A stretch of DNA of 64,000 nucleotides from Pedobacter xixiisoli (GTDB lineage Bacteria > Bacteroidota > Bacteroidia > Sphingobacteriales > Sphingobacteriaceae), in the NCBI RefSeq assembly GCF_900215335.1, contig NZ_OCMT01000004.1, positions 558,001 to 622,000 of the forward strand, read 5' to 3'. Positions 1-64,000 of this stretch are shown here, in pieces. A program made the position numbers and the translations under genes. The first letter of the stretch is position 1; each line of letters starts with the position of its first letter. A model generated the notes under the pieces. The model was not told where the DNA came from and did not search any database. It worked only from the letters and a program-made list of their open reading frames with translations.

Positions 1-2
1 TT

Positions 3-332
3 GGTAATGGTAAAGTAGCCGAGCAAGAGCAAATGGGCTTATTGCCTAGAGGTTATGTGGCTGGAGTTTATGCCATTGAAGAATGGAGAATTGATGACGG
101 TTCTTTTGTGAAGTTGAGAGAAATTTCTTTGAGTTACAATATTGGAAAGGTTAAATCTATTAGTAACATGACGGTAGTATTAAGCGGTAGAAATTTGATT
201 TCTTGGGATAATTACAAAGGCTATGATCCTGAATTAAATTCAGCCGGTCAGTCAACTATCCTTAGAAATATCGATTTTGGTTCGGTGCCAATTCCAAGAA
301 CCTTTAGCTTAGGTTTACAGGTTAAATTTTAA
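3..332 (+). CDS. SusC/RagA TonB-dependent outer-membrane receptor, C-terminal end only
   Basis: The frame is open from the window edge, so only the last ~110 residues are seen. They show the typical end of a SusC-family beta-barrel: a strand with VKLREISLSYN, a turn with GYDPELNS, and a final IPRTFSLGLQVKF ending in an aromatic residue, as outer-membrane barrels do. SusC proteins import oligosaccharides or peptides through the outer membrane with TonB energy. The SusD partner starts about 18 bases downstream, as in a normal susCD pair. The substrate cannot be told from this fragment. Confidence 0.9.
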   Translation, partial: GNGKVAEQEQMGLLPRGYVAGVYAIEEWRIDDGSFVKLREISLSYNIGKVKSISNMTVVLSGRNLISWDNYKGYDPELNSAGQSTILRNIDFGSVPIPRTFSLGLQVKF

Positions 333-349
333 TGGTTTTAAGGAGAAAA

Positions 350-1648
350 ATGATGAAAAATATTAAGATAAATTCAATATATATAGCTTGCGGATTGTTG
401 ACAGCTGCAAGCTTGGTGTCATCTTGTAAAAAAGATTTCGAAGATCCGTCTAGAGCAAAGGTAGATGCTGCTTTAGGCTCAAGTCAGGGATTATCAGCTG
501 TTGCAGTTGGTATTCAACGAACTTATTCGCTTGGAAGGACTGGTGTAGTATTTAATTCTATCGCAGCGGCTGGATTTTCTAGTAATGAGCTAAAATTGCT
601 GAATTCGGGTAATATCCCTGAATTACAATTGAGTACTGGAGGTAATGCCGTTGATGCTACTAATACCATTTTGTTCAATATGTGGGCAACTTCTTTCAAA
701 GTCATCGACGAGAGTAATAAAGTTATCGCTAGTGCTGAAGCCTTGGGAGATAAAGGTTATGCATCGGGTTTAATTGGCTACGTAACCATTTTTAAAGCAT
801 TGTCTTTAGGGACAATTTCATCATTTTGGCAACAGGTTCCGGTTACAACGGGTAAGAATGTCCCTTTCGTTACAAGAGATCAAGGCTTTAGGGCGGCTAT
901 AGCTGCTATTGACAAAGCATTAGCTGCAATTGCTGCAAATCCTATATCTGCTCAGTTTACTGGTGTGCCAAGCATGAATATTGTGAATACATTGCACGCC
1001 TTAAAAGCTAGGTATGCATTATTTACAGGGCAATATCCTTTGGCTTTAAGTGAAGCAAATGCTGTGTTGTCAAATACTGGTGCATCGTTAGTTTTTGATA
1101 GCGCTAATCCGAATGTTCTCTTTAGCATTATTAGTTCTAATAACGTATTTCAGCCTACAGATGCTAATCTGGGATTACCAGCATCCTTGGCTCCTAATCC
1201 AAATGATAAACGTATTCCGTTTTACACAGCAATGCAGGGCACACCTACTGCTACTTTGCGTATGACTGGTTTTTCAACAAAAGTAGATCAGGCTATTCCG
1301 ATCTTTTTACCAGGCGAGATGACTTTAATCAAAGCAGAAGCCCTACTTCGTCAAACTACGCCAGATGTAGCTAATTCGTTAATTGAGTTAAATAAAGTTG
1401 TGACCAAAACGACAGATGCATTTGGCGTTGCAGCAGATCTACCACCACTTGTTGGTCCTTTTACACCAGCAGAATTGTTGGAGCAAATATATAAGCATAG
1501 AAGTATTGAGCTTTTTGCTTCTGGTTTAAAACTAGAAGATATGCGAAGGTTCAATAGACCGCAAGCGGAAATGAAGCGTAGCTTTATGCCTTATCCTTTC
1601 CAAGAAAGAGACAATAATACAAACACACCGGCAAATCCGGCATTTTAA
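350..1648 (+). CDS. SusD/RagB family surface lipoprotein
   Basis: SusD-like lids bind substrate at the cell surface and close over the SusC porter. The N-terminus has a hydrophobic segment ending in a lipobox (LVSSC, then KK), so this is a lipoprotein. The C-terminal RSIELFASGLKLEDMRRFNRP matches the conserved SusD end where the family has RxxELxxEGxRxxDLxR. At ~432 residues it is on the short side for the family. I chose ATG 350 (ATG 353 is as likely) because AGGAG lies 4-7 bases upstream; an earlier ATG at 332 has no such site and overlaps the susC stop. It is followed by a strong terminator shared with the facing regulator gene. Confidence 0.9.
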   Translation: MMKNIKINSIYIACGLLTAASLVSSCKKDFEDPSRAKVDAALGSSQGLSAVAVGIQRTYSLGRTGVVFNSIAAAGFSSNELKLLNSGNIPELQLSTGGNAVDATNTILFNMWATSFKVIDESNKVIASAEALGDKGYASGLIGYVTIFKALSLGTISSFWQQVPVTTGKNVPFVTRDQGFRAAIAAIDKALAAIAANPISAQFTGVPSMNIVNTLHALKARYALFTGQYPLALSEANAVLSNTGASLVFDSANPNVLFSIISSNNVFQPTDANLGLPASLAPNPNDKRIPFYTAMQGTPTATLRMTGFSTKVDQAIPIFLPGEMTLIKAEALLRQTTPDVANSLIELNKVVTKTTDAFGVAADLPPLVGPFTPAELLEQIYKHRSIELFASGLKLEDMRRFNRPQAEMKRSFMPYPFQERDNNTNTPANPAF

Positions 1649-1650
1649 TA

Positions 1651-1687
1651 AATAAGAAAGGGAGGCTAAAAACCTCCCTTTCTTATT
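1651..1687. terminator. Bidirectional terminator between susD and the DeoR-type gene
   Basis: A perfect 15-bp stem (arms 1651-1665 and 1673-1687, GC-rich GGGAGG/CCTCCC core) with a 7-base loop. The AAT..ATT ends give T-rich tails in both directions, so it can end both the susD transcript and the convergent regulator transcript, whose stop codon overlaps the stem. Confidence 0.85.
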
Positions 1688-2432
1688 ATATGATCTGCAA
1701 ATCTTTCGCTTGATAAGCGGTTAGAATATCGTCTTCTGGCTCTAGCTCAGTAATCAAATATTTAATTGTGTCTAGTCCAGCAACTTTTAACCTTAGAGTT
1801 GTTCCCAACTTTTCCGAGATACACAATACCGCCGTTTTTTTCGAAGAGGCAATCATTGCTTTCTTTAATTGGTTAATCTCCCAATCGGTATCTGTAACGC
1901 CATCTACTGGATGCAGGGCGCTGGTTCCCATTAAACAAAGATCGGCTCTAATGTCTGCCAATTGACTAATTACATGGCCGCCATAGCTGATTTGCGAGTT
2001 TTTAGAAAATAAACCACCAATTAAAATGACCTCTATTTTTTCGTATTTGGCTAGCTCTACAGCTACAAGCGGACTAATAGTAATAAATGTAGCATGAAGA
2101 TGCTGGGGCAGCTGCTTAGCCAATTCTATTACCGTTGTCCCGCCTCCTGTTAATACAACCATTCCATCTTTAATTAATGAGGCTGTTTTTTTGGCGATGG
2201 TAATCTTTGCATCCTTCGCATAAACCTTACTGTCGTCAAAAGACGATTGGTAAGATTTGGAAAGTGCACCTCCGTGTACTTTGTTTAATAAGTTGTCATC
2301 AGCAAGTTCCTGTAAATCTCTTCTGATGGTATCTTCTGATACGTTCAATAAATCTACCAAATCTGAGCTTAGCACACGATTGTGCAAGTTAATTTGGCGC
2401 ATTATCATATTGTGGCGTTCCTTCTTTAGCAT
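1686..2432 (-). CDS. DeoR/GlpR family transcriptional regulator
   Basis: 248 residues, the usual DeoR-family length. The N-terminal ~55 residues hold the winged helix (LSSDLVDLLNVSEDTIRRDLQELADDN in part, followed by KVHGGA). The C-terminal DeoRC domain has the sugar-phosphate isomerase-like pocket, with TGGGTT near residues 95-100 and GGLFSKNSQISYGG further on. These proteins usually sense a phosphorylated sugar intermediate and repress a catabolic operon. It is divergent from the second susCD operon, with a 268-base gap that could hold shared control sites, so regulation of that operon is a reasonable inference. The substrate is unknown. Confidence 0.9.
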   Translation of the reverse strand: MLKKERHNMIMRQINLHNRVLSSDLVDLLNVSEDTIRRDLQELADDNLLNKVHGGALSKSYQSSFDDSKVYAKDAKITIAKKTASLIKDGMVVLTGGGTTVIELAKQLPQHLHATFITISPLVAVELAKYEKIEVILIGGLFSKNSQISYGGHVISQLADIRADLCLMGTSALHPVDGVTDTDWEINQLKKAMIASSKKTAVLCISEKLGTTLRLKVAGLDTIKYLITELEPEDDILTAYQAKDLQII

Positions 2433-2556
2433 TATAAATGAAATGTTTGACGCAATTAAGGTAGCAAAAAATATTTTTAATTATGAATATGTAGTGAATT
2501 AAGCGTCACGTGATTGCGGATTTTTGCGGGGTTTGTTGGGTAATTTATTCTTTTGT

Positions 2557-2577
2557 GTTAAAATTTTGTTAAAATTT
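2557..2577. repeat. Short tandem direct repeat in the DeoR/SusC divergent region
   Basis: GTTAAAATTT occurs twice with an 11-base period (2557-2566 and 2568-2577), about one helical turn. It lies in the 268-base gap between the divergent deoR-type and susC genes. It could be a regulator site for the same DNA face or simply AT-rich sequence. Confidence 0.3.
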
Positions 2578-2700
2578 CTTTTTTTACTAAAAAACATTTA
2601 TCATATTTACGTAAGCTTTAATGATAATGCGTTAATGTGCGTTTTTTATTATGGCTTAAAATCAACGAAACAATTAATTACTATTAACCAACAAGAGTTT

Positions 2701-5700
2701 ATGAAAAAAAAATTACTCATGCTATTCTTGGCAGCTTTTCTTTTAGCTATACAAGCAATGGCACAGCAGGTGACTGTTACGGGTAAGATTACATCTTCAG
2801 AAGATGGTCAGCCTATACCTGGGGCTACAGTTAAAGTGAAGGGTACCTCTGTGGCAACTCAAGCAAACACAAACGGTATTTATACCATTAAGGCAAATAC
2901 AGGAGATGTATTGCAGTTTGCTTACTTAGGTATGATTACCAAAGAGCAGACGGTGGGAGCTTCTACTAACATTAACATTACGCTTGTAACTGATTCTAAA
3001 GCCCTCAATGAAGTGGTAGTTACCGCCTTGGGCCAAAAGGTTAATAAAAGAGCATTAGGAACATCTCAACAAGAAGTGAAAGGTGAGGACATCGCCCAAA
3101 CTCAAAGGGAAAACTTTGTTAATGCTTTGCAAGGTAGGGTTGCGGGTGTCGAAGTAACTAGCACTTCCGGTGTTCCAGGAGCTTCTTCATCAATTACGAT
3201 TAGGGGGGTGAGTTCTATTAGTGGAAGTAACCAACCTCTAATGATTGTTGATGGTCTGCCAATAGATAACAAGACACTGAACACTTCAGCATTCGTTTCA
3301 GAGTCAAGCTCCAACACTTCACAGGCAAATAGGAACGCGGATTTTACCAACAGATCTGCTGATATTAACCCCGAAGATATAGAAAGCTTGGTGGTGTTAA
3401 AAGGTCCTGAAGCGGCCGCTCTTTACGGTATTGATGCTGCAAACGGAGCGATTGTAATTACAACAAAGCGTGGAAAGCCTGGAACTGGAACGATAGATTA
3501 TAGTAACAGCTTTAGAATAGATGCGCCTAGAGGAAAGCCTGAGGTGCAAAAAGAATTTGGTATTAGTGGTGCTACTACTGGTTCATTTCTTTATTTTGGA
3601 AATGAGTATTTGCCAGGTACAACCTTTTACGATAATATAGACGGTTTTTTTCAAACTGCCTTAACTCAAAAACACAACTTATCAATGAGTGGTGGTTCAG
3701 AAAAAATTAGTTATAGATTTTCTACCTCATATACCGACCAGAATGGTGTTATACCTAATTCGCTTTATGATAGAATAAATATCACTGGAGCGACTCGAGC
3801 CACTATCAACGATTGGCTAAAAGCTGATTTATCTTTGAACTACACGTATTCAAACAATGAACAAGCTAGAAAAGGAGCTGGAGGGCCACTTATTGGTTTA
3901 CTTGTTTGGCCTCAAACAGATAATGCAAAAGATTATTTAACTAGTATCGGCACAAGAAGAAGAGTTACTACACTTGGTGCGGGCGAAATCGATAACCCTT
4001 ATTTCAGTGTAAATAAGAACAGGATTAGTTCAAAAAATAATAGGATTATTTCAAATCTAGGATTAACGATAACTCCGTTTAGTTGGGGTTTTTTCGAAAC
4101 GAGAATTGGTATTGACAACTACACTAACGAGAATACTATTTTCAGACATCCCGAAAGTGCGTCAGGTTTTTCTTATGGAGGTATTTTAGATGTAGCTAAC
4201 GATGTTACTAGAAATATCAACATGCAAAACTTGTTTAACATTAAGAAACAAGAGCTTGTAGAAGGATTAAGCTTCGATGCTACAATAGGTCAATCTTTTC
4301 AAGATTTGAGATCGAACATCAATTCTCTTTATGGGGAAGGTTTGTTAGATCCTAATTTTATTTCTGTAAATAACACAAGTATCAGAAATGCAAGAAGTAC
4401 TTTAACCAGAAGAAGGTTAGTAAGTTTCTTTTCTAGAGCAACGTTAAATTATAACGATTATCTATACGTAACAGGAACAATTAGAAATGATAGAACTTCA
4501 ACTATTCCTATCGATAGATATTCATTCTGGTATCCTTCGGTTTCGTCTAGTTTTGTTTTTACTGATGTTCCAGCATTTAAAGATGCCTTAAGTAAAATAT
4601 TTACCTCGGGACGCTTTAGAGCAGCTTATGCACAAGTAGGTAAAGATGCTAGGCCGTACGCTTATTTACCATATTTAGAATACAAGCCAACTGTAGGTGG
4701 TGGTTATGGCTATAGTTTCTATGGGCCTAACCCAGATCTAAAACCAGAGTTTGCTAAATCTTATGAGTTTGGTTTAGAACTTGCTTTCTTTAAGGATCGT
4801 TTGGGCTTAGACGTAACTTACTACAACAAGAAAACTGTTGATCAAATTGTTAACGATATCAGAGGTAGTTATTCTACAGGATACATTCTATTTAACTTAA
4901 ACGGGGGGTCAACCCAAAACAAAGGGGTTGAGATTTCGTTAAGAGGTACGCCTGTTAAAAACAAAAACTTCAGCTGGGACATCCTAGCAAACTTTGAAAA
5001 GGCAAAAGGTACTGTACTAGCGTTGCCAAATTCACTTCCTGAATCTTATGTCTCTGATACTTGGTTGTACGGTAATGTAAGAAATGGAAATACACCAGGT
5101 GAATCTACAAGGTCTTTAACTGGACTTTTTTATCTTCGAAATAATGAAGGACAAATCTTGATTGACCCAACTACTGGTCTTCCATTAAGATCTACAACTT
5201 TTGTTAGCGGAGGATATGATAGGCAACCTGATTTTTCTTTAGGTATCACAAATACGTTTACATATAAAAGCTTCTCTCTTTCTTTCTTAGTCGACATTAG
5301 AAAAGGAGGAGATATTTTAAATGCTACAAATCATTATTTGTCTACTAAAGGGTTGGGGATGAATACACTAGATAGAAGTGAGCCAAGGATTATCAATGGT
5401 GTAATTAGAGATGGTTTGGAGAACTCAGCGAATCCTACAAAAAATAATCTTATTGTAGTTCCTCGTTTTCAAACAGGATATTACACAGATATGAGTGAAG
5501 AATTATTCATAGAAAAAGATGTTAATTGGGTTAGACTTAGAGATGTTACTTTAAATTATCGTCTTCCTAGCACTTTATTAAAGAAACAGAAGTTTGTAAA
5601 ATCGGCAAGCGTGTTTGTAACTGGTACGGATTTATTCTTGATCACTAATTACACAGGTATGGATCCAATTGTTAATGGAAACAGTGCGGCTGTAGGTGGT

Positions 5701-5778
5701 TCAGGAGGTGTCGGTATAGATTTTGGTAATTTTCCTATGCCAATGGGTATAAACTTTGGAGTTAGAATAGGACTATAG
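2701..5778 (+). CDS. SusC/RagA TonB-dependent outer-membrane receptor
   Basis: About 1025 residues from ATG 2701, a usual SusC length. The start gives a clear signal peptide (MKKKLLMLFLAAFLLAIQAMAQ); the frame is open further upstream, but that stretch is AT-rich and unlike protein. Residues ~23-105 form the carboxypeptidase-D-like regulatory domain (GKITSSEDGQPIPGATVKVKG). Residues ~115-235 form the plug with the SusC signature around RVAGVEV, SITIRG and PLMIVDG. The rest is a 22-strand barrel ending in an aromatic-rich strand. It imports a nutrient in partnership with the downstream SusD; ExbB/D and TonB at 42-45 kb could energise it. The spacing to susD is 18 bases with an AAAGGAG site. 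Confidence 0.95.
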   Translation: MKKKLLMLFLAAFLLAIQAMAQQVTVTGKITSSEDGQPIPGATVKVKGTSVATQANTNGIYTIKANTGDVLQFAYLGMITKEQTVGASTNINITLVTDSKALNEVVVTALGQKVNKRALGTSQQEVKGEDIAQTQRENFVNALQGRVAGVEVTSTSGVPGASSSITIRGVSSISGSNQPLMIVDGLPIDNKTLNTSAFVSESSSNTSQANRNADFTNRSADINPEDIESLVVLKGPEAAALYGIDAANGAIVITTKRGKPGTGTIDYSNSFRIDAPRGKPEVQKEFGISGATTGSFLYFGNEYLPGTTFYDNIDGFFQTALTQKHNLSMSGGSEKISYRFSTSYTDQNGVIPNSLYDRINITGATRATINDWLKADLSLNYTYSNNEQARKGAGGPLIGLLVWPQTDNAKDYLTSIGTRRRVTTLGAGEIDNPYFSVNKNRISSKNNRIISNLGLTITPFSWGFFETRIGIDNYTNENTIFRHPESASGFSYGGILDVANDVTRNINMQNLFNIKKQELVEGLSFDATIGQSFQDLRSNINSLYGEGLLDPNFISVNNTSIRNARSTLTRRRLVSFFSRATLNYNDYLYVTGTIRNDRTSTIPIDRYSFWYPSVSSSFVFTDVPAFKDALSKIFTSGRFRAAYAQVGKDARPYAYLPYLEYKPTVGGGYGYSFYGPNPDLKPEFAKSYEFGLELAFFKDRLGLDVTYYNKKTVDQIVNDIRGSYSTGYILFNLNGGSTQNKGVEISLRGTPVKNKNFSWDILANFEKAKGTVLALPNSLPESYVSDTWLYGNVRNGNTPGESTRSLTGLFYLRNNEGQILIDPTTGLPLRSTTFVSGGYDRQPDFSLGITNTFTYKSFSLSFLVDIRKGGDILNATNHYLSTKGLGMNTLDRSEPRIINGVIRDGLENSANPTKNNLIVVPRFQTGYYTDMSEELFIEKDVNWVRLRDVTLNYRLPSTLLKKQKFVKSASVFVTGTDLFLITNYTGMDPIVNGNSAAVGGSGGVGIDFGNFPMPMGINFGVRIGL

Positions 5779-5796
5779 TTAAAGGAGAAATATAAA

Positions 5797-7371
5797 ATGA
5801 AAAAAATATATATATCATGCTTGGTGGCTTGTACGGTAGCTCTGGGCAGTTGTAAGAAATTTCTAGATGTAAATACCAACCCCAATGCTCCATCGTCGGT
5901 AGCTTCTAATGTTTATCTAGCTCCAATGATACACTGGATGGTGACTGACGCTGCTTATGAGGGTCGTCACATTGGAAGATATACTCAAAACTGGGCTTTA
6001 CCTGGAACTTCATTGAGTACTTGGGACAGGATGGGCTATGATGCAGCAAGTGATAATGGTGCTCAAACCTATAGGGATGTGTATTGGGTTTTGGGGCAAA
6101 ACCTTATCGATATGATGGCTAAAGCTGAAGCTGAGCAGAGATGGGATATACTAGGTGTTGGCTACATTTTAAAAGGTTGGGGATGGCAAACATTAACTGG
6201 TATTCATGGCGAAATAACCATTAAAGAAGCATTTTTGCCTAATAAAACTACCTTCGCCTACGATACCCAGCAGTTTGCTTACGAAGAGAGCAGAAGATTG
6301 ATTAACTTAGGTATTCAGTATTTGCAAAGAACAGATGGCTTTGTTAGTAGTACGAATATGGCGGTTGGTGATAAAGTGTATAATGGTGATAGAGCTAAGT
6401 GGATTAAGTATGCTTACGGTTTATTGGCAATTAACTTGAATCACTACAGTAATAAATCTACTTATGATCCTGTGGCTGTAATAGACGCGGTTGATAAATC
6501 TTTTGCTAGCAATGCTGATGATCTATTGTTAACTTATAGCAATACTGGTAATGACGATAGTAACTTTATGGGGCCTAGACGTCAAAATTTTCAAAACTAT
6601 CGTCAATCTGAATTTATTGTGAGATTAATGAATGGAACTGAATTTGGTGGAGTTGTAGACCCAAGGATGTCAAGAATGTTAACGCCTAACCCAAGCGGTA
6701 CTTATACTGGTGTGAATATTAATAGTACTTATAATGCAACAGCTTTAGCTGCGGTAACTTATCCTTTTAATATTTGGGGTTATAGAGCGAACATAAGTGG
6801 GGGTGCGTCTACCATGTACTTATTCCATGACAAATCGAGATACCCAGGTATGACTTACTCGCAGTTGCAATTCATCAAAGCTGAAGCTGCATATAAGAGA
6901 AGCGATAAAATTACAGCGTTAGATGCTTATAAAAAAGCAGTTTCTTCACATATAGATTTTGTAAACGCAAGAAATACAGATAACGTTCAATTGGCAACCC
7001 AGATCTCCGCTACAGAGAAAGCAGATTTCTTGGCTAAACCAGAAATTATCCCTACAGACCCAAATAACTTAACATTGGCGATGATTATGTCTCAAAAATA
7101 CATTGCACAATGGGGATGGGGACATTATGAAACTTGGATGGATTTAAGAAGATATCATTATACTGATAAGGATCCCGTAGTTACAACAAAACAGGTTTTT
7201 ATGGGCTTTGCTTTACCAACCTCTTTGTTTGGTGATAACAATGCTAAGACTGTACAGAGAATCAGACCTAGATATAATTCCGAGTATGTGTGGAATAGAG
7301 CCGAGTTAGATAAGATAGGTGGCTTAGCTACAGATTATCATACAGTGCCAATGTGGATTACTCAACCATAA
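5797..7371 (+). CDS. SusD/RagB family surface lipoprotein
   Basis: 524 residues with a short signal segment and lipobox (ALGSC followed by KK). The mature start KFLDVNTNPNAPSSV is typical of the SusD-like group in which the text after the Cys is KxFLDxNxNPN. The interior is helical and TPR-like. It follows its SusC by 18 bases with AAAGGAG 6-8 bases before the ATG, so the two form one operon and one uptake complex. The sequence does not show what is bound, and no glycoside hydrolase is encoded next to it. Confidence 0.92.
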   Translation: MKKIYISCLVACTVALGSCKKFLDVNTNPNAPSSVASNVYLAPMIHWMVTDAAYEGRHIGRYTQNWALPGTSLSTWDRMGYDAASDNGAQTYRDVYWVLGQNLIDMMAKAEAEQRWDILGVGYILKGWGWQTLTGIHGEITIKEAFLPNKTTFAYDTQQFAYEESRRLINLGIQYLQRTDGFVSSTNMAVGDKVYNGDRAKWIKYAYGLLAINLNHYSNKSTYDPVAVIDAVDKSFASNADDLLLTYSNTGNDDSNFMGPRRQNFQNYRQSEFIVRLMNGTEFGGVVDPRMSRMLTPNPSGTYTGVNINSTYNATALAAVTYPFNIWGYRANISGGASTMYLFHDKSRYPGMTYSQLQFIKAEAAYKRSDKITALDAYKKAVSSHIDFVNARNTDNVQLATQISATEKADFLAKPEIIPTDPNNLTLAMIMSQKYIAQWGWGHYETWMDLRRYHYTDKDPVVTTKQVFMGFALPTSLFGDNNAKTVQRIRPRYNSEYVWNRAELDKIGGLATDYHTVPMWITQP

Positions 7372-7384
7372 TATAGATAAGATT

Positions 7385-8152
7385 ATGAAAAATAGATTAA
7401 GAGTTTTAATAATAGGTTTGATCTCACTTGCACTTTATTCGTGCGAGAAGAATGCAAATCAAATTATAGATACGAAAGAGTTTAATGGGCCTTTTTTAAG
7501 GGGATATAACTTTTCCCCTAGTGGACCAACTGTAAATGTATATGTAAATGACATCAAAGTAACAGCTATTGGATCCACGAATGGAAAAGAAGCTACAGCA
7601 GGAATTGCGGCCTATGGCGTATTTCCTACAACAAATAGTTACGTGAATCTAACATCAAAAGGAAATGTAACCGTAAAATCGGTTATTCCTTCAACTGCTA
7701 CAACAAATCCGGGAGTGGTAACTTCTACTATAAACGGCGATTTGCAGGAAGGGAAATATTATTCTTTCTTTACTTGTGGGCTATACAACACTACAGACAA
7801 AACTACTTCTTCAGTTATTTTGGAAGATAAAATTCCTACATTAGACACCGCTGCTGCTTATTTAAGGTTTGTTAACTTGGTGCCAAATGCACCTAATGGT
7901 TATGATTTAGTAATTACAAATAGAGCTACTTCACAAGTAATCAATCTAAGTCCAACTCTTGCTTTTAAGGCCGCTAGTGATTTTGTTAAGGTTCCAGCTG
8001 GAATATATGACTTAAGAGCTTCTTCTGTAGGTGGTACGGTAATCAATAGAACCGAGCTTACTATCTCTAAAAGTTATGTTTACAGCTTAATTACCAGAGG
8101 TACGGCAGTTACTGCAAGTACGTTGGCTATAGATATGACCCGGAATAGGTAA
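7385..8152 (+). CDS. DUF4397-type lipoprotein, third gene of the susCD operon
   Basis: 255 residues with a signal peptide and lipobox (ALYSC followed by EK). Two related beta-rich segments are visible; the second begins AYLRFVNLVPNAPNGYDLVI, which is the DUF4397 pattern of LRxVNxxPxAPxVDV. Surface lipoproteins in this position after susD often help bind substrate at the cell surface, but no function is proven for this family, so that is inference. It starts 14 bases after the susD stop and is followed by a strong terminator. Confidence 0.75.
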   Translation: MKNRLRVLIIGLISLALYSCEKNANQIIDTKEFNGPFLRGYNFSPSGPTVNVYVNDIKVTAIGSTNGKEATAGIAAYGVFPTTNSYVNLTSKGNVTVKSVIPSTATTNPGVVTSTINGDLQEGKYYSFFTCGLYNTTDKTTSSVILEDKIPTLDTAAAYLRFVNLVPNAPNGYDLVITNRATSQVINLSPTLAFKAASDFVKVPAGIYDLRASSVGGTVINRTELTISKSYVYSLITRGTAVTASTLAIDMTRNR

Positions 8153-8175
8153 ATATTTGTTTTAAATTTATTCAT

Positions 8176-8208
8176 AGCCCATCAACTTAGGTTGGTGGGC
8201 TTTTATTT
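8176..8208 (+). terminator. Terminator of the second susCD operon
   Basis: An 11-bp stem AGCCCATCAAC / GTTGGTGGGCT (8176-8186 and 8191-8201) with loop TTAG, followed by a T-rich tail. The 3' arm also contains the GTTG that serves as a possible -33 element for the next gene. Confidence 0.85.
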
Positions 8209-8221
8209 TTTCTTAACTTTG
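8191..8221 (+). promoter_or_regulatory. Bacteroidota-type promoter for the 71-residue protein gene
   Basis: GTTG at 8191-8194 (-33), 19-base spacer, then TAACTTTG at 8214-8221, a full match to the TAnnTTTG -7 consensus. The expected start of transcription is ~12-15 bases before the ATG at 8241. The -33 half sits inside the upstream terminator stem. Confidence 0.6.
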
Positions 8222-8240
8222 CATCAAAACCTTTTCACCA

Positions 8241-8456
8241 ATGGCAAATTTTACCCTTACACCTGAAACCTGGCAAAAAGTAAAAACTAAGTTTTTAAGA
8301 AAATACCGTGAATTAGCTGCGGTAGAAATTTCTTTTACGCCTGGACAGGAAGATCAATTGGTTCAACAATTGGCCAAGTTGGTAAACAGAGACAATGCTT
8401 ATGTGGAGTTTACTATCCGCAAAGCCTTAGCAGATCCAGACGGAAACAGACTTTAG
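8241..8456 (+). CDS. Small conserved-looking protein of unknown function (71 residues)
   Basis: I do not recognise a family. The protein is soluble, with no signal peptide or membrane segment, and has alternating charge consistent with an alpha-helical fold (TPETWQKVKTKFLRKYREL). Support for its being real: a well-formed promoter directly upstream, a clean ATG 20 bases after the -7 element, and coding-like composition. It stands alone between the susCD terminator and the S41 protease gene. Confidence 0.6.
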   Translation: MANFTLTPETWQKVKTKFLRKYRELAAVEISFTPGQEDQLVQQLAKLVNRDNAYVEFTIRKALADPDGNRL

Positions 8457-8606
8457 TCATCTCTATACCCTTATTTATTACTTTCCGCTAAAGTAACAGC
8501 CATGTGGTTTGAAAAATCATGATGGTTTTAGTAAATTTACTTTCTATAGTTTTTGTGATGTCTTGTTGTGAGATCGTAAATCGTAGCTATTTAAATTTTA
8601 GCTAAA

Positions 8607-10301
8607 ATGAAGAAAGTAAAAATAGCGCTTTTTGGCGCAGTCATAGCCGTTACCACCCTAACCTTATCTTTCAAGGAAGATTTATTTTTAGTATCAAAAA
8701 ATCTTGATGTATTTGCGTCGCTATACAAGGAAATCAATATCAATTATGTAGATGAAACTAATCCTGCAGATTTGATGAAGCATGGTATTGATGCGATGCT
8801 GGGCAGTTTAGATCCTTACACAGAATACGTTCCCGAATCAGAAATTGAAGATTACAAGCTGAAATACATCAGCACGCAGTACGGTGGAATAGGCGCAGGG
8901 ACCGTTACTATTGCTGGAAAACTATTTGTAAACGAAATTAGCGAAGGGCACCCTTCACAAAAGAATGATATCCGACCAGGAGATCAGATTGTAAAAATCA
9001 ACGGAGTAGAAATTGAAGGCAAAGAAAGATCGCAAATTAGCCAGTTGCTACGCGGTCCAAAAGGTACGCCAGTAAATTTGATGTTGTTGAGAGACGGAAC
9101 GGTAATTAATAAAACCGTTGTTAGAGAAGAAATTAAACAACCTAATGTTTCCTATTCAGGGATGTTGGATGACCAAATTGGTTACATCCGTTTAGATAAA
9201 TTTTTAGAAAACTCTGGTCAGGAAGTTAGGGATGCCTTAGAGCAAATCAATAAACAGAAGCCAAAAGGACTGATTTTAGATTTGAGAAATAACGGTGGAG
9301 GTATTTTACAGGAAGCGGTGAAAATAGTTAACCTATTTGTAGATAAAAATGTATTGGTGGTTACTCAAAAAGGAAGAAATCCTGAGAAAAGTATCACTTA
9401 TAAAACTACCGCTAATGCTGTTGCACCAACCTTACCTATTGTGGTGCTCATTAATGGATCATCGGCTTCCGCATCAGAGATTGTTGCCGGTGCGATCCAG
9501 GACTTAGATAGGGGCATTGTGGTGGGGCAACGCAGTTATGGTAAGGGTTTGGTTCAGCAAACGTTTAACTTGCCTTACAACAGCTTGGTGAAAGTTACCG
9601 TGGCTAAGTATTATACGCCATCTGGGCGATGTATACAAGCCTTAGATTATACGCATAAAAAGCAAGATGGTTCTGCAGAGAAATTTGCTGATAGCACCTT
9701 AAAGGCTTTCGGTACCAAATCAGGAAGAACAGTCTATGACGGTGCCGGAGTTTTTCCAGACATCGAGATTGAGCCAAGTAAGTATAGCCCCGTTACCATT
9801 TCGCTGTTGACCAAGAATTTGTTTTTCGATTATGCGAATGCTTACAAAAAGACGAACAAAACAGTAGCTTCTGCTAAAGATTTCCAAATTAGTGATGCCA
9901 ATTATACGCAATTCATTGCTTCGCTTGCAGATAAAGATTACAGTTATATATCAAGGTCAGAACGTTTGTTAAACGAATTAAAAAAGGAAGCAGAAAAAGA
10001 AAATAAAGCGGAAACCGTTAAAGCTGATTTAGAAGCCTTGAAAGCTAAAATGACCACGGCTAAGAAAAACGATTTGAACGCTCATAAAGCAGAAATTAAA
10101 CGTGCGTTAGAGACACAGGTGATTAGTCGTTATTTTCACGAAAGGGGTAGGATAGAACAAGCGTTCCAGTACGATAAAGAGATAGCTAAGGCGAAATCAT
10201 TGTTTGGTAACCAAAGCCAGATGTTGGCGATCTTAAAAGGGGATGGTGCCTATAAAAATATTGGTAGCCCAACGTTAAAAGTAAATGAAGTAGAGAACTA
10301 A
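8607..10301 (+). CDS. S41 family C-terminal processing peptidase (Prc/CtpA type)
   Basis: 564 residues. The N-terminus is a signal or anchor segment (ALFGAVIAVTTLTLSF). A PDZ domain spans ~92-175 (GGIGAGTV, then GDQIVKINGVEI). The protease domain at ~185-400 has LDLRNNGGG and the catalytic pair: Ser288 in SASASE and Lys313 in SYGKG, spaced 25 residues apart as in E. coli Prc. These enzymes cut envelope proteins or lipoproteins at their C-termini in the periplasm. The C-terminal ~160 residues are Lys/Glu-rich helix. The gene has no obvious operon partner. Confidence 0.93.
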   Translation: MKKVKIALFGAVIAVTTLTLSFKEDLFLVSKNLDVFASLYKEININYVDETNPADLMKHGIDAMLGSLDPYTEYVPESEIEDYKLKYISTQYGGIGAGTVTIAGKLFVNEISEGHPSQKNDIRPGDQIVKINGVEIEGKERSQISQLLRGPKGTPVNLMLLRDGTVINKTVVREEIKQPNVSYSGMLDDQIGYIRLDKFLENSGQEVRDALEQINKQKPKGLILDLRNNGGGILQEAVKIVNLFVDKNVLVVTQKGRNPEKSITYKTTANAVAPTLPIVVLINGSSASASEIVAGAIQDLDRGIVVGQRSYGKGLVQQTFNLPYNSLVKVTVAKYYTPSGRCIQALDYTHKKQDGSAEKFADSTLKAFGTKSGRTVYDGAGVFPDIEIEPSKYSPVTISLLTKNLFFDYANAYKKTNKTVASAKDFQISDANYTQFIASLADKDYSYISRSERLLNELKKEAEKENKAETVKADLEALKAKMTTAKKNDLNAHKAEIKRALETQVISRYFHERGRIEQAFQYDKEIAKAKSLFGNQSQMLAILKGDGAYKNIGSPTLKVNEVEN

Positions 10302-10402
10302 TAACGTCATTATTAATATAGTGTTAGTTCGGTTCAAGGATTATTTATAATTCTACCTAATTGTTATTGAAATAAATTTTTTAGCTCACCGCCGCTGGGC
10401 TC

Positions 10403-10426
10403 CTACTTTTTGACCGCAAAAAGTAG
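10403..10426. repeat. Perfect 10-bp inverted repeat, probable dispersed intergenic element
   Basis: CTACTTTTTG and CAAAAAGTAG pair perfectly around loop ACCG. It is preceded by GGGCTC and followed by GCAAAAA. Elements built on ctactttttg...caaaaagtag are, to my knowledge, common between genes in Sphingobacteriaceae genomes. No second copy is visible in this window, so the repeat status rests on memory of the group. Confidence 0.5.
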
Positions 10427-10656
10427 CAAAAACTCTCGGTTGCTTATTTTTCTTTCAAAGAAAGTGATTTGGCTTATTGCTGCTACCCGAAAACCGCTTA
10501 AGCGCTCTTGAACACAATTGAGACAATATATACTTGTGAAAAAATAAGAGACCGAAAATTAGCTGAACGGAGATTTGAGAGGCTATCGCTAGTAAAGACA
10601 CTAGTTTTCTTATCCCGAATTCAAGTTAATTAATACTAATTGTCAAATTTAAAGGC

Positions 10657-10686
10657 ATAAAAAATCCCCAAGGTTAGCCTTGAGGA
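10657..10686 (-). terminator. Terminator of the ferredoxin reductase / ferredoxin operon
   Basis: On the minus strand, a 10-bp stem ATCCTCAAGG / CCTTGGGGAT with a 4-base loop is followed by a run of T. It lies ~35 bases after the ferredoxin stop codon. Confidence 0.8.
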
Positions 10687-10720
10687 TCTTATAATATTTT
10701 AAGATAATCTTTTACTGATC

Positions 10721-11044
10721 TTATTGCTCTGCGTGTAGTCTCACCTTTAAACCTTCCATTGCTGGGCTTAACTGTATTTGGCAAGCTAATCTAGAGTTAG
10801 GAAGCAAATCAGGCAAGGTGTCTAGCATCGCATACTCATCGTCGCTCATTTCGTTTAGCTTCTCTTCGCCTTCCAAAACATCTACACAACAAGTAGCGCA
10901 TAAAGCCATGCCGCCACAAGTAGCTAGAACATCGTACTCGCTCGCTTTCAGAAATTCCATTAAACTAAGCCCCATATCCGTTGGTGCTACGTGGTCTAAG
11001 GCATTTCCTTCTCTATCTTCTATAACAATATTAATATCGCTCAT
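10721..11044 (-). CDS. [2Fe-2S] ferredoxin, adrenodoxin type
   Basis: 107 residues. Four cysteines at 43, 49, 52 and 88 give the CX5CX2CX35C spacing of adrenodoxin/ISC-type ferredoxins (CGGMALCATC motif), with an extra Cys53. Small, acidic and soluble, as expected for an electron carrier. It is transcribed 19 bases after a thioredoxin-reductase-like ferredoxin reductase, so the pair probably moves electrons from NAD(P)H to iron-sulfur assembly or another acceptor. No isc, suf or P450 gene is next to it, so the acceptor is unknown. Confidence 0.9.
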   Translation of the reverse strand: MSDINIVIEDREGNALDHVAPTDMGLSLMEFLKASEYDVLATCGGMALCATCCVDVLEGEEKLNEMSDDEYAMLDTLPDLLPNSRLACQIQLSPAMEGLKVRLHAEQ

Positions 11045-11063
11045 AATTATGTTTTTCGCTTTA

Positions 11064-12074
11064 TTAAAACTCGCTTACGCCATTAACGGTAGTGTATTTC
11101 ATTGTATATTTTACACCGGGGTTCATGTACTGGTAGGCACTGTGGCTCATTAATGAAGCTTCGTGGAAACCACATAAAATCAGTTTTAACTTATTGGTGT
11201 AAGTATTGATATCGCCAATAGCATATACTCCCGGTACATTGGTAGAATAATCATCTACATTTACCTCGATAGCACTTTTACTAATGTTTAATCCCCACTG
11301 CTCAATTGGGCCTAATTTAGGACTTAAACCGAACAAAGGAATTAAATGATCTGCCGCAACAGAAATAGTTTCCATGGTTTTGTTATGGATAATATCAACC
11401 GTTTCTAATTTGCCCTCGCCATGTACGGCATTAAGGTTACTATTTAAAATTAAGTTGATTTTTCCTTTTTCAGCTAATTCCATCACTTTAGCAACAGAAT
11501 CTGGAGCTCCTCTAAAAGCTTCGCTACGGTGTACCAAAGTTAATTCGCTACAAACATCAGCTAAGAAGATAGTCCAATCTAAGGCAGAGTCACCACCACC
11601 AGCAATTACCATTTTTTGGTCACGGTATTTCTCTGGGTCTAAAATCATGTAGTTTACACCACGACCGTTTTCAAATTTCTCTAGGCCGGCAACCACAGGC
11701 TTACGAGGTTCGAAACAGCCCAATCCGCCAGCAATTACTACAACTTTGGCTTCAATCACTGTTCCCATATTGGTGGTCAACACAAAATCTGCTTCGCCTC
11801 TTTTCTCTAAACCTTCAATTCTTTCGCCCAAAGTAAAACCCGGGTGAAAAGGTTTTCCCTGCTCCATCAAGTTATCAACCAGCTCTTGAGCTAGTACCGA
11901 AGGGAATCCTGGGATATCGTAGATAGGCTTTTTAGGATATATTTCTGATAGCTGACCGCCTACCTGTGGCAAATAATCAATTAAATGACAACGCATTTTT
12001 AACAAACCCGCTTCAAAAATTGCAAACAAACCAACTGGCCCAGCGCCTATAATAGCTATATCAGTAGAAATCAT
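11064..12074 (-). CDS. Ferredoxin--NADP(+) reductase, thioredoxin-reductase-like (YumC type)
   Basis: 336 residues. An FAD-binding Rossmann motif is at ~8-14 (IIGAGPVGLF) and a second dinucleotide motif, VIAGGGDSALDW, in the NAD(P)H domain near 160. The C-terminal GVYAIGDINTY binds FAD. There is no CxxC active site of thioredoxin reductase, which separates it from TrxB and points to the YumC-type reductase. It is the first gene of a two-gene operon with the [2Fe-2S] ferredoxin downstream. Cytoplasmic. Confidence 0.9.
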   Translation of the reverse strand: MISTDIAIIGAGPVGLFAIFEAGLLKMRCHLIDYLPQVGGQLSEIYPKKPIYDIPGFPSVLAQELVDNLMEQGKPFHPGFTLGERIEGLEKRGEADFVLTTNMGTVIEAKVVVIAGGLGCFEPRKPVVAGLEKFENGRGVNYMILDPEKYRDQKMVIAGGGDSALDWTIFLADVCSELTLVHRSEAFRGAPDSVAKVMELAEKGKINLILNSNLNAVHGEGKLETVDIIHNKTMETISVAADHLIPLFGLSPKLGPIEQWGLNISKSAIEVNVDDYSTNVPGVYAIGDINTYTNKLKLILCGFHEASLMSHSAYQYMNPGVKYTMKYTTVNGVSEF

Positions 12075-12333
12075 AATGAATAAAATTTCTGCAAAAGTAC
12101 AAAATTAAGTTTTAAAAAAAGTAAGCTATTTAGATGAATTCTAGATAGAAAGTCAAAAATTCTAGTAAATCTATAGAATTAGCGTTTTTGTAATGGTTTT
12201 AAGGTGCCTGAGAGACTGATATTTAATTTTTTATTTTAGGACATAAGCTTAGTATTAGAAGAATGTGCTATAGCTAATATGACTAAAAACATATATTTCT
12301 TGTAGCTTTTCTTTGCTTTTGTTAGTATTGTTG

Positions 12334-13005
12334 ATGCCTGAATTAGAATATCTACTCGTATTTATGTTTTTTTTCGCTGTATGGGCCATTTGTTTCCTCG
12401 TCTGCGGACAATCGTGGCAGTTAATTGCGGCATTTATTCCTTTTTCGATAGGAACATACATTTATTATGGAGGTAATATGGGAGTCGATTTACTTTTGCT
12501 GATTCCCGTTTTGGCATTGGCCGTGGTTGATATCCACATTGTTTTAAGTAAACCAAAGTTTAAGGGGGTAGCTTGGTATATCAATTATCTACTGATCATA
12601 CCATTGTTAGTTGCCTATGTTTATTATGCTGGGGAATTTGCGAAATCTGATACTTGGATTGGTATAGCATTTACCCACCTTTCAATGTGCTTAATTATCG
12701 TTTACGCTGGTAAATTCTGGTTTTCCGACGTGCTGCTTCTACTAATTAATCGCTTATGGATAAAAGAAAGGAACTCGCTACAAACTCGGATAAACAATGT
12801 CTATATCAAAGGTACTGGCAAATCAAGATCTTATTACGCTTCCATTTATCAACTGGGAGATACAGAAATCTCGGGTTTCTTTTATCAGTATGTACGTTTT
12901 AAGAAGATAGGTTCGCAAGATAAAGTTGAATTGGTGCTTAAAAAAGGATGGCTGGGCACTGAATTTATCTCGGGTTTCCCAAAAATTTTGGAGAGAAAGC
13001 TATAA
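12334..13005 (+). CDS. Membrane protein of unknown function
   Basis: About 223 residues from ATG 12334; an upstream TTG at 12313 in the same frame is less likely. Four hydrophobic segments are visible at about 5-25, 30-58, 78-98 and 104-130. They are followed by a charged, beta-rich tail of ~90 residues (TRINNVYIKGTGKSRSYYAS) likely exposed to the cytoplasm. I recognise no family. It stands alone between the divergent reductase gene and the LpxH-like gene. Confidence 0.65.
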   Translation: MPELEYLLVFMFFFAVWAICFLVCGQSWQLIAAFIPFSIGTYIYYGGNMGVDLLLLIPVLALAVVDIHIVLSKPKFKGVAWYINYLLIIPLLVAYVYYAGEFAKSDTWIGIAFTHLSMCLIIVYAGKFWFSDVLLLLINRLWIKERNSLQTRINNVYIKGTGKSRSYYASIYQLGDTEISGFFYQYVRFKKIGSQDKVELVLKKGWLGTEFISGFPKILERKL

Positions 13006-13073
13006 CGTTTTAAAGATTGATATCGCCGCTTTGGTCGCTAATCCGTTAATCACTATCATTTAAGCTTTTTGCT

Positions 13074-13081
13074 TACCTTTG
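13074..13081 (+). promoter_or_regulatory. Possible -7 element very close to the lpxH-like start
   Basis: TACCTTTG matches TAnnTTTG fully and lies only 6 bases before ATG 13088. If used, the transcript would have almost no leader. I see no good TTTG at the -33 position, so support is partial. Confidence 0.35.
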
Positions 13082-13087
13082 GCTCAT

Positions 13088-13837
13088 ATGACCGAGAACA
13101 TATATTTCGCTTCAGATTTTCATTTAGGCTCACCGAACCATACCGAAAGTAGACGGCGTGAAGATCGTATTGTAAGCTGGTTAAATTTTATCACACCTAC
13201 TTGCAGCGAACTGTTTTTAATGGGCGACGTATTCGATTTTTGGTTCGAATATAAATATGTGGTGCCAAAGGGATTTGTAAGATTGCAGGGGAAATTGGCA
13301 GAAATGTCGGATAAGGGGATCAAAATCTATTTTTTTAAAGGTAACCACGACATGTGGGTAAAAGATTACTTTATCAAAGAGATGGGTATGCAGATCGTAA
13401 GCGACGAGCTGATTATTGAGCGTGGCGGTAAAAAGTTTTATTTGCACCATGGTGATGGATTGGGGCCTGGCGATAAAAAATATAAGTTTCTAAGGAAGAT
13501 TTTCAGAAATCCGATTTGCCAGTGGCTGTTTGGTATCGTACCCCCACGTATTGGCATGGGCATTGCCGCTAGCTGGTCGGCACATAGCAGGGCGGCAAGT
13601 AAAACCGAAGAGGTTTTCTTGGGCGAGGATAAAGAATGGCTGGCCATTTATGCAAAAGAGCAACTGCAAAAACAGCATTTCGATTATTTTGTGTTTGGAC
13701 ACAGGCATTTGCCAATAGAAATGAAGCTGAATGACCGAAGTACTTACATAAATACTGGCGAATGGCTAAACTATAATTCATACGCTGTGTTTGATGGGCA
13801 GGAGTTGAGGTTGGAATATTTTGAGAAAGACAAGTAG
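13088..13837 (+). CDS. lpxH: UDP-2,3-diacylglucosamine hydrolase-like metallophosphoesterase
   Basis: 249 residues from ATG 13088 (an upstream TTG at 13079 is in frame but unlikely). All calcineurin-type metal motifs are in order: SDFHLG, GDVFDFW, GNHDMW, HHGDGLG and FGHRH. The order and the FDFW and GNHD context fit LpxH, which removes UMP from UDP-2,3-diacylglucosamine in lipid A synthesis at the inner membrane face. Related Bacteroidota proteins may be LpxH2-like and I cannot separate them by eye. The next gene begins 4 bases later. Confidence 0.85.
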   Translation: MTENIYFASDFHLGSPNHTESRRREDRIVSWLNFITPTCSELFLMGDVFDFWFEYKYVVPKGFVRLQGKLAEMSDKGIKIYFFKGNHDMWVKDYFIKEMGMQIVSDELIIERGGKKFYLHHGDGLGPGDKKYKFLRKIFRNPICQWLFGIVPPRIGMGIAASWSAHSRAASKTEEVFLGEDKEWLAIYAKEQLQKQHFDYFVFGHRHLPIEMKLNDRSTYINTGEWLNYNSYAVFDGQELRLEYFEKDK

Positions 13838-13840
13838 TGT

Positions 13841-14719
13841 ATGAAGTATTATCGTCATTTCGACTGTAGGGAGAAATCTAGCAAGATGTCTAATTCTTTA
13901 CGCTTTAGGATTGCTTTATTCTTCGCAATGACGATCCCGTCCAGTTTTATTGTTTTATTGTTTACTTGTTTCGCCGCAAATGCGCAATTGAAACAAGTTG
14001 CCCAAATAGATACCACTGCCAAATCTGTCTATGTAGATAACCTAGATCACATTTACCTCCTTTCGGATAGAGATGAACTGTTGAAATATGATGCCAAAGG
14101 CACTTTGAAGTGGCGTTATAGCAACAATCGTTTCGGTAAATTGCACAGTGTGGATGTTTCGGATCCCCTACGTACAGTGCTTTTCTACGCAGATTTTCAA
14201 CAGGTAGTAGTATTGAACAATAACCTCAACGAAATTACCAGCTACTCCTTTGCAAAGGATGGAAATTTATTGGTTTCTACGGTGGCATCTGGCAATAATA
14301 ACAGCTTGTGGATTTTCGACAGAGCTGCCAATGCACTGATTAAATTGAGCAGTAATTTTACAGAGGATGTGCGTTCGGCTAACCTTTTTCAGCTTTTTGA
14401 TGAAGTAGTTGATGCCAAGAAAATGGCAGCTTCTGACCAATACGTTTTTTTACAGCGAAAGAATGAAGGCATATTGCAATTTGATAGGTTTGGTGGTTAC
14501 GTTCGGGAGTTGCCTATTGATAGCCTTTCTGATTTTAATATCACCAGTAATGTCATCGCTTACTTTAAGGGCAACGACCTGATCAAATATCATCCTACCA
14601 CTTTTGAGAGTTCTAAACAGCAGTTGCCTGTATCTCTTCCAATTAAGCAGGTAGCGGTAGGCAATAAATTAATTGCGGTGTTAACTGAAAAAGCCGTATT
14701 TTTGCTGTCCGATAATTAA
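13841..14719 (+). CDS. Secreted propeller-like protein of unknown function; N-terminus encoded by a repeat element
   Basis: 292 residues if read from ATG 13841. The first ~30 codons lie inside a dispersed repeat (13853-13933). In-frame starts at 13886 (MSNSLRFRIALFFAM) and 13928 (MTIPSSFIVLLFTCFAANAQ) are alternatives, and both keep a signal peptide ending ANAQ. The mature part has repeated four-stranded blades (VYVDNLDHIYLLS, LKYDAKGTLKWRY, ILQFDRFGGYVREL) like NHL/PQQ propellers. It probably acts in the periplasm or at the surface. It follows lpxH by 4 bases, and so may be co-transcribed. No function is assigned. Confidence 0.7.
   Translation: MKYYRHFDCREKSSKMSNSLRFRIALFFAMTIPSSFIVLLFTCFAANAQLKQVAQIDTTAKSVYVDNLDHIYLLSDRDELLKYDAKGTLKWRYSNNRFGKLHSVDVSDPLRTVLFYADFQQVVVLNNNLNEITSYSFAKDGNLLVSTVASGNNNSLWIFDRAANALIKLSSNFTEDVRSANLFQLFDEVVDAKKMAASDQYVFLQRKNEGILQFDRFGGYVRELPIDSLSDFNITSNVIAYFKGNDLIKYHPTTFESSKQQLPVSLPIKQVAVGNKLIAVLTEKAVFLLSDN
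13853..13933. repeat. Dispersed CGTC...GACG repeat element, copy C (81 bp)
   Basis: Starts CGTCATTTCGAC and ends GATTGCTT(N7)TCGCAATGACG. The right end matches the two copies in the nuo operon (52541-52614 and 55208-55278) at about 21 of 25 positions. Its complementary CGTC/GACG ends suggest a REP- or MITE-like element. It runs from codon 5 to codon 31 of the coding frame at 13841. Confidence 0.65.
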
Positions 14720-14780
14720 AGCGCTTGTTTATTGCATTGTTTTTAGTGTAATAAACCCGATTGAAGCGGTTGTACTTTTT

Positions 14781-14813
14781 TGTCGCAGATGCTTCGACAG
14801 GCTCAGCATGACA
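14781..14813. repeat. Small palindromic intergenic repeat
   Basis: Begins TGTCGCAGATGC and ends GCTCAGCATGACA, an imperfect palindrome. Sequences like gcttcgacaggctcagcatgaca are, to my knowledge, frequent dispersed repeats in Bacteroidota. It lies in the 168-base gap before prfA. Confidence 0.45.
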
Positions 14814-14887
14814 CCAACAAAAAAGACAAGAGTGTAAAGCGGGGCTTGCTTTAATTGGAGTAATAATATTGATTTTCTTATAAAAAT

Positions 14888-15961
14888 ATGTTAGATAAAT
14901 TAGAAGCTATTAAGTTGCGTTGGGAAGATGTAGAAGAGCAGTTGAGTAATCCGGATGTGATACAGGATATGAAGCGTTTTGCTGCATTGAACAAGGAATA
15001 TAAAGACTTGACCAAGATTGTGGAGGAGTACAAAGTGTACAAGAACGTAATGAGCAATATTGAGGCAAATAAAGATATTTTGAACAATGAGAAGGATCCG
15101 GAGATGAGGGAAATGGCGAAGGAGGAGCAGGATTTATTGTTGGTGCAGCAAGAGGAATTGGAAGAGCGCATTAGGTTGATGTTGATTCCAAAAGATCCTG
15201 AAGATGCGAAAAATGCAGTATTTGAAATTCGTGGAGGTACGGGTGGTGATGAGGCAGCACTTTTTGCTGGCGATTTGTACCGTATGTATACCCGTTATTT
15301 CGAAAGCAGAGGCTGGAAAGTAGAAACTGTTGATGTAACTGAAGGTACTGCTGGTGGTTATAAAGAGGTGATCTTGAAAGTTTCTGGTGATGATGTTTAT
15401 GGCACCTTGAAGTACGAAAGTGGGGTACACCGTGTACAGCGTGTCCCAGATACGGAAACTCAGGGTAGGGTACATACATCGGCGGCTTCGGTAGCGGTGT
15501 TGCCAGAGGCGGAAGAAATTGACTTTTACTTGAACCCAGCGGATATTGAACTGCAAACATCGCGTTCTGGTGGTGCTGGTGGACAGAACGTAAATAAGGT
15601 AGAAACTAAAGTGCAGTTAACACACAAACCGTCGGGATTGGTAGTGGTTTGTCAGCAAGAGCGTTCGCAATTGGGTAACCGTATTATTGCCATGGAGATG
15701 TTGAGGAGTAAGCTTTATGATATCGAAGTGCAAAAGAAAAACGGAGATATTGCGGCTAAACGTAAAACAATGGTGTCAACAGGTGATAGGTCTGCGAAGA
15801 TCAGAACTTACAATTATCCGCAGGGTCGTGTAACGGATCACCGTATTGGTTTAACCTTATATAACTTGCCTTCAGTAATTGACGGTGATATTCAAGAGTT
15901 GGTAGAGAAGCTACAATTTGCTGAAAATGCAGAAAAAATGAAAGAAGGAGCAATTAATTAA
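14888..15961 (+). CDS. prfA: Peptide chain release factor 1
   Basis: 357 residues, the normal RF1 length. The catalytic GGQ lies in [17 protein letters not shown] and triggers peptidyl-tRNA hydrolysis. The codon-reading tripeptide region is [18 protein letters not shown], with P-D-T in place of the common P-A-T; this still fits PxT, which reads UAA and UAG. The N-terminal ~110 residues are coiled helix. The gene is single, with a promoter gap upstream and a strong terminator downstream. Confidence 0.97.
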
Positions 15962-15989
15962 TCCTGTTCTTTCATTAAATTTATACAAG

Positions 15990-16018
15990 ACCCCGACACA
16001 ACTGTTGGGGTTTTTTGT
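15990..16018 (+). terminator. prfA terminator
   Basis: A 9-bp stem ACCCCGACA / TGTTGGGGT (one G-T pair; 15990-15998 and 16003-16011) with loop CAAC, then TTTTTTG. Confidence 0.85.
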
Positions 16019-16094
16019 TTTTTAACGTTGTTTTTGAAAAATAATTAATTGTAAATGAGGTGTTTTTGTGTGGTGTTAAATTATTTTTAAATTA

Positions 16095-16128
16095 TTGTTG
16101 AATAAATGAAATATTCGCTCTATATTTG
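16095..16128 (+). promoter_or_regulatory. Promoter of tRNA-Asp
   Basis: TTGTTG at 16095-16100, 20-base spacer, TATATTTG at 16121-16128, a full match to TAnnTTTG. The tRNA begins 41 bases downstream, leaving a short 5' leader to be processed. Confidence 0.65.
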
Positions 16129-16168
16129 CATCACCAAAACGGAAAACGATTGTTTAACGTTAGCGAAC

Positions 16169-16242
16169 GGTTCGGTAGTTCAGCTGGTTAGAATGCCGCC
16201 CTGTCACGGCGGAGGTCGCGGGTTCGAGTCCCGTCCGGACCG
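16169..16242 (+). tRNA. tRNA-Asp (anticodon GTC)
   Basis: 74 bases folding as a full cloverleaf. The acceptor stem GGTTCGG / CCGGACC has one T-G pair. The D arm starts GTTC, the anticodon stem is CCGCC / GGCGG around CTGTCAC (GTC), and the T arm is GCGGG / CCCGT with TTCGAGT. The discriminator base is G. The 3' CCA is not encoded. Confidence 0.97.
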
Positions 16243-16244
16243 CA

Positions 16245-16280
16245 AAAAATCCTCAATCTGATAAAGATTGGGGATTTTTG
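16245..16280 (+). terminator. tRNA-Asp terminator
   Basis: A 13-bp stem (16247-16259 with 16265-16277, one G-T pair) with loop GATAA and a run of T, starting 5 bases after the tRNA. Confidence 0.85.
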
Positions 16281-16325
16281 CTTTTATAATGTTTTGCTGC
16301 TATTAGCTCAGAAGATCGAAACTAA

Positions 16326-16350
16326 CCACAAAGGCACAAAGACCACAAAG
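16326..16350. repeat. Triple CACAAAG repeat
   Basis: CACAAAG occurs at 16327, 16335 and 16344 in an AACCACAAAGGCACAAAGACC-like string. Such accacaaaggcacaaag strings are, to my knowledge, common dispersed intergenic sequences in Bacteroidota. Confidence 0.4.
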
Positions 16351-16365
16351 TTTTGGTCTATTATA

Positions 16366-16399
16366 AAAGCAAGCATTTACTTTGGGAAATGCCCGCTTT
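16366..16399. terminator. Hairpin between tRNA-Asp and lanB
   Basis: AAAGC + GCATTT pairs with AAATGC + GCTTT, with a 2-base internal mismatch (AA/CC) and an 8-base loop. Weak T-rich tail. It may be a terminator or a repeat remnant. Confidence 0.4.
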
Positions 16400-16635
16400 C
16401 TGTTTATAGTAGCAGATCTTTTTCCTAGTTTCTACCCTGTGTTCCTGCATTTCTACATGGTTAACCAAGCTTTAAGTTTGCGAAACATTGTTAATAAACA
16501 GTACTCTTCATTTGGTAAAATGGGTATTCGTCTTGATGACCTATTGAAATTGACGTGTAAATTGGGATAATTTTTAATTTTTACTTTGTTGTAAAACATT
16601 GTTTTACAGTTTTTTAAATGGTTGTGTTTCAGGCC

Positions 16636-16643
16636 TAGCTTTG
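16636..16643 (+). promoter_or_regulatory. Possible -7 element of lanB
   Basis: TAGCTTTG fits TAnnTTTG and ends 4 bases before ATG 16648, implying a transcript that starts at or near the start codon. No clear TTTG lies 19 bases upstream. The TTTGAAA at 16640-16646 is also the complement of the TTTCAAA core seen before the peptide gene. Confidence 0.35.
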
Positions 16644-16647
16644 AAAC

Positions 16648-19386
16648 ATGGAATCAGCAAAATACATCATCTGTAGAGCTTGTGCATTACCGAAGGACGC
16701 ACAACTATCAATCTATTGGGAACAGTTAAAAGCATTAATCGCAAGTGCTTCTCCAAGCTTATTTGAACAGATTGCCAATACAGATCATTCAGCACTTGAC
16801 CAGCTCGATAAACGTACGAGGATCAGTATTGAACGCTACTTTAATCGAACTAGGTTCCGTCCCGTTCCGTATGGAAAGTTCTCGACAGTGGGATTGCTGC
16901 GGAACGAAGAAAATAAAAATGATGAACCTGTGCTCCATACTCAAATGGAACTGCTCAACTTTAGAGATTGGACGGAGATCAAAAAACTGGCAACGGCTGC
17001 AATTACTTGGACAGATGAGTTGATGTGGCGTACACAGGCTACACTCTATACTCATGAGGGTACACATTACTTTTTCCAATCTACCGAAGGCCAAACGGAG
17101 CTGTTTTCCTTAAATGGATTTGAAGAACTAGACCGATTACTTAGCTTTTGCAGCTTATCAAGGTCGACAGCAGAAATTAAAGATTTGGTGGGAAATGATT
17201 GGGATTTTTTCAGGGATATGATGTCCCAACTTTTGGAGCTTCAGGTATTAGTGCATAGCCATTTGCCTAATATTACTGGAGCAGATTATTTTCAACGTAT
17301 TGGCTTAGCAACTTTTGGAGAGCAATTAAATGACTATTCGATTTATATCAGACATGCAGCTAAAGGTTTTTGTAATATAGGCTTGGAGCAGGAACTTGAA
17401 CGTTATGTAGCTTTTGCAAATGAACATCTGCCGAGCCCAACTTTGAATGATCTAGCTGAATTTAAGCTACAGTTCACGAAGCGTTATGAGAACCAATGGC
17501 AACCTTTAGCACGGGTGTTAGATCCAGAAAAGGGCTTGGGCTATGCAGGGCTTTCTAATTCGGGTAATGATGATCTCGTCACACTGTTGCCGAAACAAGA
17601 GCTTATGCCACAATATCTGTTGCTGGATGATCTTTCGATGTTCTTGCTGAATGGGATGCTTGGTGGCAAAGCCGTAAATCTCGAAAATTTTACCGGTAAA
17701 AATATAGATCGTGTAGCACTGCCCAACACACTTAATGTATTGCTACAGCCAGCTAAAGATGGAGTATGGGCCGTAGAGCATATTGGCGGACCAAGTGCAA
17801 CTAACTTACTGGGAAGGTTTGCTAAAGATACGCATATCGCCAATTTTACTGGAGAATTGGTCGATTTAGAGCAAAAAGCTAATGCTGAAGTAAAATTCTT
17901 TGACATTGCCTATCAAACAGACCAACGGACGGATAATATCAACCGTCGGCCACAACTCTATGAATTAGAACTAACTCTCGGTGGTTGGTCAACTCATCCC
18001 AAGCAGTTACAGTTGGCAGATTTATTTATTAACGTAATTGGAGATGAACTGGTGTTGTATAGCAATCGCTATCAATGTCGTGTGGTGCCTAGAATGGCTT
18101 CGGCATACAATATTCTTCGCTCTAGTCATCCTTTGCTACGCTTACTTGCCGATTTACAGTATCAGGGTATGCAACATCAGTTCTTGCCAGATTTAGAGCA
18201 GCGTTTTCCTAATATGGATTATTATCCTCCCTTAAAGTTTGGTAAGCTTTTATTGCAGCCTGCGAAATGGAAAGTACCTTCTTCAGCAAAAGTTGCTAAA
18301 ACCGAATTAGACAAATGGCTGGATGAAAAGGTGTGCAATAGGTTTATTCGTATTGGGCGCTCAGATCAGTACCTATGTTTAGATTTAGAACTCGACATGG
18401 ATCGAGAATTATTATGGGATAGCTTACAGCGAGATGCAGGACTACAGTATATCTCTGATTGGCCTTCGGGAGGTGAGCAGGGGATGTTGGATACCGAAGG
18501 AAATCGCTTCAGCTATCAGTTGCATTGGGCATTAACCCATCAAAAGCAAGTTTATGCACCAGTAACTGTTTTCAACAAGCCGCCACATCAGAAAAACTGG
18601 TCTGTGGGAAGCGACTGGTTTTTTATGTCTCTATATGCTTCGCCCGAAAATCAAACCCATATACTCAAGGAGTTAATTGCCCCGCTATTATTGAAGCATG
18701 AAAATGTGGTGCAAAACTGGTTCTATATTCTTTACAGTGATCCAGATAAGCATATCCGCTTGCGTATAAAATGGCATGCAGATGCCAGTGCTAAGATAAA
18801 ATGGCAAGTACTGAATGAAATAGGTGGATGGCTTGGTAGCTACGGAATTAGAAATACGGTGATGAAGCCTTACGAGCCGGAGTGGCAGCGCTATGGTACA
18901 GCTACCATGATGGCAACCGAGCATTTCTTCGAATTGGACAGCGTACAGGCCACAGCAGTTATGGATATGGATGAAGAAGAGCGATTGAAGGTTTGCTATG
19001 GCTGGATTTGGGGGATGATAGGACATGTATTGAAGGATCATCTCAAACAAAAGTTATTCTTGGAAAAGATGGCCTCGATGTTTGCTCATGAAATGGGATG
19101 GAGTAAAGTGGAGTTTAAAATCCTCAATCAGTATTGGCGAAACATGGAGATTCCTGCTATTGATGCTTTTCCTAAAGCCAATATGTTGCAAGTATGGGAA
19201 GAAATTTGCCTCATTACGTCTGCTGAAGATCAGGAACAACGTTTAGCAGATTTTATCCATATGCATGTAAACAGGAGATTTCCAACCCACGCTAGAGTTA
19301 GGGAAGCGCAATTGTATCAGTATTTACTGCTGCATTTGAAACGGGTTTCAAAACGAGCTGAATTGGCACTCGTAGCTGTACGCTAA
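16648..19386 (+). CDS. LanB-type lantibiotic dehydratase with thiopeptide-type (SpaB_C) C-terminal domain
   Basis: 912 residues, slightly short for a full LanB. The N-terminal dehydratase has the conserved block RYFNRTRFRPVPYGKFSTVG (residues ~63-82), in the place of the family's RxxxRxTPFGxFAG. The C-terminal elimination domain (~634-900) has SDPDKHIRLRIKW and PYEPEWQRYGTATMMATEHFFELDS-type blocks. LanB enzymes glutamylate Ser/Thr of a precursor using Glu-tRNA, then eliminate glutamate to give dehydro-residues; both halves appear present here. No LanC, transporter or protease is nearby. The likely partner is the 53-residue Cys-free peptide at 20503. The 3' end overlaps the facing kinase gene by 89 bases. 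Confidence 0.92.
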   Translation: MESAKYIICRACALPKDAQLSIYWEQLKALIASASPSLFEQIANTDHSALDQLDKRTRISIERYFNRTRFRPVPYGKFSTVGLLRNEENKNDEPVLHTQMELLNFRDWTEIKKLATAAITWTDELMWRTQATLYTHEGTHYFFQSTEGQTELFSLNGFEELDRLLSFCSLSRSTAEIKDLVGNDWDFFRDMMSQLLELQVLVHSHLPNITGADYFQRIGLATFGEQLNDYSIYIRHAAKGFCNIGLEQELERYVAFANEHLPSPTLNDLAEFKLQFTKRYENQWQPLARVLDPEKGLGYAGLSNSGNDDLVTLLPKQELMPQYLLLDDLSMFLLNGMLGGKAVNLENFTGKNIDRVALPNTLNVLLQPAKDGVWAVEHIGGPSATNLLGRFAKDTHIANFTGELVDLEQKANAEVKFFDIAYQTDQRTDNINRRPQLYELELTLGGWSTHPKQLQLADLFINVIGDELVLYSNRYQCRVVPRMASAYNILRSSHPLLRLLADLQYQGMQHQFLPDLEQRFPNMDYYPPLKFGKLLLQPAKWKVPSSAKVAKTELDKWLDEKVCNRFIRIGRSDQYLCLDLELDMDRELLWDSLQRDAGLQYISDWPSGGEQGMLDTEGNRFSYQLHWALTHQKQVYAPVTVFNKPPHQKNWSVGSDWFFMSLYASPENQTHILKELIAPLLLKHENVVQNWFYILYSDPDKHIRLRIKWHADASAKIKWQVLNEIGGWLGSYGIRNTVMKPYEPEWQRYGTATMMATEHFFELDSVQATAVMDMDEEERLKVCYGWIWGMIGHVLKDHLKQKLFLEKMASMFAHEMGWSKVEFKILNQYWRNMEIPAIDAFPKANMLQVWEEICLITSAEDQEQRLADFIHMHVNRRFPTHARVREAQLYQYLLLHLKRVSKRAELALVAVR

Positions 19387-20416
19387 AACCTCCGTTGTCA
19401 TCTGGGCCGTAAGCAAATGAGTGTGAATCTCCGTAGGCGTTATAAAGCCTTGTCGCCAAGTTTTGTAGGCCAGTTTTAGTAGATATGGCCGGTTTGTGAT
19501 CGCTGATTTTGTTCCAAGTGGAAATCTGTAGCTGGTCATCTTCCAGCATTAACTGCATCTGGGCATCGGCTTGGCTGAGGTCGCCGTGTTTGAAACAATT
19601 TTCGGCCAAAGTGAGTAACACAAGGGGAACAAATTGTAAGTTGCACACTGCTAGTTCATAATCCAGTAGCAGTGTGCCCTCGTTTTTCTTTAGGGAGTAT
19701 AGGTAGATGATATCTTCTACTTGCTCCAGCTCTTCGCCTAACTTTACCTTGTCATCCACGTGCTCAACATCAAAAGCAAACCTCATGACGTTAGCTAGCC
19801 TAGTTACGGCCTCACTAATCTGCGGTGCCGATTTCAATGATTGAAAATGGATATAGTTGAGAATGTTGAATAAAAAATGCGGGTTGATTTGTGCCTTTAA
19901 AAAGGCATTCTGCATCATGTCCAGCTCTCTTTGGGTTTGTTGTTGCTTGATGATAGCTTTTAACTGCTGTGTTTCGAGCTCTTGAGCATGCTTGCGCTGT
20001 GCAATGAAGCTATATAGGTAATAATATCCAGTAGAAAAACCCATGAAGAAAAGCCCTCTATAACCATTGCGTAGAAAGCTTGGCCAAGTCATGCCATATA
20101 GGGGTTTGATTGGTTTTTGGAGAAGATGCGTTAGGAAAATCTCTCCTAGCCAATGCGCAAGAATGTAGATGAGTAAGAAAATGATGCAGAACAACGGTAT
20201 CCATAGCCACTGCAATTTCTTCTTTCCAATCCATGGTAATACTTTGTTAGATTGAAAGTAAAACAGAGCGATGGTGATGGCATAATGAACAACATAGTTG
20301 ATAACTGGAGCACTCATCTCGTACAATATGTTGGTGATGATGGTTTCCCAACTGATGAACAGTGACCATACCAGGGCATGGAGCCTAAAACTTTTTTTAG
20401 CTATCATTTTTAACAT
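19298..20416 (-). CDS. LytS/YehU-type sensor histidine kinase (His_kinase family)
   Basis: 372 residues. Several membrane segments lie at about 12-30, 40-58, 70-95 and 118-138, followed by a helical linker. The His_kinase motif KAQINPHFLFNILNYIH gives phospho-acceptor His180. A degenerate ATPase domain follows (LTLAENCFKHG N-box, then TGLQNLATRLYNAYG). It has no large external sensor domain, so the signal may be sensed within the membrane, as in some peptide- or envelope-sensing LytS proteins. The cognate regulator is the LytTR gene at 20685. Its tail overlaps lanB on the other strand by 89 bases. Confidence 0.92.
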   Translation of the reverse strand: MLKMIAKKSFRLHALVWSLFISWETIITNILYEMSAPVINYVVHYAITIALFYFQSNKVLPWIGKKKLQWLWIPLFCIIFLLIYILAHWLGEIFLTHLLQKPIKPLYGMTWPSFLRNGYRGLFFMGFSTGYYYLYSFIAQRKHAQELETQQLKAIIKQQQTQRELDMMQNAFLKAQINPHFLFNILNYIHFQSLKSAPQISEAVTRLANVMRFAFDVEHVDDKVKLGEELEQVEDIIYLYSLKKNEGTLLLDYELAVCNLQFVPLVLLTLAENCFKHGDLSQADAQMQLMLEDDQLQISTWNKISDHKPAISTKTGLQNLATRLYNAYGDSHSFAYGPDDNGGFSVQLRVPIQLVLKPVSNAAVNTDTIALP

Positions 20417-20435
20417 TCCACATCGGTAAATAGGG

Positions 20436-20487
20436 ATTTCAAATAACAGATTTTTCTTTGGATGCTACAAGAGCTAATTTCAAATAA
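20436..20487. promoter_or_regulatory. Paired direct repeats between the kinase and peptide genes, possible LytTR site
   Basis: ATTTCAAATAA occurs exactly twice, at 20436-20446 and 20477-20487, 41 bases apart start to start (about four helical turns). The region is the 86-base divergent gap between the kinase start and the peptide start. CTAATTTCAA, overlapping copy two, recurs as its complement 29-38 bases upstream of the response-regulator start (21457-21466). LytTR regulators typically bind paired direct repeats, so these are candidates; the AT-rich background weakens the case. Confidence 0.45.
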
Positions 20488-20502
20488 TAAGCCGTAAGCA
20501 TT

Positions 20503-20664
20503 ATGGAAAAAACAAGAGTAAAATTGGAAATTAAAAAAGTGGGTACTTTTAAGAAGGCCCACGTTAAAGTTGCTGCTCTCGACACAGGCGATCCCACGTC
20601 TACATTAACCTCTACAAAGACAACTATTGGTGACTTTAATTTTGGTCACCTTCGTCATCTTTAA
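20503..20664 (+). CDS. 53-residue Ser/Thr-rich, cysteine-free peptide; candidate LanB substrate
   Basis: Too short to appear in usual gene lists. ATG 20503 is the only start, since an in-frame stop lies at 20488-20490. Residues 1-25 are Lys-rich and alternating hydrophobic (VKLEIKKVGTF), as in RiPP leaders of Bacteroidota. Residues 28-30 read TGD. Residues 31-41 (PTSTLTSTKTT) hold eight Ser/Thr in eleven positions; the tail is GDFNFGHLRHL-like with two His. There is no Cys, so lanthionine rings cannot form. It has its own terminator in the 3' end of the facing regulator gene. Role as a LanB substrate is inference from composition and position; I recognise no named family. Confidence 0.7.
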   Translation: MEKTRVKLEIKKVGTFKKAHVKVAALDTGDPTSTLTSTKTTIGDFNFGHLRHL

Positions 20665-20673
20665 CAACATGGA

Positions 20674-20707
20674 TGGGAAAGTTACTAACGTTTCTTTCCC
20701 ATTTTTA
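20674..20707 (+). terminator. Terminator of the peptide gene, inside the regulator's 3' end
   Basis: TGGGAAAG (20674-20681) pairs perfectly with CTTTCCCA (20694-20701) around a 12-base loop, then TTTTT on the plus strand. It begins 10 bases after the peptide stop. The stem covers the last codons and stop of the response regulator on the minus strand. Confidence 0.75.
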
Positions 20708-21428
20708 TGACTCTCTCGTCCAAGAATGACTGGAAGGTTGGTCGGTACATTTCGCCTACAGTAATCTTGGCTCCACTGGCCATTACCAAAGTATTACCTT
20801 CAACATATTCTATAAAGTGTTTATTGATGATAAAGCTTCTTTGCACTTGGATGAAATCTGGTTGCCCATTTAGTTTTTTAGCCAGCTCGCTCAAGGTCAT
20901 GTAGGTAATCACTTGACGATCTAATGCCTGGAGCTCCACATAATTGTTCTTGCTTTCAATGACGACAAGCTCTTTTAGTTTTACTTTGATGAGCTTAGAG
21001 CCCTGTTTGGCCTTAACGAAAATAAAATCCTCTTCGCTTCCCATTTCCATCGCGTTTTTTTCTGTTTCTAGCTCTTCTGGAAAAAGGCGGTGTAATGTAG
21101 CCAACATTTTGGCAAGTGAAAATGGCTTTAACAAATAGGCATCAGCATGGCTTTCAAAAGCATCAAATGCATATTTGGTATGCGCAGTGGTAAACACCAA
21201 TTTACCCACTTGGCCACGGATAGAATTAGCCAGCTCAATACCATTCACTTTTGGCATATCTACATCCAATAATAATAAATTAACCTTGTTTTTAAGCAGA
21301 AAAGCCATCGCATCTACAGGGTTAGTAAAGGTGGCTTTCACTTCCATACCAGGAAAACTTTCCATGTAAGATACAAGGCCTGCTACCGCATTGGGGTCAT
21401 CATCTACAATTACACAAGTCATATTCAC
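20685..21428 (-). CDS. LytTR family response regulator
   Basis: 247 residues. The receiver domain (1-~120) has acidic residues D9-D11, phospho-acceptor Asp55 in LLLLDVDMPK, the TTAHTKYA segment and Lys101. The LytTR DNA-binding domain (~133-240) starts DFIFVKAKQGSKLIKV and has YVELQALD and FIQVQRSFIIN. It is upstream of the LytS-type kinase on the same strand but separated by 268 bases that carry the peptide gene on the opposite strand. It probably controls lanB and/or the peptide; targets are inferred only. The stop codon lies within the peptide gene's terminator. Confidence 0.93.
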   Translation of the reverse strand: MNMTCVIVDDDPNAVAGLVSYMESFPGMEVKATFTNPVDAMAFLLKNKVNLLLLDVDMPKVNGIELANSIRGQVGKLVFTTAHTKYAFDAFESHADAYLLKPFSLAKMLATLHRLFPEELETEKNAMEMGSEEDFIFVKAKQGSKLIKVKLKELVVIESKNNYVELQALDRQVITYMTLSELAKKLNGQPDFIQVQRSFIINKHFIEYVEGNTLVMASGAKITVGEMYRPTFQSFLDERVIKMGKKR

Positions 21429-21872
21429 AAGAATTACATTTACGGTTTAAGCACTGTTGAAATTAGGTATTACGTCGGTTTCTAGCGTAGATGCTTGGTA
21501 AATATAAGCACAAATTGGGTTTTATGGTCTTTATTGATAATGAATGTATGATTTGTCCCCTTATACCAGCTTTAAATGAGTCCCTTTTTAAAAAAGCTCC
21601 TAATTTAATAGTGTAGATTTTAGCGCTGATAAAAAAAGAGGCTAATCATTTAAATAGTAAATTGTCGAGTTTGTGCAACCGATAGCATTAGGCGTTGATT
21701 AACGCAATCGTTCCCGTGAACGATTGCATAGATTTTTATGGCATGATGATACTCAAGGAAGGAGTAAAGCTATTAATATTGATTTAACCAAATATTATCA
21801 GACCCCTCATTCGGGATAGTTCATGTGAAAAGCAGAGCGGTCGAATAGTGTTTATTTTAAACCTCGACTTGT
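21429..21872. other. 444-base region between the regulator and the pectin operon
   Basis: No gene longer than ~15 codons is convincing here. It carries a motif shared with the peptide upstream region (21457-21466) and a 24-base palindrome (21704-21727). The rest is AT-rich and likely holds both divergent promoters, which I could not place with confidence. Confidence 0.5.
21704..21727. promoter_or_regulatory. 24-base palindromic operator candidate before the pectin operon
   Basis: GCAATCGTTC and GAACGATTGC form perfect 10-base arms around CCGT. The symmetric CGTT...AACG core resembles LacI/GalR-family operators. It is 145 bases upstream of the first pectate lyase. The regulator is not known; a LacI-type gene lies at 34142-35158 but its own sites look different. 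Confidence 0.5.
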
Positions 21873-24662
21873 ATGAACTTTTTGTACCGCATCAGCTTTG
21901 CGTTATTTTTCGCAGTATTTATTGTTTTTCCTTCTAATGCACAACAACTTGCATTTCCAACTGCACAAGGGTTTGGGAAATTTGCAACTGGTGGTAGAGG
22001 TGGAAAAGTATATACCGTTACTAATTTAAATGATGCTGGCGCAGGAAGTTTTAGAGAGGCTTTTAACGCTTATCCCGGTGAACCGTTAACCATTGTTTTC
22101 GCTGTAGGTGGAACAATAGAACTACAATCTCAAATCAAAGTAAACAGATCGAACTTTACCATCGCTGGTCAAACGGCTCCAGGTGATGGAATTTGTTTAA
22201 AGGGCCACTCTTTTATCATCAACGGGGCTAGAGCGGCCAATCTAGGCGGAAACCACGGTAATATCATTATAAGGTATTTACGTTCTAGACCGGGTAGTAC
22301 ACTTCCTACTGGCGTTTACGGATTTGATTTGGAGAACTGCCATAATGTAATTGTAGATCATTGTTCGTTTAGCTGGGCAAACGAAGAATGTGCCGCTATG
22401 TACGATATGGAGAACGTAACTGTGCAATACAGCATGGTTAGTGAAGGTCTATTTAATGCAGGGCATGCCAAAGGAAATAGAGGTTATGGTGGTGTTTGGG
22501 GCGGGCAATACGTTTCCTATCATCATAATTTATTTGCACACTTAAATGCTCGTTCGACTAGGTTTAACGGTGCAAGGGCTCATGACGTAAATGCATTGGT
22601 TGATTACCGTAACAACGTAATTTATAACGCTGGAACAAGAAATGCAGCTGCAGGTGGCGCAGTGAATATCGAAAACTCATTCTCTCGTATCAACTTGGTC
22701 AATAATTATTATAAACCAGGACCTGCAACGCCATCAGATTACCTTTTTATAGAAGCGGATTATGAAGCAGCTGAAGCAAAAGGGGTGGGCGAATTCCATG
22801 TGAGCGGTAATGTGATGCATGGAAATTCAGCCAAGACGAATGATAATTGGAGTGCAGTAAGTTTGACGAAAATTCCCGCTAATTTACAGGCAGATGCACA
22901 ATCATCAGTGCCTTTTGTAGTGGCACAGTCCATTATGACGCAAAGTGCTGACGATGCCTATTTAGACGTACTGAAAAATGCTGGTGCAAACTTGCCTGTT
23001 AGAGATGCTGTAGATAGAAGGGTAGTTAGTGAGACATCTACCGGTACAGCTAGTACAGTAGGTATTACTTCTGGTAAAAGAGGCATTATAGATTTGCCTA
23101 ATGAAGTGGGAGGATGGCCGGCCTATAATTCGGGAACTGCTTTAGTTGATACTGATGGCGACGGTATGCCAGATACTTGGGAGCAAAACAATGGTTTGAA
23201 TGCTAATGACGCAGCAGATGGAAATACGGTAAATGATCAAGGATATACGATGTTAGAGGTTTACCTCAATGGCATTTCAGCCTCTGTTGCTAGTACTTAT
23301 GAACTGATGGGTTTTGCTGCAACTTTAAACTCGGGCAGTACTACTACGGCAACTTTAAATTGGGTAATAAATAACGATGTTGACCTACAGAATTTCATCA
23401 TAGAGCGTAGTGCAGATGGACAAAATTTCAATACAATTACTACTGTAAACAGTCAAAAAGGTGCTGGCTTAAACAATTATACTTATACAGATAATAATCC
23501 TTTGGCTTTTACTTCTTACTACAGGTTGAAATTAGTGGCAACAAATAACCAAGTTAACTATAGTGACAACAAAATAATTAGTAATCCAATTGCACAAGCC
23601 TATTGGATGGAACCATTTACGAATACAACGGTAACTAGTATTGCCAAACCTGCTACGATAGAAAACTCTATACAGGATAATGGCACTTGGATTTTATATG
23701 GGGCACAAAGAGAAGAAAAGAGCGTAAGTGATGTAGATGCGAATAATCAATGGACAAATGGGGTATCAAATCCTAGTTTAAAAATTTTGAATAGGAATGC
23801 AGGTACTACAACTGATTACACGTTAACAGAAGATCCTTATGTGATTACACCAATTTTTAACCAGGGGATATCGAAAATTACTTTTTACGAAAACCAGCGA
23901 GCTAGCATCAATGCCAATAGCATTAAAATTTATACGTCTACCAATGGTGGGCAAACTTGGAGTACCACTGCTATTTCCAGTGCGGCCAAATCTTTAAAGT
24001 TTGATTTAATTACAGTGCCAATTGAAGGTGCAAATATCAACAGGTTAAAGATTACCAAGCCTGCTGGTGTTACGATGAATATTGATAACCTCACTATTTA
24101 TGCTCCAGTTGGTACCACGCTTCCGCTTGATTTTGTTTCTTTTAGCGCTACGCTCAAGAAATCCTTAAATCATAAAACTGTTTTACTTTGGAAGACTGCT
24201 AATGAGGTTAATACTGCCTATTTCGAGATATTACGAAGCATTAACGGTAAAGATTTTTCAAGAATAGGTGGTTTATCTGCAGTCAATCAACCAGGTACTC
24301 ACATTTATGAGTTTGAAGATGAGAAATTATTGACTGGGGTAAGTTACTATCGTATAAAACAAGTTGATTTGGACGGAAAATATACTTACAGTGAGATCAG
24401 GTCTGTGAACAATCGTTTAGAAGGCCAGCTTAATTTTTATCCAAATCCAGTTACAAAAGAGCTTACTTTAAATCATCCAGCGGCAGGTGTTGGAACTTCC
24501 TTAAACCTTTATGATATTTCCGGACGCTTGGTTGCCACCAAAACTGTAGCAGCGGACTTAACCCAGTCAAAAGTGTCGCTACAACATCTTCCTCAAGGAA
24601 TTTATCTTTTAAAGTACAAAACTACAACTGAAGTGATCTCCCTAAAGGTGATTAAGCAGTAA
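21873..24662 (+). CDS. Secreted pectate lyase (PL1-like) with T9SS sorting domain
   Basis: 929 residues. Signal peptide ends near PSNAQ (residue ~24). The catalytic beta-helix (~28-420) has the pectate lyase blocks GGRGGKVYTVTNLNDAGAGS, IVDHCSFSWANEE and YRNNVIYN. A calcium-loop motif DTDGDGMPDTWE is near 426. Two fibronectin-like or carbohydrate-binding stretches follow, then a C-terminal sorting domain (~850-929) with LNFYPNP, LYDISGRLV and GIYLLK, which sends proteins out through the type IX system. It would cleave polygalacturonate by beta-elimination outside the cell. First gene of a three-gene pectin operon. Confidence 0.92.
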   Translation: MNFLYRISFALFFAVFIVFPSNAQQLAFPTAQGFGKFATGGRGGKVYTVTNLNDAGAGSFREAFNAYPGEPLTIVFAVGGTIELQSQIKVNRSNFTIAGQTAPGDGICLKGHSFIINGARAANLGGNHGNIIIRYLRSRPGSTLPTGVYGFDLENCHNVIVDHCSFSWANEECAAMYDMENVTVQYSMVSEGLFNAGHAKGNRGYGGVWGGQYVSYHHNLFAHLNARSTRFNGARAHDVNALVDYRNNVIYNAGTRNAAAGGAVNIENSFSRINLVNNYYKPGPATPSDYLFIEADYEAAEAKGVGEFHVSGNVMHGNSAKTNDNWSAVSLTKIPANLQADAQSSVPFVVAQSIMTQSADDAYLDVLKNAGANLPVRDAVDRRVVSETSTGTASTVGITSGKRGIIDLPNEVGGWPAYNSGTALVDTDGDGMPDTWEQNNGLNANDAADGNTVNDQGYTMLEVYLNGISASVASTYELMGFAATLNSGSTTTATLNWVINNDVDLQNFIIERSADGQNFNTITTVNSQKGAGLNNYTYTDNNPLAFTSYYRLKLVATNNQVNYSDNKIISNPIAQAYWMEPFTNTTVTSIAKPATIENSIQDNGTWILYGAQREEKSVSDVDANNQWTNGVSNPSLKILNRNAGTTTDYTLTEDPYVITPIFNQGISKITFYENQRASINANSIKIYTSTNGGQTWSTTAISSAAKSLKFDLITVPIEGANINRLKITKPAGVTMNIDNLTIYAPVGTTLPLDFVSFSATLKKSLNHKTVLLWKTANEVNTAYFEILRSINGKDFSRIGGLSAVNQPGTHIYEFEDEKLLTGVSYYRIKQVDLDGKYTYSEIRSVNNRLEGQLNFYPNPVTKELTLNHPAAGVGTSLNLYDISGRLVATKTVAADLTQSKVSLQHLPQGIYLLKYKTTTEVISLKVIKQ

Positions 24663-24703
24663 GAATAACCTAACCAAATCATCAACTAAAAACCACTAAG
24701 CGT

Positions 24704-27700
24704 ATGAACAAAAACTTTACTCTATTTATTTGCGCCCTGCTGTTTTTTGTACAGCAAAGCTGGGCACAAGAGAAACTGCTTTACTCTACGGAGTTTAATG
24801 CGGCAAGCAGTAATGCACAAAGCAATTGGGCTGCGGTAGCAGCCACCTCATCAGAACAAACAGTAACTAAAACCACCGATTTTTCTGCTGAAAGTTTAAC
24901 TTTTAAATTTTTTCAGATAGCTGTTAGTCCTACTGCTGTAGATGCGGCTAGGTTTAAATATGCACCTGCGGCTGCTGATGCAGGTGGTGTGCAGGTAACT
25001 GCTGGCTGGGCGCAGGCTCAGAAAAATTTGGGTTCTTATATAGAACTATCCGCCTTAAATTCAATTACCAAGGTTGTTTTTACCCATGGTGCAACGGGAG
25101 GTAGCAGGGGCTACAAACTTTGGAAAAAAGTTGGTAGTGGTGCATGGACAGAAGTTTCTACTTCATTTGCTGTTCCTAGTTCGGGGCAACAGGTTACGGT
25201 TAATATCAACGAAACCAACGTAGCACTAAAGTTTACTAACTTAAACGACCCGCAAAATGCTTATCTGTTTGATTTGAAAATTTATGGAAATTATACTTCT
25301 ACAGTTACCCAATATCCTTTAACTACAACGTTAAGCAATGCCGCTGCTGGAACTATTGCTCGTTCGCCAAATGCTACAGATTATGATGCAGGTACCGATG
25401 TAAGCCTAACCGCCACCTCAAATTTCGGCTATCGTTTCGTGAAATGGGTGGATGCTGCCAACGGCGATGCTGATTTATCGACAGCAAACCCTTATACGGT
25501 AACCATGAATGCTTCAAAATCCGTTAAAGCAGTTTATGAAGCCAAAAATACCTACACTTTTACGGTAACTAAAGAAGGTTCTACTTGGGGCGAAGTGAAG
25601 TTGACACCAGAGCCGACCAATGGAAAATATGAAGAAGGCACTGAAGTTACCATGGATATCATCTCTAACCCTGTAACTACCTTTAGCAGATGGGAAGATA
25701 ATACCACAGCTGCACAACGAACCATTTTAGTAAACGGAAACAAAGCCTTTACCGCAACTTTCGATGAAATTCCTTTTATTGTTGGATGGAACTTTAAGGA
25801 CCAGAATATTAAGACTGCTAAAATTGGAGATTATTATGCTGAAAGTTCCAATACGGGTACCATTTCTGTTTTTGAACCAAGTGGTACAGCAGTGAACTGG
25901 CTGTCTAATGCAGGAACTTTTTCTCCAAGCTATCCTAACATCAGGTTTTGGACCGCAGGAGCAGATTTTGCGACTAAACGTCGTTATCTGCAAGCACAAA
26001 TTTCTACTACAGGTTATAAAAATATCCAAGTCAGATCTTTAGTGAGCGCAAACTATCAGGCCTACAAAGTGATGACTTTGCAATACTCTACCGATGGAAC
26101 AAGCTTCACAGAAGCGGGTCGAGTGGATATCACAGAGGTGTACAATAGTGCTTGGAAAGATTTTAGTGTTACGCTTCCAGTAGGAGCTGAAAACCAAACC
26201 CGTATTTACTTGCGTTGGGTAGCCGACGCAACGAGTGGCTTGCTAGGCACAAGTACTGATAACGATGGTAGTGCATTCACTAATATCTACGTTTATGCAG
26301 ATAAGGAAGTGGTGAATGATACTGCTGCGCCTCTACTGGTTTCTACCACACCTGCAAATGCATCTAGTACCGCAACCATTAATGGCTCTGTAGTGCTTAC
26401 CTTTAATGAACGTGTAAAACTTGGAACTGGTAGTATCACCTTAGGTTCAAAAACTTTAGCAGGTACTTTTGGTTCAAAAACGGTAACTTTTCCTTACGAG
26501 AAATTAAGTTATAACACTAGTTATACTGTTACTGTTCCGAATGGTGCATTAACAGATATGTCGGGCAATGCTTATGCGGGGACTAGTTTTACCTTCACCA
26601 CCGCTAACAGAGCGGAACCAACTAAAAAACTTTACGATGCCATTGTGGCAAAAGATGGCTCTGGAAATTATACTTCGGTAATTGATGCCATTGCAGCAGC
26701 GCCTGCAAGCCGTACCATACCGTGGATAATTTTTGTGAAAAATGGAACTTACACAGGCCATCATGATATTCCTGCAAACAAACCGTTTATTCACTTAATT
26801 GGCCAAAATCGTAATGGAGTGATCATTACCGACAATCGCTTATCTGGTGATGATGAAAAAGGAACAATGGTTTATCATGTGAGTTTAGGAGCAACGATGG
26901 TGGTTAATTCGCCAAACGTGTATTTCGAGAACATCACTTTCGAAAATTCTATAGGATATAATGACTTAACTGGTCCGCAGGCATTGGCTTTATACACGAT
27001 TGCTGATAAATTTGCCATGAATAACTGCTACCTGAGATCTTATCAAGATACTTATTTAACAAGCTATAACAGCCTATCAGCCAGACATTATGTTCGCAAG
27101 TCGAAAATTGAAGGAGCAGTTGATTTTGTTTATGGCGCTGGAGATGTTTTTTTTGAAAGTGATACACTTGCCATCAATAGATCTACTGGCGGATATATTG
27201 TAGCACCAAGCCATCAATCGGGTACGGCTTACGGTTATGTGTTTAGTAATAACGTAATTACCAGAGCGAACAAGGTATCAAATACAGGCACTAACCCTGC
27301 CACCAATGTAGATGGTAATAGCATCAATGTCACTACCTATCTTGGTCGCCCTTGGCAAAATGCAGCTAAAACGGTGTTCATTAATACAAAGCTTGCTGCA
27401 AACCTTAGTGTTTACCCAGAGGGATGGGCAGCATGGAATAATGCACCAGCCATATTTGCAGATTATGGAACGGTAAACAGTAACGGACAAGCAGTAGATA
27501 TTTCACAGCGTAGGTCTTCATACCCTGTTGGAGGAAATAATATTGCAGCACAAAGTAGCCTAACCGATAATGAGGCTGCGAACTATACCTACGAAAATGT
27601 GATTTTGCGTAGTGGCGATTCTTGGGATCCGCGTTTGATTGCCGAAGCGCCAGAACAGCCTGGTAATCTAAGTGTAAATAGCAGTTTTAAATTAACTTGG

Positions 27701-28432
27701 GATGCGGTAAGTTACACTCGTTTGTATGTAATAACTCGTAACAACGCAGTTATTGGCTTTAGCTTAACTAACGAATATACCGATGCTACGGCAACTGCTG
27801 GCACTAATTACATTTACAAAGTGCAAGCGGCAAGCGAGTACGGTGCATTGAGTACAGCTGCTGAATTAAATCAGGTGTTGCCAATTACAGGTTTAACTTT
27901 TAATGCTAAAAAGGTTGGAAATACTGCGGCGTTAAATTGGAGCACCTTATCTGAAAAGAATACTTCACATTTTGATATTGAAAGAAGTAGCGATGGAAAA
28001 GCATTTGAGAGAATTGGAAAAAGAGATGCAGTTGGAGAAAGTAGTTCTTTAAAAAGCTATCAGTTTGCCGATGTTAATCCATTAAGTGGTTATAACTATT
28101 ACCGCGTTAAAGCGGTAGATAAAGATGGACAATTTAGTGAAAGTACTGTTTTATCTTTAAAATTCGATTTACAAAGTACAGCATTCAACATCTATCCAAA
28201 CCCAACAGCGAATCATGAGTTTAGCATCGATTTACTTTTAGCAAAAGCTGATGAGGTAACGGTAAAAATCATTTCGTTAGATGGACGTGTTTTACAAACC
28301 GAAACTGGAAACTGGTTGCAAGGTAAGTCTGCCAAAAAGATAACGCTTAACAGCAACATTCCATCTGGCATTTATCTAGTTAATATCAGCGGAAATGGCT
28401 TAAATGAAGTTTCAAAAATAGTGGTGAAATAA
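24704..28432 (+). CDS. Multidomain secreted pectinesterase (CE8) with T9SS sorting domain
   Basis: 1242 residues. Order: signal peptide (ends WAQ, ~22); beta-rich N-terminal module to ~200; two Listeria/Bacteroides-type repeat modules ~205-350 (FGYRFVKWVDA, VTTFSRWEDN); a beta-sandwich module to ~545; an SbsA-like Ig domain ~546-635 (AAPLLVSTTPAN); CE8 pectin methylesterase ~640-960; a fibronectin-like part; and a T9SS sorting domain (~1165-1242, FNIYPNP, GIYLVNI). CE8 active-site blocks are present: YQDTYL, GAVDFVYGAG with the catalytic Asp, and LGRPW. It removes methyl esters so that the neighbouring lyases can act. Starts 42 bases after the lyase. Confidence 0.93.
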   Translation: MNKNFTLFICALLFFVQQSWAQEKLLYSTEFNAASSNAQSNWAAVAATSSEQTVTKTTDFSAESLTFKFFQIAVSPTAVDAARFKYAPAAADAGGVQVTAGWAQAQKNLGSYIELSALNSITKVVFTHGATGGSRGYKLWKKVGSGAWTEVSTSFAVPSSGQQVTVNINETNVALKFTNLNDPQNAYLFDLKIYGNYTSTVTQYPLTTTLSNAAAGTIARSPNATDYDAGTDVSLTATSNFGYRFVKWVDAANGDADLSTANPYTVTMNASKSVKAVYEAKNTYTFTVTKEGSTWGEVKLTPEPTNGKYEEGTEVTMDIISNPVTTFSRWEDNTTAAQRTILVNGNKAFTATFDEIPFIVGWNFKDQNIKTAKIGDYYAESSNTGTISVFEPSGTAVNWLSNAGTFSPSYPNIRFWTAGADFATKRRYLQAQISTTGYKNIQVRSLVSANYQAYKVMTLQYSTDGTSFTEAGRVDITEVYNSAWKDFSVTLPVGAENQTRIYLRWVADATSGLLGTSTDNDGSAFTNIYVYADKEVVNDTAAPLLVSTTPANASSTATINGSVVLTFNERVKLGTGSITLGSKTLAGTFGSKTVTFPYEKLSYNTSYTVTVPNGALTDMSGNAYAGTSFTFTTANRAEPTKKLYDAIVAKDGSGNYTSVIDAIAAAPASRTIPWIIFVKNGTYTGHHDIPANKPFIHLIGQNRNGVIITDNRLSGDDEKGTMVYHVSLGATMVVNSPNVYFENITFENSIGYNDLTGPQALALYTIADKFAMNNCYLRSYQDTYLTSYNSLSARHYVRKSKIEGAVDFVYGAGDVFFESDTLAINRSTGGYIVAPSHQSGTAYGYVFSNNVITRANKVSNTGTNPATNVDGNSINVTTYLGRPWQNAAKTVFINTKLAANLSVYPEGWAAWNNAPAIFADYGTVNSNGQAVDISQRRSSYPVGGNNIAAQSSLTDNEAANYTYENVILRSGDSWDPRLIAEAPEQPGNLSVNSSFKLTWDAVSYTRLYVITRNNAVIGFSLTNEYTDATATAGTNYIYKVQAASEYGALSTAAELNQVLPITGLTFNAKKVGNTAALNWSTLSEKNTSHFDIERSSDGKAFERIGKRDAVGESSSLKSYQFADVNPLSGYNYYRVKAVDKDGQFSESTVLSLKFDLQSTAFNIYPNPTANHEFSIDLLLAKADEVTVKIISLDGRVLQTETGNWLQGKSAKKITLNSNIPSGIYLVNISGNGLNEVSKIVVK

Positions 28433-28433
28433 G

Positions 28434-29921
28434 ATGGTAATTAGGTTTTGTAGAGTAATTGGACTTTGTTTACTTGCAGGCTTGCTGGTTTTTTGTAAAA
28501 AGAAATCGGTTAAAGAAGATGTAGGAATTGATCCAAAAGATAAACCAGTATTGCTGACTGAACAAGCTTTGGCTTTTCCTGGAGCCGAAGGTTTTGGCAA
28601 AGATGTTACGGGTGGAAGAGGAGGTAGGGTAATTAAAGTAACCAATTTAAACGATGCCGGTGCTGGAAGCTTAAGAGCCGCGGTTGAAGCTGCTGGAAAG
28701 CGAATTGTAATCTTTGAAATTAGCGGTACCATAGAGCTACAAAGTAAGCTGTCCATCATCAATAACGATATAACCATCGCTGGGCAAACTGCTCCTGGCG
28801 ATGGTATTACACTAAAAAACCATCCGGTTGTTGTACAGGGCAGTAATGTCATTATCCGATTCATGCGTTTTAGGATGGGCGATGAAGGAGGAGTTGAGGC
28901 CGATGCCATTGGAGCTTTCGAAACTAGGGACATCATTGTAGATCATTGTTCTATGAGTTGGTCGGTGGATGAATGTGTGTCATTCTATAATAACGATAAC
29001 TTTACTTTGCAGTGGAGCATCATTTCTGAAAGTTTGAGAAACTCAGCCCATGCTAAAGGTGCGCATGGTTACGGTGGTATTTGGGGCGGAAAAAATGCTT
29101 CCTTCCATCACAACTTAATTGCCAACCACGATAGTAGAAATCCGCGTTTTGGAGAAAGGGCAAACAGTGCGTATGCGCTTACTGATTTGGTAGATTACCG
29201 AAACAACGTGGTTTACAACTGGGGCGGAAATAGTTCGTATGGCGGTGAAGCAATGAATATCAACATCGTTAACAATTACTATAAGCCTGGGCCAGCCACT
29301 AAAAGCGGCGTAATGGATAGAATTTATTCACCCGATAAGAATAAGGAAGCCACTTCTGCAGTTTTTGATAAATGGGGTAAGTTTTTTATTAGTGGTAACG
29401 TAGTTGATGGGCGAACAAACCCAACTGCCGACAATTGGACTTATGGGGTATATAACCAAATCCATTCTCAATACGGAACTGTTTCGCAGCTGGATAAAGA
29501 AGCCATGCGTTTGAATACTGCTCATCCTATTAACAACAATGTGGTAACGCATACTGCTGAGGTAGCTTATGAAAAAGTATTGGCAATTGGCGGTGCTAGT
29601 TTTAAAAGGGATGCCGTTGACGAAAGAATCATTACCCACGTGAAGAATAAAACCTTTACGGCACATGGTTCAAGCGGAGATGCTTTGAGTAGGTTTGGGA
29701 TTATTGACCGACCTGCTGATGTAGGTGGATGGCCAGTGTTAAATACACTGCCACCGCTAAAAGATACCGACGGAGATGGTATGCCCGATGAATGGGAAAT
29801 CAGCAAGAAACTTGATCCAAATAAGGCCAATGCAAACGGCAGAGATTTAAGCACAGCTTATGATAATATCGAAGTTTACATCAACGAGCTAGTTAAAAGT
29901 ATTGCAGATAAACAAAAATAG
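28434..29921 (+). CDS. Lipoprotein pectate lyase (PL1-like)
   Basis: 495 residues. The N-terminus has a hydrophobic segment and lipobox LLVFC followed by KKK, so this copy is lipid-anchored. The catalytic region closely resembles the first lyase: FPGAEGFGK, GGRGGRVIKVTNLNDAGAGS, IVDHCSMSWSVDE and DYRNNVVYN, then DTDGDGMPDEWE near 444. It lacks a T9SS domain. It starts 1 base after the esterase stop, so the genes are co-transcribed. One secreted and one anchored lyase suggest two-stage pectin cleavage, outside and at the surface (inference). Confidence 0.92.
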   Translation: MVIRFCRVIGLCLLAGLLVFCKKKSVKEDVGIDPKDKPVLLTEQALAFPGAEGFGKDVTGGRGGRVIKVTNLNDAGAGSLRAAVEAAGKRIVIFEISGTIELQSKLSIINNDITIAGQTAPGDGITLKNHPVVVQGSNVIIRFMRFRMGDEGGVEADAIGAFETRDIIVDHCSMSWSVDECVSFYNNDNFTLQWSIISESLRNSAHAKGAHGYGGIWGGKNASFHHNLIANHDSRNPRFGERANSAYALTDLVDYRNNVVYNWGGNSSYGGEAMNINIVNNYYKPGPATKSGVMDRIYSPDKNKEATSAVFDKWGKFFISGNVVDGRTNPTADNWTYGVYNQIHSQYGTVSQLDKEAMRLNTAHPINNNVVTHTAEVAYEKVLAIGGASFKRDAVDERIITHVKNKTFTAHGSSGDALSRFGIIDRPADVGGWPVLNTLPPLKDTDGDGMPDEWEISKKLDPNKANANGRDLSTAYDNIEVYINELVKSIADKQK

Positions 29922-29937
29922 ATAAGCGTTAAGATTA

Positions 29938-29975
29938 AACACCCCGAATTTTTTAGGTTCGGGGTGTTTTTGTTT
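29938..29975 (+). terminator. Terminator of the pectin operon
   Basis: AACACCCCGAA (29938-29948) pairs with TTCGGGGTGTT (29958-29968) around a 9-base loop, followed by TTTGTTTTT. Confidence 0.88.
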
Positions 29976-30151
29976 TTCACGAACCTTACATCTTCCGTCA
30001 TGCCCAACTCGATTGGGTATCGTAATGCGATAAACAGGTTTTCTTGTAAAGCAGACCCTAAAATAAATTTGCTTCGCAGCTACTGCGTGGTTAGCGTGCA
30101 GTGGTTTGTCTCCCGAAGTTAATTTGGGACTAGTTTTACCAGCCCAATTAA

Positions 30152-30943
30152 CTACTCTACCAATCTTGTAGGTGCATAACCAAACAGCTTCTTGAAGGCA
30201 AAAGAAAAATGCGATAAATCTTCAAAACCTAAATCAAGATAGATTTCCTTTGGTCGTTGTTTTTTCTTCTCAATAAGAAAGTGAGCCTCTTTCAATCTTT
30301 TTTTTACCAACCACCGATTGGGCGTTTCCGAAAAAATCTTCATGAAATCTCTCTTGAAAGAAGAAAGACTGCGGCCTGTTAAATAGGCAAAACGTTCCAT
30401 ACCCACGTTAAATTTATAATTGTGGTTCATGAAAAATTCGAGGTCTATTTTTTCGGGTATGCCAAAATCAAAAAGTATGTTCACTAAATCTGGATTGGTT
30501 TGTAATAGAATTAGTAACAATTCTTCCTTTTTAACCTGTTCAAAAGCACCATCTATTTTATGTGCACCGTTGTAATAGGGCATCAGTGAACTTACAAAAT
30601 TTGGCACCATTTCAGTTCTGGTTAGCTCGTAAAATGCACCTTTGGCAACATTTCCATCTCTTTTAATATCATGTTTTTGCTGAAACTTCTTTAAAAATTC
30701 TTCATCAAATACCACGACTACTTTTTCGAAAGCACCGTTGTCTTCTTGTTTGGTATATCTTGCCAAATGGTTCTTCCTCACCAAGCAATATTCACCACTT
30801 TTTAAGGTGTATTTCTTATCGCCATCATAGCCAGAAACATCGCCTTTGGCTAAAAACATGAAAATATGCTCTGGTATAAAATGCTCGGGAGAAATTTCTG
30901 GACCGATGTAGCACGAAGTGATTTCTATTCCTTTAACTTCCAT
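30152..30943 (-). CDS. AraC family transcriptional regulator
   Basis: 263 residues. The C-terminal ~90 residues hold two helix-turn-helix units of the AraC/XylS type (GMERFAYLTGRSLSSFKRDF, then PKEIYLDLGFEDLSHFSFAFKKLFGYAPT). The N-terminal half is a cupin-like effector domain (EHIFMFLAKGDVSGYDG, GEYCLVRKNHLARY). It overlaps the metallo-hydrolase stop by one base, so the two are translated together. The effector is unknown. Confidence 0.9.
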   Translation of the reverse strand: MEVKGIEITSCYIGPEISPEHFIPEHIFMFLAKGDVSGYDGDKKYTLKSGEYCLVRKNHLARYTKQEDNGAFEKVVVVFDEEFLKKFQQKHDIKRDGNVAKGAFYELTRTEMVPNFVSSLMPYYNGAHKIDGAFEQVKKEELLLILLQTNPDLVNILFDFGIPEKIDLEFFMNHNYKFNVGMERFAYLTGRSLSSFKRDFMKIFSETPNRWLVKKRLKEAHFLIEKKKQRPKEIYLDLGFEDLSHFSFAFKKLFGYAPTRLVE

Positions 30944-32070
30944 TATTTAACTCCTTTCCACCATTGTGTAAATACTTGCTGCTCATCATTGAGGTTCACC
31001 ACTTCGCCAATCATAGGGGTTACCATCGGGATTTCGCCATTGTTTATTTTAGTAACATCATTTAGCGGTTCATCCCATTGGTGCATGGCTAGCATAAACT
31101 TAGAAGAGTGTACAGGAAAAAAACGTTTTGCTTTCAAGTCTTTCGCTGCCTTTACCGTTTCTTCTGGAAGTGTATGGATAGCTTGCCAAGCCACGTTGTA
31201 CTGTCCGTTTTCTAAAATTGCTAAGTCGATTGGACCAAATTGATTACCAATTTCTTTGAAGTGCGTATCGTAGCCGCTATCGCCACCAATGAAGATTTTA
31301 GCTTTAGGAGTTTCCAGTAGGTAAGAAGTCCACAAAGTGTTGTTGCGTTTAAAACCACGACCAGAGAAATGCCTGCCCGGAACTGTGTTTAAAGTGAAGC
31401 CGTTGCCTAAATCTACTTTTTGGTTCCAATCTTTTTCGATTAAATTTTGTGGAGAATATCCCCAATATTCAAAATGCTCGCCTACACCTAAACCGCAAAT
31501 TACTTTGCCGACTTTGTTTTTTAGGGCGATGATGGTTTCATAATCTAAATGGTCGTAGTGGTCATGGCTAATCAATAAATAATCGATATGAGGCAAATCG
31601 GCTACGCTGTAAATATCAGCACCTTTAAAAGATTTGGTAGTGCCAGGAATAGGCGAGGCATTGCCACTAAATACAGGGTCAACTAAAAAGCGCTTGCCTT
31701 CAATTTGCATGAAGTAAGAAGAATGCCCAAACCAAACTAGCACATTTGAATCGGCAGATAGGTTCAGTAAATCCGTTTTAACCGATGGAAGACTGTCTAC
31801 AGGTTTGCGTCGCGGATGGTTTTTGAATAGCATATCGAACATAATGCCCAACATAGAGTATCCTTCCGTTAAATCCGGAGTATAATGGAAGTTCTGAAAT
31901 TTACCGTCTTTATAGTTCGGAGATTGTGCTAAAAGTGCTAGACGTTGGCCGCTTGGTGCTTTTCCAAATTTTGGTAAACGCATGTAGAAGTAGGTAGAAA
32001 TAGCCAATATCAAGGCTAAGCTTAGGAAGAATATCATAGTGTATTTAAATATCTTAAAGGTTTTTTTCAT
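30943..32070 (-). CDS. Metallo-beta-lactamase-fold hydrolase, membrane-anchored (NAPE-PLD/UlaG-like)
   Basis: About 375 residues from ATG 32070; a TTG 27 bases earlier is in frame but less likely. An N-terminal membrane segment (~8-30) anchors it. The metal site is HDHYDHLD, preceded by DYLLIS, with FGHSSYFMQIEGKRFLVDPVF upstream and later GGDSGYD and FFPVHSSKF. This pattern fits L-ascorbate-lactonase/NAPE-PLD-like hydrolases. The substrate is unknown. It is first in a two-gene operon with the AraC regulator. Confidence 0.85.
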   Translation of the reverse strand: MKKTFKIFKYTMIFFLSLALILAISTYFYMRLPKFGKAPSGQRLALLAQSPNYKDGKFQNFHYTPDLTEGYSMLGIMFDMLFKNHPRRKPVDSLPSVKTDLLNLSADSNVLVWFGHSSYFMQIEGKRFLVDPVFSGNASPIPGTTKSFKGADIYSVADLPHIDYLLISHDHYDHLDYETIIALKNKVGKVICGLGVGEHFEYWGYSPQNLIEKDWNQKVDLGNGFTLNTVPGRHFSGRGFKRNNTLWTSYLLETPKAKIFIGGDSGYDTHFKEIGNQFGPIDLAILENGQYNVAWQAIHTLPEETVKAAKDLKAKRFFPVHSSKFMLAMHQWDEPLNDVTKINNGEIPMVTPMIGEVVNLNDEQQVFTQWWKGVK

Positions 32071-32203
32071 CGGTGGATGATTAAATTTACTCCACAAAAG
32101 TCTGCATAAAAATTGAATGTTGCTTTGTTAAAAAGCTCAATTTTGTTTTGTTGAAAAGTTCAGGCTGTTTGTTATTTCAGTAAAATAGAAATGAGATTGT
32201 AAT

Positions 32204-32617
32204 TTATCGGTATTTGCGAAAGAAGATAGGTGCCAATATATCCCAAAACCACCTATTGGTATCCACCTTAGATTCGCCACAGTCTATCACTCCACTTCTA
32301 AAAGCAGCAAACTTCGCAAACTTCTGAACTGGGGAGATATTGATATTTTTCTTCATCCAAAGCGCAATCTTATAAGCCACTATATGCCCCCAAATTTCTG
32401 CAACAAACGAGGCATTGCTTATTTTCAGCTCTTTTTGATAGCTATCTTTGTATTCGGTTTTGATTTTTTGAACCAATTCTTCGCTGTGCTGGTATAGAAA
32501 GCTTAAATCTTCGCTTTGCGTATAAGGAGTAAAATCGATACTAACCACCCTGTTGCTGAACTGAACATTGATTGGAAATTGGGCAACTATATAGGTGCGT
32601 GTAAACGTTTTACTCAT
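32204..32617 (-). CDS. Hypothetical protein (137 residues)
   Basis: I do not recognise the family. The protein is soluble and mixed alpha/beta with an aromatic C-terminus (WFWDILAPIFFRKYR). No signal peptide and only two Cys. The reading frame is long for chance in AT-rich DNA and the start is clean, but there is no operon partner. Confidence 0.5.
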   Translation of the reverse strand: MSKTFTRTYIVAQFPINVQFSNRVVSIDFTPYTQSEDLSFLYQHSEELVQKIKTEYKDSYQKELKISNASFVAEIWGHIVAYKIALWMKKNINISPVQKFAKFAAFRSGVIDCGESKVDTNRWFWDILAPIFFRKYR

Positions 32618-32639
32618 TCGTATTTTTTTTATAGATAAA

Positions 32640-32657
32640 TATCAAACGTTTGCGTTA
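32640..32657. promoter_or_regulatory. LacI-type operator candidate upstream of the GH109-like gene
   Basis: TATCAAACGTTTGCGTTA contains the palindromic AAACGTTT core seen in LacI/GalR operators. It is 88 bases before the gene start and matches a second site before the lacI-type gene itself (35212-35229) at 14 of 18 positions. Confidence 0.55.
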
Positions 32658-32744
32658 CAAATATGTGTGATCTAATTCTACTTCGTCTACCATTTTTTAT
32701 AATTTAACCGCAAGAATATCACAACCAAAAATAAACCTAATTAA

Positions 32745-34091
32745 ATGGAAAGAAGAGATTTTATAAAAACTGGAGCTATTGCATCTGCAGGTTTTACCAT
32801 TTTGCCTTCCGGTTTTTTATTTGCAAAAGAGGTTGCCAAAGTGCGTTTGGGCTATATTGGCGTTGGTGCAAGAGGCATGAACCATATCAAAGAAGGGCTT
32901 TTGAGAGAAGACGTAGAGATTGTGGCTATTTGCGATACCCAAGAAAGTTCTCTTAAAATATGTAGAGAAGCCATTGCAAAGGCGGGCAAAGCTGCGGCAA
33001 AGGAATATACAGGTTCGTTAGATGCGTACAAGGCAATGGTAGATCGGAAAGACATCGATGCGGTAATTATCTCTACACCTTGGCAATTTCACCACGAGCA
33101 ATCCATTTATAGCATGAATGCAGGTAAATATGTTGGTTGCGAGGTGATTGCTGGATTAACCGTAAAGGAGCATTGGGACATTGTAAGGACATCAGAAAAA
33201 ACTGGAATGCCGTACATGACCTTAGAAAATGTTTGTTACCGTAGGGATGTGCTTGCCGCTTTAAATATGGTAAGGCAAGGCGTTTTTGGCGAACTGCTAC
33301 ACCTCGAAGGCGGTTATCAGCATGATTTGAGAGAAGTGCTATTTAATAATGGCAAGCAATATTACGGTGGTGGAGTAGAATTTGGACCCAACGCTTTAAG
33401 CGAAGCGCAATGGCGTACGCAATTCAATATCGATGTAGACGGAGATTTGTATCCCACCCACGGTGTTGGACCAATTATGCAGTGTGTGGATATCAACAGA
33501 GGAAACCGATTTACGAACTTGGTGTCGTTTAGTTCGAAGGCTAAAGGTTTGGCAAATTATGTAGAAAAGAAATCGCCAGGGCATCCAAACGCTAAAATTA
33601 ATTATAAAAATGGCGATATCACCACCACGCTGTTAAACTGTGCTAACGGAGAAACGGTGATGTTAACGCATGATACGCATTTGCCTCGCCCATATTCCCT
33701 AGGTTTCCGTATTCAGGGAACAGATGGTTTGTGGATGGACGTAAATAAGTCGGTACACATTGAAGGTGTTTCTAAACCACACGCTTGGGATAAGGCCGAA
33801 GATTGGTTTAAAAAATATGACCATCCACTTTGGAAAAAATATGAAAGCAATGCACTTGGTGCTGGTCACGGTGGTATGGATTGGTTTGTGTTCAATGCTT
33901 TCATTGTAGCTGTAAGAGATAAAAAACAAACCCCAATAGATGTTTACGATTCGGTAACCATGAGTGTAATCACACCTTTGTCTACTAAATCGCTCAAGGA
34001 AGGAAATAAACCTCAAGAGTTTCCAGATTTTACACAAGGGAAGTGGAAAGACAGAAAAAATACTTTTGCACTAGACGATAGTGGATATTAG
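32745..34091 (+). CDS. Gfo/Idh/MocA-fold protein resembling GH109 glycosidases
   Basis: 448 residues. The N-terminus MERRDFIKTGAIASAGF is a twin-arginine export signal. The NAD-binding Rossmann motif YIGVGARGMNH (~36-46) matches the GxGxRG form of GH109, which uses NAD to remove alpha-N-acetylgalactosamine. ISTPWQFHHEQS and GGYQHD are other family blocks. Gfo/Idh oxidoreductases share the fold, so activity could be a dehydrogenase instead. The convergent downstream gene is a LacI regulator, and both have a matching operator candidate. Confidence 0.8.
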   Translation: MERRDFIKTGAIASAGFTILPSGFLFAKEVAKVRLGYIGVGARGMNHIKEGLLREDVEIVAICDTQESSLKICREAIAKAGKAAAKEYTGSLDAYKAMVDRKDIDAVIISTPWQFHHEQSIYSMNAGKYVGCEVIAGLTVKEHWDIVRTSEKTGMPYMTLENVCYRRDVLAALNMVRQGVFGELLHLEGGYQHDLREVLFNNGKQYYGGGVEFGPNALSEAQWRTQFNIDVDGDLYPTHGVGPIMQCVDINRGNRFTNLVSFSSKAKGLANYVEKKSPGHPNAKINYKNGDITTTLLNCANGETVMLTHDTHLPRPYSLGFRIQGTDGLWMDVNKSVHIEGVSKPHAWDKAEDWFKKYDHPLWKKYESNALGAGHGGMDWFVFNAFIVAVRDKKQTPIDVYDSVTMSVITPLSTKSLKEGNKPQEFPDFTQGKWKDRKNTFALDDSGY

Positions 34092-34092
34092 C

Positions 34093-34128
34093 AAAAATGG
34101 CCATCCAGTTAAGGGTGGCCATTTTTTT
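34093..34128. terminator. Bidirectional terminator between the GH109-like and lacI-type genes
   Basis: A long stem (34093-34106 with 34113-34126, one T-G pair) with GGCC core and A/T-rich ends giving T tails on both strands. It lies between two convergent genes. Confidence 0.85.
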
Positions 34129-34141
34129 CCGCTCAAAACTA

Positions 34142-35158
34142 TTATTTGCTAGCATGTTCTATCAATTCGGAATCTATGGTAATCTTGTAAAATGCCTGCT
34201 CATGATCATCATCATTTTTAATAATATCTAACAATGTATCTATTGCTTTTTGCCCCTGTACAGCTGGAAATTGTTCTACCGAAGCTAGAGGTGGAAAGGC
34301 CATATATTCAGTAATTGGAGAGTTAGCGAAACTCACAAATTCTATTTCTTCATTTACTTTCAAGCCTAATTGATGGGCATGCTTTATGGCAAAGGCAGAT
34401 ACATAATCATTGAAAGAAACAATAGCTGTAGGTCTTCGTCTATGATTCAATAGTATATCCACTGCAGTGATTGTGCCCTCTTTGGTTAAATCGCAATTGA
34501 TAACCAAACTTGGATCAAATTTTAAACGGTTTTTCTGTAAGGCTTTAATATAACCCTCTTTTCGCTGCCCACTGGCAATTAGTGAGGTTGGTCCGTTAAT
34601 TAAGCCAATATTTCTATGACCACGTTTCAACAAGAAGTTTACGGCTTCAATGCTTCCTGTTTCTATGTTACAAGCCACATAGTGGATGTTTTTAATGGGC
34701 GGAACTCTATCGAAATACACCACTGGAACTCCATATTTCTTCAGTTGCTCAAAATGCTCAAAATTTGATGTGTTTTTTGCAACGGAAACCAACAAGCCAT
34801 CAATTCGGTGAGATTTTAATTTTTCTACCAAGAGCTTTTCACGCTCCTCATCATCATGAGATTGCACCAATAAAACTGTATAGTTTTTCTTATATGCAAT
34901 ATCTTCTATGGCACTAATAGCAGTTGCAAAGAAGTTTTCAGCAATTTCTGGTAAAATTACACCAATCGTAAATGTTTTACCTTGCTGAAAAAAAATTGCT
35001 TTCTGATTAGGCTGGTAGCCCAACTCATCGGCAGTTTCTCTTACTCTCTGCTGCGTAGCTACGCTAATGCTTGGATGTTGGTGTAAAGCCCTAGAAACCG
35101 TCGAAAAAGACAAGTCTAATTTCTTTGCGATTTCCTTAATAGTTACCGGTTTTTTCAT
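34142..35158 (-). CDS. LacI family transcriptional regulator
   Basis: 338 residues, the family norm. The N-terminal helix-turn-helix with hinge (TIKEIAKKLDLSFSTVSRAL, then LGYQPNQKA) binds DNA. The periplasmic-binding-like core has IGVILPEIAENFFA and SFNDYVSAFAIKHA. It probably senses a sugar. The adjacent GH109-like gene and the matching sites at 32640 and 35212 suggest a small regulon that includes itself. Confidence 0.93.
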   Translation of the reverse strand: MKKPVTIKEIAKKLDLSFSTVSRALHQHPSISVATQQRVRETADELGYQPNQKAIFFQQGKTFTIGVILPEIAENFFATAISAIEDIAYKKNYTVLLVQSHDDEEREKLLVEKLKSHRIDGLLVSVAKNTSNFEHFEQLKKYGVPVVYFDRVPPIKNIHYVACNIETGSIEAVNFLLKRGHRNIGLINGPTSLIASGQRKEGYIKALQKNRLKFDPSLVINCDLTKEGTITAVDILLNHRRRPTAIVSFNDYVSAFAIKHAHQLGLKVNEEIEFVSFANSPITEYMAFPPLASVEQFPAVQGQKAIDTLLDIIKNDDDHEQAFYKITIDSELIEHASK

Positions 35159-35211
35159 AAAGATGTTGAGATGGTTACAACAAATATATGCTTTTGGTCG
35201 GTAAAATAATT

Positions 35212-35229
35212 ATCAAGTGTTTGCGTAGC
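35212..35229. promoter_or_regulatory. LacI-type operator candidate before the lacI-type gene
   Basis: TATCAAGTGTTTGCGTAG, equal to the 32640 site except for four positions. It is 54 bases upstream of the regulator's start, fitting autoregulation. The match is weaker than a perfect palindrome. Confidence 0.45.
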
Positions 35230-35253
35230 TGTTAAGCCTAAACAAGAGCTATT

Positions 35254-35601
35254 TTAACGAAATAGCTCTTGTTCATCTCTATCTACCGTATTTATTTTTT
35301 TAAGGAAATCCGCAAATGCTGGTCCATCGTTATCAGAATAAGCACCGTACGAGTCTAGGATATAGCCGATGTTTTTATCGCTATCCTCTACCATATACAA
35401 AACAGAACTATCCCCTGGATCTGACATTCCCTCAAACCTGTAAGTTTTAACAATGTTCAGGTCTTCTGGCGTATATATTTTATCAAGAGTTTTCGACTGC
35501 ATTTTGCCGTGGTCAGTCATTTTCAACTCATTATCTATTCCCTTTTTTCTCAACTTCTCTAAAATCTGACTAAGGGTATTCATTTCAATTGGCTGTTCCA
35601 T
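35254..35601 (-). CDS. Small conserved Bacteroidota protein of unknown function
   Basis: 115 residues (a start 18 bases in, at MNTLSQ, is also possible). It carries YRFEGMSDPGDSSVLYMV and GYILDSYGAYSDN. To my memory this pattern belongs to a small family often mislabelled phosphoribosylpyrophosphate synthetase in databases; it has none of the PRPP synthase motifs. Soluble, acidic. No function is assigned. Confidence 0.65.
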   Translation of the reverse strand: MEQPIEMNTLSQILEKLRKKGIDNELKMTDHGKMQSKTLDKIYTPEDLNIVKTYRFEGMSDPGDSSVLYMVEDSDKNIGYILDSYGAYSDNDGPAFADFLKKINTVDRDEQELFR

Positions 35602-35782
35602 AACATTTAGTTTTTAATCTATATCTAAAACAAGCGCAGCGAAGAATGGTTTTGCATTTTCTTCTTAAAAACTTTGCCAATCACTCAAAACTAAAAGCAT
35701 AAATTGATTGTTCTGCTATCGCTTGCTTAATCGCAAACCTATCTATCATGTTTAATTAAGTAAATACCTTAAAATCAGAAAT

Positions 35783-36310
35783 ATGAAACATTACATTTTA
35801 TACTTAGTATTAGGAATTTCGTTAACTTTTGCCTCTTGTGCAAATAAAGAAAGAGAAGTAGCCGACGCTGTTTTGAACTCAACAGCAACGAATCAACCTA
35901 TTGGCTCGGCAAAATTTACTCAACTGGCAGATGGAAAAATAAAGATGGATTTAGAGATTAATATGCCAGAACGTGCAGATAGTACAGTTGCAGTACATTT
36001 TCATGAACATGGAGATTGCGGTAACATGGGCGAAAATACCCACGGGCATTGGAATCCGACGGTGGAGTCGCATGGTAAATGGGAATCGGATAGTTATCAT
36101 TCTGGTGATATAGGTAACATTCCGCTAGATAGTAAAGGCCACGCCAAGATTTCTGTAAGCACTTTCAGATGGAGTATCGCAGAAGGGGATGCTAAAAATA
36201 TAATCGGTAGAGGCATTATTGTACATGGCGGAACGGATGATTACGTAACTCAACCAACTGGTAATTCGGGGCCTAGAGTTGGGTGCGGCGTTATCGCTGC
36301 GGTAAAATAG
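35783..36310 (+). CDS. sodC: Cu/Zn superoxide dismutase, lipoprotein
   Basis: 175 residues with a lipobox (TFASC). Metal-binding residues follow the family: HFHEHGDC near 67-74, then GHWNP, HSGDIGN and GIIVHGGTDD. The end GNSGPRVGCGVI supplies the second disulfide Cys and the conserved Arg. It detoxifies superoxide at the envelope. Single gene followed by a perfect 15-bp terminator. Confidence 0.93.
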   Translation: MKHYILYLVLGISLTFASCANKEREVADAVLNSTATNQPIGSAKFTQLADGKIKMDLEINMPERADSTVAVHFHEHGDCGNMGENTHGHWNPTVESHGKWESDSYHSGDIGNIPLDSKGHAKISVSTFRWSIAEGDAKNIIGRGIIVHGGTDDYVTQPTGNSGPRVGCGVIAAVK

Positions 36311-36319
36311 ATTTTGGTT

Positions 36320-36356
36320 AGACTTACGAAGTTTCGCAAACTTCGTAAGTCTTTTA
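36320..36356 (+). terminator. sodC terminator
   Basis: Perfect 15-bp stem (36320-36334 with 36338-36352), loop CGC, then TTTT. Confidence 0.85.
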
Positions 36357-36431
36357 ACAGTACTAAAAAATCGAAGAAGTTTTTATGGAAATCTGACGTT
36401 AGCCATCATCATCCTTGAAACTAAATGAAAG

Positions 36432-36968
36432 ATGGCAACACTTAATGTTCCTCAAAACGGCAAGGCCGCAAAAGGAAGCTCACGAAAACCTATTCCAGGA
36501 GTTGATTTAACCGCTATGGTAGATTTGGCTTTTCTCCTGATTACCTTCTTTATGCTTACCACTTCTTTAAGCAAAATGAACGCAATGGATATTGCTAAAC
36601 CGGTACCTATAAATGAACTGGTTGACTTAGAACCTTGGCCAGCTTCCAGAACCTTAACTGTTTTGCTAGGTAAGGATAATAAAGCTGCATATTATTTGGG
36701 CGAAGCCACTAAGAATTCAATGCAGGTTGTAAGTCTTTCAGAAATTAGAAAAGCTTTATTGGCAAGCAAGAAAGCGGTTGCTGAAATCCATCAAGCCTCA
36801 AAAGACCAAGAAATGTATGTGATTATTAAACCTACAAGTACATCTGTTTACAGCAACTTTGTAGATATGATAGATGAGATGGGCATCAACAAAATAGATA
36901 CTTATGCAATAGACGATAAATATTTACTCGATGCAGAAAAAAGCTTTATGAAAGCTAAAGGCATTTAG
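36432..36968 (+). CDS. ExbD/TolR family proton-channel protein, solitary paralog
   Basis: 178 residues. One membrane segment with the functional Asp, in DLTAMVDLAFLLITFFMLTT; it is followed by a periplasmic domain (YVIIKPTSTSVYSNFVDMIDEM). The sequence is very close in layout to the ExbD at 43480 (DLTAMVDLAFLLITFFMLTTSLSK shared), so the two are recent paralogs. No ExbB or TonB is adjacent here; it may join the 42-45 kb system. The start ATG at 36432 keeps a short cytoplasmic tail. Confidence 0.9.
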   Translation: MATLNVPQNGKAAKGSSRKPIPGVDLTAMVDLAFLLITFFMLTTSLSKMNAMDIAKPVPINELVDLEPWPASRTLTVLLGKDNKAAYYLGEATKNSMQVVSLSEIRKALLASKKAVAEIHQASKDQEMYVIIKPTSTSVYSNFVDMIDEMGINKIDTYAIDDKYLLDAEKSFMKAKGI

Positions 36969-37016
36969 TAAATAAGCCACATAAGAACATAGATTGTTTG
37001 TGTACTAGAAATGAAA

Positions 37017-37061
37017 TAGCCACAGATGCACAGATGAAATTGATCTGTGTATCTGTGGCTA
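37017..37061. repeat. Near-perfect 19-bp hairpin
   Basis: TAGCCACAGATGCACAGAT pairs with the 37043-37061 arm with one G-T pair; 7-base loop. It holds CACAGAT twice in each arm. It lacks a good T tail on either strand. Strings of this kind (gccacagatgcacagat) are, to my knowledge, frequent dispersed intergenic repeats. It lies between convergent exbD and metK. Confidence 0.5.
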
Positions 37062-37087
37062 AAAGAGATCCACTAGGATTAAAAAAA

Positions 37088-38374
37088 TTATAAACCGAAA
37101 GCAGCTTTTACTTGGTCAACGTAATCTAATTTCTCCCAAGTAAATAACTCAACAGTAACTGTTTTTTCTTCACCATTTGGCGATTTGAAAGTTTTAGTCA
37201 CCGTTTCCGACTGGCGTCCCATGTGCCCGTAAGCTGCAGTTTCGCTATAAATTGGATTTCTTAATTTCAAACGTTGCTCAATAAAGTAAGGACGCATGTC
37301 GAAAATGCCTTCTACTTTTTTGCTAATTTCTCCGTCAGTTAAATCAACTTTTGAAGTGCCGTAAGTCACTACATTAATAGAAGTTGGTTTTGCTACACCA
37401 ATAGCATAAGAAACTTGAACCAAAACTTCATCTGCTAAGCCAGCAGCAACTAAATTTTTTGCAATATGGCGTGTGGCATAAGCAGCACTTCTATCTACTT
37501 TACTCGGATCTTTTCCAGAGAATGCACCGCCACCGTGGGCACCTTTACCACCGTAAGTATCTACAATGATTTTTCTGCCTGTTAAACCAGTATCACCGTG
37601 TGGACCGCCTATCACAAACACGCCAGTTGGGTTAATGTGATAAGTGATATTATCATTAAATAAATGTGCGTATTGTGGGTATTTAGCTTTAACTCTTGGA
37701 ATTAAAATAGATACTAAATCACTTTTAATTTTAACCAACATCTCGTCGTTTGCTGCATCTTTATCCGCTCTCGAATCAGATTTAGCCTTCACAAAGTCAT
37801 CATGTTGAGTAGAAATTACAATTGCGTCAATTCTCTGTGGCTGGTTATCATCAGCATATTCTAAGGTAACTTGAGATTTCGCATCTGGACGTAGATAAGT
37901 AATATCAGCATTCTCTCTTCTCAAAACTGCTAATTCTCTTAATAAAGCGTGAGATAAATCAAGCGCCAATGGCATATAATTTTCAGTCTCGTTAGTTGCA
38001 TAACCGAACATCATACCTTGGTCGCCAGCACCTTGCTCTTCTTTATTAGTTCTATCTACACCTTGGTTAATGTCTTGAGATTGCTCATGGATCGCAGAAA
38101 GTACACCACAAGAATTAGCCTCAAACATATATTCACTTTTAGTGTAACCAATTTTCTTGATTACATCTCTAGCAATTTGCTGTACATCTAAGTAAGTTTT
38201 AGATTTTACTTCGCCCGCTAAAATCACCTGACCTGTAGTTACCAAGGTCTCACAAGCTACTTTAGACTCTGGGTCAAACGCTAGGAAATTATCGATTAAT
38301 GCATCCGAAATTTGGTCAGCAATTTTGTCTGGATGACCTTCAGATACAGATTCTGATGTAAATAAATACGACAT
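37088..38374 (-). CDS. metK: S-adenosylmethionine synthetase
   Basis: 428 residues, near normal length. N-terminal [22 protein letters not shown] binds ATP/methionine; [12 protein letters not shown] and [18 protein letters not shown] are the other signatures. The enzyme makes SAM from ATP and methionine in the cytosol. A candidate SAM-II-type riboswitch lies 80-156 bases upstream on the same strand, which would give feedback control by the product. Confidence 0.97.
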
Positions 38375-38454
38375 TTTAATTTTTTATTAAAATAAACAAA
38401 ACAATAAAAGTTAAAATGGCAAAGACCCCTTAAAGGTTGTAAATAGAAGTGTAG

Positions 38455-38530
38455 AAATACATTAGCACTTTTTTTTACGTGGTTGCAATCAGTACCGATA
38501 CAATCGGAATTAGCAAATCAATCCACTTTA
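38455..38530 (-). promoter_or_regulatory. Candidate SAM-II-type (long-loop) riboswitch upstream of metK
   Basis: Read on the minus strand: P1 arm GTGG, then TTGATTTG, then a hairpin CCGAT-TGT-ATCGG, then CTGATTGCAA, the second P1 arm CCAC, then GTAAAAAAAAGTGCTAATG. The order and bases (GAUUU, UUGCAA before the closing P1 arm, AAA run, GCUAA) follow the SAM-II aptamer, with one added hairpin in the first loop as in long-loop variants. Known aptamers bind SAM and lower expression. Assigned by eye; no covariance model was run. Confidence 0.6.
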
Positions 38531-38599
38531 ACGCCGCAAAACTAACACAATAAATTTTAATACTCAAAAATTATCGATTATTTTGTGCGCTAATTATTT

Positions 38600-39484
38600 A
38601 TGTCGGTAAACAAGTCAAATATCCTCTTCATCATTAACCCAATTTCTGGCGGAAAAAAGAAATCGAGTTTGCCTTCTTTGATAGACCAACATCTTGATAA
38701 GGATAAGTTTGCACCGATATATGCTTTTACAGAATACGTAGGTCATGCTTCAGAATTGGCCGAAGAGGCTGAAAGGAAAAATTACGACATCATTGTTGCT
38801 GTTGGTGGCGATGGAACTATCAACGAGGTAGCCAGCAAGTTGGTTCATAGCGATAAAATTTTGGCAATTATTCCCTTTGGTTCTGGCAATGGATTGGCTA
38901 GGTTTCTAAATATTCCGCTCAGCTCTAAAAAAGCTATCGAATTAATTAACTCAGGTAAACCTCAGGTAATAGATACTGCGGAACTTAATGGAAAGAAGTT
39001 TTTCAATATGGCTGGTATGGGTTTCGATGCTCATTTGAGCTCAGTTTTTGCAGGAAATAAAAAAAGAGGCCTAAAAAGTTATGTAGAGCTGGGTTTTAAA
39101 GAAATTACCACCTATAAAGCGCAGCCTTATCATATAGAAATAGATGGGGTTAGTTATGATAAAGACGCATTTGCCATCAGTATTGCCAACTCTTCTCAAT
39201 ACGGAAATAATGTGTACATCTCTCCAAAGTCTTCTTTAACAGATGGTTATTTGGATGTTTGTATCATCCATCCAATTTCCTTAGTAAAATTGCCGATGTT
39301 GGCTTTTCAGATGATTACCGCAAAAACACACCAATCTAGTTTGGTGAAAATCATTAGAGGAAAACACATCAAAATACAAAGACAGGCACCAGATGCAGTC
39401 CATTTAGATGGCGAACCTTTGCAATTGGGCGAGCAATTAGAAATAAAAATCGTTCCGGCATCGTTAAAGATCATAAGCAATTAA
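38600..39484 (+). CDS. Diacylglycerol/lipid kinase (DagK/YegS family)
   Basis: 294 residues. The nucleotide loop GGDGTINEV is near 74-82, with IPFGSGNGLARFL next, typical of the DAGK catalytic family. The N-terminal INPISGGKK is the other family block. A late LDGEPLQLG fits the lipid kinase C-terminal beta domain. It phosphorylates diacylglycerol or a related lipid. Divergent from metK. Confidence 0.9.
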   Translation: MSVNKSNILFIINPISGGKKKSSLPSLIDQHLDKDKFAPIYAFTEYVGHASELAEEAERKNYDIIVAVGGDGTINEVASKLVHSDKILAIIPFGSGNGLARFLNIPLSSKKAIELINSGKPQVIDTAELNGKKFFNMAGMGFDAHLSSVFAGNKKRGLKSYVELGFKEITTYKAQPYHIEIDGVSYDKDAFAISIANSSQYGNNVYISPKSSLTDGYLDVCIIHPISLVKLPMLAFQMITAKTHQSSLVKIIRGKHIKIQRQAPDAVHLDGEPLQLGEQLEIKIVPASLKIISN

Positions 39485-39512
39485 TCCGTAACTGACTCTT
39501 AACACCTATAAA

Positions 39513-39869
39513 ATGAGCAAGCAAAAGAAAAATACATTTAGCGATTTTAGTGGAGTGATGTTTTCTACAGACCCTGATTTTGTATACGAAAACAATGAAG
39601 CACAGGAGCAGGAAACTTTACCAAATGCACAGCAAGATTTACGAGTAATGTTGGATAGGAAAAATCGCGGAGGAAAAACCGTAACGCTAATTACAGGTTT
39701 TCTCGGTACCGATGCTGATTTGGAAAAGCTAACCAAAACATTGAAAACAAAATGTGGCGTAGGAGGAAGCGCTAAAGATGGAGAGATTATACTTCAGGGA
39801 GATTTTAAAGAAAAGGCTTTTTTGTTTCTCCAAAAAGAAGGCTATAAAGTGAAGAAGTCTGGAGGCTAA
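39513..39869 (+). CDS. SUI1/YciH family translation factor
   Basis: 118 residues. The N-terminal ~40 residues are charged and probably disordered. The SUI1 fold covers ~45-118 with DRKNRGGKTVTLITGF, then CGVGGSAKDGEIILQGD. Bacterial YciH-type proteins resemble eIF1 and may affect initiation fidelity. It starts 29 bases after the lipid kinase and may be co-transcribed. Confidence 0.9.
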   Translation: MSKQKKNTFSDFSGVMFSTDPDFVYENNEAQEQETLPNAQQDLRVMLDRKNRGGKTVTLITGFLGTDADLEKLTKTLKTKCGVGGSAKDGEIILQGDFKEKAFLFLQKEGYKVKKSGG

Positions 39870-39975
39870 TTTTTTATTTTAAAACGCTGTTTGTTAGTCG
39901 TTTAATTCTTAGTGTAATTGCCACAATAAGTAAAAATTTTCTTTAAAGTTGTAGTTTTTTGGATAAATATCTCCT

Positions 39976-39983
39976 TAGCTTTG
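39976..39983 (+). promoter_or_regulatory. Possible -7 element of pckA
   Basis: TAGCTTTG is a full TAnnTTTG match 21 bases before ATG 40005. Upstream TTTG/TTG candidates are at off-ideal spacing (14 and 24 bases), so only the -7 half is convincing. Confidence 0.4.
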
Positions 39984-40004
39984 GGCCATATTTAAACCAA
40001 AAAT

Positions 40005-41609
40005 ATGACCAAATATAGTATCCAAAAACCTCAGTTAGATTATCTAGGGTTGGCTGCGCTGCAATTTAAATATCAGCTCAGCATCCCCGAGTTAGTTGAA
40101 GAAGCCATTAAGAACGGAGAAGGTACATTAGCCGATTCTGGTGCGCTAGCCATCGACACCGGGAAATTCAAAGGCCGTTCTCCCAAAGACAGATTTATTG
40201 TTGCCGATGATGTGACCAACGAAACCGTTTGGTGGGGAGATATCAATATTAAAATCAGTCCGCAACATTTTGATACAATTTATCAAAAAATGCTGTCCTT
40301 TCTCGACAATAAAGAAGTTTATGTGAGGGATGCTTATGCTTGTGCTAATAAAAACTATAGTACAGGTATCAGGGTAATTACAGAGCATGCTTTCCAAAAT
40401 ATATTTGCTAATAACCTATTTTTAAGGTACGATAATGAAGAATTGCCTGCTCAACCAGAATGGACAATTATAGCTATCCCGTCTTTTTTAGCAAATCCAG
40501 AAACAGATGGAACTAGGCAGGAGAACTTTTCAATCTTAAATTTCTCTAAAAAAATAATTCTAATAGGAGGTACAGCCTACACTGGAGAAATTAAAAAAGG
40601 TATTTTCTCGGTGCTCAACTTTATTTTGCCAAAGGAAAAGAACACTTTATCGATGCATTGCTCTGCTAATGTAGGCAAGGATGGAGATTCTGCAGTGTTC
40701 TTTGGCTTGTCTGGTACGGGAAAAACTACCTTGTCTGCCGATCCAAATAGAGCTTTGGTAGGTGATGATGAACATGGTTGGGGCGAAGGAACTATTTTTA
40801 ATTTTGAAGGTGGTTGCTATGCAAAATGTGTGGACTTAACTGCCGATAAAGAACCGCAAATATTTAATGCCATCAAATTTGGCTCGTTATTAGAAAACAT
40901 TAATTATTTCTCAGGAACAAGAAATGTAGACTTTGCAAATATTGAAAAGACGGAAAATACCCGAGTAGCTTACCCGTTAAATTACATAGATAATGCGATG
41001 GAGCCATCGGTAGCACCAGTTCCAAAAAATATTTTCTTCTTAACGGCAGATGCTTTTGGAGTACTCCCACCAATCTCTAAATTAACTACTGGGCAAGCCA
41101 TGTTCCATTTTATTTCTGGGTATACGGCAAAAGTTGCGGGTACAGAAACTGGTGTAACAGAGCCTCAGCTTACTTTTTCTGCTTGCTTTGGTAAGGCATT
41201 TTTACCGCTACATCCAACGGTTTATGCTAAATTGCTTGGCGAAAAGATGAAAAAGCACCAAGTAAATGTATGGTTGGTAAATACGGGTTGGAGTGGAGGG
41301 CCTTATGGTGTGGGTAATCGAATGAAATTATCTCATACCAGGGCCATGATTACAGCTGCACTTAATGGCGAGTTAGAAAATACAGCGTTTACTGAACATC
41401 CTATCTTCGGTTTGGCAATGCCAGTAGGGTGTCCTAACGTGCCCTCAGAGGTTTTAAACCCTAGAAATACATGGACTGACGGAAATGAATACGATTTAAA
41501 AGCTAATGAGCTAGCTCAGGCATTTTTAAATAACTTTAAGGATTTTGAAGAATTTGCAGACGAAGAACTGAAAAAAGGGATGCCAAAACTTACTCAGATT
41601 ACAGTTTAA
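40005..41609 (+). CDS. pckA: Phosphoenolpyruvate carboxykinase (ATP)
   Basis: 534 residues, the family norm. Kinase-1a loop GLSGTGKTT at ~235-243, the kinase-2 block GDDEHGW at ~254-260, and the PCK-specific GRSPKDRFIV near the N-terminus. Catalyses oxaloacetate + ATP to PEP + CO2 for gluconeogenesis. Stand-alone gene with its own terminator. Confidence 0.97.
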   Translation: MTKYSIQKPQLDYLGLAALQFKYQLSIPELVEEAIKNGEGTLADSGALAIDTGKFKGRSPKDRFIVADDVTNETVWWGDINIKISPQHFDTIYQKMLSFLDNKEVYVRDAYACANKNYSTGIRVITEHAFQNIFANNLFLRYDNEELPAQPEWTIIAIPSFLANPETDGTRQENFSILNFSKKIILIGGTAYTGEIKKGIFSVLNFILPKEKNTLSMHCSANVGKDGDSAVFFGLSGTGKTTLSADPNRALVGDDEHGWGEGTIFNFEGGCYAKCVDLTADKEPQIFNAIKFGSLLENINYFSGTRNVDFANIEKTENTRVAYPLNYIDNAMEPSVAPVPKNIFFLTADAFGVLPPISKLTTGQAMFHFISGYTAKVAGTETGVTEPQLTFSACFGKAFLPLHPTVYAKLLGEKMKKHQVNVWLVNTGWSGGPYGVGNRMKLSHTRAMITAALNGELENTAFTEHPIFGLAMPVGCPNVPSEVLNPRNTWTDGNEYDLKANELAQAFLNNFKDFEEFADEELKKGMPKLTQITV

Positions 41610-41665
41610 CACTTTTTTTTCCTTCAAAAATTTGCATTTGATTAAATTTTTAGTTTTAATTGCGT

Positions 41666-41694
41666 AAAGATTGCCTCAACGGCAATCTTTTTAT
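41666..41694 (+). terminator. pckA terminator
   Basis: AAAGATTGCC / GGCAATCTTT perfect 10-bp stem, loop TCAAC, then TTATTTT. Confidence 0.88.
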
Positions 41695-41750
41695 TTTAAT
41701 AATACTTTCGTTGTGTTAAGTAACGAATTGATTGTGTAATGAATATTTAA

Positions 41751-41780
41751 TTTGTAATTTAAATCAAAATTATAAATTTG
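41751..41780 (+). promoter_or_regulatory. Promoter of the exbB-exbD-exbD-tonB operon
   Basis: TTTG at 41751-41754, 18-base spacer, TAAATTTG at 41773-41780; both halves match the Bacteroidota consensus. The expected 5' leader before ATG 41879 is ~90 bases. Confidence 0.7.
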
Positions 41781-41878
41781 CTTCCGCAACAATTCGGTCT
41801 AGGCCACGTTGAGTGTATTAACTTATATTTATTTAAGAATTTTAAAAAACAAGTACTAAAACTAAAAATTAAAAAAAA

Positions 41879-42763
41879 ATGGCAAACGCACCAAAACCTA
41901 CACCAGCTAAAAAAGAGAGCAGCGCAACGGCGTCTAACTTATTTGCTACATTAGTTATTCCAATCTGTATTCTTATTGGCGTAGCGCTATTTATCTTTGT
42001 ATTAGGTAAACCATCTAACTTTAACGTTCCAGAAGAAGTTGCTAAAGCGAACAGTTCTCTATCTTTAGCTTTTTATAATGATGATACCCATGCATATCTT
42101 CCTCACCCAGGAAACTACGGTGGTATGGCTTTCAAAGGCGGTTTTATTGTTCCTATCCTAATGGGGATGCTTTTAATGGTATTCGTGTTCTCTATTGAGC
42201 GTTTTATTGTTATTGGTAAAGCTACAGGTAAAGGTAGTTTAGAATCTTTCATCAAAAAAATCCAATCTTTATTAAGCACTGGTAATATCCAAGCTGCAGT
42301 TGCAGAGTGTGATAAACAACAAGGTTCTGTAGCTAACGTAATTAAATCAGGTCTTAAAAAATATAGCGAAGTAGAAGCTGATTCAAACTTAGACGTAGAG
42401 CAATCAGTAGTAGCTATCCAAAAAGATATTGAAGAAGCTACAGCTTTAGAAATGCCAATGTTAGAGCAAAACTTAACTATCATCGCTACTTTAGTATCAG
42501 TTGGTACGTTAATGGGTCTATTAGGTACGGTAACAGGTATGATCAAGGCCTTCGGTGGTTTAGCTAACTCAGGTGCTCCAGATCAAGCAGCGTTAGCAAC
42601 AGGTATCTCTGAGGCACTTATCAATACTGCAACTGGTATCGGTACTTCTACTTTAGCGATTATCATGTATAACATCCTTACTTCTAAAATTGATAAATTA
42701 ACTTATGCTATTGATGAGGCTGGTTTCAGTATCATCCAAACGTATGCAAGTACACACAAATAA
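41879..42763 (+). CDS. ExbB/TolQ/MotA-family proton channel
   Basis: 294 residues. Three main membrane parts: an N-terminal helix (~25-44), one at ~87-110, and the conserved pair around LTIIATLVSVGTLMGLLGTVTGMIKAF and TGIGTSTLAIIMYN. The GLLGTVTGM block is the family signature. It makes the proton channel with ExbD that powers TonB. First gene of the operon. Confidence 0.94.
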   Translation: MANAPKPTPAKKESSATASNLFATLVIPICILIGVALFIFVLGKPSNFNVPEEVAKANSSLSLAFYNDDTHAYLPHPGNYGGMAFKGGFIVPILMGMLLMVFVFSIERFIVIGKATGKGSLESFIKKIQSLLSTGNIQAAVAECDKQQGSVANVIKSGLKKYSEVEADSNLDVEQSVVAIQKDIEEATALEMPMLEQNLTIIATLVSVGTLMGLLGTVTGMIKAFGGLANSGAPDQAALATGISEALINTATGIGTSTLAIIMYNILTSKIDKLTYAIDEAGFSIIQTYASTHK

Positions 42764-42848
42764 AAATTATTTTTATTTTCTTTTGCCGGCTTTATGGAAA
42801 ACCGGAACAAATAGCATCATTAGTTAAAATATTAATAATTTTTAGATT

Positions 42849-43454
42849 ATGGGTAGAGCAAAAGTTCCTAGAAAGAGTACCTCGATTGATATGACCGCCA
42901 TGTGCGACGTATCGTTCCTGCTACTTACTTTCTTTATCTTAACAGCGACCGCTCGTCAGCCAGATCCTCTAGAGATTACTACACCTTCTTCATCGGTGCA
43001 GTTTAAAATGCCTGATAAAGACATCTCTATTTTGAGTATCGGTAAGGGAAAGGTTTTCTTAGAGATTATCGGTCAAGATGTAAAGAAAGCAACCCTTCAA
43101 AGAATGGGTAACATTTACGGTCAAACGTTTACCGAAGAGGAGGCTAAAAAATTCGCAGTAGTTTCTGCTTTTGGCGTGCCAATTGGTAACATGAAACAGT
43201 TTTTAGCTATGAATGGAGAGCAACGCACAAAGTCGGGCATCCAGTCTGGTATTCCAAATGATTCAACAACAAATAATGAGTTGTTCAATTGGGTTAAAGA
43301 AGCTCGTTTCGCAACGTCTGAACTACACGGGATAGATATGCGTTTGAGTATTAAAGGTAATGCCGACGAAGAGTATCCTACTGTAAGAAAAGTGATTGAC
43401 TTGCTTCAAAAGCAAAAAATTAACAAATTTAGTTTAATTACATCGTCTGAGTAA
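42849..43454 (+). CDS. ExbD/TolR family protein (first copy in operon)
   Basis: 201 residues. N-terminal membrane helix with the conserved Asp (MTAMCDVSFLLLTFFILTAT). The periplasmic part is larger than the second ExbD and has few TolR-typical blocks, with a later STIKG-like beta region (DMRLSIKGNADEEY). Two different ExbDs per ExbB are usual in Bacteroidota; their separate roles are unclear. Confidence 0.92.
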   Translation: MGRAKVPRKSTSIDMTAMCDVSFLLLTFFILTATARQPDPLEITTPSSSVQFKMPDKDISILSIGKGKVFLEIIGQDVKKATLQRMGNIYGQTFTEEEAKKFAVVSAFGVPIGNMKQFLAMNGEQRTKSGIQSGIPNDSTTNNELFNWVKEARFATSELHGIDMRLSIKGNADEEYPTVRKVIDLLQKQKINKFSLITSSE

Positions 43455-43479
43455 GGACGGTAAAAAATAGAATTAAGCC

Positions 43480-44022
43480 ATGGCAGAATTAGACACCTCC
43501 AGCGGAGGCGGCAAGGGCGGGAAAGTTAGAAGTAAGAAGCAGTCTACTAAGGTCGATTTGACCGCGATGGTGGATTTAGCCTTCCTTTTGATTACCTTCT
43601 TTATGCTAACCACGTCTTTGTCAAAACCTCAGGCAATGGATATTGCAAAGCCTGATAAGGATGCAAAAGACGAGAACAGACTAGAGCTTAGAGAATCTCA
43701 AACGATGACTATCCTTTTAGGAAAAAATGATAGGATTGCTTGGTATATGGGAGAGGCTGGTAAAACACCTCCAACAATCGAAGGCTTTAACGATATCAGA
43801 GCTTCGTTGTTGAAAAATAAAGAGCAGGTGAAAAAATCATCAGGCAGAGATATTGTAATTATTGTTAAGCCTACTGATGGCGCTAAGTATAAAAACTTTG
43901 TAGACATCATGGACGAAATCAATATTACTAAAACAAATATCAATGCTCCTGCTGTTGATGACGATCCTACGCATCTTTTAGCTAGCGAGAGAGATTTTAT
44001 GAAGTCTAAAGGACTTTTGTAA
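43480..44022 (+). CDS. ExbD/TolR family protein (second copy in operon)
   Basis: 180 residues. Gly/Ser/Lys-rich N-terminal tail, then the channel helix KVDLTAMVDLAFLLITFFML with the proton-carrying Asp, and a periplasmic domain with IVIIVKPTDGAKYKNFVDIMDE. It closely resembles the solitary ExbD at 36432. It starts 26 bases after the first ExbD. Confidence 0.93.
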   Translation: MAELDTSSGGGKGGKVRSKKQSTKVDLTAMVDLAFLLITFFMLTTSLSKPQAMDIAKPDKDAKDENRLELRESQTMTILLGKNDRIAWYMGEAGKTPPTIEGFNDIRASLLKNKEQVKKSSGRDIVIIVKPTDGAKYKNFVDIMDEINITKTNINAPAVDDDPTHLLASERDFMKSKGLL

Positions 44023-44051
44023 GTAGTAGATAACCAATAAAAAATTAAGCA

Positions 44052-44867
44052 ATGTCTAAAATAGATTTATTTAATAAGGAATGGATTGACGTTGTATTTG
44101 CTAAGAAGAATAAAGCTTACGGAGCATACGAGCTTCGTCAGACCAACGCTTCGAATACAGCTAAATCATTGTTTATTGCTTCGGCAATTTTCATCTTCCT
44201 TTTCCTAACACCAAGGCTTTATGCTTTGTTGAAAGGCATGGCTCCAGAAGAGCCAGTGGAAGAAGTTAAGGAAGTAATAATGCAACCACCTCCGCCGATT
44301 AACCCAGAGGTGAAAACTCCGCCACCGGTAGAGCCACCTCCACCGAAGCAGGATCAAGTTAAGTTCCCTCCTCCGATTGTAAAACCGGATAATGAGGTAC
44401 GTGACGAAAAACCACCAACCGTAGAGGATTTGAAAAAAGCAGATCCTGGACAAAAAACTATGGAAGGTGATCCAACTGCAGATGTAGTACAAATTACAGC
44501 AGCTGGTGAAGGTCCGAAACAAGCTGTTGTTGTTGAAGATAACACAGTTTATAGCTTTGTAAGTATGGAGAACCCTCCAACCTTCCCAGGTGGTATGGAC
44601 AAGTTTTACAAATACATCGGTGATAACTTGAAATACCCACCAATGGCAGCAGAAAATAACATTCAAGGTAAAGTGTTTATCTCATTTACTGTAGAAAAAG
44701 ATGGTTCTGTTACTGACGTAAAAGTGGATAGAAAACTAGGGTACGGTACAGATGAAGAGGCTGTTAGAGTAGTAAAAGGCAGTAGAAGATGGAATCCAGG
44801 TATGCAAAACGGTAAACCTGTGAGAGTAAAATACAACATGCCTATCGCATTTACTTTGCAGCAATAA
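44052..44867 (+). CDS. TonB energy transducer
   Basis: 271 residues. N-terminal block KKNKAYGAYELRQ, typical of Bacteroidota TonB, then one membrane helix (~38-60). A Pro-rich periplasmic spacer follows (PPPPINPEV, then repeated PPP). The C-terminal domain (~175-271) has LKYPPMAAENNIQGKVFISFTV and ends PIAFTLQQ. It transfers proton-motive energy to SusC-type receptors. Confidence 0.94.
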   Translation: MSKIDLFNKEWIDVVFAKKNKAYGAYELRQTNASNTAKSLFIASAIFIFLFLTPRLYALLKGMAPEEPVEEVKEVIMQPPPPINPEVKTPPPVEPPPPKQDQVKFPPPIVKPDNEVRDEKPPTVEDLKKADPGQKTMEGDPTADVVQITAAGEGPKQAVVVEDNTVYSFVSMENPPTFPGGMDKFYKYIGDNLKYPPMAAENNIQGKVFISFTVEKDGSVTDVKVDRKLGYGTDEEAVRVVKGSRRWNPGMQNGKPVRVKYNMPIAFTLQQ

Positions 44868-44885
44868 TTTAGTATAGTAATAAGA

Positions 44886-45125
44886 ATGCTAAATTCAGAT
44901 AATTTCAAACAGAAATCGCCTCAACAGCGGTTTCTGTTTATTTTAGGGGTTACGATGATTGTACTTTTTTGTACACTCGCTGCCATAGTTGTTTTTTGGG
45001 GAGAATTAATCAATTTAGATCCTCAAAAGTTCCCTCAAAAATATCGCATAGCTTTTGGTGTAGTTTTGATAATCTATGCTGCTATCAGATTTTTTAGAAT
45101 ATTAAGAGATAACAAATCAGAATGA
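44886..45125 (+). CDS. Small membrane protein with two helices, unknown function
   Basis: 79 residues with two hydrophobic segments at ~16-38 and ~52-70 and charged ends. It lies 18 bases after tonB and overlaps the next gene by 4 bases, so it is co-translated with the PstS-like lipoprotein. Function unknown; position suggests a partner of the energiser. Confidence 0.75.
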   Translation: MLNSDNFKQKSPQQRFLFILGVTMIVLFCTLAAIVVFWGELINLDPQKFPQKYRIAFGVVLIIYAAIRFFRILRDNKSE

Positions 45126-46033
45126 GAATAACACTAAGTTTAGTGCTTACGCTGTTTTTTGCGTTTGCTATTCTTTCTTGTAAGAGAAAGACAGACAAAG
45201 ACACGGTTAGTGACACAAGAACTTCTGGAAAGACAACTATATTGGTCGATGAAACTTACGCTCGTATTTTAGACGATCAAATAGAGGTTTTCAAATCTGA
45301 TTATCCTTCGGCTACTGTCAACACAATTGCTGGTAATGAAAATGAAATCATGCCTCGATTTAGAAAAGGAGAAGTTAAGATGCTTGTTCTTTCTAGGATG
45401 TTGAAGCCTACCGAAGACCAGTATTACAAGCAAAAACAAATTCGTATTCATACAGATAGGTTTGCTATTGATGGATTAGCCTTGATTGCAAATAATGCAG
45501 AAGTGGATAGCACTATTACAGTACAGGAAGCTTACGACATTATGAGGGGAGATGCTAAGAATGGAAAGAAGTTGGTTTTTGATAACGCATATTCGAGCAC
45601 TATAAGATATTTTATAGACTCTGCGGGTATAAAAGAATTGCCCAAAGTTGGAGTTTATACGCTAAAAACAACAGATGATGTCATCAAGTACGTAGCTGAC
45701 AATAAAGGTTACGTTGGTGTGATTGGCGTAAACTGGTTGTTAAAGAATGTTAAAAAAGCAAATCCTCTTTTGTCTCAAGTGAAAACACTTGCAGTTAAAA
45801 ATCTTCCTAATAAAAAGGGTGGAGATGCCTTTTATAGGCCTACACAAGAGAATTTAATCAACGGAAAATATCCATTTCTAAGAAATGTTTACATAATTAA
45901 CGCAGAAGGTACAAATGGTTTAGGCACGGGTTTTGCAACTTGGTTAGCAAGCCCTCGCGGACAATTGATCGTACTGAAATCGGGTCTAGGACCTCATAAG
46001 GTAGCAGACAGGGAATTTAATTTTAAAAACTAA
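45122..46033 (+). CDS. PstS-like periplasmic binding lipoprotein
   Basis: 303 residues with a lipobox (AILSC). Fold blocks resemble PBP-like phosphate-binding proteins: VLSRMLKPTEDQYY, DGLALIANN and AEGTNGLGTGFATWLASPRGQ. There is no pstCAB transporter nearby. Its place in a TonB/ExbBD operon is common in Bacteroidota and its ligand is not known. ATGA overlap with the gene before. Confidence 0.85.
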   Translation: MRITLSLVLTLFFAFAILSCKRKTDKDTVSDTRTSGKTTILVDETYARILDDQIEVFKSDYPSATVNTIAGNENEIMPRFRKGEVKMLVLSRMLKPTEDQYYKQKQIRIHTDRFAIDGLALIANNAEVDSTITVQEAYDIMRGDAKNGKKLVFDNAYSSTIRYFIDSAGIKELPKVGVYTLKTTDDVIKYVADNKGYVGVIGVNWLLKNVKKANPLLSQVKTLAVKNLPNKKGGDAFYRPTQENLINGKYPFLRNVYIINAEGTNGLGTGFATWLASPRGQLIVLKSGLGPHKVADREFNFKN

Positions 46034-46114
46034 CAACAAATAATAATTTATTCAACTTAGAGAAATAGAGAACACTGTATATCCATGCAGTTAACAGTTA
46101 TTTCAAATTAACAA

Positions 46115-47824
46115 ATGGAGACAATGAAAATGATTAAGAAGAACATAGCCTTGGCCACAGGCTTATTATTGATGGGTAGCACTGCCTCATTTGCTCAAAG
46201 TTTAGCTGATGCTAAAAAAGCTATTGATGCTGAACAATTTCAAAAAGCTACATCAATGCTTAAGACTTTGGTAGCTAACCAACCTAAAGAGGGAGATAAT
46301 TATTTCAACTTAGGAAAGGTTTATTTATTAACTGAGGATATTGATTCTGCTAGAGCGGCATTTACTAACGGAACAACAGCAGCTCCAAAAAACGCTTTGA
46401 ACTTTGTTGGTTTAGGTCAGGCAGATTTAATTGAAAATAATGCAACTAATGCTAAGACTAATTTTGATAAAGCATTGCAATTAGGTGCTAAGAACTATCA
46501 AACTTACTTGGCTATTGGTAGAGCTTACATTGATCAAAAAAATGTAGACTATGCACAAGCACTACCTAATTTGCAAAAATCTGATGAGTTAGATGCTAAA
46601 GATAAAGATCCAGAAACTTTCTTGGCATTAGCAGATTTTTATGCTCAGCAAAGAAAAAATACGGAGGCTTACCCAATGTATTTGAGAGCATTAGATATCA
46701 ATCCTAATTTGTACCGAGCTAACGTTCAAATTGGCAAAATGTACAAAGACGCGTTTGCATTTGCTGAAGCAGAAACAGAAATTAAGAAAGTTATCGAAGC
46801 AGATCCTAACTACGGGCCAGCTTATAGAGAGCTAGCGGAAGCTCAAATGCAATGGTCATTTGCAGATCCAAAAAATGGAGCAGCAAAAAAAGCAGAAGCA
46901 TTAGCGAACATGAAAAAGTACTTAGATTTAACAGATAAGTCTTTCGATTCTCGTTTGCGTTATGCTCAATTCTTAGTTTATGCAGGTGATTTTGCTACAC
47001 TAGAAAGCGAAGTAGCTACTTTGAATGCGCCAGACCCTAAAAATCCTAAAACTTTCGTAGTTGCAAGGATGAGAGGTTACTCTGCAATTGAGAACAAGAA
47101 CTATGAGCAAGGTATTAAATTTATGAACGAGCTTTTTGGTAGAACGCAAGATGCTTCGCGTATCATCGGATCAGATTACCTATACTTAGGTAAAGCTCAG
47201 TTGGCAACAGGACAAGATAGTTTGGCGGTGATCAACATTACTAAAGGTGTAGAGTTAGATTCAACTAAGGTAGAAGAGTTAGCTGCAGTAGGGTTGAAAT
47301 ATTTTACTGATAAAAACTTTCCTAAAGCAGCTCAAGTTTATAATAAGGTTGTTAAGTTAAATTCTAAAAATCCTTCTTTAGCGATGGCTTACTACTATTT
47401 AGGTACATCTAACTATGTTAGTTCTAAAGGTCAGGATATGGAGTTGTTAAAATCGGCAGATTCAGCTTTCGTTAAGCTTTTAGAATTAGCTCCTGAATAT
47501 GAGGCAGCTCAATTGTACAGAGCTCGTACTTATAGGTTAATGGATGATGCTAAAGAACCTAAAGGTATCGCTGTTCCTCAATTTGAGAAATATATTCAAA
47601 TGGTAACTGTTGATAAACCAGAAAAGGCAGCAACACCAGCTAACCAAAAAGGATTAGTTGAAGCTTACAATTATATTGGTGCCTTATTATCAGCAACTGA
47701 TAAGGAAAAAGCTAAAGAATATTTCAATAAAACACTAGCTATTGATCCTCAAAATGCATTAGCTACTGATAACTTGAAATTTTTAGCTGGTCCAGCACCA
47801 AAGAAAGCTCCTATTAAGAAGTAA
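46115..47824 (+). CDS. Secreted tetratricopeptide (TPR) repeat protein
   Basis: 569 residues. Signal peptide ending SFAQ (residues ~1-28). The rest is a train of TPR units (e.g. YFNLGKVYLLTEDIDSARAAF, FLALADFYAQQRKNTEAYPMYLRAL), probably about 13. It is likely a periplasmic scaffold for protein binding. It follows the TonB/PstS-like genes by 81 bases and probably belongs to the same unit. The start at 46115 could also be 46127. Confidence 0.88.
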   Translation: METMKMIKKNIALATGLLLMGSTASFAQSLADAKKAIDAEQFQKATSMLKTLVANQPKEGDNYFNLGKVYLLTEDIDSARAAFTNGTTAAPKNALNFVGLGQADLIENNATNAKTNFDKALQLGAKNYQTYLAIGRAYIDQKNVDYAQALPNLQKSDELDAKDKDPETFLALADFYAQQRKNTEAYPMYLRALDINPNLYRANVQIGKMYKDAFAFAEAETEIKKVIEADPNYGPAYRELAEAQMQWSFADPKNGAAKKAEALANMKKYLDLTDKSFDSRLRYAQFLVYAGDFATLESEVATLNAPDPKNPKTFVVARMRGYSAIENKNYEQGIKFMNELFGRTQDASRIIGSDYLYLGKAQLATGQDSLAVINITKGVELDSTKVEELAAVGLKYFTDKNFPKAAQVYNKVVKLNSKNPSLAMAYYYLGTSNYVSSKGQDMELLKSADSAFVKLLELAPEYEAAQLYRARTYRLMDDAKEPKGIAVPQFEKYIQMVTVDKPEKAATPANQKGLVEAYNYIGALLSATDKEKAKEYFNKTLAIDPQNALATDNLKFLAGPAPKKAPIKK

Positions 47825-47843
47825 TCTTTATAAATAATAACGA

Positions 47844-47875
47844 AAAGGCAGGGTTTGTAATCCTGCCTTTTTATT
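47844..47875 (+). terminator. Terminator after the TPR gene
   Basis: AAAGGCAGG (47844-47852) pairs with CCTGCCTTT (47862-47870) around a 9-base loop that contains TTTG; a T-rich tail follows. The loop TTTG is also the nuo promoter -33 element. Confidence 0.82.
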
Positions 47876-47884
47876 TTAATTTTG
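47854..47884 (+). promoter_or_regulatory. Promoter of the nuo operon
   Basis: TTTG at 47854-47857, exactly 19-base spacer, TAATTTTG at 47877-47884. This is a textbook Bacteroidota arrangement, 24 bases before the nuoA start. Its -33 lies in the loop of the upstream terminator. Confidence 0.75.
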
Positions 47885-47907
47885 CCCTCAACTCTATTAT
47901 AATTGTT

Positions 47908-48279
47908 ATGCAAGCACAAAGTACAGCACAAGATTTTATTCCTATTATATTTCAGGTTATTGTTGCACTAGGTTTCGTAGTGGTCACTTTATTTGCAACA
48001 CATCTTTTGGGACCTAAAAGGAAAACAAAAGATAAGCTTACTTCTTTCGAATCTGGTGTTGAAGTAATAGGTAATGCTCGTCAGCCTTTTTCTATTAAAT
48101 ATTTCTTAGTAGCCATATTATTCGTGCTTTTTGACGTAGAGGTCATCTTTATGTATCCTTGGGCGGTTAACTTTAGAGAGCTAGGTTGGAACGGGATTAT
48201 TGAGATGTTCATCTTCATGGGCACACTCTTGCTGGGCTTCATTTATGTGTTAAAAAAGAAAGCATTGGATTGGCATTAG
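47908..48279 (+). CDS. nuoA: NADH-quinone oxidoreductase subunit A
   Basis: 123 residues, three membrane helices, with FESGVEVIGNARQPFSIKYFLVAILFVLFDVEV-type blocks that mark NuoA. It is the first gene of a 14-gene complex I operon and sits in the inner membrane near the quinone site. Start ATG 47908 follows the promoter by 24 bases. Confidence 0.95.
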   Translation: MQAQSTAQDFIPIIFQVIVALGFVVVTLFATHLLGPKRKTKDKLTSFESGVEVIGNARQPFSIKYFLVAILFVLFDVEVIFMYPWAVNFRELGWNGIIEMFIFMGTLLLGFIYVLKKKALDWH

Positions 48280-48349
48280 AATGCTTTGAGCTAATTATTT
48301 AGATTGTTTCTAAATGATGATAGATTGACCTAGATCAGGCTAATTATCG

Positions 48350-48357
48350 TATTTTTG
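48350..48357 (+). promoter_or_regulatory. Possible internal promoter before nuoB
   Basis: TATTTTTG fits TAnnTTTG, and TATATTTG follows at 48372-48379. The 123-base nuoA-nuoB gap is long for this operon. -33 matches are imperfect (TTG at 48325). Confidence 0.3.
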
Positions 48358-48402
48358 CTGCTTGTCCTAGTTATATTTGGGCAAGCATTTTTGTTTATAA
48401 GC

Positions 48403-48945
48403 ATGAGTGAAATCAAAATAGTTGAGGCGCCTCCAGGCATAGAAGGGAATGGTTTTTTTGCCACTTCTCTAGACAAGGCAATTGGTTTGGCCCGTTCACA
48501 TTCGTTGTGGCCTTTGCCTTTTGCAACATCTTGTTGTGGTATCGAGTTTATGGCTACTATGGGATCTCATTATGATTTCGGACGTTTCGGTTCCGAAAGG
48601 TTGAGTTTCTCTCCTCGTCAGGCAGACGTTTTAATGGTAATGGGAACTATTGCGAAGAAAATGGGTCCGGTATTGAAGCAGGTTTATCTTCAGATGGCAG
48701 AACCTCGTTGGGTAATGGCGGTTGGTGCTTGTGCATCTAGTGGAGGTATTTTTGATACTTATTCGGTGTTGCAGGGCATTGATGAGATTATTCCTGTGGA
48801 TGTTTACGTTCCAGGTTGCCCGCCAAGACCTGAAGCTATTTTAGATGGCTTTCAACGTATCCAAGATCTAGTGAAAAATGAATCGGGTAGAAGAAGACAT
48901 TCTCCTGAATATAAAGAACTGTTAGCGAGTTACGGAATACAATAA
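48403..48945 (+). CDS. nuoB: NADH-quinone oxidoreductase subunit B
   Basis: 180 residues from ATG 48403; an upstream TTG at 48355 in frame reads hydrophobic non-family sequence. Cluster N2 ligands are visible: LPFATSCCGIEF with the double Cys, GACASSGG, and VPGCPPRPEA. The subunit holds the [4Fe-4S] cluster that reduces quinone. It shares a base with nuoC (TAATG). Confidence 0.95.
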   Translation: MSEIKIVEAPPGIEGNGFFATSLDKAIGLARSHSLWPLPFATSCCGIEFMATMGSHYDFGRFGSERLSFSPRQADVLMVMGTIAKKMGPVLKQVYLQMAEPRWVMAVGACASSGGIFDTYSVLQGIDEIIPVDVYVPGCPPRPEAILDGFQRIQDLVKNESGRRRHSPEYKELLASYGIQ

Positions 48946-49445
48946 TGGCTAAAGCAACAAATACAGAGTTGGTTGATCTGCTAGGCGAAAAATTCGGCGA
49001 GCAACTTTTTGATGTTTCAGAGCCGTATGGCTTGTTAACTTTCTCTACAAATAAAGATAAAGTTATTGATGTACTTTCTTTTCTAAAAGAGAACGGAAAG
49101 ATCAACTTCAACTTCTTGACCGACATCACGGCGGTGCACTACCCAGAGAAAGAGAAAATTGCGGTGGTTTATCATTTACATAGTATGGTAAGTGGTATTA
49201 GGGTAAGGTTGAAAGTCTTTCTGCACGAGAATGATCCAAGATTAGCTTCGGCAACTGTTTTATGGAACGGTGCAAACTGGATGGAAAGAGAAACTTATGA
49301 TTTCTTCGGGGTTAAATTCGAAGGACATCCAGACTTGAGAAGAATATTAAATGTGGATGATTTACCCGTTCATCCAATGTTGAAACAATATCCGTTAGAA
49401 GACCCTAATAGGGTAGATAAAAAGGATGAATACTTTGGTAGATAA
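48945..49445 (+). CDS. nuoC: NADH-quinone oxidoreductase subunit C
   Basis: 166 residues with the signature ERETYDFFGVKFEGHPDLRRIL, and LEDPNRVDKKDE at the end. Not fused to nuoD, unlike E. coli. It belongs to the peripheral arm. Starts on the nuoB stop (overlap of one base). Confidence 0.95.
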   Translation: MAKATNTELVDLLGEKFGEQLFDVSEPYGLLTFSTNKDKVIDVLSFLKENGKINFNFLTDITAVHYPEKEKIAVVYHLHSMVSGIRVRLKVFLHENDPRLASATVLWNGANWMERETYDFFGVKFEGHPDLRRILNVDDLPVHPMLKQYPLEDPNRVDKKDEYFGR

Positions 49446-49447
49446 TT

Positions 49448-50662
49448 ATGACTCACAATCAACCAGTATATACAGATAATGATCCGCAAGATGGATTGGT
49501 AACCTTAAACTTAGGGCCTACGCACCCAGCAACACATGGTGTATTCCAAAATATTTTGCAAATGGATGGCGAGCGAATCGTAAGTGGTGTATCTACTATT
49601 GGATATATTCACAGAGCTTTCGAGAAAATTGCCGAGCACCGTCCGTTCTATCAAATTACACCATTAACCGATCGTTTAAACTATTGTTCGTCGCCTATTA
49701 ATAATATGGGCTGGCACATGACGGTAGAGAAGCTTTTAAATATTCAAATCCCGAAAAGGGTAGATTATTTAAGGGTGATCATTATGGAGCTTTCTCGTAT
49801 TGCAGATCATATTATCTGTAATACCATTATTGCCCAAGATACAGGTGCAACTACAACTTTTCTTTACCTTTTCCAATATAGAGAGCACATCTATGAGATT
49901 TTTGAAGAAATCTGTGGCGCTCGTTTAACAACTAACATTGGTCGTATTGGCGGTTTAGAAAGAGATTTTAACGAAGTAGCTTTTGCCAAAATCAATAAGT
50001 TCTTAAAAGAGTTCCCTGTTGCATTAAAAGAATTTGAAAGTTTACTTAACCGTAATAGAATTTTCATCGATCGTACCAAAGGTGTGGCAGAAGTAACAGC
50101 TGAAAATGCATTGAGTTACAGTTGGACCGGTCCTTTATTACGTGCTACGGGAATTGATTACGATGTTCGTGTGAGCGAGCCATATTCTTCTTATCAAGAT
50201 TTCGATTTTGAAATTCCTGTAGGAACTAGTGGTGACGTTTTTGATCGTTATTTAGTGCGTAACGAAGAAATGTGGCAAAGCGTTCGCATTATTGAGCAAG
50301 CAATCGAAAAATTAAAATCAGAGCCAAAAGGTATTTTTCATGCTGATGTGCCAGATTTTTACTTGCCAGGAAAAGAAGAAGTTTATAACAATATGGAAGC
50401 ATTGATCTATCACTTTAAAATTGTGATGGGCGAAATCGATGCTCCTAAAGCAGAAGTTTACCACGCTGTTGAAGGTGGTAATGGTGAGCTTGGTTTCTAT
50501 TTAATTAATGATGGAGGAAGAAGTCCTTATCGTTTGCACTTTAGAAGACCTAGTTTTATTAACTACCAGATGTACGCGAAAATGAGTGAGGGCATGTTGT
50601 TATCAGATGCCATCATTAACATGAGTAGTTTGAACATTATTGCAGGAGAATTAGATGCTTAA
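49448..50662 (+). CDS. nuoD: NADH-quinone oxidoreductase subunit D
   Basis: 404 residues. LGPTHPATHG near the N-terminus and GFYLINDGGRSPYRLHFRRPSF at the C-terminus are the 49-kDa subunit blocks that line the quinone pocket. The gene is 2 bases after nuoC and overlaps nuoE by 8 bases. Confidence 0.96.
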   Translation: MTHNQPVYTDNDPQDGLVTLNLGPTHPATHGVFQNILQMDGERIVSGVSTIGYIHRAFEKIAEHRPFYQITPLTDRLNYCSSPINNMGWHMTVEKLLNIQIPKRVDYLRVIIMELSRIADHIICNTIIAQDTGATTTFLYLFQYREHIYEIFEEICGARLTTNIGRIGGLERDFNEVAFAKINKFLKEFPVALKEFESLLNRNRIFIDRTKGVAEVTAENALSYSWTGPLLRATGIDYDVRVSEPYSSYQDFDFEIPVGTSGDVFDRYLVRNEEMWQSVRIIEQAIEKLKSEPKGIFHADVPDFYLPGKEEVYNNMEALIYHFKIVMGEIDAPKAEVYHAVEGGNGELGFYLINDGGRSPYRLHFRRPSFINYQMYAKMSEGMLLSDAIINMSSLNIIAGELDA

Positions 50663-51167
50663 AGTAGAAGAAACACAGCCTGTAGAATTTTCATCAGCTT
50701 TGCTAGCTAAGTTTGATGAGATTGTAAAACGCTATCCAGAAGGAAAGCAAAAATCAGCTTTGCTACCATTATTACACTTGGTGCAGGCAGAGTTTGGATG
50801 GACAAGTGTACCAGCAATGGATAAAGTTGCGGAATATTTGAACATTCAGCCTATTGAAGTATATGAAGTAGCGAGTTTTTACACTATGTACTTTTTGCAG
50901 CCTAAGGGAAAATATGTTTTGGAGGTTTGCCGTACTGGACCTTGTTGTTTAGTAGGTGCCGAAAAAATTATGGACCATATCGAAAAGAAACTAGGTGTAA
51001 AGGAAGGTGAAGTAACCGAGGATGGCTTGTTTAGCTGGAGAGGTGTAGAATGCTTAGCTGCATGTGGTTTTGGTCCGGTTTTACAAATTGGTCCAGAGTA
51101 TACTTTCTACGAAAATTTAACCGAGCAATCGGTAGATCAATTAATTGACGATTTACGCAAAAAATAA
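50655..51167 (+). CDS. nuoE: NADH-quinone oxidoreductase subunit E
   Basis: 170 residues, thioredoxin-like. [2Fe-2S] ligands are visible as CRTGPCCLVGA and later LAACGFGP, spaced as in the 24-kDa subunit. Starts within the nuoD end (8-base overlap) and shares its stop with nuoF. Confidence 0.94.
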   Translation: MLKVEETQPVEFSSALLAKFDEIVKRYPEGKQKSALLPLLHLVQAEFGWTSVPAMDKVAEYLNIQPIEVYEVASFYTMYFLQPKGKYVLEVCRTGPCCLVGAEKIMDHIEKKLGVKEGEVTEDGLFSWRGVECLAACGFGPVLQIGPEYTFYENLTEQSVDQLIDDLRKK

Positions 51168-52534
51168 TGGCTCGTAAACTATTATTAGAACATATCAATG
51201 TACCTGGCATCAATACGCTGGCGGTTTATCGTGAAAAAGGCGGTTATCGTGCTGTTGAGAAGGCATTGAAAACCTTAACTCCAGAAGAGATTGTAGAGGA
51301 GGTGAAGAAATCTGGATTGAGAGGTCGTGGTGGTGCAGGTTTTCCTACGGGGATGAAATGGAGCTTTTTGGCCAAACCAGAAGGTGTACCTCGTTACTTA
51401 GTTTGTAACGGTGACGAATCTGAACCGGGTACTTTTAAGGATAGATATTTAATGACGCACATTCCTCATGCTTTAATTGAGGGAATGATTGTTTCCAGCT
51501 TTGCTTTGGGTGCAAATACATCTTATATCTACGTGAGAGGTGAGATGATGCCTCAAATCAGGATATTGGAAAGAGCAATTGAAGAAGCAAAAGCTGCTGG
51601 TTGGTTAGGTAAAAATATTTTGGGAACGGGATATGACCTAGAGCTTTACGTTCAACCAGGTGGCGGTGCTTATATCTGCGGTGAAGAAACGGCTTTACTA
51701 GAATCATTGGAAGGTAAAAGAGGAAATCCTCGTATTAAACCACCATTTCCAGCTATTGCAGGTTTGTACGGTTGCCCAACAGTGGTTAACAATGTAGAAT
51801 CTATTGCGGCTGTAGTGCCAATTATTAACGATGGTGGCGATGAGTATGCTAAAATCGGGATTGGAAGAAGTACAGGAACAAAATTAATATCAGCCTCTGG
51901 TAACTTGGTAAAACCAGGAGTTTATGAAATAGAATTAGGCTTACCAGTAGAAGAATTTATCTATTCTGATGAATACTGTGGTGGTATTGCCAATGGCAAA
52001 AGACTGAAGGCAACTGTAGCTGGAGGTTCATCGGTACCAGTTTTACCTGCTAATTTAACCTTAAAATATGCTAACGGCGACCCTCGTTTGATGAGTTATG
52101 AGTCGTTATCTGAAGGTGGTTTTGCTACAGGAACAATGATGGGGTCGGGTGGTTTCATCGCATTTGATGAAGACCAATGTATGGTAAGAAACACTTGGAA
52201 TTTTGCTCGTTTCTATCACCACGAAAGTTGTGGACAATGTTCGCCTTGTAGAGAAGGAACGGGTTGGATGGAGAAAATCTTGCACAAATTAGAGCATGGA
52301 CACGGTACTTCTGCAGATATTGATTTGCTTTGGGACGTTCAGCGTAAAATAGAAGGTAATACCATTTGTCCATTGGGTGATGCAGCAGCTTGGCCAGTAG
52401 CAAGTGCCATCAGACATTTTAGAGATGAGTTTGAATGGCATGTGAAAGAACCAATGAAGAGCCAAAGCACCAATTATGGTTTAGCGAATTATGCTAATCC
52501 GATTGAGAAAGTGGTTGTAGCGGAAGAAAAGTAA
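51167..52534 (+). CDS. nuoF: NADH-quinone oxidoreductase subunit F
   Basis: 455 residues. FMN/NADH site [18 protein letters not shown] and [19 protein letters not shown]. Cluster N3 ligands: [16 protein letters not shown] and NTICPLGDA. It accepts electrons from NADH. The 111-base gap to nuoG holds a repeat element. Confidence 0.96.
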
Positions 52535-52540
52535 TCTATA

Positions 52541-52614
52541 CGTCTCCCGATTGGTCGGGACCTAAGCGATAGACGAATAAATAAAATGAGATTGCTTCGT
52601 GCCTCGCAATGACG
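52541..52614. repeat. Dispersed CGTC...GACG repeat element, copy A, in the nuoF-nuoG gap
   Basis: 74 bases from CGTCTCCCGATTGG to GCAATGACG. Shares TCGGGACCTAA, AGCGATA and the right end ATTGCTTCGTGCCTCGCAAT with copy B (55208-55278), only small indels between. Likely REP/MITE-like. Confidence 0.75.
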
Positions 52615-52645
52615 GCAAGAAGTATAAAAATAGAAATCATCGATT

Positions 52646-53656
52646 ATGAGTGATTTAGTTAAAGTAACCATAGACGGAATAACAGTAGAGGTAGAAAATG
52701 GCACCACCATTTTAAATGCTGCCCGCCAAATTGGAGGAGACATTGTGCCTCCTGCAATGTGCTATTATTCTAAATTGAAAGGTAGTGGAGGTAAATGTCG
52801 TACCTGCATTGTGAAAGTCAGCAAAGGTTCTGAAAAAGACCCTCGACCGATGCCAAAATTGGTAGCTTCTTGCCGTACTACAGTAATGGATGGCATGGAA
52901 GTGCTTAATATTACTTCTCCAGAGGTATTGGAAGCTCGTGCTGGTGTGGTAGAGATTTTGTTAATCAACCACCCGTTAGATTGCCCTGTTTGTGACCAAG
53001 CTGGTGAGTGTGATTTACAAAACTTAGGTTACGAGCACGGTCTACAAAAAACAAGATACGAATTTGAACGCCGTACGTTTGATAGAATAGATATTGGCGA
53101 TAAAATCCAGTTACACATGAACCGTTGCATTTTGTGCTATCGTTGTGTGTTCACTGCTGATCAGATCACGAATAAACGTGTTCACGGTATCTTAAATCGT
53201 GGGGATCACTCGGAAATCTCAACTTATATCCAAACAGCTGTTGATAACGATTTCTCAGGAAACGTAATTGATGTTTGTCCGGTTGGTGCTTTAACTGATA
53301 GAACTTTCCGTTTCAAAAATCGTGTTTGGTTTACAAAGCCAGTTGATGCGCATAGAAACTGTTCACATGAGAAATGCAATGGTAAAGTAACGTTGTGGTA
53401 CAAAGGAGAAGATGTTTTACGTGTAACCGCTAGAAAAGATCAATTTGGAGAAGTAGAAGACTTTATTTGTAACGAATGTCGTTTCGATAAAAAGAAAACT
53501 GCTGATTGGACTTTGGAGCACCCAACACATATTTCAGAGACTTCAGTGATTGCATCTAACCACTACGAGACATTCAAACCACTTCCAGTAATTAAGGAAA
53601 ACTTAACCTTACAAGAAGCTAATCAACGCGAACTAGAAAGAAGCTTTAAAATCTAA
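52646..53656 (+). CDS. nuoG: NADH-quinone oxidoreductase subunit G, short form
   Basis: 336 residues, about half of a usual NuoG. The N-terminal ferredoxin part has [2Fe-2S] ligands (CYYSKLKGSGGKCRTC, then SCRTT), the HPLDCPVCDQAGECDLQ block with the His-ligand cluster, and NRCILCYRCVF plus DVCPVGAL for N4/N5. A short Fe-S stretch follows (NCSHEKCN, ICNECRF), then it ends. The large molybdopterin-like domain is absent, with no frameshifted remainder before nuoH, so this is a natural short type. Confidence 0.93.
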   Translation: MSDLVKVTIDGITVEVENGTTILNAARQIGGDIVPPAMCYYSKLKGSGGKCRTCIVKVSKGSEKDPRPMPKLVASCRTTVMDGMEVLNITSPEVLEARAGVVEILLINHPLDCPVCDQAGECDLQNLGYEHGLQKTRYEFERRTFDRIDIGDKIQLHMNRCILCYRCVFTADQITNKRVHGILNRGDHSEISTYIQTAVDNDFSGNVIDVCPVGALTDRTFRFKNRVWFTKPVDAHRNCSHEKCNGKVTLWYKGEDVLRVTARKDQFGEVEDFICNECRFDKKKTADWTLEHPTHISETSVIASNHYETFKPLPVIKENLTLQEANQRELERSFKI

Positions 53657-54690
53657 TGGAAATCGATTTCGTCATAGAGAAATTTATACTGGTTACAGCA
53701 ATATTTGCAATTAGTTTAGTAATTGCAATGTATTCTACTTACGCAGAGCGTAAGGTTGCCGCTTTTTTACAAGATAGGCTTGGTCCAGATAGAGCTGGTC
53801 CCTTTGGTCTTTTACAGCCATTGGCCGATGGAGTAAAAATGTTCATGAAAGAGGAAATTATTCCTGCCAATGCTAATAAATGGTTATTTATGATTGGTCC
53901 TGGTTTAGCGATGCTTTGTGCTTGTATTGGTACAGCGGTTATTCCTTGGGGTCAGGATATGATGGTTGGAGATAGATTGGTTAAATTGCAAGTAACCGAT
54001 ATCAACGTTGGTTTACTTTATATTTTCGGTGTAATCTCTCTAGGTGTTTACGGCGTAATGATTGGCGGTTGGGCATCTAACAACAAATATTCATTGTTGA
54101 GTTCTATTCGTGCTGCTTCCCAAAACATCAGCTATGAAATTGGAATGGGACTTTCTATCATCGCTTTGCTATTGGTTACCAATTCACTTAGTTTAAGAGA
54201 AATTGTAGCCCAACAACATGGTTGGCAGTGGAACGTACTTTATCAGCCTTTAGGTTTTATCATTTTTATGGTATGTGCTTTTGCGGAAACTAACCGTGCA
54301 CCATTCGATTTACCTGAGTGTGAGGCCGAGCTAAATGGCGGTTATACGATCGAGTATTCATCAATGAAATTAGGTTTCTACCTTTTCGCTGAGTACATCA
54401 ATATGTTTGTGTCTTCAACTATAATGGCAGCATTATACTTTGGAGGCTATAACTATCCAGGAATGGATTACATGGCTACTTTATTAGGTCCAACTTGGGC
54501 ACCTCTATTTGGTACTTTAATCTTCTTCCTAAAAATATTTGCGTTTATCTTCTTCTTCATGTGGGTTCGTTGGACTATCCCTCGTTTCCGTTATGATCAG
54601 TTGATGAACTTAGGATGGAAAGGTTTAATTCCTTTAGCTATCGCAAATATCATTATCACGGGTATTGTTATTGCTATTTTAAAATTTTAA
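53656..54690 (+). CDS. nuoH: NADH-quinone oxidoreductase subunit H
   Basis: 344 residues, eight membrane helices. AERKVAAFLQDRLGPDRAGPFGLLQPLADGVK and FAETNRAPFDLPECEAELNGGY are the NuoH marks at the quinone entry. It shares a base with the nuoG stop. Confidence 0.96.
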   Translation: MEIDFVIEKFILVTAIFAISLVIAMYSTYAERKVAAFLQDRLGPDRAGPFGLLQPLADGVKMFMKEEIIPANANKWLFMIGPGLAMLCACIGTAVIPWGQDMMVGDRLVKLQVTDINVGLLYIFGVISLGVYGVMIGGWASNNKYSLLSSIRAASQNISYEIGMGLSIIALLLVTNSLSLREIVAQQHGWQWNVLYQPLGFIIFMVCAFAETNRAPFDLPECEAELNGGYTIEYSSMKLGFYLFAEYINMFVSSTIMAALYFGGYNYPGMDYMATLLGPTWAPLFGTLIFFLKIFAFIFFFMWVRWTIPRFRYDQLMNLGWKGLIPLAIANIIITGIVIAILKF

Positions 54691-54695
54691 GAGAC

Positions 54696-55196
54696 ATGGA
54701 ATCATTAAGCAATAAGAAAAAAGTATTGGTTTCAAAGCCGCTTAATTTTGCCGAGAGAATTTATCTTCCAGCTATTGCGAGTGGAATGAAAACCACGATT
54801 GGCCACTTTTTCAAAAAACCTGCTACTATTAAATATCCAGAGCAGGAGCGTGAATTCTCTATCAACTGGAGGGGAATGCATTCTTTAAAAAGAGATGAGC
54901 AAGGAAGGGAGCGTTGCACCGCTTGTGGTTTGTGCGCTTTGTCTTGTCCGGCAGAAGCAATTACTATGATTGCCGCTGAGCGTAAGAACGAAGAGAAACA
55001 CTTGTACCGCGAGGAGAAATATGCATCGGTTTATGAAATTAACATGTTGCGTTGCATTTTCTGCGGTTTGTGTGAAGAAGCTTGTCCGAAAGAAGCCATC
55101 TACTTAGATGGGCCAATTGTACCGGCAGATTATTTACGTAAAGATTTTATTTACGGTAAAGATAAATTGGTAGAAGCTCCTTTGGAGGTAAAATAA
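54696..55196 (+). CDS. nuoI: NADH-quinone oxidoreductase subunit I
   Basis: 166 residues from ATG 54696; an earlier in-frame start at 54615 lies inside nuoH and reads unlike protein. Two [4Fe-4S] motifs, CTACGLCALSCPAEAI and CIFCGLCEEACPKEAI, hold clusters N6a and N6b. The gap to nuoJ (111 bases) has repeat copy B. Confidence 0.95.
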   Translation: MESLSNKKKVLVSKPLNFAERIYLPAIASGMKTTIGHFFKKPATIKYPEQEREFSINWRGMHSLKRDEQGRERCTACGLCALSCPAEAITMIAAERKNEEKHLYREEKYASVYEINMLRCIFCGLCEEACPKEAIYLDGPIVPADYLRKDFIYGKDKLVEAPLEVK

Positions 55197-55207
55197 ATTA
55201 AAAGGAT

Positions 55208-55278
55208 CGTCTTCCGATTAATCGGGACCTAAAGCGATAACGAAACCAAGTAAGATTGCTTCGTGCCTCGCAATGACG
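55208..55278. repeat. Dispersed CGTC...GACG repeat element, copy B, in the nuoI-nuoJ gap
   Basis: 71 bases from CGTCTTCCGATTAA to GCAATGACG. Alignable to copy A throughout, with differences mostly in the middle. CGTC and GACG ends are complementary, so the RNA could fold over the gap. Confidence 0.75.
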
Positions 55279-55307
55279 GCAAAATTGAAACAACTAAATA
55301 AAAATTA

Positions 55308-55814
55308 ATGGGTACATCAGTATTCTATTTTGTAGCAACATTAAGCGTATTCTTTGCGCTGATGGTGGTTTTTGCGAAAAATCCAATCCATAGTGTGCTA
55401 TACTTAATCCTAACGTTTTTTACGTTTACCGTTCATTACATCTTATTGAACGCACAATTCTTAGCGGTAGTTAACTTCATTGTTTATATGGGAGCCATTA
55501 TGGTGCTTTTCCTTTTCGTACTGATGTTACTGAACCTCAACAAGGAAAATGAACCTAATAAATCAATGGTTTTAAGGATAATTGGCATCATTGCTGGCGG
55601 ATGTTTGGCCATAACGTTAATTGGTTCGTTAAGGTCGGTAGCAATTTCTGATCCTCTGGTATTGAAAAACCCAGGTTTAGGATTGGTAGAAAACTTAGGT
55701 AAAGAGCTATTTGGTCAGTTTATGTTACCATTCGAATTATCGTCATTACTATTGTTAAGTGCGATGGTTGGTGCGGTACTTTTAACCAAAAAGGAGGAAA
55801 AAACTAATGGGTAG
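55308..55814 (+). CDS. nuoJ: NADH-quinone oxidoreductase subunit J
   Basis: 168 residues, five membrane helices. NPIHSVLYLILTFFTF and FIVYMGAIMVLFLFVLMLLNL mark NuoJ. Overlaps nuoK by 8 bases. Confidence 0.95.
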   Translation: MGTSVFYFVATLSVFFALMVVFAKNPIHSVLYLILTFFTFTVHYILLNAQFLAVVNFIVYMGAIMVLFLFVLMLLNLNKENEPNKSMVLRIIGIIAGGCLAITLIGSLRSVAISDPLVLKNPGLGLVENLGKELFGQFMLPFELSSLLLLSAMVGAVLLTKKEEKTNG

Positions 55815-56136
55815 TATCTTCGAAAATATGCAAGGCGTTCCATTGAACCATTATATTTGGTTCTGTGCATTGATTTTCACTATCGGAGTGATAGGCGTGT
55901 TGATCCGTAGAAATGCAATCATCATTTTCATGTCTGTAGAGTTGATGTTAAATGCAGTAAACTTGCTTTTGGCAGCTTTCTCAGTACATCACAATGATCC
56001 ATCAGGACAAGTGTTCGTATTTTTTATTATGGCTTTGGCCGCTGCAGAAGTAGCCATTGGTTTAAGTATCATCGTGATGGTCTACCGTAACACACAATCA
56101 ATAGATATTAATGTATTAAATCGCCTTAAGTGGTAA
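55807..56136 (+). CDS. nuoK: NADH-quinone oxidoreductase subunit K
   Basis: 109 residues, three membrane helices. RRNAIIIFMSVELMLNAVNLLL has the conserved Glu on the proton path, and AAAEVAIGLSIIVMVYR the second. 15 bases before nuoL. Confidence 0.95.
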   Translation: MGSIFENMQGVPLNHYIWFCALIFTIGVIGVLIRRNAIIIFMSVELMLNAVNLLLAAFSVHHNDPSGQVFVFFIMALAAAEVAIGLSIIVMVYRNTQSIDINVLNRLKW

Positions 56137-56151
56137 TTCTAATAAAATAAA

Positions 56152-58053
56152 ATGATTACAAGTTTACTTTGGTTAATTCCAGTTCTTCCGCTTTTAGGCT
56201 TCGTGATTAACGGTTTAGGCCGTAATACATTGAGCAAAGGTGCTGTTGGTTTTATCGGCAGCGGAGTGGTTTTAGCTTCATTTATCCTTAGCGTTTGTTT
56301 CTTTTTTGAGCTAAGTTCTAGCGTAGAGAAACAATTTACCGTTAATTTCTTCGATTGGATTAGTGTTGGAGATTTGAAAATTCCCTTGTCATTTTTATAT
56401 GACCCTTTGAGTGCCATTATGCTCTTAGTGATTACAGGAATTGGCTTTTTAATCCATATCTACTCTACTGCCTACATGCATGAAGATGCTGGCTTCGGCA
56501 AGTTTTTCGCCTACTTAAACCTATTTATCTTCTTCATGTTGATTTTGGTTTTAGGTTCAAACTACATCGTGATGTTTATTGGATGGGAAGGCGTAGGTTT
56601 ATGTTCTTACCTATTAATCGGTTTCTGGTTTACCAATAGTAGTTATGCAAGTGCGGCTAAAAAGGCATTTATCGTTAACCGTATTGGCGATTTAGGTTTC
56701 CTTTTAGGCGTGTTCTTAATGTTCCAAGTTTTCGGAAGTTTAGAGTTTGCAAAAGTATTCCCTCAAGCAGCTAATATGTTGCCAGGCAACAATACAATTA
56801 CCATCATCGCGATATTATTATTCATAGGTGCTTGTGGTAAATCTGCACAGTTGCCTTTATTTACTTGGTTGCCAGATGCGATGGCTGGACCTACTCCTGT
56901 TTCAGCCTTAATCCACGCAGCAACGATGGTAACTGCAGGTATTTATATGATCGCTCGTTCTAGCGTAGTGTTCGACTTGGCGCCAATTGCACAAAATATC
57001 ATCGCTATTGTAGGCGCAGCTACAGCCCTGGTTGCAGCTTTAATCGCCCTAACACAAACAGACATTAAAAAAGTATTGGCTTATTCAACCGTATCTCAAT
57101 TGGGATATATGTTTTTAGGCTTAGGCGTTGGTGCTTATACAGGTTCATTCTTCCACGTGTTAACCCACGCTTTCTTTAAAGCATTGCTTTTCTTGGGTGC
57201 TGGAGCGGTAATCCACTCTTTACACCACGAGCAAGATATGCGCCACATGGGTGGATTGAAAGCTAAACTGAAAACTACTTTCGTAACCATGATGATAGGT
57301 ACTATTGCCATTGCGGGTTTACCTCCATTTTCTGGTTTCTTTTCTAAGGATGAAATTTTAGCACATGCTTATCAATACAGTCCGGTACTTTGGGGTGTAG
57401 GTGTATTGACAGCATTTTTAACTGCTTTCTATATGTTCCGTATGATGTTCTTGACTTTTTACGGAAAATTCAGAGGTTCTCACCATACAGAAGAACACAT
57501 TCACGAGTCGCCGAAATCAATGACTATCCCATTGGTGGTATTGGCAATCTTAGCTGCTGTTGGTGGTTTGTTAAACATTCCTCATGTATTTGGAGGCAAT
57601 GAGTGGTTGGCACATTGGTTAACAGGAGCGAAGGTTACTCAAAATCATTTAGAGTTAAGCCACAGTACAGAGTTTACCTTAATGGGAGTTTCTGTATTAG
57701 CTGCTATCGTAGCGATACTTTTAGCTTACAGCAAATACGTTAAAAAGGCAGATATCCCAGTTGCTGACGAAGCGCCTAGAACTGCTTTAGAAAAATTATC
57801 ATACAACAAATTCTACTTAGATGAAATTTACGATGCCATCATTAGAAAACCGCTAGATGCATTTTCTAACTTCTTCTATAAAATTATCGATAATAAAGTG
57901 ATAGATGGCTTGGTAAACGGCTTAGGCTGGACTGCCAATGAAGGCAGCAAGAGCTTACGTTTATTGCAATCGGGTAATGTGGGTTACTACATCATCATGA
58001 TGGTTGTTGGTATTGTGGCATTATTGCTTTACACTTATTTGTCTATCGCTTAA
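56152..58053 (+). CDS. nuoL: NADH-quinone oxidoreductase subunit L
   Basis: 633 residues, about 16 membrane helices, antiporter-like. FIGWEGVGLCSYLLIGFW, TWLPDAMAGPTPVSALIHAATMVTAG and GLPPFSGFFSKDEI are clear. Carries the long lateral helix at the end. Pumps protons. Confidence 0.96.
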   Translation: MITSLLWLIPVLPLLGFVINGLGRNTLSKGAVGFIGSGVVLASFILSVCFFFELSSSVEKQFTVNFFDWISVGDLKIPLSFLYDPLSAIMLLVITGIGFLIHIYSTAYMHEDAGFGKFFAYLNLFIFFMLILVLGSNYIVMFIGWEGVGLCSYLLIGFWFTNSSYASAAKKAFIVNRIGDLGFLLGVFLMFQVFGSLEFAKVFPQAANMLPGNNTITIIAILLFIGACGKSAQLPLFTWLPDAMAGPTPVSALIHAATMVTAGIYMIARSSVVFDLAPIAQNIIAIVGAATALVAALIALTQTDIKKVLAYSTVSQLGYMFLGLGVGAYTGSFFHVLTHAFFKALLFLGAGAVIHSLHHEQDMRHMGGLKAKLKTTFVTMMIGTIAIAGLPPFSGFFSKDEILAHAYQYSPVLWGVGVLTAFLTAFYMFRMMFLTFYGKFRGSHHTEEHIHESPKSMTIPLVVLAILAAVGGLLNIPHVFGGNEWLAHWLTGAKVTQNHLELSHSTEFTLMGVSVLAAIVAILLAYSKYVKKADIPVADEAPRTALEKLSYNKFYLDEIYDAIIRKPLDAFSNFFYKIIDNKVIDGLVNGLGWTANEGSKSLRLLQSGNVGYYIIMMVVGIVALLLYTYLSIA

Positions 58054-58073
58054 AACTAGTTCAAATATTATAA

Positions 58074-59540
58074 ATGGAACTTTTAATACTCATATTTTTA
58101 CCCTTAGTTGGCGCAATTGCCACCGCTTTATTTGCCAAGCAAAACACAGCTAAGGTAGCCGCATTAGCATTTTCACTTTTCTCGTTGGCTGTTGCCATCG
58201 GCATATTGTGTAAATTCACTCCAGATGCAAGCACGCAGTTTGTCGTTAATTTCCCTTGGATTGAGCAATTAGGCATTAACTTCCATGCAGGTATCGATGG
58301 AATTAGCATGATTACGGTTTTATTAACGAATGTGTTAACACCGTTGATTATCCTTGCTAGTTTTAAACACGAATATAAAAATGCCAATGCTTTTTATGCT
58401 TTGGTTTTATTTATGCAAACTGGTTTATTGTTGGTGTTTACAGCTTTAGACGCTTTCTTGTTCTACATTGGATGGGAAGCTGCTTTAATTCCAATTTACT
58501 TTATCTGTGCTACTTGGGGAGGTAAAGACCGTATCAAAGTAAACATGAAGTTCTTTGTGTACACCATTGCAGGTTCTTTATTCATGCTTTTGGGTATCAT
58601 TTATTTGTATCTGCAAAATCCAGCTAACAATTTTGAGCTAGCTGAATTTTATAAACTAGAATTAGATGCCACGCAACAGGGTTGGATTTTCTGGGCTTTC
58701 TTTATCGCTTTTGCTATCAAGATGCCAATTTTCCCATTCCACACTTGGCAGCCAGATACCTATACCACAGCACCAACTCCTGGAACGATGTTGTTATCGG
58801 GTATTATGTTAAAGATGGGTATTTATGGTGTGATCAGATGGTTATTGCCAATTGTACCTCAGGGTGTTCAAGATTGGACTTGCTTAGTGATGATTTTAGC
58901 TATCATTGGTGTGGTTTACGCAGCGATTATCGCTTTCATGCAGAAAGATGCCAAACGTTTGGTTGCTTATTCTTCTATTAGTCACGTGGGTTTAATTGCT
59001 GCAGGTATTTTCACGTTAAGTCACCAAGGTTTGCAAGGAAGTATGATTCAAATGTTGAGTCACGGTATCAATGTGATTGGGTTGTTCTTTGTATTGGATA
59101 TTATCAATTCACGTTTAGCAACTAATAAAGTTGATGAATTAGGAGGTTTAGCAAAAGTAGCACCTCAATTGGCCATCACTTTCTTAATCATCCTTTTAGG
59201 AACGGTAGCTTTACCAGGTACTAACGGATTTATCGGTGAGTTTTTATTGTTGATGAGTGTTTACAACTACAACGCTTGGTTAGGTGCTGTAGCAGGTTTA
59301 ACCATTATTTTTGGAGCAGTTTATATGTTCCGTAGCTACCAAAAAATTATGCTAGGCGAAACGAATGCGCTTACTTCTAGCTTTAAAGATATCAACGGAA
59401 CGGAGAAAGTAGTATTGTACACTATTTGTGCTCTGATTATTGTTATTGGGGTTTATCCAAAACCATTAATGCAAATTTCAGATGCCTCGGTACAACACTT
59501 ATTGGAACAGATTAATCAAAAATTAACAGGGATTAACTAA
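58074..59540 (+). CDS. nuoM: NADH-quinone oxidoreductase subunit M
   Basis: 488 residues, antiporter-like membrane protein. FYIGWEAALIPIYFICATWG, FPFHTWQPDTYTTAPTPG and LPGTNGFIGEFLLL are NuoM blocks. 20 bases after nuoL and 2 before nuoN. Confidence 0.96.
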   Translation: MELLILIFLPLVGAIATALFAKQNTAKVAALAFSLFSLAVAIGILCKFTPDASTQFVVNFPWIEQLGINFHAGIDGISMITVLLTNVLTPLIILASFKHEYKNANAFYALVLFMQTGLLLVFTALDAFLFYIGWEAALIPIYFICATWGGKDRIKVNMKFFVYTIAGSLFMLLGIIYLYLQNPANNFELAEFYKLELDATQQGWIFWAFFIAFAIKMPIFPFHTWQPDTYTTAPTPGTMLLSGIMLKMGIYGVIRWLLPIVPQGVQDWTCLVMILAIIGVVYAAIIAFMQKDAKRLVAYSSISHVGLIAAGIFTLSHQGLQGSMIQMLSHGINVIGLFFVLDIINSRLATNKVDELGGLAKVAPQLAITFLIILLGTVALPGTNGFIGEFLLLMSVYNYNAWLGAVAGLTIIFGAVYMFRSYQKIMLGETNALTSSFKDINGTEKVVLYTICALIIVIGVYPKPLMQISDASVQHLLEQINQKLTGIN

Positions 59541-59542
59541 GC

Positions 59543-60916
59543 ATGAATATTATTATAACCATTGCCGTAACGGCTTTAGTAGTTCTTTATACTGGTTTAT
59601 TTAAAGCTAAAAAGGCTTTATTGCCTATCACCTTGCTTGGTCTTTTGGTTGCTTTAGGTTTTACCATCTGTTCTTGGGACCAACCAACGGTACATTTCGG
59701 AATGATGCAAATCGACAATTTTGCATTGGCTTTCGGAGGTCTTTCTATCATCGGAACGTTATTCATTTTCCTTTTAACACAACGTTATTTTGCAGAAAAT
59801 AGCCAAAACATAGCCGAATATTTCACTTTGATACTTTTCGCTCTATGTGGAATTATCATCATGGTTTCTTATAAAAACTTATCGATGTTATTTATCGGTA
59901 TCGAAATCATGTCAGTATGTTTATATATCTTGGCTGGTATCAGAAAGCTAAACTTTGCCTCTAACGAAGCTTCTTTGAAGTACTTTTTGATGGGTGCTTT
60001 TTCAACAGGATTCTTATTATTTGGTATCGCGTTAATCTACGGAGCTACTGGTTCATTTGATATCGATGTTATTCAAAATGTACTGGTAAACAATGTTACT
60101 AATGTATCGCCTTTATTCTATCCAGGTATTATTTTAATGATGGTTGGTTTGTGCTTTAAAGTTGGTGCAGCTCCTTTCCACTTCTGGACACCAGACGTAT
60201 ACGAAGGCGCTCCTTCTTTGATTACCGCCTTCATGTCAACAGTAGTTAAGACTGCAGGTTTTGCAGCTTTCTTAAGATTGTTCGCAGGTGCTTTCGAGCC
60301 GTTGCATGATTTCTGGATGCCAGCTTTAATGGTCATCGTCATCATCACACTTTGTGTAGGAAATATCACTGCGCTATACCAAAAGAACTTCAAGAGAATG
60401 CTGGCTTATTCTAGTATTTCTCACGCAGGTTACTTATTATTTTCTTTAATCGTATTAACTGCTAATTCAGCAAGTAACGTTTTGGTTTATGCAGCTGCTT
60501 ATACTTTTGCAAGTATTGTTGCTTTTGCAGTATTGATCAATGTAAAACAGAAAACAGGTAGCGATGATATCGAAAGCTTCAACGGCTTGGCTAAACGTAA
60601 CCCCTTAGCTGCATTAGCATTAACTATTGCTATGCTTTCGTTGGCAGGTATTCCGTTAACGGCAGGTTTCATTGGTAAATATGTGATGTTCTTAAATGTT
60701 ATGGAGAACTATCAGATTATTCTAGTAGTTATTGCTATTTTAAATGCGCTGGTTGGCTTCTATTACTATTTCCGAGTAATCATTGCTATTTATTTTAAAG
60801 AAGGCAAGGAAGTTGAGTTAGATACGCCTATTCAATACAAAGTGGTACTGGTTGTGTCAACAATAGTCATCTTAGTTCTAGGTATTTATCCTTCGCTTAT
60901 TTTAAATCTGATATAA
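59543..60916 (+). CDS. nuoN: NADH-quinone oxidoreductase subunit N
   Basis: 457 residues, antiporter-like membrane protein. APFHFWTPDVYEGAPSLITAFMS and SLAGIPLTAGFIGKYVMF are typical of NuoN. Last gene of the operon, ended by a strong terminator. Confidence 0.96.
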   Translation: MNIIITIAVTALVVLYTGLFKAKKALLPITLLGLLVALGFTICSWDQPTVHFGMMQIDNFALAFGGLSIIGTLFIFLLTQRYFAENSQNIAEYFTLILFALCGIIIMVSYKNLSMLFIGIEIMSVCLYILAGIRKLNFASNEASLKYFLMGAFSTGFLLFGIALIYGATGSFDIDVIQNVLVNNVTNVSPLFYPGIILMMVGLCFKVGAAPFHFWTPDVYEGAPSLITAFMSTVVKTAGFAAFLRLFAGAFEPLHDFWMPALMVIVIITLCVGNITALYQKNFKRMLAYSSISHAGYLLFSLIVLTANSASNVLVYAAAYTFASIVAFAVLINVKQKTGSDDIESFNGLAKRNPLAALALTIAMLSLAGIPLTAGFIGKYVMFLNVMENYQIILVVIAILNALVGFYYYFRVIIAIYFKEGKEVELDTPIQYKVVLVVSTIVILVLGIYPSLILNLI

Positions 60917-60932
60917 GACATACTTATAAACA

Positions 60933-60976
60933 AAGAAGCGGAGATGTTCAAGAGAATGTCTCCGCTTCTTGCTTTT
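60933..60976 (+). terminator. Terminator of the nuo operon
   Basis: AAGAAGCGGAGA (60933-60944) pairs perfectly with TCTCCGCTTCTT (60959-60970) around a 14-base loop, then GCTTTTT. Confidence 0.88.
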
Positions 60977-60992
60977 TAGTGGACTGGAGTGA

Positions 60993-61033
60993 TTTTTTAC
61001 AATTTGGGAATTTAATTGCCAAATTGTAAAAAA
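60993..61033. promoter_or_regulatory. 15-bp perfect inverted repeat over the ATPase gene promoter
   Basis: TTTTTTACAATTTGG (60993-61007) and CCAAATTGTAAAAAA (61019-61033), 11-base centre. The arms overlap the -33/-7 spacer of the next promoter. Likely a repressor site or structured element; it lies after the nuo terminator, so termination is less likely. Confidence 0.6.
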
Positions 61034-61045
61034 TGATTATATTTG
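61016..61045 (+). promoter_or_regulatory. Promoter of the AAA ATPase gene
   Basis: TTG at 61016-61018, 19-base spacer, TATATTTG at 61038-61045, a full -7 match only 4 bases before ATG 61050. This predicts a leaderless or nearly leaderless transcript. Confidence 0.55.
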
Positions 61046-61049
61046 ATGT

Positions 61050-62201
61050 ATGATAGAAAGGAAAATAGCTGAAAAGCTCAAAGATATAGCTCAGAAATTT
61101 CCGGTAATTACTATAACAGGGCCAAGACAATCGGGCAAGACTACACTTTGTAGGCAAGTATTTGCAGACTATCGCTATGTAACACTCGAAAATCCTGATA
61201 CACGTTCATATGCTGAAAACGATCCACGTGGTTTCTTAGAAGAATACAACGAGAAAGTAATTATAGACGAAGCGCAAAACGTTCCAGCATTATTTTCTTA
61301 TATTCAAGGAATTGTTGATGAAAGTAAGCAAGTTGGACAATATATACTCTCAGGCTCTCAAAATTTTTTACTTTTAGAGAAGATAAGTCAATCACTTGCT
61401 GGAAGGACTTATATTTTTCACTTGTTACCATTTGCACAAAGTGAACTTTTAGCCCCATACGAGCAGGATATGCTACAAAGCATCTATAATGGAGGTTACC
61501 CAGCTATTTACGATAGGCAAATAGCTCCTCTTGATTATTTTCCTTCCTATATTCAAACTTATATTGAGCGTGATGTAAGAAGTATTTTACAGATAAAAAA
61601 CCTTAATTCATTTAGTACCTTTTTGAAGGTTTGTGCGGGTAGGACCGGTCAGTTATTCAACGCTTCAGATATAGGAAATGAGATAGGCATTGACCATAAA
61701 ACCGTACAAAGTTGGCTCTCTATACTCGAAGCCAGTTTTATTTTATTTCGTTTGAATCCGTGGCACGTGAATTTTAATAAGCGTATTGTAAAGACACCAA
61801 AGCTATATTTCTACGATACCGGATTAGCTTGTTATTTACTTGGAATACGTAAAGCTGAGGAACTAAATGTACATTTTGCAAAAGGATCATTATTTGAAAA
61901 CTATGTAATTACAGAATATATCAAAAATCGTGGAAATAAAGGTGACAATGCCCCTCCATATTTTTGGCGGGATAATACCGGGAATGAGATAGACTTGTTA
62001 GTTGATTTAGGGGATCGTATAAAACTTATGGAAATTAAAGCGGGTAAAACTATTAAAGATGATTTTTTTAAGAGTTTGACATTCTTTGAAAAAATACAAA
62101 CTGGCTATCATTTATCTAAATATATCGTATACGGTGGAGATAGTTATAGAAGGCAGTACAATACGCAGGTTTTGCCATGGAATAGGCTAGATGATTTCTA
62201 A
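61050..62201 (+). CDS. AAA ATPase with DUF4143 (AAA_14/DUF4143 family)
   Basis: 383 residues. Walker A is GPRQSGKTT (~23-31) and Walker B KVIIDEAQN (~70). The C-terminal DUF4143 part has DTGLACYLLGI, then a PD-(D/E)xK-like pattern EIDLLVDLGDRIKLMEIKAG. Such proteins are widely spread, often transferred between genomes, and their role is unproven. It interrupts a typical housekeeping stretch between nuoN and dedA and has its own repeat-covered promoter. Confidence 0.88.
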   Translation: MIERKIAEKLKDIAQKFPVITITGPRQSGKTTLCRQVFADYRYVTLENPDTRSYAENDPRGFLEEYNEKVIIDEAQNVPALFSYIQGIVDESKQVGQYILSGSQNFLLLEKISQSLAGRTYIFHLLPFAQSELLAPYEQDMLQSIYNGGYPAIYDRQIAPLDYFPSYIQTYIERDVRSILQIKNLNSFSTFLKVCAGRTGQLFNASDIGNEIGIDHKTVQSWLSILEASFILFRLNPWHVNFNKRIVKTPKLYFYDTGLACYLLGIRKAEELNVHFAKGSLFENYVITEYIKNRGNKGDNAPPYFWRDNTGNEIDLLVDLGDRIKLMEIKAGKTIKDDFFKSLTFFEKIQTGYHLSKYIVYGGDSYRRQYNTQVLPWNRLDDF

Positions 62202-62280
62202 CTCTATTAAAAGCTAAAAATCGTCCCAGGTAAGATAACCATATAGAATATTATTTGTAGTTTTACGAATAATTGTAACT

Positions 62281-62940
62281 ATGGAGCAATTTTGGAACCA
62301 TCTGCAGCATCTTATTGATCCTGAAAAACTCCTTAGGGAAGGCGGTTTCTATTTGGTTGTTTTCGTTATTTTCGCCGAGACAGGTCTCTTCTTCGGGTTT
62401 TTCTTACCAGGAGATTATCTTTTGTTTTTAGCAGGAATGTTCGTAGCAACGGGTAAGTTAGACGTAAATATTTATGTATTAGTTTTCTCGCTAATTGTTG
62501 CAGCTATCTCTGGAAATTTCACGGGATATTGGTTCGGTAGAAAGACAGGACCAGTACTGCATACCAGAAAAGACACCTTCTTCTTCAAGAAAAAATTCCT
62601 TAAAACCGCAGAAGATTATTACCGTAAGCAAGGTGCTTTTGCTTTAATTATGGGCAGATTTGTGCCGATAGTTAGAACATTTGCGCCAATAGTAGCTGGT
62701 TTAATTAAAATGGATTTCAAAAAGTTTGTACTCTATAATATTTCGGGTGCACTTTTATGGATTTGTTCCTTAACTTTGCTGGGTTATTTTTTGGGGAAAA
62801 GTTTTTCAAAACAGATTGAAGAGTACTTAGGTTATATCATATTTGGATTTATTGCGATAACAACAATTCCATTAGTAATTACCTTTGTGAAAAATAAAAT
62901 ATCAAAGAATACAGACAATTTAGAAGACAAAGAGATTTAA
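62281..62940 (+). CDS. DedA family membrane protein
   Basis: 219 residues with several membrane segments. FAETGLFFGFFLPGDYLLFLAG and GRFVPIVRTFAPIVAG are DedA marks. Members flip undecaprenyl phosphate or phospholipids across the membrane. It is followed 8 bases later by the pyrophosphatase gene, so the pair may share a transcript. Confidence 0.93.
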   Translation: MEQFWNHLQHLIDPEKLLREGGFYLVVFVIFAETGLFFGFFLPGDYLLFLAGMFVATGKLDVNIYVLVFSLIVAAISGNFTGYWFGRKTGPVLHTRKDTFFFKKKFLKTAEDYYRKQGAFALIMGRFVPIVRTFAPIVAGLIKMDFKKFVLYNISGALLWICSLTLLGYFLGKSFSKQIEEYLGYIIFGFIAITTIPLVITFVKNKISKNTDNLEDKEI

Positions 62941-62948
62941 AGAAAAAG

Positions 62949-63491
62949 ATGATTAAAGACGAAACCCATCCGTGGCACAGCGTATCTCCGGGCAGTAATT
63001 TGCCAGAAACAGTAAATGCAATTATCGAAATCCCTAAAGGATCAAAAGCAAAATACGAAATAGATAAAGATTCTAGCTTAATCAAGTTAGACAGAGTATT
63101 GTTCTCATCAGTAATGTATCCAGCTAACTATGGCTTTATTCCACAAACTTATTGTGATGATAAAGATCCTTTAGATATTTTGGTTTTATGTTCTGTAGAT
63201 GTTTACCCAATGACAATTATTGAAGCCAAAGTTGTAGGTGTGATGCACATGATTGACAATGGCGAGCAGGATGATAAAATTATTGCGGTAGCGAAAAATG
63301 ACCCATCTGTTAATTATATTAACGATTTGGGCGAACTGCCTCCACATACAATGAAAGAGATCGTTAAATTCTTTCAAGATTATAAAGATTTAGAAAATAA
63401 ACAGGTAACTATCGAGCATCTACTAGGTGTAAGATATGCCCATAAAGTAATCAATGAAAGTATTGAGCTTTATAACACAACATTTAGATAA
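62949..63491 (+). CDS. ppa: Inorganic pyrophosphatase, family I
   Basis: 180 residues, soluble. IIEIPKGSKAKYEID, YPANYGFIPQTYCDDKDPLDILVL and the acidic loop near DNGEQDDKII are the metal and substrate site. Hydrolyses pyrophosphate to drive biosynthesis. 8 bases after dedA, 6 before the next start. Confidence 0.95.
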   Translation: MIKDETHPWHSVSPGSNLPETVNAIIEIPKGSKAKYEIDKDSSLIKLDRVLFSSVMYPANYGFIPQTYCDDKDPLDILVLCSVDVYPMTIIEAKVVGVMHMIDNGEQDDKIIAVAKNDPSVNYINDLGELPPHTMKEIVKFFQDYKDLENKQVTIEHLLGVRYAHKVINESIELYNTTFR

Positions 63492-63497
63492 CCTTTA

Positions 63498-64000
63498 ATG
63501 ATTTACTCCGTCAGTACGCCAATAATTGCATTTGTTAGTGCATATCTTCCAAGTCCGGTTTTAGCTGTAATAGCTACGCCCGAAACCGAAAGTGGATCTA
63601 TAGGGTGGCGCCTAATATTTGCATTATTTTTAGTGTTTTTAAACGGATTTTTTGTGGCGGCCGAATTTGCAATTGTGAAGGTTCGGGCGTCACAGATTGA
63701 AATTAAAGCCAAATCTGGTAGCAGAGTTGGAAAAATGGCAAAAAATATCCTACACCATTTAGATGGATATTTGGCAGCTACACAATTAGGTATTACTTTA
63801 GCTTCTCTTGGATTAGGTGTGGTCGGAGAAAAGGTAATGCATGAAATCATTCATGATTCATTAGCGAATTTTGGCGTTGCCGAGGCGTTAATTACCACCA
63901 TATCTACCATTTTGGCGTTTTCTATCATCACCGTTATGCACATTGTATTTGGTGAGTTAGCGCCTAAATCATTAGCGATACAACGTCCGGTTGCTACTAC
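63498..64000 (+). CDS. CNNM/CorC-HlyC family membrane protein, N-terminal part
   Basis: The frame runs from ATG 63498 off the window end (~167 residues seen). A hydrophobic first segment is followed by FLVFLNGFFVAAEFAIVKVRASQIE, the CNNM (DUF21) signature, then LDGYLAATQLGITLASLGLG and HIVFGELAPKSLAIQRP. These proteins are thought to export magnesium or other divalent ions; CBS and CorC domains would follow outside the window. Confidence 0.9.
   Translation, partial: MIYSVSTPIIAFVSAYLPSPVLAVIATPETESGSIGWRLIFALFLVFLNGFFVAAEFAIVKVRASQIEIKAKSGSRVGKMAKNILHHLDGYLAATQLGITLASLGLGVVGEKVMHEIIHDSLANFGVAEALITTISTILAFSIITVMHIVFGELAPKSLAIQRPVAT

Follow-up and report, generated by a model that had tools for sequence, protein, structure and literature searches.

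Class I lanthipeptides (nisin, the Chryseobacterium and Runella clusters and the pinensins) are built from leader/core precursors by LanB dehydratases, with LanC, core cysteines, an exporter and protease and an LxLxKx5L...GG leader. Other LanB homologues act without LanC on Cys-free precursors, as in the PEARL-made RiPPs (pearlins) and the pyritides, where the enzymes are truncated or split (PEARL ligases, or a split LanB plus a pyridine synthase). Linaridins and goadsporin are linear peptides with dehydrobutyrines, and agrBDCA of Gram-positive bacteria combines the membrane protease AgrB, a small peptide with a thiolactone Cys, a polytopic kinase and a LytTR regulator. The locus described here shares traits with each of these. 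It lies in the window, a 64,000-nucleotide stretch of Pedobacter xixiisoli (GCF_900215335.1, NZ_OCMT01000004.1:558001-622000) on an 824-kb contig of the 4.97-Mb genome, and consists of genes for a LanB, a small peptide, a histidine kinase (HK) and a response regulator (RR) (Table 1).

Table 1. Features of the LanB–peptide locus, in window positions
Feature	Position	Strand	Basis or detail
LanB, full-length class I lanthipeptide-type dehydratase, 912 aa	16648..19386	+	PF04738/PF14028
LanB glutamylation and elimination domains, both present; elimination domain at residues 657-894			Pfam
LytS-type histidine kinase (HK), PF06580	19298..20416	-	Pfam, alignment, predicted model
Gap of 86 bp separating the starts of the divergent HK and peptide genes	20417..20502	.	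block CATTCYACATCGG...GGxTTYCAAATAACAGATTTTT
Precursor peptide, 53 aa, ATG start	20503..20664	+	Lys-rich leader about 20503-20586
Predicted core GDPTSTLTSTKTTIGDFNFGHLRHL	20587..20661	+	leader/core border placed by alignment
Terminator-like hairpin (ATGGGAAAG...CTTTCCCAT) + TTTTT	20668..20709	+	-16.6 kcal/mol, z -4.95
Response regulator (RR), receiver + LytTR DNA-binding domain, 247 aa	20685..21428	-	PF00072 + PF04397

A first-pass annotation had claimed a LanB with both dehydratase and elimination domains, and Pfam bears this out (Lant_dehydr_N, E value 5e-47; Lant_dehydr_C, E value 3e-34): the protein has both catalytic domains of a full-length class I enzyme. The catalytic roles of the corresponding NisB residues are well established. 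In the sequence alignment, R67 and R71, invariant across the family, correspond to NisB R83 and R87 (glutamylation), while R704, R706, R748 and H871, likewise invariant, correspond to NisB R784, R786, R826 and H961 (elimination; numbering of the NisB RYG and HxxxNR motifs, R826 and H961, from PMC3091789). The predicted structure (pLDDT 84.9) matched MadB, MibB and NisB with Z scores of 27.9, 25.8 and 25.5, respectively, over 831-864 residues. As the catalytic residues of both domains are invariant and the predicted fold is NisB-like, this LanB is expected to be a complete and active dehydratase. lanB is preceded, at a distance of a few hundred bases, by a tRNA-Asp gene (16169-16243).

The peptide gene encodes the Cys-free product that the first-pass annotation had reported, with eight Ser/Thr in residues 31-41 (PTSTLTSTKTT), and its core carries the family hallmark (T/G)DPT followed by a Thr/Ser run. 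The ORF is a real gene: it is the sole match to the family profile in the genome (E value 1.9e-13, the peptide being itself a profile member), pN/pS in relatives at the same position indicates purifying selection (0.39 in the window group and 0.35 in 26 Pedobacter loci) and a hairpin follows its stop codon. Codon comparison placed tighter purifying selection on the leader (pN/pS 0.28) than on the core (0.46). Neither this peptide nor eight further family members matched any NCBIfam model, including the class I leader model NF038153 (lant_leader_L1a), and none of the precursor-family members tested reached the cut-off of a Pfam or NCBIfam model. A hidden Cys-containing precursor for this LanB elsewhere in the genome, a check that had been proposed at the outset, was rejected, as none was found: NF038153 returned nothing over cut-off anywhere in the genome, which holds one LanB, with no second copy, and one peptide of this family.

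The HK and RR genes flank the peptide gene, and neither had been mentioned in the first-pass annotation. Alignment and structural model give the HK a sensor of about residues 1-140, in which four membrane helices joined by short loops pack into a compact bundle, followed by DHp/CA domains, with H180 and N273 invariant in the alignment. The HK gene is convergent with lanB, overlapping it by 89 bp. The peptide and RR genes converge tail to tail, with the hairpin between them just past the peptide stop codon; a consensus promoter/terminator scan near the peptide returned nothing above chance and, permitting loops of 3-8 only, did not list this hairpin. The block in the gap between the HK and peptide genes was also seen in four relatives, more weakly in L066.

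By LanB locus, the closest relatives of the window belong to Pedobacter and Nubsella. Among 301 searched genomes from this bacterial family, 150 carry LanB relatives, and the two closest loci in this search (55% and 51%) retain the peptide, HK and RR. We compared 121 loci, comprising the window, 40 loci from family genomes and 80 named from a public scan (Pedobacter, Mucilaginibacter, Nubsella, Olivibacter, Hufsiella, Taibaiella and Sphingobacterium), with some genomes appearing twice. HK and RR adjoin LanB in 117/121 loci, most often in the order LanB+ HK- RR- (85), followed by RR+ HK+ LanB+ (20) and LanB+ RR- HK- (11). Precursor relatives were present in 116/121 loci, one to eight in each and up to eight in tandem, and the peptide ORF was intact in relatives that keep lanB. 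Every further gene family was limited to at most 10 of 41 loci, and neither LanC nor any exporter, protease or immunity gene was conserved. The precursor profile, built from 30 hand-collected peptides with these seeds counted among its matches, returned 176 matches inside modules and none outside among 15,277 small ORFs. Precursor leaders are Lys-rich and carry a motif resembling K-x-x-F-x-(Y/F)-K; cores are (T/S)DPT-Thr-rich (25% Thr, 10% Ser), with Cys in 10 of 131 distinct cores and always single.

The Cys-free peptide, LanB, HK and RR therefore form a set that, read from these genomes, is family-wide and apparently undescribed. The first-pass proposal of a new type of RiPP, in which LanB and a Cys-free peptide belong together and LanC is absent, was upheld by this recurrence across relatives; what it had missed are the constant HK/LytTR partners.

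Several loci depart from the common pattern. Cores ending in a single Cys (...TTSINCTV, ...VSKTC) were found in L137, L144, L157, L164, L165, L180 and L182 (also L103/L184, L162 and L181), a branch mostly of the LanB+ RR- HK- order, several genomes of which lack any LanC. Tandem arrays of five to eight closely similar precursor genes lie between HK and RR in L096, L102, L179, L176, L159 and L171. L111, L205, L235 and L244 are exceptions: the LanBs of these loci belong to the same superfamily, but neither HK nor RR was detected in the vicinity. The LanB closest of all to that of the window (60%) is in L106 (JASCOD010000002.1), recorded as a Flavobacteriaceae bacterium; its name or lineage may be wrong, or the module may have moved horizontally.

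No LanC was found near LanB in the window locus, in agreement with the first-pass claim of neither LanC nor Cys, and the LanC-domain proteins of the genome are confined to a class II (LanM) locus on another contig. This locus (L005, contig C8:815001-835000) encodes a LanM-like 1019-aa protein with a LanC domain, a second 340-aa LanC-like protein, a peptidase-type ABC transporter, a membrane-fusion-like protein and a TonB-type receptor. Supply of LanC in trans was rejected for most genomes, since a LanC-domain protein is absent from 30/39 and 11/14 related genomes (partly overlapping sets). The same family also contains a second LanB type, about 1000 aa long, which has the same arrangement with its own Thr-rich peptides; in its loci L193, L197, L198, L190, L200 and L202, the peptide gene is directly followed by a conserved gene of ~385 aa without a Pfam match. 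The LanB relatives in several other families of Bacteroidota belong to canonical LanB+LanC clusters, several of which have Cys-rich precursors with a GG leader (L207, L213, L220, L221 and L223), and LanB, HK, RR and LanC occur together in L206, L208 and L210. The module may plausibly have arisen when a regulated lanthipeptide cluster lost its LanC.

Whole-genome profile searches also returned family peptides far from LanB. Each of the 20 remote peptides examined is flanked by an HK and an RR from the module families, arranged as in the LanB loci, and 19 of these triads have no LanB within the 12-15 kb examined, LanB being encoded elsewhere in those genomes. The constant unit is thus peptide, HK and RR, and LanB appears to act in trans on the remote peptides. 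Peptides were present in 28/30 genomes with LanB versus 0/20 without it (including 0/7 of the same genus).

We assessed covariation as distance correlations between the parts of the loci, in plain form that ignores the kinship of the loci, with LanB, kinase-domain and RR distances removed for the core–sensor partial r. Across 93 non-redundant loci, the core–sensor partial r was 0.37 (0.31 with entropy-matched columns; permutation maximum 0.08) and the leader–LanB partial r 0.38 (0.34 with entropy-matched columns), while core–LanB, core–kinase and core–RR values were about 0. The 26 close Pedobacter loci, in which sensors and cores have diverged by 0.50 each, kinase domains by 0.15 and RR by 0.07, gave a core–sensor partial r of 0.61 (0/2000 permutations). 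In type-1 loci, cores co-vary with the HK sensor and leaders with LanB. Linkage does not explain the core–sensor signal, as the leader is nearer to the sensor-coding end yet does not track the sensor. The core–sensor signal was weak (0.16) in the 67 most divergent type-1 loci, and the 35 loci tested for the second LanB type failed to reproduce the covariation (core–sensor 0.09, p 0.12; leader–LanB -0.12). The remote triads alone gave a core–sensor value of 0.26 (p 0.001); the leader–LanB link was absent from them, and core–LanB was unexpectedly 0.34.

Upstream of RR, TTACAy(C/G)AA repeats occur in pairs with a spacing of 20-22 bp in 26/26 Pedobacter loci, and the same word also precedes the peptide gene in 26/26; the pairs belong to these relatives and were not found in the window itself. 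Their spacing is that expected of LytTR proteins. Together with the window-group block, the repeats are compatible with LytTR autoregulation, though short of proving it. This footprint emerged only inside the Pedobacter clade, and a search for gapped 4+4 words over all loci returned uninformative A/T runs only.

Compared with the described systems, the module resembles agr in logic, although by membership it would not be classed as agr. Both comprise a modifying enzyme, a small peptide, a polytopic kinase and a LytTR regulator, with a fast-evolving peptide core and sensor and with direct-repeat sites (here in relatives), and a LytTR regulator and a multi-pass membrane kinase do lie beside the peptide gene. 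However, LanB takes the place of the AgrB membrane protease, the kinase is of the PF06580 family with four membrane helices, the phylum is Gram-negative and a single LanB seems to supply several channels in trans; neither AgrB protease nor AgrD recurred in the loci, and the cores lack a thiolactone or lactone Cys. With class I lanthipeptides the module shares a NisB/MibB/MadB-homologous LanB and a leader/core precursor, but it has no exporter or protease, no LxLxKx5L...GG leader, no LanC and cores that are nearly always Cys-free; on the last two counts, it is not a class I lanthipeptide system. A LanB homologue without LanC beside a Cys-free precursor is reminiscent of pearlins and pyritides; unlike theirs, this LanB is complete and stands alone, and as its elimination domain is present, its predicted product is not a PEARL product. 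Nor do the loci resemble thiopeptide or pyritide clusters: in place of a split LanB and a separate pyridine synthase, they have a single fused LanB and no other conserved enzyme. The likeness to linaridins and goadsporin lies in the predicted linear peptide with dehydrobutyrines, but judged by gene-family recurrence no linaridin or azole enzymes recur, and the constant partner is instead a two-component system.

The gene set, its conservation, the intact catalytic residues, the Cys-free cores, the peptide–HK–RR linkage and the covariation make it likely, in our judgement, that LanB, peptide, HK and RR constitute a four-part peptide-signalling module with agr-like logic; signalling is the most likely role because an HK and a LytTR regulator are constant partners of the peptide even without LanB. 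LanB would bind the Lys-rich leader and, using glutamyl-tRNA, convert Thr and Ser of the core into dehydrobutyrine (Dhb) and dehydroalanine (Dha). Given the lack of both Cys and LanC, we propose that the product stays linear, or else closes by non-enzymatic chemistry. A linear, multiply dehydrated peptide is the best candidate: a merely glutamylated product is less likely, as glutamylation and elimination residues are both conserved, and no conserved extra enzyme of the module indicates another cyclisation. After presumed leader removal and export, the mature core would be the ligand of the LytS-type kinase encoded divergently from its gene; the kinase would phosphorylate the LytTR regulator, which would act on the module promoters (autoinduction) and probably on other genes too. 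In many Pedobacter genomes, one LanB would serve several peptide–kinase–regulator channels in trans. The broader proposal of a new Bacteroidota class of RiPP pheromones, linear Dhb/Dha peptides made by LanB without LanC, each with its own LytS-type kinase and with one LanB feeding several channels per genome, we hold to be evenly balanced between right and wrong.

Other readings have to be weighed against signalling. A spurious ORF, or a decaying lantibiotic precursor beside an orphan LanB, would be short and belong to no Pfam or NCBIfam family, as is the case here, but the conservation of position, geometry, motif and purifying selection across genera and the strict co-occurrence of the peptides with LanB refute a chance ORF and leave this reading a negligible probability. 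PEARLs, being LanB relatives that work without LanC on Cys-free precursors (PMC11002830), raise the prospect that LanB does not dehydrate at all and that the bioactive peptide bears a glutamyl group or a ligated amino acid; this is quite unlikely, as PEARLs are short and lack the elimination domain, whereas here that domain is complete, with R706, R748 and H871 invariant.

An antimicrobial role under autoinduction, in which HK and RR only sense a bacteriocin-like dehydrated peptide or another cue and switch on production, is unlikely but the most serious competitor: LanB products are often antimicrobial, an HK and RR next to lantibiotic genes are a classical arrangement (NisRK sensing nisin), and the clusters of other Bacteroidota that join LanC to HK, RR and LanB (L206, L208 and L210) look like intermediates. 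Against it, exporter, immunity and protease genes are not conserved, triads without LanB would be odd for a biosynthetic cluster and core variation follows the sensor. Signalling has its own difficulties, as LytTR/HK pairs are common in Bacteroidota and an HK and RR also accompany precursors in autoregulated bacteriocin clusters; moreover, the lack of a conserved exporter or leader peptidase leaves signal release without account, and the covariation fails in the second LanB type and is weak at deep divergence. The missing exporter and signal peptide, the compact sensor bundle with its short loops and the requirement of LanB for Glu-tRNA (PMC9993889) would instead suit a modified peptide that is retained within the cell or membrane, where it modulates its own kinase, reporting glutamyl-tRNA supply or another internal state with no signalling between cells. 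We consider such an internal gauge somewhat less probable again than the antimicrobial role, as hypervariable cores and sensors are more typical of between-strain specificity.

No description of such a system was found in the openly searchable literature, and earlier work on lanthipeptides of Sphingobacteriaceae or Pedobacter may mention orphan LanBs. Mining led by LanC with Cys-requiring precursor scoring (Walker et al. 2020, PMC7268733) is built to miss such LanB/peptide sets. If the signalling module is real, it would explain what a large number of 'orphan' LanBs in Sphingobacteriaceae do biochemically, extend the RiPPs by a type that probably ends in a linear dehydrated peptide and make peptide signalling concretely testable in a Gram-negative phylum, with the hypervariable core/sensor pairs as a natural laboratory for signal specificity.

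Next to the RR, at 21873-29921, the window encodes large secreted proteins that by eye resemble pectate lyase and pectin esterase, and this stretch could be part of a pectin-use region.

Follow-up and report, generated by a model that had tools for sequence, protein, structure and literature searches.

A long-loop SAM-II aptamer ahead of metK in Pedobacter xixiisoli, with a possible start-codon-hiding platform in its leader

A long-loop SAM-II aptamer very likely forms the very 5′ end of the metK mRNA of Pedobacter xixiisoli, where, in its SAM-bound state, it would lower the output of SAM synthetase. The element was analyzed within a stretch of 64,000 nucleotides of the genome, called the window below. 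When SAM is plentiful, it would bind the P1/P2 pseudoknot of this RNA and lower production of the enzyme, as expected for feedback repression; we infer from the sequence that the aptamer binds SAM and represses metK. The feature is an ordinary member of the described SAM-II long-loop family.

When the whole window was compared with Rfam by cmscan, the covariance model RF01726, SAM-II (long loop), matched positions 38532-38452 of the minus strand over its full length (model positions 1-60 of 60), at 45.8 bits compared with a gathering score of 44. This match (E = 1.5e-5, with the 64-kb window searched against the 4227 families of Rfam) is one of three in the window that exceed the gathering score of their family. 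In the whole genome of the organism, RF01726 gives this one match only (E = 2.8e-7), and a second copy was not found at E ≤ 0.001. A permissive Rfam scan of 301 bases returned RF01726 at 7.1e-8, plus four weak matches to unrelated families; no other SAM riboswitch model was among these five matches at E up to 10. The SAM-V model was likewise absent from these five matches. The score lies 1.8 bits over the cut-off and is hence modest, with short-loop relatives reaching up to 71.5 bits. Loop 1 of the window's aptamer has an insert of 23 nt where the model has 3, and nothing places this RNA outside the family.

The gene directly downstream, metK (37088-38374, minus strand), encodes a methionine adenosyltransferase (SAM synthetase) of 428 amino acids (TIGR01034, 4.8e-150, 499.7 bits, cut-off 309.4). 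Its AUG (38374-38372) lies 77 nt from the end of the aptamer match. By tblastn, metK follows the aptamer in all 80 loci of a set made up of 79 relatives and the window, with the start codon 50-160 nt from the end of the match, and the same is true of all 81 loci of a genus set, 21 of which are common to both. The relatives in the family search were hand-picked from the long-loop matches listed, so that weak matches are under-represented, and 20 of its 21 same-genus loci were fetched (G482 was left out); L141, a filler among the relatives, was unused. A further 60 genus loci, mostly lower-scoring, were picked out of 142 matching genomes; dropping one duplicate and then the 17-nt leader L182 left 80 and then 79 distinct genus leaders. 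Genomes with an RF01726 match number 142 of 145 in the genus (64 of the 145 over the cut-off, 78 of the 142 matches below it), 189 of 201 in the family (153 over the cut-off), and 44 of the 295 sampled from the class (38 above it), under stricter filters that can miss weak matches in these large sets. A SAM-II RNA ahead of metK is thus near universal in the genus and family. MetK used as a query against plasmids returned 167 records, the best at 73.1% identity, none bearing on the riboswitch.

The score alone is modest, and it is the conservation of the aptamer in place before metK that settles its identity as RF01726. The slim margin over the cut-off would also suit a match by chance, or a leader that is conserved but has lost its SAM sensing. 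We consider either very improbable, as the core letters are invariant across loci whose flanks and loop vary and as the aptamer is kept in nearly every genome of the genus that was scanned. The earlier note had proposed a SAM-II-like riboswitch before metK, and this reading is borne out by an RF01726 match over the gathering score, by metK directly downstream, by a loop hairpin that is kept by compensatory changes, and by two-sided change of P1 in four class-level relatives.

The elements of the aptamer follow one another on the minus strand. The covariance alignment places the P1 5′ arm, GUGG (GTGG in the DNA), at 38523-38526 and the P1 3′ arm, CCAC, at 38479-38482; the GATTTG block (38519-38514), the TTGCAA block (38488-38483), the A run (38476-38469), and the GCTAA block (38466-38462) were read in the sequence. 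All of these blocks had been reported beforehand in this order, and all were found, the covariance match (38532-38452) being slightly wider than the region first proposed. P1 is paired in all 80 parsed loci, and its two arms change together: GUGG/CCAC is present in 76 loci and GAGG/CCUC in four class-level relatives.

The proposed 5-bp hairpin within loop 1, CCGAT (38507-38503) with ATCGG (38499-38495), is present as the predicted stem CCGAU-UGU-AUCGG (38495-38507, minus strand), and its letters differ between relatives while the pairing is kept. An insert in loop 1 occurs in 76 of the 80 loci, and all 76 inserts fold into a stem (mean z of -1.84 relative to shuffles of each insert; z below -1 in 59); the window's own hairpin, with a z of -1.2, is not unusual alone. 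Alignments were made of 18 and of 8 hand-picked loci out of the 81 in the genus set, and covariation was counted on the 8, which are close relatives, against a structure named by hand. In that alignment, four of the seven pairs of the loop insert show two-sided changes. For the whole named structure, 94.7% of cells are paired, a value reached by 1 of 500 shuffles, as compared with 30-47% for slid versions of the structure, and its covariation score is reached by 2 of 500 shuffles. Because two-sided changes keep the pairing, the loop hairpin is a stem that is maintained while its sequence and length vary, and it most likely just closes off loop 1 and leaves the ligand core unchanged.

The 5′ strand of pseudoknot P2, AUUGCA (38484-38489), is nearly invariant and pairs, in a pairing named by hand, with positions 38467-38461. 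These hold the 3′ strand UGCUAAU (38461-38467, minus strand), which includes the conserved GCUAA block and was placed by the covariance and hand alignments. In the eight sequences, P2 (AUUGCA with UGC(U)AAU) has 97.9% of cells paired and five of six pairs that never vary, so it offers no covariation for or against the pairing; such near-invariance would be expected for a ligand core. In L212, L218, L224, L230, and L231, the UUGCAA core is altered to UUGCUA or UUGCUG, and an A-U pair at the margin of the pseudoknot is thereby broken, as seen for L230. In four class-level relatives with SAM-II before metK (L135-L138), loop 1 is short and long inserts, which look like two hairpins, sit instead between the P1 3′ arm and the A run, a second place in which the aptamer accepts inserts.

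The novelty implied by the earlier note, which called SAM-II before metK in Bacteroidota with a longer loop less described, is not supported. SAM-II RNAs were reported from Bacteroidetes in 2007 (PMC2258182), and “SAM-II long loops” from Bacteroidetes and marine samples appear as a named motif of 2010, with RF01726 as its own Rfam model (Table 1 of PMC2864571). The window's element has in common with that motif its phylum, its cis-regulatory position, its long L1, and a full-length match to the model. The P1 stem, the pseudoknot, and a downstream gene of SAM or methionine-cycle function are also common to the SAM-II RNAs of Sinorhizobium meliloti metA and metZ (PMC9373788). The alphaproteobacterial SAM-II RNAs of that source have a Shine-Dalgarno sequence inside the riboswitch or a terminator after it, whereas the window has 77 nt between match and AUG and no terminator-like site was found there. 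SAM-V, which occurs in marine alphaproteobacteria and Bacteroidetes, has a related H-type pseudoknot and triplex (PMC6061858).

Just upstream of the aptamer, the sequence TAGTTTTG (38537-38544, minus strand) fits the motif TAnnTTTG, and a TTG (38567-38565) lies 20 nt upstream of it. We take TAnnTTTG to be the -7 element of Bacteroidota promoters. Of the 80 loci, 71 have the motif directly 5′ of the aptamer, compared with a mean of 1.7 and a maximum of 6 in shuffles of the same stretch. Based on this placement, the aptamer is probably the start of the transcript.

A SAM-II aptamer in this position could act on transcription, SAM binding leading to a terminator before metK, and most alpha- and beta-proteobacterial SAM-II riboswitches are linked to predicted terminators (PMC2258182). 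We hold this to be unlikely here, since a scan of both strands of 38300-38700, which may not model all Bacteroidota modes of termination, showed no terminator-like site; a terminator platform was rejected on this basis.

The leader between the aptamer and metK contains strands that could instead serve control of translation. The candidate switching strand S, CCAUUUUAAC (38410-38419, minus strand), can pair at each of its 10 positions with the aptamer 5′ arm GUUAAAGUGG (38532-38523), which consists of the 5′ flank of the aptamer plus the P1 arm. In the window, none of 200 shuffles gives a pairing as stable as GUUAAAGUGG/CCAUUUUAAC, and the arm-leader pairing probability is 0.84. The start-region strand UAAUAAAAAAUUAAAAUG (38372-38389, minus strand), which includes the metK AUG, pairs with CAUUUUAA-C-UUUUAUUG (38418-38402); S and the bases that follow it make 16 pairs with the 18 bases through the AUG, with one small internal loop, and 5% of dinucleotide shuffles are as stable. 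The pairings of S with the 5′ arm and with the start region are mutually exclusive, and the former also excludes P1. Without SAM, the 5′ arm GUUAAAGUGG would pair with CCAUUUUAAC and hold it off the start codon; with SAM, the arm would be locked in P1, and the freed CCAUUUUAAC would pair across the metK AUG and block translation. When the aptamer is held formed, predicted exposure of the window's start site falls from 0.51 to 0.32, a change as large in 4.3% of shuffles; the leader fold as a whole is not unusual (z of -1.35). In genus leaders such as L190 and L206, inspection by eye also showed a small hairpin of the type CCUGUUUNCAGG whose stem letters vary; it is degenerate in the window (38436-38426).

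Across the genus, 34 of 79 distinct leaders have a start-region stem at p ≤ 0.05 compared with about 4 expected, and the stem reaches the AUG in 72 of the 79; p-values of this kind for the platform are optimistic, as S was picked from these very leaders and related sequences entered the counts as if independent. One register of the start stem is shared by 29 leaders, and two of its columns swap U-A and A-U. When the aptamer is held formed, predicted start exposure falls by a mean of 0.08 compared with 0.004 in dinucleotide shuffles (53 of 79 leaders above their own shuffles), and it moves the wrong way by more than 0.05 in 6 of the 79. In 20 of 80 distinct genus leaders, pairing with the aptamer 5′ arm passes p ≤ 0.05, and aptamer-leader pairing reaches this level relative to shuffles in 16 of the 20 fetched genus loci. 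On these modeled folds, we would put a start-codon-hiding platform that works through CCAUUUUAAC at roughly an even chance for the genus.

Translational control could also depend on a competing structure other than the 5′ arm, either the aptamer 3′ end or a linker hairpin. The leader strand CACUUCUAUUUAC (38439-38451, minus strand) can pair with the aptamer linker GUAAAAAAAAGUG (38478-38466), and this competing hairpin belongs to the window's minimum-energy fold; inspection by eye shows it in many genus leaders that resemble the window's. Of the 80 distinct genus leaders, 27 have a pairing with the aptamer 3′ end at p ≤ 0.05, and a matching change of AAGUG/CACUU to AAUUG/CAAUU occurs among them. 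In the window, however, the 3′-end pairing is weak (fractions of 0.31 and 0.32 of shuffles are as stable) and the 5′-arm pairing is perfect, so the aptamer 3′ end was rejected as the window's own competing stem, and we hold a platform built on the 3′ end or the linker hairpin, and not on the 5′ arm, to be less likely than not. In most of the leaders L062-L081, L172-L174, and L177, the aptamer 3′ end has a competing stem with the leader (for example, AAAGUGCUAA with UUAGCACUUU in L062), which shifts jointly with AAUUG/CAAUU.

Because 3′-end pairing and 5′-arm pairing are each found in a sizable share of the 80 leaders, more than one competing strand seems, on the modeled pairings, to be used in the genus. 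It is possible, if somewhat less than an even prospect, that one genus combines the same SAM-II aptamer with at least two competing-strand platforms, one that captures the aptamer 3′ end and one of the window's type, in which a strand common to the 5′ arm and the AUG would sequester the start codon. Two platforms in one genus, if true, would show that the platform turns over while the aptamer stays fixed. Across the wider set of 80 loci, the start-accessibility effect is absent (mean of -0.0005, Wilcoxon p of 0.10), so start-site hiding was rejected as a family-wide rule and the platform is at best a genus-level feature.

The hosts concerned are bacteria that use little Shine-Dalgarno pairing. 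The start-codon model offers a concrete account of possible SAM-II control of translation across 77 nt in Bacteroidota. In the titles and abstract openings of the literature searched, we found no description of an expression platform for SAM-II of Bacteroidota. We propose the start-codon platform that shares CCAUUUUAAC as new relative to that literature, the aptamer family being already known; the analysis adds to that family the promoter placement, the covariation of the loop insert, and a start-codon model that can be tested.

Elsewhere in the window, cmscan placed a Flavo-1 RNA (RF01705), a candidate RNA of Bacteroidetes listed in Table 1 of PMC2864571, at 14749-14850 of the plus strand, with 42.5 bits compared with a gathering score of 42.
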